From positions 1,926-22,447 of the forward strand of contig OUQQ01000353.1 in NCBI GenBank assembly GCA_900404475.1: a stretch of DNA of 20,522 nt, read 5' to 3'. Below the pieces are notes generated by a model. The model saw nothing but the letters and a program-made list of their open reading frames with translations, had not been told where the DNA came from and did not search any database. A program made the translations under genes and the position numbers. Source of the stretch: Spongospora subterranea. Its lineage: Eukaryota > Endomyxa > Phytomyxea > Plasmodiophorida > Plasmodiophoridae. Shown here piece after piece: positions 1 through 20,522 of the stretch (position 1 is its first letter; each line of letters opens with the position of its first letter).

Positions 1-1
1 C

Positions 2-300
2 TTTAACCTCGTTCGAGGCAAGGAAGGTGACAAATGGAAAACGGGATTTAACTGCCATTTCGAATATTCCGTAATGCCGTTTGGCCTCAAGAACATGCCT
101 GCTGCTTTCCAGAGACTCATAAACGAAATGTTTCACGATTATTGGGATCGTTTTGTGTGGTTCAGGTAAACGACATCTTGATATATTTTAAAACCCCCAA
201 GGAACACGACTCTCATGATTGGAAATCTACGAGAACGAGGTCTGTTTGAGAAGTTTGAGAAATGCGCATTCGATGTCTGCCGAACTGATCTTCATTTCGT
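2..300 (+). pseudogene. Ty3/gypsy reverse transcriptase fragment, frameshifted
   Basis: The frame from position 2 reads through typical Ty3/gypsy reverse transcriptase sequence, including [18 protein letters not shown], the conserved block before the catalytic YxDD box. It stops at 167-169. The next block, NDILIYF, is in another frame from 166, and the following block, RERGLFEKFEKCAF, is in a third frame from about 230. The first aspartate of the catalytic DD pair reads as Asn. The fragment is cut by the window's left edge and has no RNase H after it. It is therefore a dead, truncated copy. The family assignment is strong because three consecutive conserved blocks appear in the right order. 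Confidence 0.87.
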
Positions 301-900
301 GTACCTATCTTTATTGTTTTCTACGTTTGTTATTTGGTTGGTTAGAATTTGTTGTTATCTTTGTGATGGTGGCGATCTACGTTTGGTACTTCCGGTTTAA
401 TGGTTGTGTTTTTGATTGTCATTGTTGCTGTGTTTTTGTTGCGTTTGTGTGGTTCTATTATTTGTCGTTTTACTCGTCTGTCCCTTACATATTTGATATC
501 TAAGTCTATTTTGTCGCTCCTGTCGTGGATCCGTGTATAGCGTGTTTCCATGGTCTTAAACTCTGTCCCTGTTATGTGATCATTACCAATAGGCGTTTTA
601 GCATTGCAATTCAGCGTTTTCGTTTTGCTGTCGTTGAGAAATCGGACATAATGATCCAGATTAACCTTCTGATTAAACCAGTTCGGGTATCCGACTGATG
701 GTGAGATTTATCGAACACTTTTACCGTTTGGTTGGCAGCCAGATGACATTTTGATGGGTTCCCAGGGACTACTCTTCTTATCCCTCCACTACCACTGTTG
801 GTGGCACCTGACCAACCATTCGCCCACCTTGCCCTCGCACGACATCGGTCGATCCGGACACGCCCTAGGGAGTGACCGCCCATTTCGGGCCGGCCTGTTC
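301..900. other. Non-coding stretch, T/G-rich at its start
   Basis: No convincing gene is seen. Positions about 300-490 are very rich in T and G on the + strand and poor in A, which keeps two + frames open by composition alone. The remainder lies between the reverse transcriptase relic and the gag relic and may hold decayed retroelement ends, but I found no paired LTR here. Confidence 0.4.
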
Positions 901-919
901 CATCCTCACCGATCATCAT

Positions 920-1270
920 AGATTCGTCACTGCGATCACCGCCGATGACCACGACAGAGTGAAGAAAGCGGCCGATGCTCTACGTCGCCTGATCGTGGTC
1001 AATGGCCAGCTTGGAGAATTTTCCAACGAATTCCGGCTTCCAGCACCAGACGTTGGTTCTCGTAGAACAAACTGGAAACCCGCTGGATCAGTTGACGGTC
1101 ACTCGAAGATGGAGCCATTTCGCCAGCCTGGAACTCAACAACCGCGACCCGTCCACCCTCAGCAGCGAAGCGGATCTCGTGGCCCCGTCAACGAACAGGA
1201 GAAGGGGCGCCGCCGTCTCCCTGGCATTGTGTCAGTATTGTGGTGGGTCCTCATTCCATCGATCACTCTC
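920..1270 (+). pseudogene. Ty3/gypsy gag relic (capsid part and zinc knuckle)
   Basis: Positions 920-1057 encode VKKAADALRRL followed by GEFSNEFRLPAPDVG. This has the layout of Ty3/gypsy Gag capsid domains (a leucine/arginine helix, then a short acidic/aromatic EFxxEF-like stretch ending before a Trp-Asn-Glu block). The reading then moves to the frame of 1002, where 1230-1268 encodes LCQYCGGSSFHRSLSR. That resembles a CCHC zinc knuckle with one extra residue and Arg at the last Cys position. The frame change and lost Cys mark it as decayed. It lies directly upstream of a protease relic, the normal gag-pol order, which supports the call. Confidence 0.65.
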
Positions 1271-1362
1271 TCGCCTTGGCGCGAAATGACAAATACAATG
1301 CAGCCAACTCTAACTATCCCGCTTTTACTTCTGCCTGCACCTTTCCATTTGATTTACTTTCA

Positions 1363-1857
1363 GCTTTAATAGTGGGGCCTGTTGTAAATTTGATGAATAC
1401 CGCGTTGACTTCCAAGTTTCATTTCGTCGCTAAACCCATCCGTTTCTCCAGACATGTTGTCCTCACTACACACCAATCCGAGCTCCTTCACCGTTAAGTC
1501 GGTTTTTATTAATGTCACACAGATCGCACAACTTGATAACTTGTCATTTCTGGTCAATCTGACGGTACTCGTGGTTGGTAGAACACAATCCATTTTATAA
1601 ACTGGACTTCCCGCTGCATGTTATTTTTCACGCCGTCGTAGATGCCAAACCTTCCGTTGCCCACCGGTACCTCATCATCAACTTCATCCCGTTCGTTTCA
1701 ATGCATTTGATCATACCCCTGGATTCCTTATCCTCGCAAGCGTTTGTTTGCCTTTGTGGTCCCCTCCGATGTTGTCATCATCCCCGACTATTTGCACTTT
1801 TCTGACGTTTTCGATGAACAAATGGCCGACAGCCTGGGAGTTAATCGCAGCTATGAT
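1363..1857 (+). pseudogene. Ty3/gypsy protease and protease-RT linker relic
   Basis: From 1363 the + strand reads ALIVGPVVNLMNTALTSKF, matching the retropepsin start in which ALIDSGAT carries the catalytic Asp; here the DSG motif is lost. A second frame (about 1495-1560) continues with a beta-strand-like block, and a third (from 1575) gives VEHNPFYKLDF, like the 'W L x x H N P x I D W' end of gypsy proteases. At 1774-1857 the frame reads PDYLHFSDVFDEQMADSL, the linker normally found just before the reverse transcriptase. At least three frame changes and the missing active site show it is inactive. No reverse transcriptase follows, so the element is internally truncated. Confidence 0.65.
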
Positions 1858-1932
1858 TCACCAAAAAACTGGTGGCGTTTCATTTCTCGCCAACCCTTGT
1901 CGCTGTGGACAACCTAGAGCTGTGAACTCCAT

Positions 1933-2316
1933 TCAGGAACCCGATGGCGAACAGATCCTGATGTTGACATCCTGACTTAGCCATGATAATGCTCGGGGTG
2001 GGGCCCGTATTTCGGGATGAAAAATTAGGTGACGCTGGCAAGTCTGCAACAATGCATTCATTGATCCCAACGGTTCGCCGTCCATCGGCCCCAGGACCAT
2101 ATGCACTCGGCATTCATCATCATTGGTATTCAGTAAAATGGCATCATCGTCGTTTTCAACTGCTGGGAGACCAGTTTTGCGCCACCACACAACGACCTCC
2201 AAAACTGGTTCAATGTCTTTGAGATTTTGTTCAAGCCTTATCACTTGTTCGGGCAATGAGACAAAGTCGGCGGAAACCGATGGATCGATCACTCTCGTTA
2301 TACTCGATTTGGACAT
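1933..2316 (-). CDS. Unassigned ORF, doubtful
   Basis: A minus-strand frame stays open for about 128 codons from an ATG at 2316 (the frame itself is open from 2361). The product has a short leucine/glutamate stretch that could form a helix (LPEQVIRLEQNLKDIEPVLE) and an acidic run (ENDDDAILL). I recognise no domain. It lies between retrotransposon debris and the CAF1 gene and overlaps nothing identified. It may be chance, an exon, or part of another degraded element on the opposite strand. The rest of 1858-2684 shows nothing I can name. Confidence 0.2.
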   Translation of the reverse strand: MSKSSITRVIDPSVSADFVSLPEQVIRLEQNLKDIEPVLEVVVWWRKTGLPAVENDDDAILLNTNDDECRVHMVLGPMDGEPLGSMNALLQTCQRHLIFHPEIRAPPRALSWLSQDVNIRICSPSGS

Positions 2317-2684
2317 TTGAGGAATTGACCTTCCACGACATCGCGTCCTGTTATGGTTCAACGGATATCATAAAGAGCCGGACCGTTTCGGGTTTGAACC
2401 TATTGCTTCGATCGCAGTCTATGAGGTTGTCGTGTGTGCGACGTAATGTTGGAGGACCGTATTTTTCAGAGTATTTACATAAAACTCGATCTTGTTTTCA
2501 GCAGCATGCAATATCATGGAATCTCTTGCCAGCGCCAGATTGACTGAGACCCAACGAATAAAAGTGACGACACGCTGAAGATTAAAAAAACTTGTGTTTT
2601 AGAGGTTCCCGTCAAAATTGACTTCAAAAAAGCGCACGATTAATTTATAATTTACATCGGGATTTAAAGAATACACAAGTTGAT

Positions 2685-3623
2685 CTAACTCAAACCGAAT
2701 ATCAGATCTTTGAACTTCTCGGCGTTGATGTTGTCGCCGAAGTATTTGGAGCGCATGGCGAAAAACGAATCCGCTGTTAGCAATGCATCGCTGCCCGATT
2801 GGTGTTCAGGCCCTATCCTGGAAACGTTCAGTCCATTTGCCAATTGCGACAATCCACCACGCAGCGCTTCACAAGACCTAAAAAATGTTTAGAAGAAGAG
2901 ACAAAATAAACAAACAAAGAAGCAAAACCTCATGAGGTACTTCAGGTCATAAATATTAGGGAAGTAAATCTGTACGAGATCCAGAAAGGCTGTGTGGGTT
3001 TTGGGCAATGGAAGTGCCGACAGCATTCGCAGCAGATACGCGAAATCGAATCCGGAATGGAAACCGATCCAGGAGACGTCCGGATTCAGAACAAGTCCAG
3101 ATACCATGATATGCTCGGCGAATAGCTGACTCTCAATCCCCCGACGAGCCAGCTCACTGAAATCAATTCCTGCCGCCATTAGAATCTCGATCGAGTCTTG
3201 TGAGAACATATCGGAACTGAAAAAAACCAAAAAATCAGTGGCTTTGATCGAATTTGAAAACCACACAGTACTTGATGTCGAATTTTAAATTAAATTGCCA
3301 GGTATGGATTGGCTCTGGCTTATTATTATGTTCATCGGCAAATGAGAACGCAACTTGAATTAATTGCAGAAGGTCAACGTTGGACTGAGCTGACATCGTT
3401 AGCTGGCAGTGAATAGAAAGAAGCGATATGGACTGACCCGAACAATTTGATAGCGATATAACAAGGGAGCATCAGCGGTGAACGATCCGATTGGGCGGAT
3501 AACGACACCGGGAAATTCAGTATCGACCGAGATGAATGGATATCTATCCACCACATCCATCATACCATCTAGTTCCTCTAATAGGTTATCATTCCATACT
3601 TCTCTGATGCCCATGCTCTTCAT
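2685..3623 (-). CDS. CAF1: CAF1/POP2 deadenylase, catalytic subunit of CCR4-NOT
   Basis: This is a DEDD-family 3'-5' exoribonuclease that shortens mRNA poly(A) tails as part of the CCR4-NOT complex. Four exons are clear: 3623-3438, 3384-3272, 3216-2929 and 2877-2685, giving about 259 residues. Introns of 53, 55 and 51 bp all have GT-AG ends and restore the frame. The expected motifs are in order: DTEFPG (Asp34, Glu36), a WQFNLKF block, SQDSIE, FHSGFDF (Asp157), YDLKYLM and GPEHQSGSDALLT (His221, Asp226). All four acidic catalytic residues and the His are kept. It is slightly shorter than the animal protein (about 285) because the C-terminal tail is short. The ATG at 3623 is followed by a second Met at codon 4, which could also serve. 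The gene looks functional although it sits between retrotransposon relics. Confidence 0.95.
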
Positions 3624-4425
3624 GGGACGTCACAATGGCGTCCAGTATAACTGTCCCTATCACGTCCAACAGGGGTATAGGGGTTGTGTGTCCGGCCGAT
3701 TGCCAACACGGCCACTGTTGAATGGCCTAGGGCGGGGCCCCCGACAACCTCAACTTGCGCACAATAGTTCCTGTCGCTGTCGCAAAATTATGACTGAGTG
3801 AGGCCAAGTGCGACTCTGAGCCTGGATCTTTCAGTGGGAGAGTGTACATGTGCACGTTGTGTGTCACTGCTGGTAGATTGTCTCAAGAATTGGTTGGTTG
3901 GTTCATGATCTGACTGAATGCATTTCGAAAATGCAAAACATCTCGATGGCAATGAGTTGATCAAAAAGTCTTCAAAAATTCCCGAAATAAACCATTTTTC
4001 CACAACGGTTTGGGTATGTGACTTCTCTCAGTTGGTTTTGACTGATTTTATCAAACAGAACTTTAGGAATGCTGGACGGTGCAGGGTCTGAAAAGCTCAA
4101 AACGTAGCCTACAGAGTTCGAAACCCAGCAACGAGTAGGTTTTTTCACCAGAAACCTACTCGTCGACGCAAAAAGGGGAAACAAGGCATTGCTGTGCTGT
4201 GAGAAAGTGGTTCTCTGGCAAACGAAGACATCGCATCGCGTCTTTGACGATAAACTATTCCTGTGCCATTTGGTCAATAATGGCACTGCCAATCAGTATC
4301 GCACAGGAATCAGTCGGAACCGCGATCGTGAAATCGTTGCTGAGTATGATCGAACATCAATCTGTCAGTTGACATATGAGTTGAACCGTTGTCAAGTTCA
4401 AAAGGATGTCTGTTCATGTCCAACT
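3624..4425. other. Upstream region of CAF1 with a hairpin
   Basis: No gene is supported. The first part is presumably the CAF1 promoter region. A perfect inverted repeat lies at 4131-4163 (listed separately). Positions 4189-4425 stay open in the same frame as the integrase relic but show no conserved block. Confidence 0.4.
4131..4163. repeat. Perfect 12-bp inverted repeat, 9-nt loop
   Basis: ACGAGTAGGTTT at 4131-4142 is repeated as its exact reverse complement at 4152-4163, with a 9-nt spacer. This could fold as a hairpin, or be a terminal or regulatory palindrome of a lost mobile element. The role is unknown. Confidence 0.8.
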
Positions 4426-4720
4426 GCTGCTCAACAGTTGTTCGATCACGTCTTCCGACTCCCCGATCGTCCCGAACAAATCCTTTCCGACCGCGGTTCA
4501 CAAATTCATCTGAGCTCCTAAATGGCGTCGTATCCTTAATTTCTAGCCATCATTGTTAGAGTAATGATCAACTTCAGCGTTGCAATCAGATTGTGGAATA
4601 ATTCCACCGCTGTTTCTCCAAATATCGCCAGGATTGCTCTGTCAGGCCGAGTTTTTCTACGTCAACTCCGACGATGTTGCTTTGAAATCTGTTGTCTCGC
4701 CCCCTTCGTCTCCATTTAGT
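4426..4720 (+). pseudogene. Ty3/gypsy integrase core relic
   Basis: The + frame from 4426 reads AAQQLFDHVFRLPDRPEQ and then ILSDRGSQI, the block around the second catalytic Asp of Ty3/gypsy integrases (DDE core). After a stop at 4519, debris in a second frame (about 4560-4630) resembles the region around the catalytic Glu but contains stops. From 4634 a third frame gives LCQAEFFYVNSDDVALKSVV and then SPF, matching the 'LAEFAYN(N/S) .. ATGxSPF' end of the core. Several frameshifts and stops make it inactive. It is about 2.5 kb from the protease relic, with the CAF1 gene between them, so the two need not be one element. Confidence 0.85.
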
Positions 4721-5154
4721 ATTCAGGACTCACACCAGTGGCTTCGCACAAAGTCACATTCGATTCAGGCACCATAAAACCATTTCGCTGATCGTTCTGA
4801 TTCCGTTCCCCCCATGGATAGCGCCCCCACAAATACAATGTCAACATGTGCTGTTTGTCCACGAAGAACGGAAGGCGTTGATGACGATGGGAAGCAGAGT
4901 TTGTCATGGCGTGATTCGTCCAGGCTTTAACCCCCACAGTTGCTTGTATCAGCCAGACTGGATAAACCTCGTTCCTCGTGAAACTTCAGTTATCTCACAC
5001 CTTTGCTTGAAGCAAACTGTAGCAGCGTCGTGGGGGTAGATCCTGAACGAATCACGCAATGGAAAAAGCAATTTCCATCGTCAGTACCGTTTACCGGAAT
5101 GTAAACACTACCTTCGTTGGGCAAATGATACACGAGGGAGCGAAACCAGAAATG
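4716..5154 (-). pseudogene. OTU-like cysteine peptidase fragment (tentative)
   Basis: A minus-strand frame at 5154-4990 contains YIPVNGTDDGNCFFHCVI. The D-G-N-C core followed by F-F-H resembles the active-site start of OTU-type cysteine peptidases. The frame ends at 4990, but removing a possible 44-bp GT-AG intron (5003-4960) joins it to a second open frame that ends near 4716. That second part has no clear OTU His motif and overlaps the + strand integrase relic. It may be a fragment of a transposon-borne or host OTU protein, or a coincidence. Only the short motif supports the call. Confidence 0.25.
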
Positions 5155-5264
5155 TCAGCGAATATGGTATTTGAGCCAACTTCAACATTTCTCGGTGTAA
5201 GTCGTGGATGATGAATATGTTGGTTTAGGACAGGAGGTTCTGGGAAAGTGGTTTGAACCGCCGG

Positions 5265-5345
5265 GTCGAAACGGCGTCGGATGGTAGCCGAACAAAGCGA
5301 TGAAAGGGGAGAACCTACTCAAGAGCGGGTTTGTCGGACGCCCGA
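5265..5345 (-). pseudogene. Ty3/gypsy integrase fragment, minus strand
   Basis: The minus strand reads NPLLSRFSPFIALFGYHPTP, which fits the end of the Ty3/gypsy integrase core, where 'ATGxSPFxxxYGYHPR' is conserved. Only about 27 residues are recognisable. It faces the integrase relic on the + strand about 550 bp away, so at least two insertions in opposite orientation have occurred. Confidence 0.5.
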
Positions 5346-6138
5346 TAAAGTCGTTGATTGTTGAACGTGAACAATTCGTGATGTGATGGCAGACGGATTT
5401 GTCAGAACAATGACTCCAGGATGTTCGAACACTAGATTTGTAATATATGTAGACGATGATCGTACAACACGATTATCTCATTCTTCCTCTGACACTCCAA
5501 ACGCAGTTACTCGTACCTCGGTCGTCAACCATTTACGTGGCGTTTTGTTGACAGCTGGTTCAATAGCCATCCGATTCTAAGTAACTATTCAACTTAAAAT
5601 GAGAAGACTTCGTCGACAATCGGCGACGCTCCTCGGCCATGGCTTGAACGTCATATCGGACCCAATCAATATCGATTATCCGTTGGCATTTGGAATGTTT
5701 TGCCCTGTCTTATGTGCACAATATCCTCGGCACGTTTAAACTCAATTGCCCTCTCCCGTGCCCATTATACGCTAGTCGTGTTCAAGATGTTAACATCGTC
5801 CAACGATGAACCCTTGCTGCGGCTCATCTGTTTTCCTATGCGATGTCGTAAAAAAAGCTCCACTGCCCTTATCATGGTAATGCATTCACCCTCATCGCCC
5901 AATTAGGATTGATTGTAAAAGATACAATATATAACTCTAACTCAACAGACCCTTAATTTGACATGTTCTGCCTCTCCTTGATCGGCCTTCAGAAGTTTCT
6001 CATCCTCCTCTGTAAGTCTAATTCAACCATCGTTCCGATATACCTGATGAAGGTACAACACCAGCGTTGTTCTACAGGATCTCGTCCAAATACTCAACTC
6101 CAAACAGGGGGCAATGTCGCCATCGCCAGACGGCAGGA
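5346..6138. other. Unassigned sequence
   Basis: About 800 bp with only short ORFs on both strands. A + ORF at 5383-5580 contains the letters YVDD but lacks the flanking reverse transcriptase blocks. I see no gene that I can support. Confidence 0.4.
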
Positions 6139-6579
6139 TTATGTCCTCATTCGAGGGTGTGGCCATTGCTGGTTCAGATTTCCGTTAGAAAAAAAAGTCC
6201 TAAATACTGTGATTATTCTGGAGAGCTTTCCTGATGATCTCATTTTCCGGTACCTGGTTCTTTGGATAGTTCCATCGTATCGTCGGCGAAGTTTATGAGC
6301 GCCCGATGAAAACGCATGCACCGGCGGAGATGACACAGGTTGACTATGATCGGAATCGCTGTCCGACCAGTACTCAGAGGAGCCGGCGTCTTCTTCCCAA
6401 GGCGATTCGTTGTCTTCTTGGCCTTTGTCATCAGATAGGTCCTTATCAGACAGTTGAACCGTGACTCCTGCATCAGCCGCAATCGTCGTAATGGTTGATG
6501 AGATAGCACACTTCATGGCCGCCACATTTCTCGCTTTCTTAGCGGTAACGGCGCGCTTGTTCAGTCGTGGCGTAATCAC
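6139..6579 (-). CDS. Hypothetical acidic, serine-rich protein or exon
   Basis: A minus-strand frame of about 147 codons (first ATG at 6516) encodes a basic N-terminal part, then a low-complexity acidic middle (LSDKDLSDDKGQEDNESPWE, EYWSDSDSDHSQ) and a basic C-terminal end rich in Arg. A basic-acidic-basic layout is common in nuclear proteins, but no domain is recognisable. The frame is open upstream of the ATG as far as a stop near 6600, so this may be an internal exon. The acidic tract gives some weight to real coding, but nothing proves expression. Confidence 0.33.
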   Translation of the reverse strand: MITPRLNKRAVTAKKARNVAAMKCAISSTITTIAADAGVTVQLSDKDLSDDKGQEDNESPWEEDAGSSEYWSDSDSDHSQPVSSPPVHAFSSGAHKLRRRYDGTIQRTRYRKMRSSGKLSRIITVFRTFFSNGNLNQQWPHPRMRT

Positions 6580-6733
6580 AACCGATTGTGTACAAAATGC
6601 TCAGAAGGGCTCAGAACTTCGTCACAATATCCACAAACCCATGTTCAATGACTGCAATCGCACCTACGAGAAAATTCCAGTCGAATGAATGAGCCTTTTC
6701 CGGGCGCAATCTGCGTAATAATGACTGAGTTGA

Positions 6734-6967
6734 AAATTTGGAGTTGACAAAAAAACTAACAAAAATCTAAAGTATCCAACCACAGTTGGTATGATTGCTG
6801 GGAAATTTGTTGACATGACACCGGAAATGGTTCTGGTAATCGCTGGAAAGCCATCGCGAACAGATAAGAGAACTCTCCAAAGCGACTGGGCAAAATGTGA
6901 CGCCTTTATTATGGAGAACGGTTTTGCACGCTTGTACAAGCGTCGTTTCGGCGCACACACGAATTGA
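6734..6967 (+). CDS. Unassigned short ORF
   Basis: A + strand frame of 77 codons (first ATG at 6791, 58 codons) has a protein-like composition: MIAGKFVDMTPEMVLVIAG, then a charged second half with a Trp and ending YKRRFG. I do not recognise it. Both strands are open here. It could be an exon or a fragment of a degraded gene. A stretch inside it, CGCTGGAAAGCCATCGC (about 6841-6857), recurs nearly exactly near 7142. Confidence 0.2.
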   Translation, partial: KFGVDKKTNKNLKYPTTVGMIAGKFVDMTPEMVLVIAGKPSRTDKRTLQSDWAKCDAFIMENGFARLYKRRFGAHTN

Positions 6968-7033
6968 TCCGCTGACAGGACGCGCAGGTGCCGCCACAAC
7001 CTCAACGGTTTCCTCTTCGTTCGTATCGATATA

Positions 7034-7594
7034 CTAAATCGTCCGATCACCATTGCGGTGCTGGGACACAACTCTCGCTCTGTCGTGAGCATTGTCTGCG
7101 TATTGGGGAAGCATAGAGGTCCCTAGGGACGGCAACAACACCGCTGGAAAGCCGTCGCTTTGTCGCGTCGGCACGTAGTTGATCATTGGTGTCCTGGTTT
7201 CCTGACCCGTCAAAACAGGATGAACTTTTCCAGAATCATGGTGTTTTGGCACGAGAAAGTGATCGTGAACGTGGTAATATTTTTCTTTGTCGACGGGAAT
7301 CTGATTGCGCCACAACGTGCAGACACTGCTCCGGCAGCCGACGTACTTGCGCCAGAGCACTCCGACGTGTCGGGACCACGTGCCGACGCGACAAAGCGAG
7401 GCTTTCCCAGCGGGTGTCGTTGCCGGCCCCGGGGACCATTTATGAGTTCGGCTGTTTTCCACAACCTCCGGTGGCGGGGCCGTTCCATTGCACTTTGAGG
7501 TCAAAAGAGTCTGTAGGGACTTGCCGAATCTACCAATTCTCGAAGAGTATGAGCAGTTCTTGATCGCGACGACAATGTCAACGAGACCGGTCAA
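7034..7594 (-). CDS. Long unassigned ORF
   Basis: The minus strand is open for about 186 codons, the longest single frame in the middle of the window. It begins with TTG in the open frame and lacks an early ATG, so it could be an exon rather than a whole gene. Features seen are a Cys/Trp-bearing middle (WRKYVGCRSSVCTLWRNQ) and a His-rich run (YYHVHDHF). No family is recognised. The same stretch is also open in two + strand frames and other minus frames, because it is GC-rich and has few stop codons, so its length alone is weak evidence. Confidence 0.25.
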   Translation of the reverse strand: MTGLVDIVVAIKNCSYSSRIGRFGKSLQTLLTSKCNGTAPPPEVVENSRTHKWSPGPATTPAGKASLCRVGTWSRHVGVLWRKYVGCRSSVCTLWRNQIPVDKEKYYHVHDHFLVPKHHDSGKVHPVLTGQETRTPMINYVPTRQSDGFPAVLLPSLGTSMLPQYADNAHDRARVVSQHRNGDRTI

Positions 7595-7974
7595 CCCGAA
7601 TTGATCACTTTATTTACCAGTTACCACATTGTACACTCAGTGACGTGATCATTTATTGGTGACACTGCGTTAGTCGGTTGGACTGTGGAGTGACCAGGTG
7701 ACACAGTCATAAAATGGTGACAAATGAAGTGCGTAATGGCTGTGATGGCGCTACACCTGCAGGGCAGTTGTGCTCCATCTCCACATCATCACAATCAAGC
7801 CGACCCGTCGTCTCGTCTCTAGCGGAACAGTGTAGGCAACAAACTGACCTACGGGTTAGAAGAATTGCAAACCGCGCATCGTTTGCAATTTGAGGTCGGC
7901 GAGCATCGACCTCAGACACGTGGTCGGGCAAATAATTTCTTGACTGGAACGTTTGCAAAATCTATCAAAATGAT
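7595..7974. other. Non-coding stretch with a hairpin
   Basis: No supported gene. GGTGACA or a close variant recurs at 7660-7720. A perfect 10-bp inverted repeat lies at 7863-7890: AATTGCAAAC (7863-7872), 8-nt loop, GTTTGCAATT (7881-7890). Confidence 0.45.
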
Positions 7975-8379
7975 TTGATCAATGAAAGCAAGTTTCTGCT
8001 TTTTTTGCACGAAGCCAGAGATCGTCGGCCATATAATCGTGGCCGGAAACACTCGTCCATGTGCTCAGCAGCAGGTCTGAACCGGAGAACTGCCGCCCTG
8101 ATCATTTGGGTTGGCATACTCTTGATGGATACGTCAATACTGTTATTGATCTTTGGAGACTACAGCATATTCTGGGGCGGTATCCTCAATGAATTTCCGA
8201 TACCGGCACACCCTCCGAGTATTAAAGAATTCCTTGAAAGCTCCAAGAAGGACGTCATGGATCGTGAAAACGCATTGTTTGTAGATCGTGGTATTGGGTC
8301 TTTAGCCGATGAAATTTCGCCCATCATTTTTGCAATTTCGCCAAGCACTATTGGGACTTGGACAGCGAGGAGGGTCTGA
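7975..8379 (+). CDS. Unassigned ORF running into an inverted duplication
   Basis: A + strand ORF of 134 codons. Residues about 42-68 form a hydrophobic stretch (ALIIWVGILLMDTSILLLIF) that could span a membrane. The C-terminal part (from IKEFLESSKKDV) lies inside the left arm of the inverted duplication at 8211-8812. The right arm encodes a close match on the opposite strand. I do not recognise the protein. In the left arm a second frame continues for about 55 codons after the ORF ends (AKHYWDLDSE onwards), which suggests a frame change or splice in the original gene. Confidence 0.25.
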   Translation: MINESKFLLFLHEARDRRPYNRGRKHSSMCSAAGLNRRTAALIIWVGILLMDTSILLLIFGDYSIFWGGILNEFPIPAHPPSIKEFLESSKKDVMDRENALFVDRGIGSLADEISPIIFAISPSTIGTWTARRV

Positions 8380-8432
8380 AGCAGCGGACAGATTATCTGC
8401 TATCTTTCGCTCTGACATGCAAAGGTGACAAT
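8211..8432 (+). repeat. Left arm of an imperfect inverted duplication
   Basis: The reverse complement of 8554-8812 aligns to this stretch at about 94% over roughly 190 compared bases (for example AAGGACGTCATGGATCGTGA here against AAGGACGTCAAGGATCGTGA in the other arm). This arm lacks a 34-bp segment present in the other. Identity fades outwards of about 8220. The spacer between the arms is 121 bp. Confidence 0.9.
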
Positions 8433-8553
8433 GTTCGACGAATTAAGATTATATTCTGTTTTTCTTCGACCTTCGCCACACAGTACGCAGAAGATGAGCG
8501 CCACTGACGCCCTCGACGGTGTAGAATTGCTGATCAATCTCCGATAACTTAAG

Positions 8554-8812
8554 ATTGTCACCTTTTCATGTCAGAGCGAAAGATAGCAGATAATCTGTCC
8601 GCTGTTTCAGACAATCCTCGCTGTCCAAGTCCCAATAGTGCTTGGCGAGATTGCCAAACTCATGGGCGAAATTTCATCGGCTAAAGTCAAATTTAGATTG
8701 ATTCTCAAAATTCATAATTTTCCCAATACCACGATCCACAAACATTGCGTTTTCACGATCCTTGACGTCCTTCTTGGAGCTTTTCAGAAATTCTTTGATA
8801 CTTGGATGGCGT
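8554..8812 (-). repeat. Right arm of an imperfect inverted duplication
   Basis: This arm matches 8211-8432 in inverse orientation. It holds an extra stretch at about 8690-8725, replaced by two bases in the left arm. Read on the minus strand, the extra stretch falls inside a possible 49-bp GT-AG intron (GTATTGGG... to ...GACTTTAG). If so, the right arm keeps the intron-bearing form and the left arm lost most of the intron. Confidence 0.88.
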
Positions 8813-8886
8813 GATTCGGCCATGATATTCTGATCTGCAATGACAGGAGCGATGATGGACAACAATCTTATATTTGAATAATGCAT
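8674..8886 (-). CDS. Unassigned ORF in the right arm
   Basis: A minus-strand ORF of 70 codons from an ATG at 8886. A second ATG (at about 8823) follows a possible acceptor (TCATTGCAG). The shared protein block is HPSIKEFLKSSKKDV and MFVDR, also present on the + strand in the left arm. If the 49-bp intron is removed, reading continues as ADEISPMSLAISPSTIGTW to a stop. I do not recognise the protein. This side looks more like the ancestral gene piece than the left arm does. Confidence 0.3.
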   Translation of the reverse strand: MHYSNIRLLSIIAPVIADQNIMAESRHPSIKEFLKSSKKDVKDRENAMFVDRGIGKIMNFENQSKFDFSR

Positions 8887-9261
8887 TGCAGTCCATTAAC
8901 ACACAATTCAGAGCCATCATCGTGGTCGCGTTGTTTTCAGAACAGTGTTCTCAATGGATGATTTTAGGAGGCGCTTCAAAACGCTATTTTGGTAAAGACA
9001 ATAGAAGATTGGAACTATTCATTGCCTTGGCCAATATGGCATTTTTAAGCGGCGGCCAGTGCGGCCATTTATCTGATCCTGTAATTTGTCGACCGACAAT
9101 AGTTTCCTGTAAATCAATGCGATCATGTTGATGTCGTCACTACCATCAGATCGGTTGGCGCCATATGCCCATGTCACTGTCCTTGGTTTCGCGAGGCCGC
9201 GACCTGCCCATGACGATGGCGATACACGATACCTGGCCCACTGTGGATAGCGCCATATATC
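8887..9261. other. Upstream region of the GNAT gene
   Basis: No gene is supported. Presumably holds the promoter of the acetyltransferase gene. The word GCGCCATAT occurs twice, near 9160 and 9251. Confidence 0.4.
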
Positions 9262-9771
9262 ATGGGCGCCATTTCATACGAGATATGGAGAGGTGCAGCG
9301 CCTTGGGCGGGCCAACTCTATCGGCTGGAGCTGGATCTGCGCCTTCAGTGCCTCAGGACCCATCTCGCTCAGGACAAGGACTGTGTATTCCCATTCGACA
9401 CTGATCCATCCACCGTTCATGTTGTCGCCGTTCATAATCAACTCGGCACTGATCACGTCGTCGGTTGTGTATTGTTCCATTACGAGGATCAGGTCAGGCC
9501 GGGCCTACACACTGGCCGTCTATTCCAGATGGCGGTGGCGCCATCCTATCGTCGCCAATCTATCGGCACCAGTCTCGTTCACTCCCTGGAATCCTATCTA
9601 CAGCAGGAACTCCCCGCCGACGCCAATCTCGCCATCTATCTTCACGCTCGTGTCAATGCGGTGCCGTTCTACAGCCAGCTGGAATATCGTGTCGATGGGG
9701 ACGAGTTCGAGGAAGTCGGGATTAAACACTATAATATGATCAAGACGATAACACACTCTAAATCCTCATAA
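9262..9771 (+). CDS. GNAT-family N-acetyltransferase, ElaA/YitI-like
   Basis: A single uninterrupted ORF of 169 residues. GNAT enzymes move an acetyl group from acetyl-CoA to an amine; the substrate here is unknown. The fold's signatures are in order: an N-terminal helix (LYRLELDLRLQCLR), beta strands with VVGCVLFH, the motif A core RLFQMAVAPSYRRQSIGTSL (residues about 87-106), in which R-R-Q-S-I-G is the acetyl-CoA pyrophosphate loop, and a late LHARVNAVPFYSQLEY block (strand, Asn and Tyr typical of motif B). The ending EFEEVGIKHYNM resembles the 'F.E.GIPH..M' end of ElaA-like proteins. The loop has Ser-Ile-Gly where Gly-x-Gly is more usual. The ATG is the first plausible one and gives a full-length domain. 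It has no intron although neighbours are intron-rich, and it converges with the WD40 gene. Confidence 0.9.
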   Translation: MGAISYEIWRGAAPWAGQLYRLELDLRLQCLRTHLAQDKDCVFPFDTDPSTVHVVAVHNQLGTDHVVGCVLFHYEDQVRPGLHTGRLFQMAVAPSYRRQSIGTSLVHSLESYLQQELPADANLAIYLHARVNAVPFYSQLEYRVDGDEFEEVGIKHYNMIKTITHSKSS

Positions 9772-10186
9772 TCACTAGATTGTTCATCTGATTCTCTTCC
9801 CCGATATCATATTCTCTTTTTCGGTCTTTGTTGTGTCGGTCCTGGTGAATTCCCTGGTCCGTTTAACGATCCTCCTCCTCCTCCGCCGATCCCTCCCCCG
9901 TTCTTCACCGCCTTCCCTCCTCCCCCGATATTCCCACATAACGGCACGTCTTCAACGGCCGCCAATGGCAACCGGCTGTGAATCTGTTGACAACGTCAGT
10001 CGGTCGAACTGTGGAAATCGCAATCTCCACAGGAACTGACCCGATATTGAACCGATGATTGTACAGCTGGTGAAGGGATCAGTTTCGACGAGATTATATC
10101 CCCTTGGGGTTTAGGCCTTTTCCATATCTGATCGTTCTAATTGGCGATAAAGTCAGGTAATGATCGGGGAGAAACGGTCGAGAGGA
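9772..10186. other. Intergenic region between two convergent genes
   Basis: Holds the 3' ends of the GNAT gene (+) and the WD40 gene (-). A strongly C/T-rich tract on the + strand lies at about 9865-9935. No further gene is seen. Confidence 0.5.
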
Positions 10187-13100
10187 TCAGGAACTGACAA
10201 GCGATTTCACATGACGATTATCGTTCGATTGATGGGAAGAGCTGAGGGTGATCGCCTTCAGTCTCATCCAGTAGTCGTTGTCGTCAATATTACCACGATC
10301 TGTTCGTGATCCCCCTTTAGCCCGATAATCTTTCGACCCGTCTCCGTTCTCGTCGTTTGACGAAACCGATAGGAACTGGACCGGATCCGGTGCCTTAGCC
10401 GGGGATTGCCACGAACTAGGGCTGAATAGATCCCATGGATCGCGATCATTGGCGAACATGCCGATAAGCGCCCCGTCCATTGACCACAACAGTATTCGCC
10501 GATCATCTGATCCACTAACGATCATACGATATTCATTGACAATATCTACAGAATCAGTTCAACGAGAGCGCGTTGGTCGTGGTTCGGGGGACGATATCGA
10601 CCAACCTATACTGATAATGGATTTATCGTGACCTCTCCATGATCGACACAGGATAGGGCGAATCTCCCTCAGATTATCCGTTCTCCATATCTTGATATCG
10701 CCATTACCGTGACCGGTGATGATCATCTGATCGCCGTCGTCTTTCGCCATGTCGCTAATCGAATCGCCCTTATTCTGGATCAGCCACAGCTCGGCCCAGT
10801 CCTTCCCGCCATCATACGCCCGGATGTGCCCATCGGCCCCGGTCGATATTAACACCCTGAACTCCCCCGACCACAACAGCGCCTCTACGCTCTCCCCAGC
10901 GTACACTTTCTTCTTCACCGCCTTCGACTCCAAACTCCATATCACAACGCACCCATCCCTGCCGCCGGTCGCCAGCCAGCTATTCGTGCACGGTCGGCAG
11001 CAGGTGACGTCGCCCTGATGTCCCTTGCTCCCGCCGTATATGATGCTGTCGGGGGCCAGCACGCTCTGTCCCGTATCCGCCCAGATCCGAACTCGCCCGT
11101 CCCACCCGCACGAGATGATCGACTTCAGGGCGCTGTCGTCGAACCGCTGATCGACCAGGAAACTGATCGAGGTCACTTCGCGCTTGTCGGCGGCCGACGA
11201 CGACGACGATGATCCGCCCGATCCGCTACAGGTCGAAAGGCATTGGCCGCTGCTGAAGTTCCAGACCTTCACCGACCCGTCGTCGGTTCCGGTCAGGAGA
11301 CGGCGCATGGACGCGTCGAAGGCCATGGCGGTGAGTTTGGCGCGGGAGTGGGGCTGGCGAAACGAGCTGACGAGGCGGCCGGTGACGATATCCCAGACCT
11401 TGACCTGGCCGGCCAGGTCGGCACTGACCAGCTGTCGGAAAGGGGAATTGTAGACGATATCGCAGATATCGTCGTCGTGGCTATGGGGTTCGCGATCGCA
11501 GGTCGCCAATGACGGATACGATAACAATCGGCTGGAGCCGACCAACAGGGTCTTATGTTGTGCGATGAACGCCATCTTGCTGATGCGGTTTTCTGGGCGA
11601 TAATTACGATGGTCCGTTATGGTTTGCATACAGCGGAAGTTGCGAATATCCCAGATCTTGATGGTTTTATCGACCGCCAACGAGATGATCTGGTTGGCGT
11701 CCTCGTTCGAGAGGACCTGCTGAACGGCGGCGGTGTGCCCAGAGAGGGAGTTGACCTCCCGGCAACGGAACGGATCCCAGACCGATATTCGCCGGGACGA
11801 ACCGCACGAGATCATCAATTTATATCCGGGACAGTAATCGAACGAATAAACGCCCTTGTTATGACCGGTGTATCGCTTTCGAACTAAATCCTATTCGGGA
11901 ATCGATTAGGTCAATGGAGCGGATCCGGGTTCAGGTTCTGACCGATCGTTTCTCGATATCTGTGAATATGACGGTGCGATCTAAGGAGCTGGTGATGAGG
12001 GCGTCGAGTTCCGGGACCCATTTGATATCGGTGATCCAGTCCGAGTGAATTTGGTTCAAATGGTGATATCGGACGGCGTTGCACTTGGGGGATTCATGGC
12101 TGCAGGTCGATAGTAATCCGTCGCAAGCGTGCCATTTATCGTGGAACGAGACCAGGGTTATGGTCCCCTGACTGTCGCCGATCGCCATCATGTCCTGTCG
12201 GGGCAGTATATTAGCGCACCACCATATAATCGACGGACACCGGAGGATCGGCCGACCGATTGAGTGGACGGGATTGACGTGCAACAGACCGGCATATGGT
12301 CAAGAACTGATCGAATATGGTGTGGGCGAACACCAGACCGCATCTCTTCGACGGTGAGATCATTGTTCCTGGTCGACGGGTCGTCGTTGAATCGCGACAC
12401 GAGCTCGAACGAGTTGGCGTCGAAGAAATGGATGGTCTGATCGGCGTTCACCATCGCAACGCGATTAGACTTGGGCAATACACATGAGCCGATAATCCAT
12501 GAACGGCCACATCTGACTGTTCGATAATGTGATCGATCTTTACAGCCCCAAACCTGATTTATTCATCGGTTCGGATATGACTGGGGTGTTCCTCAAATTG
12601 ACGGGACCGACCTTGAACGTCCCATCTCTACTGGCCGTCAGGTATTTGTCGGATTTGGGAATATACAATATATCTTCGATCATATCGCGATGATAGTGAA
12701 GATGGTTATCGGCAGGTTCCGATACGGGAGATGACACGAATTTGTCAAACTAAATGGCGAAAACAGTTTGCGTTGGAGTATTTGATCAAGGAAACGGGTC
12801 GAAAATGAGATTTGCTGATTTTACATTGCGATCTGGAATATCGTTCGCTTGGCTCTCCATCACCAAATAGCTCGTGAATTCGTCCCAATCCACAGTCCCG
12901 TCCGAGTTGGCGTCGATCTTCATAAAGAGGTGGGTCAGCTCTTGCCGCCCCGCCGTCTCCTTCACCTTCAGCACATCGGCGAGCAACGACACGAACTGCG
13001 ATCAATATATGTCACAACAGTTGGACGACGATGGTGATCGGGCTCGTTCGCAACAAATACCTCGTCTTCGAACAATCCTTTCATCCCGCTCTCACCGGCG

Positions 13101-13201
13101 GCGTCGAAATACGTTTTCAATTGCTCCAATGTCTGCGCGTTGATCCTGATCCCATCATCGTCAGCGATGGTGTCCGTCGATGGACCCGTCTTGGTCGCCA
13201 T
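10187..13201 (-). CDS. EF-hand and WD40-repeat protein (WDR49/WDR64/EFCAB8-like)
   Basis: Seven exons: 13201-13061, 12995-12825, 12749-12554, 12516-12257, 12194-11943, 11890-10606 and 10545-10187, about 887 residues. Introns are 65, 75, 37, 62, 52 and 60 bp with GT-AG ends; CTAAT branch-like sites are seen in the fourth and fifth. Residues 75-86 form a canonical calcium-binding EF loop (DANSDGTVDWDE). WD40 blades follow, for example HRDMIEDILYIPKSDKYLTA, TASRDGTFK, MMAIGDSQGTITL, DWITDIKWV, GHNKGVYSFDYC, SAVDKTIKIWD-like and VSGSDDRRILLW; many end in Trp-Asp or similar. The order (EF-hand, then two beta-propellers) matches a family tied to cilia or flagella in other eukaryotes. The ATG at 13201 is the first after an in-frame stop. 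The 37-bp third intron is the least certain junction. The C-terminal tail is polar and serine/asparagine-rich. Confidence 0.93.
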
Positions 13202-13547
13202 TCGAGTCGGATGGCGCCCCAATCACCCGATCATGATTCAATTAGGGGCCGGAGATAGTACTCGATTACGATCAACATTTTGGATTAGGGACAAATCGCC
13301 GATAATTCAACTCGATTTGACCGATTCCCAAACCGGTTTTCCAAGTATTCTGTAATCCGGTTCCTTCATGTCATCACCCAGTTCCATTCTTTAGGTCCTT
13401 TCCAAGCGCCGTTTCAGCCAATTTTTTTAAAATTTGATCAACGATTCCACTGTCCGACGACTTCACCGACCAGAAATTACAATAGAATTTGTGTTTGGAT
13501 TTCAGGGGGGCAGTGTATTTGGTGTCTGACGGTTAACGATGAGCGAT
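13202..13547. other. Upstream region of the WD40 gene
   Basis: No gene seen. Presumably contains the promoter of the minus-strand WD40 gene. Confidence 0.4.
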
Positions 13548-14206
13548 TCACCTCAGCCGAAATATGTGCGAGTGCTTGGTGGAATTGATAAATAGCAAAG
13601 AACTAAGGAATTGTCGAAATCTCATCTCCTTCAAAATTCTTCTTTCTGACTTCGAAATGTTCCCAAAATCCACCTCAATTTGGAAAAAACAAGCGCCGCC
13701 AATGCAAATGATAATCGCGCCAACTTCCCGTCTAGGAACGCCGAATTGGTTGATCTTGACCAAAATCATCAACAAAAAAACGTTGATGTGCTCGTAAAGT
13801 GTCAAACCCTCTGTTTGAAGCGGGTGATATCTGTAGACGGTTTGGCTTCCAACATCTTCCAGAGTCTGCAAATGGAATGCGATTGCCCCTCTTGGTGTTA
13901 TGAAGACACAGCCAAATGTCAATGATATATCTGTTGTTGTAGCGAAACAGCGGGTTTCATGGCGATATTCAGGCGATTGACCTTGTGTTCCCCCATCACC
14001 GAATGATCTTGTGTTGTTGACCCTATTTTACATAACGACATACCAACGCGTGCTTTGCAGTTCCAGCGGTTTACCCGAATCATCCACAGGAATCTGAGTA
14101 GACACATCCGAACCATTAACTTAATTTTCAGACGTGTATAAACACATTGGCATACCCTGTTTTTGGGATATGCCAATCGACCATGAACTGCACTGGCTCG
14201 TTTCAA
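13548..14206 (-). CDS. Unassigned open region, possibly exons of one gene
   Basis: Two overlapping minus-strand frames are open. One runs for about 160 codons from just after a stop near 14029 to 13548 and reads like protein (VYRYHPLQTEGLTLYEHINV, then a hydrophobic stretch, then RREVGAIIICIGGACFF). It has no early ATG. Upstream, 14100-14045 reads VDDSGKPLELQSTRW in the same frame and ends at a strong donor-like GTATGT, so a splice is likely there. I cannot place a reliable start or acceptor and do not recognise the family. It could be a decayed gene. 14207-14436 shows nothing. Confidence 0.3.
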
Positions 14207-14436
14207 CTCCTAAAAAGCCAAAGAATGTCTCAATTCCAACCGTTTTCAAACAGTACAATCTGTCTAGATATGCGTTTCGAATACTTTAACTGATCAATTG
14301 AGCGGCCCATCAATAACTACTGCCAATCCATAACAGTCTTTGGTTGCGAATTGGTTCCCTCAATCCGATTGGGGTCACTTCCCATAGTAGAATCTACCAC
14401 AATTGATTTCAGTCCAAAAAATCAAACTTCAAATAG

Positions 14437-17400
14437 TCAACTTGATATAAAAAAAAAGGATTGTTTATTGAACAAAACAAACGCGAAATATTCGGTCAAG
14501 TGATAGAGCAGGGGCATTCCAAAGTACGGCGAGGACGATTCGCTCTTCACCCGATTGATAACAGTTTGATAGTTCATTACCCGAAGTGCGACATTCGCAA
14601 AAGTCGATTGTAAAGTTCGTTTTATCGGACCCAATGGCTGTTGCTGATGTGGTCGTTATCGCTGTTGTTAGCACCGAGGCAACAGTTTTTGCAGTAAAAT
14701 TGCAATGTATTCCCAATAATGACAGTGACGCCTGGTTATTTTTTCATTATCAACTCACTTGATGTTCGCCTATGACCTCAGGCGTGAGGAAATCGAGACA
14801 TTCTCGCTTCTGAATATCGCTTCCCAACGAGAACTCCCATTTTCTACAAGATGAACACACAATCACATAAACCGCCCAATAGAGACGCTGAATCGTACCC
14901 TTGCTTCGTCCTATCCGCCAATTTCCGAATAAAACTCCTAAACCGTTGGTATTGTATGGACTCGGCATCATGTCTGATAGGTCATGTTCAAAATAAGGGA
15001 AGAATACACATACACACGAGGTGAATACTGCTTTTTGGGGTCATAAATGCGAAATGCGATCAACTCATCGCGCCTATTGACAGCGCCTTCAGACAATACA
15101 ACTAAGATCGTACAGCAGGATCATCTACCTGAGGGACTTATAGGAACCAGAAAATGCGGTCTCTGAACAGATCTGACGATAACGAAGAGCGAAGAACGCA
15201 TTGAATAACATTCCGCCTTCAACAAGATTCGTAATCAAAGTTTCACTGTGAGAATCGATATATCAATATTGGTATATTATGGATAGGACGATCGGTAAAC
15301 AATTGCCACCTTGAGCACGATTCCAGAAGTGACTTCAACCTCGACTCAATCAGGACGTGACCAATGCTCTCTATTGTGGCGATATGGACATCAATGTACT
15401 CAAAGAACGGGGCCAGTAGATTGTTCCTAGCACCGATGGTGATCAGCGGATGATGATGACGATAGCTAGAGCTGACTGCGAATACCAATCCGATTCCTGC
15501 CATAAATGTCCATCTCCATCCATCAGGTTCCTGATAATCAGCACATAGAATAAGGGGCACGACAGCCGCTATCGCCCAAATACCGCCATTACCGCTGCAA
15601 ATTTGAGAATTTGATCATTAGTTCCCCAGCAACAGCAGCGACTGTCGAGGGTTTTTCGCCGTTCAGCAAATCCTCACCCTCAAACCCGACTGGAGGTTTG
15701 AGGACGATTATGGATATCAACTTCTGCAGAACGAAATCGCGCCTGGAGACACATTCAGGCGACCGTCAATGTCAGATGCGGAATTGTTACGGGTGATTTT
15801 GCTCCACAAGCAATGACATTTTCGATTCCTTGGCCTCCCTTTCGATCAACTTGACCAAACTGAGATTGAGCCCGAGACGATTTTTTTCAACTTTCCCAAT
15901 ATGGAAGTCAAGGTAATCGAAGAACGGAGACAGAAGCTGTTCCCTAATGAAAAAGAAGATCAGTGGATGGCGACGATAGAATAAAATTGACTGGGAATAC
16001 CAATCAGGTTCCTTCAGGAAATTCGCATCACAAAGAAGTCTTAGAGAAACCACATACAATGAGGGGCACGACCACATTTATCGATCCGATACCGCAATTA
16101 CCGTTGCAAACGTGAAACACCGAACTTCGATTTCCGTTCGGCTCCCTGCGAATCTTTCGCCTCATTTAAGAACTCGACAACATGGTTGGAGTCGATCATG
16201 GAGATGAACTCGGTCAAGAATCGGTGGCGTCTGGAAAACAGAGTCAGTCGACAGGCAATCTCAAATCCGGAATGGTTCAGGATATGGTTCTCCCAGTTCC
16301 TTGCGCTCGTACCGACGATTTTGCTCCAACCGCAAGTGATCCTTCTCTTTGTCGAAGTGATTTTTAACTAATTCGCGCAAAGCGGGATTCTCCAAAAAAT
16401 TCATAAGAGGATCGAGAATGCAATTACTGAATAGCCCCATGATTGAAAAATTATCAAACCATAATCTCACAAAGTTCTTACATGAAGTTCTTTTCTAACC
16501 TAAAACCCAGATCTGATTGGATCGGAACCAACATTTCGTCAACCAGCGATTTCTCACTCCTGTTGATCATGTTGACAGCTTCCTGGCCGAACAAGACGTG
16601 TATGCACCCGCTGAATATGAAACAGTTATGAATCGGATCACAAGAACGGGAAGGCGGCTTACTCAATGCCGAGAAGTTGCATGACTTTCAACAGCACATC
16701 GTAGCGATCATTGAGCTCTGCAGGAACGTTGCTACAAACAGGATTTCGGATAAATAATTGTGATCATGACGGCGAGTAACCATCTCGTACATGATTTTAA
16801 ACAGATTTCTGAGGGCACAGACAGCGGTACGTTTTTCGAGCATTTTCAACACAAGTTCGTCAAAGTTTCTCTTTTGGTCTTTCACTGAATATTCATAATC
16901 GTAAGAACGCTTGCTAAGAGCACGAAATCAGGGGAAGATTATGATCATAGCGGGATGTCAGTACAAGAATGGGTAAAGGTCCATAAGGGCTTCCACAAAC
17001 TCAGCAGATTTAAGCACATCAGCGGATGGAGGTTTGCTATTGACACGATTTATATGTTGATGACAGCTGTGAAGGGGCTGAACGATCCCGTACAAACTAG
17101 AATCCGGGTTGAGATCAGATGCGAGCAAGTTCCGTACAAGGGGATCAATAGCAGGAGGAAGTTTCCTATGGATAGGGAATAAGATAATGATTATGGCCGA
17201 GCTGAACGAGTTGGTACAAGTTTTCATAAAACAATTGTTCAAGCGCTTTCACCTCCGCATCAGATCTGACCAAGTTCCGCAGATGAAGCTCAACATTGGA
17301 AGGAACGCCTCTATGGACAGGAAATCAGAAATTCATTTCGATCATGTCGGGGGTTAATGGGGTCGTACAGGAAGTGAAACTGCGCTTCAGGAGATCCGGC

Positions 17401-18946
17401 ATCGTCACCAAATTCGAGCATCCTGATAACAGTGCGGGCACGATGGGAACGAGTTTGGCTATGGACAAATAATAGGTATTGATTATGATCATGATGGTTC
17501 TGACCGATCCCGTACAAGAATTGAATCAGACCACGAAGGGCTGCCGCATCCGCACCAGATTCGAGCATAATTCTTACAAGACGCGCATTAGCGGTCGGAT
17601 GTTTGCTATATATATGGTCAGGAAATGATGATCATGACTGGGCTGAACGATTTCGTACAAGAATGAGGACAGTTGTTTAAGTGCTTCCGTATCCGCATCA
17701 GAGTCGAGCAACTTCCATCCAAGGCGCCCAACCTCGGAAGGTGGTTGGCTATGAACAGGAAATTCAATAATGATCAAAAGGGGGTGAACGATCCCGTACA
17801 AGACTGATTGAATGACTTCCTCATCAACATCATATTGGCGCAACAACTCTACAAGACGATCTATATCGGAAGGATGGTCTCTATATAGATAGAAAATTAG
17901 ATTATGATCATTTTGACGGGGGGGAACGATCACTTACAAGAGTGGAAACAGTTTTTCTTGTGATGGCACATCCCCATCATATATCATCATGCGCCACACC
18001 ATATGCCCAGCGTTTCGAGGACTGTCACAATGGAAAGGAATCAAATGATTATGATGATGACCGGACTGAACCATTAAGTACAAGAGTGAAATCAGGTCAC
18101 TAATGACTTCAATCTCCGCATTAGACATTGCCAACTTCCACACAAGTCGCACAAGGTCGGCAGTGCAGTCACTATGGACAGGAAATTAGATGATGATACT
18201 GGCGTTGTTCAACGATTGTCCTACAACATGGAAAACGTGTGCTTAAAGGCCGTCAAAGGATTCCTCAAAAACACGATAGCCGCACTGGGCGATTTCAGTT
18301 CAGAAAACTGAAAATTCCAAAATTCGTGTCAAACCCGACATGATGCGATTGAACAATTTGGCAATATGGCGCATTTTCATCTCTTCCCGCTTTGACGCTG
18401 TCACCTTCTCATCAGTGATCACCGACAACAGATTGGTCAAATCTTGGCGGATCAGACGGCGAAGGTAGATGCTGTTAATGACCAGACATGGTTCGGCGGA
18501 TGAAACGAGGGACGATGACAATATCGGCTTACACAATGCCGAAATCTGTTGGAAGATTGGACATCCCTTCTTGATTGTCAGGGTGACTGCTATCGTCTCG
18601 GGGTTGATCGATATCGTACAGGAACGGGCACATTGTTGTAATAGCTCGCTGAGCCGCAGCATATTCGCGATCTTTATGTTTTGTCAACCACGCGCCGTAG
18701 CTTCTGTAAAACGGTATCATGATTGGAAAACGATATTTGCGGTCGGGGCCGAATCCTGTTTTTACATATCTCCTTCCATATAAGCTTCGTAGGCTTCCCA
18801 TCTACCGTCGTCCTCACTGCAAAAACGGGGTCAATCGATTATTACGATCAGTTGGTCTAATCCTGTTAATACCTATCGGATGAACCAGAAACCAGGAGAA
18901 TCACCGATATCAATGCGATAGTGAACCAGAGCAGCATCGAGCACAT
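14437..18946 (-). CDS. Predicted secreted protein with tandem exon-encoded helical repeats, unknown family
   Basis: I rebuilt 26 exons by GT-AG sites and frame: 18946-18873, 18816-18766, 18703-18533, 18471-18340, 18284-18225, 18171-18082, 18021-17938, 17880-17800, 17748-17659, 17605-17516, 17458-17369, 17310-17218, 17165-17094, 17036-16965, 16913-16791, 16731-16663, 16610-16482, 16426-16313, 16230-16102, 16039-15791, 15742-15593, 15530-15310, 15245-15148, 15101-15018, 14973-14759, 14643-14437. This gives about 1,012 residues. Exon 1 starts MCSMLLWFTIALISVILLVS, a typical signal peptide, so secretion or ER entry is inferred. The middle is an array of short helical repeats (for example RLVRIMLESGADAAALRGL, RLGWKLLDSDADTEALKQL). 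Nearly all introns are phase 2. Exon 22 is 221 bp and breaks the frame (see findings). The third exon could instead end at 18620. The last junctions (phases 1, 1, 0) and last exon are less certain. An AATAAA (minus) lies at 14469-14464. No known domain is recognised. Confidence 0.75.
14464..14469 (-). terminator. AATAAA poly(A) signal candidate
   Basis: On the minus strand AATAAA occurs in the last exon of the helical-repeat gene, just before the predicted stop. It is the canonical polyadenylation signal hexamer, but its position inside the modelled CDS means either the last exon is mis-modelled (a stop in another frame lies at about 14467) or the hexamer is coincidental. Confidence 0.35.
15310..16230 (-). 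repeat. Duplicated exon pair (two copies in tandem)
   Basis: Copy 1 is exons 16230-16102 and 16039-15791; copy 2 is exons 15742-15593 and 15530-15310. The introns inside each pair are both 62 bp and plainly related: GTAATTGCGGTATCGG... against GTAATGGCGGTATTTG..., then GTCGTGCCCCTCATTGTATG against GTCGTGCCCCTTATTCTATG. Protein matches include FISMI/LISII, SRLQR/SNLQR, EPDWYSQS/ESDWYSQS and LLSPFFDYLDFHI/LLAPFFEYIDVHI. Confidence 0.88.
16732..18224 (-). repeat. Tandem array of exon-plus-intron units
   Basis: Ten exons (60-93 bp, plus one of 123 bp at 16913-16791) are each followed by a 51-60-bp intron. Introns share the layout GTACGGGATCGTTCA, then a TGATCATAATC-like core about 22-30 bases in, and an ending like TTCCTGTCCATAG. 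The exons start with one base and end with two, so every unit is symmetric (phase 2-2). The exon ends usually read TTCTT before GTAC. Protein units share P-S/T-x4-RLV-x2-LL-x-S/D-DAD-x-EAL-x2-L-x2-F. Unit lengths are about 110-180 bp. The introns, which are not translated, resemble one another more clearly than several of the protein units do. This shows duplication of whole genomic units. Confidence 0.88.
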
Positions 18947-19200
18947 GATTGTGGATATGGGGTGCGCCGTGCGGGAACAGTGTCATTGTCCCTGATCATT
19001 GCGACTCAGCGCCATTCCAGACAACCTCCAGCGCATCTCGCGGACTTGTCTCTTGTCACTCACAAATAAGGACCGATCGCCGGATCAATAAAACTCCCAG
19101 ACCTGATATATTTTGTATAGAATCCCGGTTTAGAAGACGAAAATGACTCTAGATCCACTGTAGGTTTATCAAATACCGCCTTTTACTTTCTTAAACTTGC
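18947..19200. other. Intergenic region between divergent genes
   Basis: Upstream of the helical-repeat gene (minus) and of the transposase relic (plus). Probably contains the promoter of the former. No clear transposon terminal repeat is seen. Confidence 0.4.
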
Positions 19201-19201
19201 C

Positions 19202-20075
19202 TTGTTTATTGATTGGGCACTTTTGTCCCAATCTGAATGGGGACAAAATGGCGACGTTTATTCTGGCCAGCCAAGGCGACGCTATGCTCGCTGGGATCCA
19301 GATATCTACAACTTTATTCAGGAACTGATCAATGTAAATTCGTGTCTTTATATCGAAGAGTTACAGAACGAATTGAAAACAAAAAATAATTCCTGAATTG
19401 AACAACATTTCGATTCCGACAATATGCCGTGCTCTGCGACACGACCTCAAGATTAACAGAAAGGTCCTAGACAAACGAGCTCAAGACAGTCGGCTTGAAC
19501 AGGCTAAAGAGTTCTATTTAAAGCTGAACCCGATATATTCGTACCCCGAACACTTGGTGTTCATTGACGAAAGCAGCAAAGATGGGCGGGATTGCCTTAG
19601 ACGCCATGGATGGTCCAGGGTGAATACGCCTGCGATCGTGCATCAACCTTTTCAATGGGGAGCTCGAATTTCTAATTTGACAGCCTTTGACACAACAGGA
19701 TTCTTTTCCTGGGAGACAACTGCCGATACTTCCACTCGGCAGAAGTTTCACGATGCATTTTTACGATCAATCTGCCCATTTCTCCAGCCGTGGCCAATGC
19801 CAAGAAGCATCGTAATTCTTGACAACGCCAAAACTCATTTATACAAAGGATTAGAGGATGTGATTCATACAATCGGGGCACTGGATGATATATCTCCCAC
19901 CGTATTCACTTCAATTGAATCCAATTGAAAAAGGATTCGGTTTGCTCAAGGCGTGGCTCACGAAAAACGCGAAATTGGTTTTTCGTGAGTGTCCTGATAA
20001 GGTTTTCCAGGCTGCGATGCCACTTTGCACCAATTTCCAGCATTCTGGACACTATTTTTATGCTTCGTGTGGGTT
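19202..20075 (+). pseudogene. Tc1/mariner (IS630-type DDE) transposase, two frameshifts
   Basis: The N-terminal part (19202-19394) reads GQPRRRYARWDPDIYNFIQE and LYIEELQNEL, like the helix-turn-helix and linker of fungal-type mariner transposases. A one-base shift in an A-rich run near 19380-19390 moves reading to a second frame with SIPTICRALR. The catalytic blocks follow: VFIDESSKDGRD (first Asp, about 19558), SIVILDNAKTH (second Asp, about 19820), and, after a second shift near 19884, IYLPPYSLQLNPIEKGFG (catalytic Glu). The two last acidic residues are about 34 apart, typical for this superfamily. The C-terminal end (HYFYASCGF, about 20070) matches the usual 'FRHCGY' ending. All three catalytic residues remain, so the inactivation seems recent, unless the shifts are sequencing errors. 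Confidence 0.9.
19221..19248. repeat. 9-bp inverted repeat at the start of the transposase relic
   Basis: TTTTGTCCC (19221-19229) and GGGACAAAA (19240-19248) are perfect reverse complements around a 10-nt spacer. It lies inside the 5' end of the transposase reading frame. It may be part of a terminal or binding site for the element, but no matching copy was found at the other end. Confidence 0.7.
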
Positions 20076-20088
20076 TGGAGACAGGGAC

Positions 20089-20522
20089 TCAATACAGGAA
20101 AATTGTTTGTTTAGTCATTGTCATATAGAGGATGATCGATCGATATCTTCCATTCTGTGCCAACTCTTTGCACAAATGGGGCATTATCGACATTAAAATA
20201 TCTTGAGCGAACAACGGATACGTTGGTAGCCCTAATGCCTGAGGCAATGTTGGAATGTGCAATCTTATTGATCCCGGTGCAGTTGTCAATATTTCGAATG
20301 GAATGTCGACATATTCGACACCAGCAATCGCTCGTTGCGGAACACCCTCGCGTAAATGGTCAATTCGCAGAGCCTGTCGTATCGCGTTATTTTAAGGAAG
20401 GTCAGGTATAGGTTCTGGGTTCGGGTTCCGAGCCCTCCTGCGTGCCCAAATGTCCATAGTAACATCCCCAATACGTTGATCTTGAGGCAAGACCAAAGGC
20501 TCGTCGCGAAGTCTTGTTCTGA
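20089..20522 (-). CDS. C-terminal part of an unassigned protein, window-truncated
   Basis: A minus-strand frame enters at the right window edge (DEPLVLPQDQRIGD) and runs on. It meets one TAA near 20394, then continues open for about 94 codons (REGVPQRAIAGVEYVDIPFE, PTLPQALGLPTYPLFAQDIL) to a stop at 20089. A GT-AG intron of 90 bp (20463-20374, phase 0) would remove the stop and keep the frame. The composition is protein-like and steady across both parts. I do not recognise the family. The gene converges on the transposase relic, ending about 15 bp from it. Confidence 0.45.

What the first reader, a model, noticed from the sequence alone, without database searches (positions are those of the whole stretch)
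16732..18284. Gene that grows by duplicating whole exon-intron units
About eleven successive exons each code for one short helical repeat and are flanked by introns with a shared sequence (start GTACGGGATCGTTCA-like, core TGATCATAATC-like, end TTCCTGTCCATAG-like). Phase is always 2-2, so any number of units can be added or lost without breaking the frame. Seen directly: the repeated intron words and exon edges. Known: symmetric exons can be shuffled or duplicated freely. Inferred: unit number probably differs between strains or paralogues, creating length and surface diversity. I know of no described family with this layout.
Basis: partly seen in the sequence, partly recalled or inferred. Interest (0 to 1): 0.88.

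Follow-up and report, generated by a model that had tools for sequence, protein, structure and literature searches.

The report
Gene built by copying exon-intron cassettes
In a genome that is most likely the potato powdery-scab parasite Spongospora, a gene for a probably secreted protein holds eleven back-to-back exon-intron cassettes whose exons match a deposited protein letter for letter, and its sister genes are predicted to hold from 1 to 13 such cassettes, so the gene has likely grown and shrunk by copying and losing whole cassettes without breaking its reading frame.

Summary
On the minus strand, 11 introns of 51-60 bp (18224-16732) separate exons whose lengths are all divisible by three. 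A deposited protein, CRZ01530.1 of Spongospora subterranea (719 aa), matches 22 of 22 modelled exons letter for letter, so all 21 junctions are phase 2. The array is the middle of a longer gene (about 18946-14750) with a signal-peptide-like first exon. Five further genes of the family have 1, 1, 9, 13 and 13 array introns against 11 here, so whole units have been gained or lost. Each exon is predicted to form a two-helix hairpin. No Pfam or PDB family covers the protein. In the window the array introns resemble each other more than the exons do. The claim that no such layout is known is wrong: Tetrahymena 90-bp-exon LRR genes, brown-algal ROCO genes and aphid bicycle genes share it. New is an unrelated, probably secreted protein family in Rhizaria with this layout. 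Secretion, function and variation between isolates are untested.

The parts
14750..18946 (-). whole gene as modelled: about 27 exons; exons 1-22 (18946-15593) confirmed by CRZ01530.1, the rest predicted
   Evidence: 3' end supported by paralogue alignments reaching 14787-14741
18873..18946 (-). exon 1, signal-peptide-like (MCSMLLWFTIALISVILLVSGSSD)
   Evidence: hydrophobic core, Kyte-Doolittle mean 2.87 over residues 5-19; similar exon in C188, C660, C313; exact in P0121
18225..18816 (-). exons 2-5 before the array (18816-18766, 18703-18533, 18471-18340, 18284-18225)
   Evidence: identical to P0121 25-162
18172..18224 (-). array intron 1 (53 bp)
18082..18171 (-). array exon 1 (90 nt)
   Evidence: P0121 163-192
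18022..18081 (-). array intron 2 (60 bp; open in frame, yet absent from P0121)
17938..18021 (-). array exon 2 (84 nt)
   Evidence: P0121 193-220
17881..17937 (-). array intron 3 (57 bp)
17800..17880 (-). array exon 3 (81 nt)
   Evidence: P0121 221-247
17749..17799 (-). array intron 4 (51 bp; open in frame, yet absent from P0121)
17659..17748 (-). array exon 4 (90 nt)
   Evidence: P0121 248-277
17606..17658 (-). array intron 5 (53 bp)
17516..17605 (-). array exon 5 (90 nt)
   Evidence: P0121 278-307; hairpin model (31 aa, last two residues read into the intron)
17459..17515 (-). array intron 6 (57 bp; open in frame, yet absent from P0121)
17369..17458 (-). array exon 6 (90 nt)
   Evidence: P0121 308-337
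17311..17368 (-). array intron 7 (58 bp)
17218..17310 (-). array exon 7 (93 nt)
   Evidence: P0121 338-368
17166..17217 (-). array intron 8 (52 bp)
17094..17165 (-). array exon 8 (72 nt)
   Evidence: P0121 369-392
17037..17093 (-). array intron 9 (57 bp; open in frame, yet absent from P0121)
16965..17036 (-). array exon 9 (72 nt)
   Evidence: P0121 393-416
16914..16964 (-). array intron 10 (51 bp)
16791..16913 (-). array exon 10 (123 nt)
   Evidence: P0121 417-457
16732..16790 (-). array intron 11 (59 bp)
16663..16731 (-). array exon 11 (69 nt); the apparent stop after it (GAGTAAGC) is a 5' splice site
   Evidence: P0121 458-480, protein continues
15593..16610 (-). exons 17-22 after the array, all phase 2, introns without the array words
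   Evidence: P0121 481-718; mean identity of array to six non-array introns 0.56, near the shuffled level
14750..15530 (-). predicted terminal exons beyond the deposited protein
   Evidence: phase 2 exons 15530-15486 and 15426-15319; the last ones change phase in the model; similar stretches in C188, C660, C313; exact ends uncertain

Best explanation
This is an intact, spliced gene for a likely secreted, predicted helical-repeat protein whose middle is a tandem array of symmetric (2-2) exon-intron units, and the array has likely changed length by unequal exchange of whole units between copies. Shown: the exons and the 21 phase 2 junctions of the window gene, and in the window array introns that resemble each other more than the exons do. 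Seen in sequence and by gene models: a family of six genes with 1 to 13 array introns. Predicted: a signal peptide, and one two-helix hairpin per exon, so that the array would stack as an alpha-solenoid. Inferred: because every junction splits a codon after its second base, any crossing-over between homologous points of two units keeps the frame, and introns that stay alike would give such exchange both a footing and a splice-safe place; the solenoid would then act as a binding surface of adjustable length outside the parasite's cell, probably towards the plant host.
For: CRZ01530.1 matches 22 of 22 exons exactly. Intron words alone predict in-frame, stop-free exons, in C188 with weights trained only on the window. 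Six genes carry 1, 1, 9, 11, 13, 13 array introns. In the unit tree window units 5, 6, 7 and 9 group with C188/C660 units 7, 8, 9 and 11, three of these four also with a C313 unit (supports 91/91, 96/91, 98/93, 94/95); 5' to them the genes have 4 (window), 6 (C188, C660) and 1 (C313) units: loss or gain of whole units. Window introns: mean identity 0.684 against 0.597 for exons, 34 of 36 pairs with intron above exon (9 of 11 units); 15 of 5000 random sets of nine introns are as alike, against 2318 of 5000 for exons. Hairpin model with mean pLDDT 87 from 36 aligned units. The eRF3 gene of the same genome has one phase 1 and one phase 0 intron (read by eye), so phase 2 is not a rule of the genome.
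Against: Unequal exchange was not observed; replication slippage or gene conversion would leave similar traces. Introns between C188 and C660 diverge about as fast as synonymous sites, so the likeness of introns in the window could be a family-specific constraint rather than exchange. In C188, C660 and C313 the intron excess over exons is smaller (0.640/0.588, 0.641/0.603, 0.625/0.583). The tree gives only 14 of 39 inner branches strong support, and window unit 8 does not group with its expected partners. dN/dS shows no positive selection. One exon of C188 breaks the frame, and one stretch of C313 (6822-6691) is ambiguous. The whole-protein model has mean pLDDT 40, so the solenoid is not shown. 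No secretion or host-contact evidence exists. That CRZ01530.1 is a transcript translation is recalled, not shown by a call.
Confidence: 0.72

Rival explanations
1. Ancient array under constraint: the units were duplicated once, long ago, and the array introns stay alike because they carry a splicing or regulatory signal of their own; unit number has changed rarely.
For: Where they resolve, units group by position across genes and not within genes, so much of the duplication predates the gene copies. Between distant genes, introns of non-matching units are about as alike as those of matching units (window-C313 0.652 against 0.632; window-C188 0.624 against 0.648).
Against: Six non-array introns of the same gene lack the words and are near shuffled identity, 0.56, so ordinary splicing does not need them. 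Unit number differs in 13 of the 15 pairs of genes. Window introns are more alike within the gene than random sets of family introns.
Confidence: 0.3
2. A decaying, untranscribed tandem repeat that only looks like exons and introns.
For: Tandem Repeats Finder saw nothing; open frames of the region are short; one exon of C188 breaks the frame, with a 160-bp intron before it.
Against: Exact match of 22 of 22 exons to a deposited protein; open, phase 2 array exons in the other genes too, but for the C188 exon and the ambiguous C313 stretch.
Confidence: 0.02
3. The units are degenerate ankyrin repeats, so this is an ordinary ankyrin gene with one repeat per exon.
For: The unit profile hits 92 PDB sequences at E up to 10; most of the 60 shown are ankyrin or DARPin chains, best E 1.8e-6 for a whole chain, through 11-17 residues like LVRKLLESGAD, though in nearly every row no single stretch passes on its own. 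Ankyrin is best of eight typed repeat consensi, probability 10% over 13 columns, next PUM 3%. Plasmodiophorid secretomes are ankyrin-rich (PMC4471660, passages).
Against: No Pfam ankyrin hit for the whole protein at E up to 10 or for any of 36 units at E up to 1; no TPLH-like motif; units of about 30, not 33 residues.
Confidence: 0.25

Closest known systems
Tetrahymena 90-bp-exon LRR genes (PMC6564038; abstract and passages read)
   Same: tandem exon/intron arrays, exons often exactly 90 bp, phase 2 introns, unit number varying among paralogues, unequal crossing over proposed by the authors
   Different: theirs are leucine-rich repeats, thousands of genes, longer introns (about 257 bp in T. 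thermophila group III), linked to a LINE-like element; here six genes found, no LRR match, 51-60 bp array introns, and phase 2 covers the confirmed non-array exons too. The authors suggest the layout evolved only once, in Tetrahymena
Brown-algal ROCO (LRR) and NB-TPR genes (PMC11378527; abstract and passages read)
   Same: one repeat per symmetric exon, phase 2 (ROCO), exon shuffling within the gene
   Different: 72-bp LRR exons in ROCO GTPases, diversifying selection and alternative splicing reported; here another repeat, a signal-like start, no positive selection shown
Aphid bicycle and megacycle genes (PMC9168663; passages read)
   Same: many small internal exons, almost all phase 2, fast-evolving proteins of plant parasites, internal tandem duplication in megacycle
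   Different: bicycle proteins carry CYC motifs; P0121 has 7 cysteines and no CYC. No sequence comparison with bicycle proteins was run, apart from the protein search that returned only CRZ01530.1
Vertebrate gonadotrophin-receptor LRR exons (named in a passage of PMC11378527)
   Same: introns all phase 2, LRR domain grown from one prototypic exon
   Different: LRR, receptor; a conserved number of exons (recalled)

Membership tests
Tetrahymena-type 90-bp-exon array genes | tandem exons of exactly 90 bp | tested here: inconclusive
   4 of 11 (window), 6 of 13 (C188), 8 of 13 (C660), 4 of the 6 C313 exons examined
Tetrahymena-type 90-bp-exon array genes | phase 2 introns on both sides of array exons | tested here: met
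   all 11 array introns of the window are phase 2, confirmed by P0121
Tetrahymena-type 90-bp-exon array genes | leucine-rich repeats | tested here: not met
   no LRR among Pfam matches at E up to 10; LRR consensus probability 0.1%
Bicycle genes | phase 2 internal exons and many small exons | tested here: met
   21 of 21 confirmed junctions phase 2, internal exons 39-171 nt
Bicycle genes | CYC motifs | tested here: not met
   no CYC and no C-x-C in P0121
Ankyrin repeat proteins | helix-turn-helix repeat with TPLH and GAD signatures, about 33 residues (recalled definition) | tested here: not met
   LLESGAD-like stretch present, TPLH-like motif absent, no Pfam ankyrin match
Secreted proteins of plasmodiophorids | N-terminal signal peptide, no later membrane segment | tested here: inconclusive
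   hydrophobic start; the most hydrophobic later 19-residue window averages 1.73, a borderline value; no signal-peptide predictor was available
Plant-pathogen effectors | delivery to, and action in, the host | not testable with these tools
   no expression, localisation or phenotype data

The most novel reading that the evidence does not exclude
A plant parasite of the Rhizaria invented, independently of Tetrahymena, brown algae and aphids, a gene-growing engine: near-uniform phase 2 exon-intron cassettes in which the introns are kept alike as recombination footholds while the exons diverge, giving a family of secreted helical solenoids whose length, from a single cassette junction to a dozen repeats, is tuned by copying cassettes at the plant interface. 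It would be a further origin of a layout that its describers in Tetrahymena thought had evolved only once.
Probability: 0.3. Interest if true: 0.82.

Novelty: new variant of a known kind. Interest (0 to 1): 0.62.

Why it matters
A layout that was proposed to have arisen once, in ciliates, and is described separately in brown algae and aphids, also exists in an unrelated lineage on an unrelated protein. That makes a testable rule: small phase 2 exons with near-copied introns would be a repeatable route to length-variable binding proteins. Six sister genes with 1 to 13 array introns in one genome are a natural series for studying how exon arrays start and grow, and for asking whether introns act as recombination sites. 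The family may be restricted to this lineage (one hit among 7996 scored candidates, a search of limited sensitivity), which would make it useful as a marker for a poorly annotated crop parasite.

Tried and rejected
Tandem Repeats Finder found nothing. A protein search with one open frame found no homologue. Whole-protein folding without an alignment gave mean pLDDT 40 and was not used beyond 'helical'; no fold search was run. Placing paralogue exon peptides on P0121 by MAFFT to deepen an alignment failed: most array pieces spread over P0121 91-307, so only the single-unit alignment was folded. The first gene models of C188 and C660 invented tiny exons, and that script stopped with an error in C313; they were replaced. 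In one search two boundaries were mis-set by hand: the C188 exon from 1971 (acceptor one base off, read with a stop) and C313 from 6766, so that everything after C313 exon 10 is out of frame there (9 of its 21 exons with stops); one search is therefore used only for the window (24 exons) and C660 (24 exons), both without stops and with all internal exons divisible by three. Ankyrin membership was considered and rejected. A link to mobile elements like that in Tetrahymena was not pursued beyond noting a DDE transposase frame. A paper search for CRZ01530 found none; a combined term search on exon shuffling, intron phase and plasmodiophorids, of which 40 of 200 papers were listed, showed no title on such a family in this group. 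A search for a paper tying CRZ numbers to the transcriptome found none.

Rows dropped: C188 exon 1971/1972-2054 was left out of the unit alignments, identity tables and tree; C313 units after 6823 were left out of the same; window array exons 10 and 11 and the last two units of C188 and C660 were left out of A1, A3 and the identity tables (36 units used) but are in the tree (42 units). dN/dS used 18 of the 23 exon pairs 2-24; five pairs of unequal length were skipped and exon 1 was not compared.
Full report
What the window is. The window lies in a 20.6-Mb assembly of 679 contigs. An eRF3 frame from that assembly is 86% identical to an unnamed protein and 79% to Plasmodiophora brassicae; the next named hit, Chara braunii, is at 57%, and no near-identical eRF3 is among the 120 listed. 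The gene in question matches CRZ01530.1 of Spongospora subterranea exactly over 718 residues. I therefore take the organism to be S. subterranea (Rhizaria, Phytomyxea), the potato powdery-scab parasite. This is an inference from identity; no call names the genome.

The observation. Reading the minus strand, eleven introns of 51-60 bp share a start (GTACGGGATCGTTCA), a core (TGATCATAATC) and an end (TTCCTGTCCATAG). A chain of introns chosen by these words only, with no frame information, gave 10 of 10 internal window exons divisible by three and stop-free; the weights came from the same introns, so this is not independent. The same weights on C188 are independent: 11 of 12 exons divisible by three and 12 of 12 stop-free, while the chains in C660 and C313 broke off early (3 of 3 and 2 of 2 exons good). 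With window and C188 weights and a lower threshold, C313 gave 9 of 9 on both counts, and C660 gave 9 of 10 and 8 of 10, with two places where the chain jumped over sites.

Splicing. A profile of four paralogues, exon peptides kept apart by X, had one hit at E up to 1 among 7996 scored candidates: CRZ01530.1, 719 aa. Exon by exon, 22 of 22 predicted exons (18946-15593) are letter-identical to it, including the residue formed at each of the 21 junctions. All 21 introns are phase 2. Four array introns (at 18081, 17799, 17515, 17093) are divisible by three and open in frame, yet absent from the protein, so they too are removed. The protein ends with R, which reading into the next intron would give (CGG TAA); the genome and the paralogues carry further exon-like stretches, so that record may stem from a retained intron. 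Schwelm et al. 2015 deposit the S. subterranea transcriptome as HACM01000001-HACM01012732 (PMC4471660, passages); that CRZ numbers belong to it is my recollection, and a paper search did not confirm it. If the record were only a gene prediction, the proof of splicing would rest on the frame evidence.

The gene. Exon 1 encodes MCSMLLWFTIALISVILLVSGSSD, a signal-peptide-like start whose relatives occur in C188, C660 and C313. Four exons follow, then the array (18224-16663), then six more confirmed exons, and predicted ones to about 14750. The apparent stop at the end of the array is a 5' splice site. Phase 2 is not a rule of this genome: the eRF3 gene shows one phase 1 and one phase 0 intron (read by eye from the alignment).

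The family. The window gene has 11 array introns. C188 and C660 have 13 each, C313 (minus strand) has 9 with one uncertain stretch at 6822-6691. One C188 array exon breaks the frame, behind a 160-bp intron. Two further genes on the plus strand of C313 have a single array intron between exons with unit-like ends; one of these introns begins GTACGGGATCGTTCAT and ends CCCTGTCCATAG. Their models are predictions. Partial copies of the 3' part lie in C660 and C313. A 21-base array word with up to 3 mismatches has 11 places in the genome, 10 of them in the four family contigs, and 0 in the reversed-pattern control. The genome could not be searched with the unit model, so more members may exist.

How units relate. 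A tree of 42 units (148 columns; 14 of 39 inner branches strongly supported) pairs C188 with C660 units, and groups window units 5, 6, 7 and 9 with C188/C660 units 7, 8, 9 and 11 (supports 91/91, 96/91, 98/93, 94/95), three of these four also with a C313 unit. Window unit 8 and C660 unit 5 stay unplaced, the latter because its C188 partner was left out. Upstream of these the genes have 4, 6, 6 and 1 units. So much of the duplication is older than the gene copies, while the 5' half has changed in whole units since.

Introns against exons. In the window, nine units (two of eleven left out) have mean intron identity 0.684 and exon identity 0.597; introns exceed exons in 34 of 36 pairs; shuffled levels are 0.562 and 0.542. 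For C188, C660 and C313 the figures are 0.640/0.588 (36 of 45 pairs), 0.641/0.603 (40 of 55) and 0.625/0.583 (13 of 15). Six non-array introns of the same gene stand at 0.565 to each other and 0.560 to array introns. Between distant genes (five units each), introns of matching units are hardly more alike than those of other units, sometimes less: window-C188 0.648 against 0.624, window-C660 0.647/0.623, window-C313 0.632/0.652, C188-C313 0.603/0.629, C660-C313 0.596/0.609. Exons keep their position in all of these, for example window-C313 0.683 against 0.564. Only 15 of 5000 random sets of nine family introns are as alike as those of the window (2 of 5000 without C660); for exons 2318 of 5000 (1563 without C660). 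This fits homogenisation among introns, or a family-specific constraint; the data do not separate the two. Between C188 and C660, introns and synonymous sites diverge similarly, dS is about 0.25, and dN/dS is 0.64 (0.44-0.98) in the array and 0.52 (0.35-0.80) outside, over 18 of 23 exon pairs. That is weak purifying selection, not positive selection.

The protein. No Pfam family (only PqqD, E 0.17) and no PDB relative (two matches, E 1.3 and 3). An alignment of 36 units folds as a two-helix hairpin with mean pLDDT 87; the whole protein without an alignment gives pLDDT 40 and mostly helices. The unit profile resembles ankyrin chains over 11-17 residues, a lead but not a membership: Pfam ankyrin matches and the TPLH motif are missing, and the profile comparison with an ankyrin consensus reaches only 10% probability.

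Mechanism. With every junction after the second codon base, adding or removing a unit cannot shift the frame. Like introns on both sides of each exon give unequal exchange a footing, and an exchange within them leaves splice sites intact. The paralogue series of 1, 1, 9, 11, 13 and 13 array introns is what such exchange would leave. Exchange itself was not seen. That the product is a secreted, length-adjustable binding surface is inferred from the signal-like start, the hairpin prediction and the parasite's life inside plant cells.

Place among known things. Tetrahymena LRR genes carry arrays of exactly 90-bp exons with more than 96% phase 2 flanks; their authors propose unequal crossing over and suggest the layout evolved only once (PMC6564038, abstract and passages). 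Brown-algal ROCO genes use 72-bp phase 2 LRR exons (PMC11378527, abstract and passages). Aphid bicycle genes have almost only phase 2 internal exons, about 17 exons on average, and a megacycle relative that appears to have grown by internal tandem duplication (PMC9168663, passages). The present family shares the architecture but fails the LRR and CYC criteria. It is thus a new variant of a known kind, with a new repeat, in a new lineage.

Noticed in passing
window 19398-19928 (+): DDE_3 superfamily transposase frame about 450 bp upstream of the gene's first exon (Pfam E 3.2e-11).
   Followed up: no
window 15542-15606 and 16051-16115 (-): The 3' part of the gene holds its own multi-exon direct repeat of about 510 bp (77% over 65 nt; peptides SPFFDYLDFHI and APFFEYIDVHI), so the gene may also have grown by a second, larger unit.
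   Followed up: partly
L009 1812-2054 (C188): One array unit of C188 has a 160-bp intron with extra AT-rich sequence and an exon that breaks the frame; this copy may be damaged or misassembled.
   Followed up: partly
window 15592-15531 (-): CRZ01530.1 ends where reading into this intron would give a stop, so a retained-intron form of the transcript may exist.
   Followed up: partly
window array introns at 18081, 17799, 17515, 17093: Four of 11 array introns are divisible by three and open in frame (LYGIVQP-like), so unspliced forms would still be translatable.
   Followed up: no
L068 4332-5491 and 8639-9867 (C313, +): Two short sister genes with a single array intron, possible ancestors or collapsed forms of the arrays; 5' and 3' ends not settled.
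   Followed up: partly
L069 8496-7957 (C660) and L068 235-600 (C313): Partial copies of the 3' part of the family.
   Followed up: no
window 10199-12995 (-): WD40-repeat gene, with EF-hand-like exons before it (WD40 by Pfam; EF-hand by eye); its modelled introns are mostly phase 0, unverified.
   Followed up: no
window 9262-9771 (+) and 2889-3266 (-): GNAT acetyltransferase frame and a CAF1-like ribonuclease fragment.
   Followed up: no
G000:C624:13178-13198 (L070): A lone 3-mismatch copy of the array-intron word outside the family contigs; the unit model found no unit around it.
   Followed up: yes
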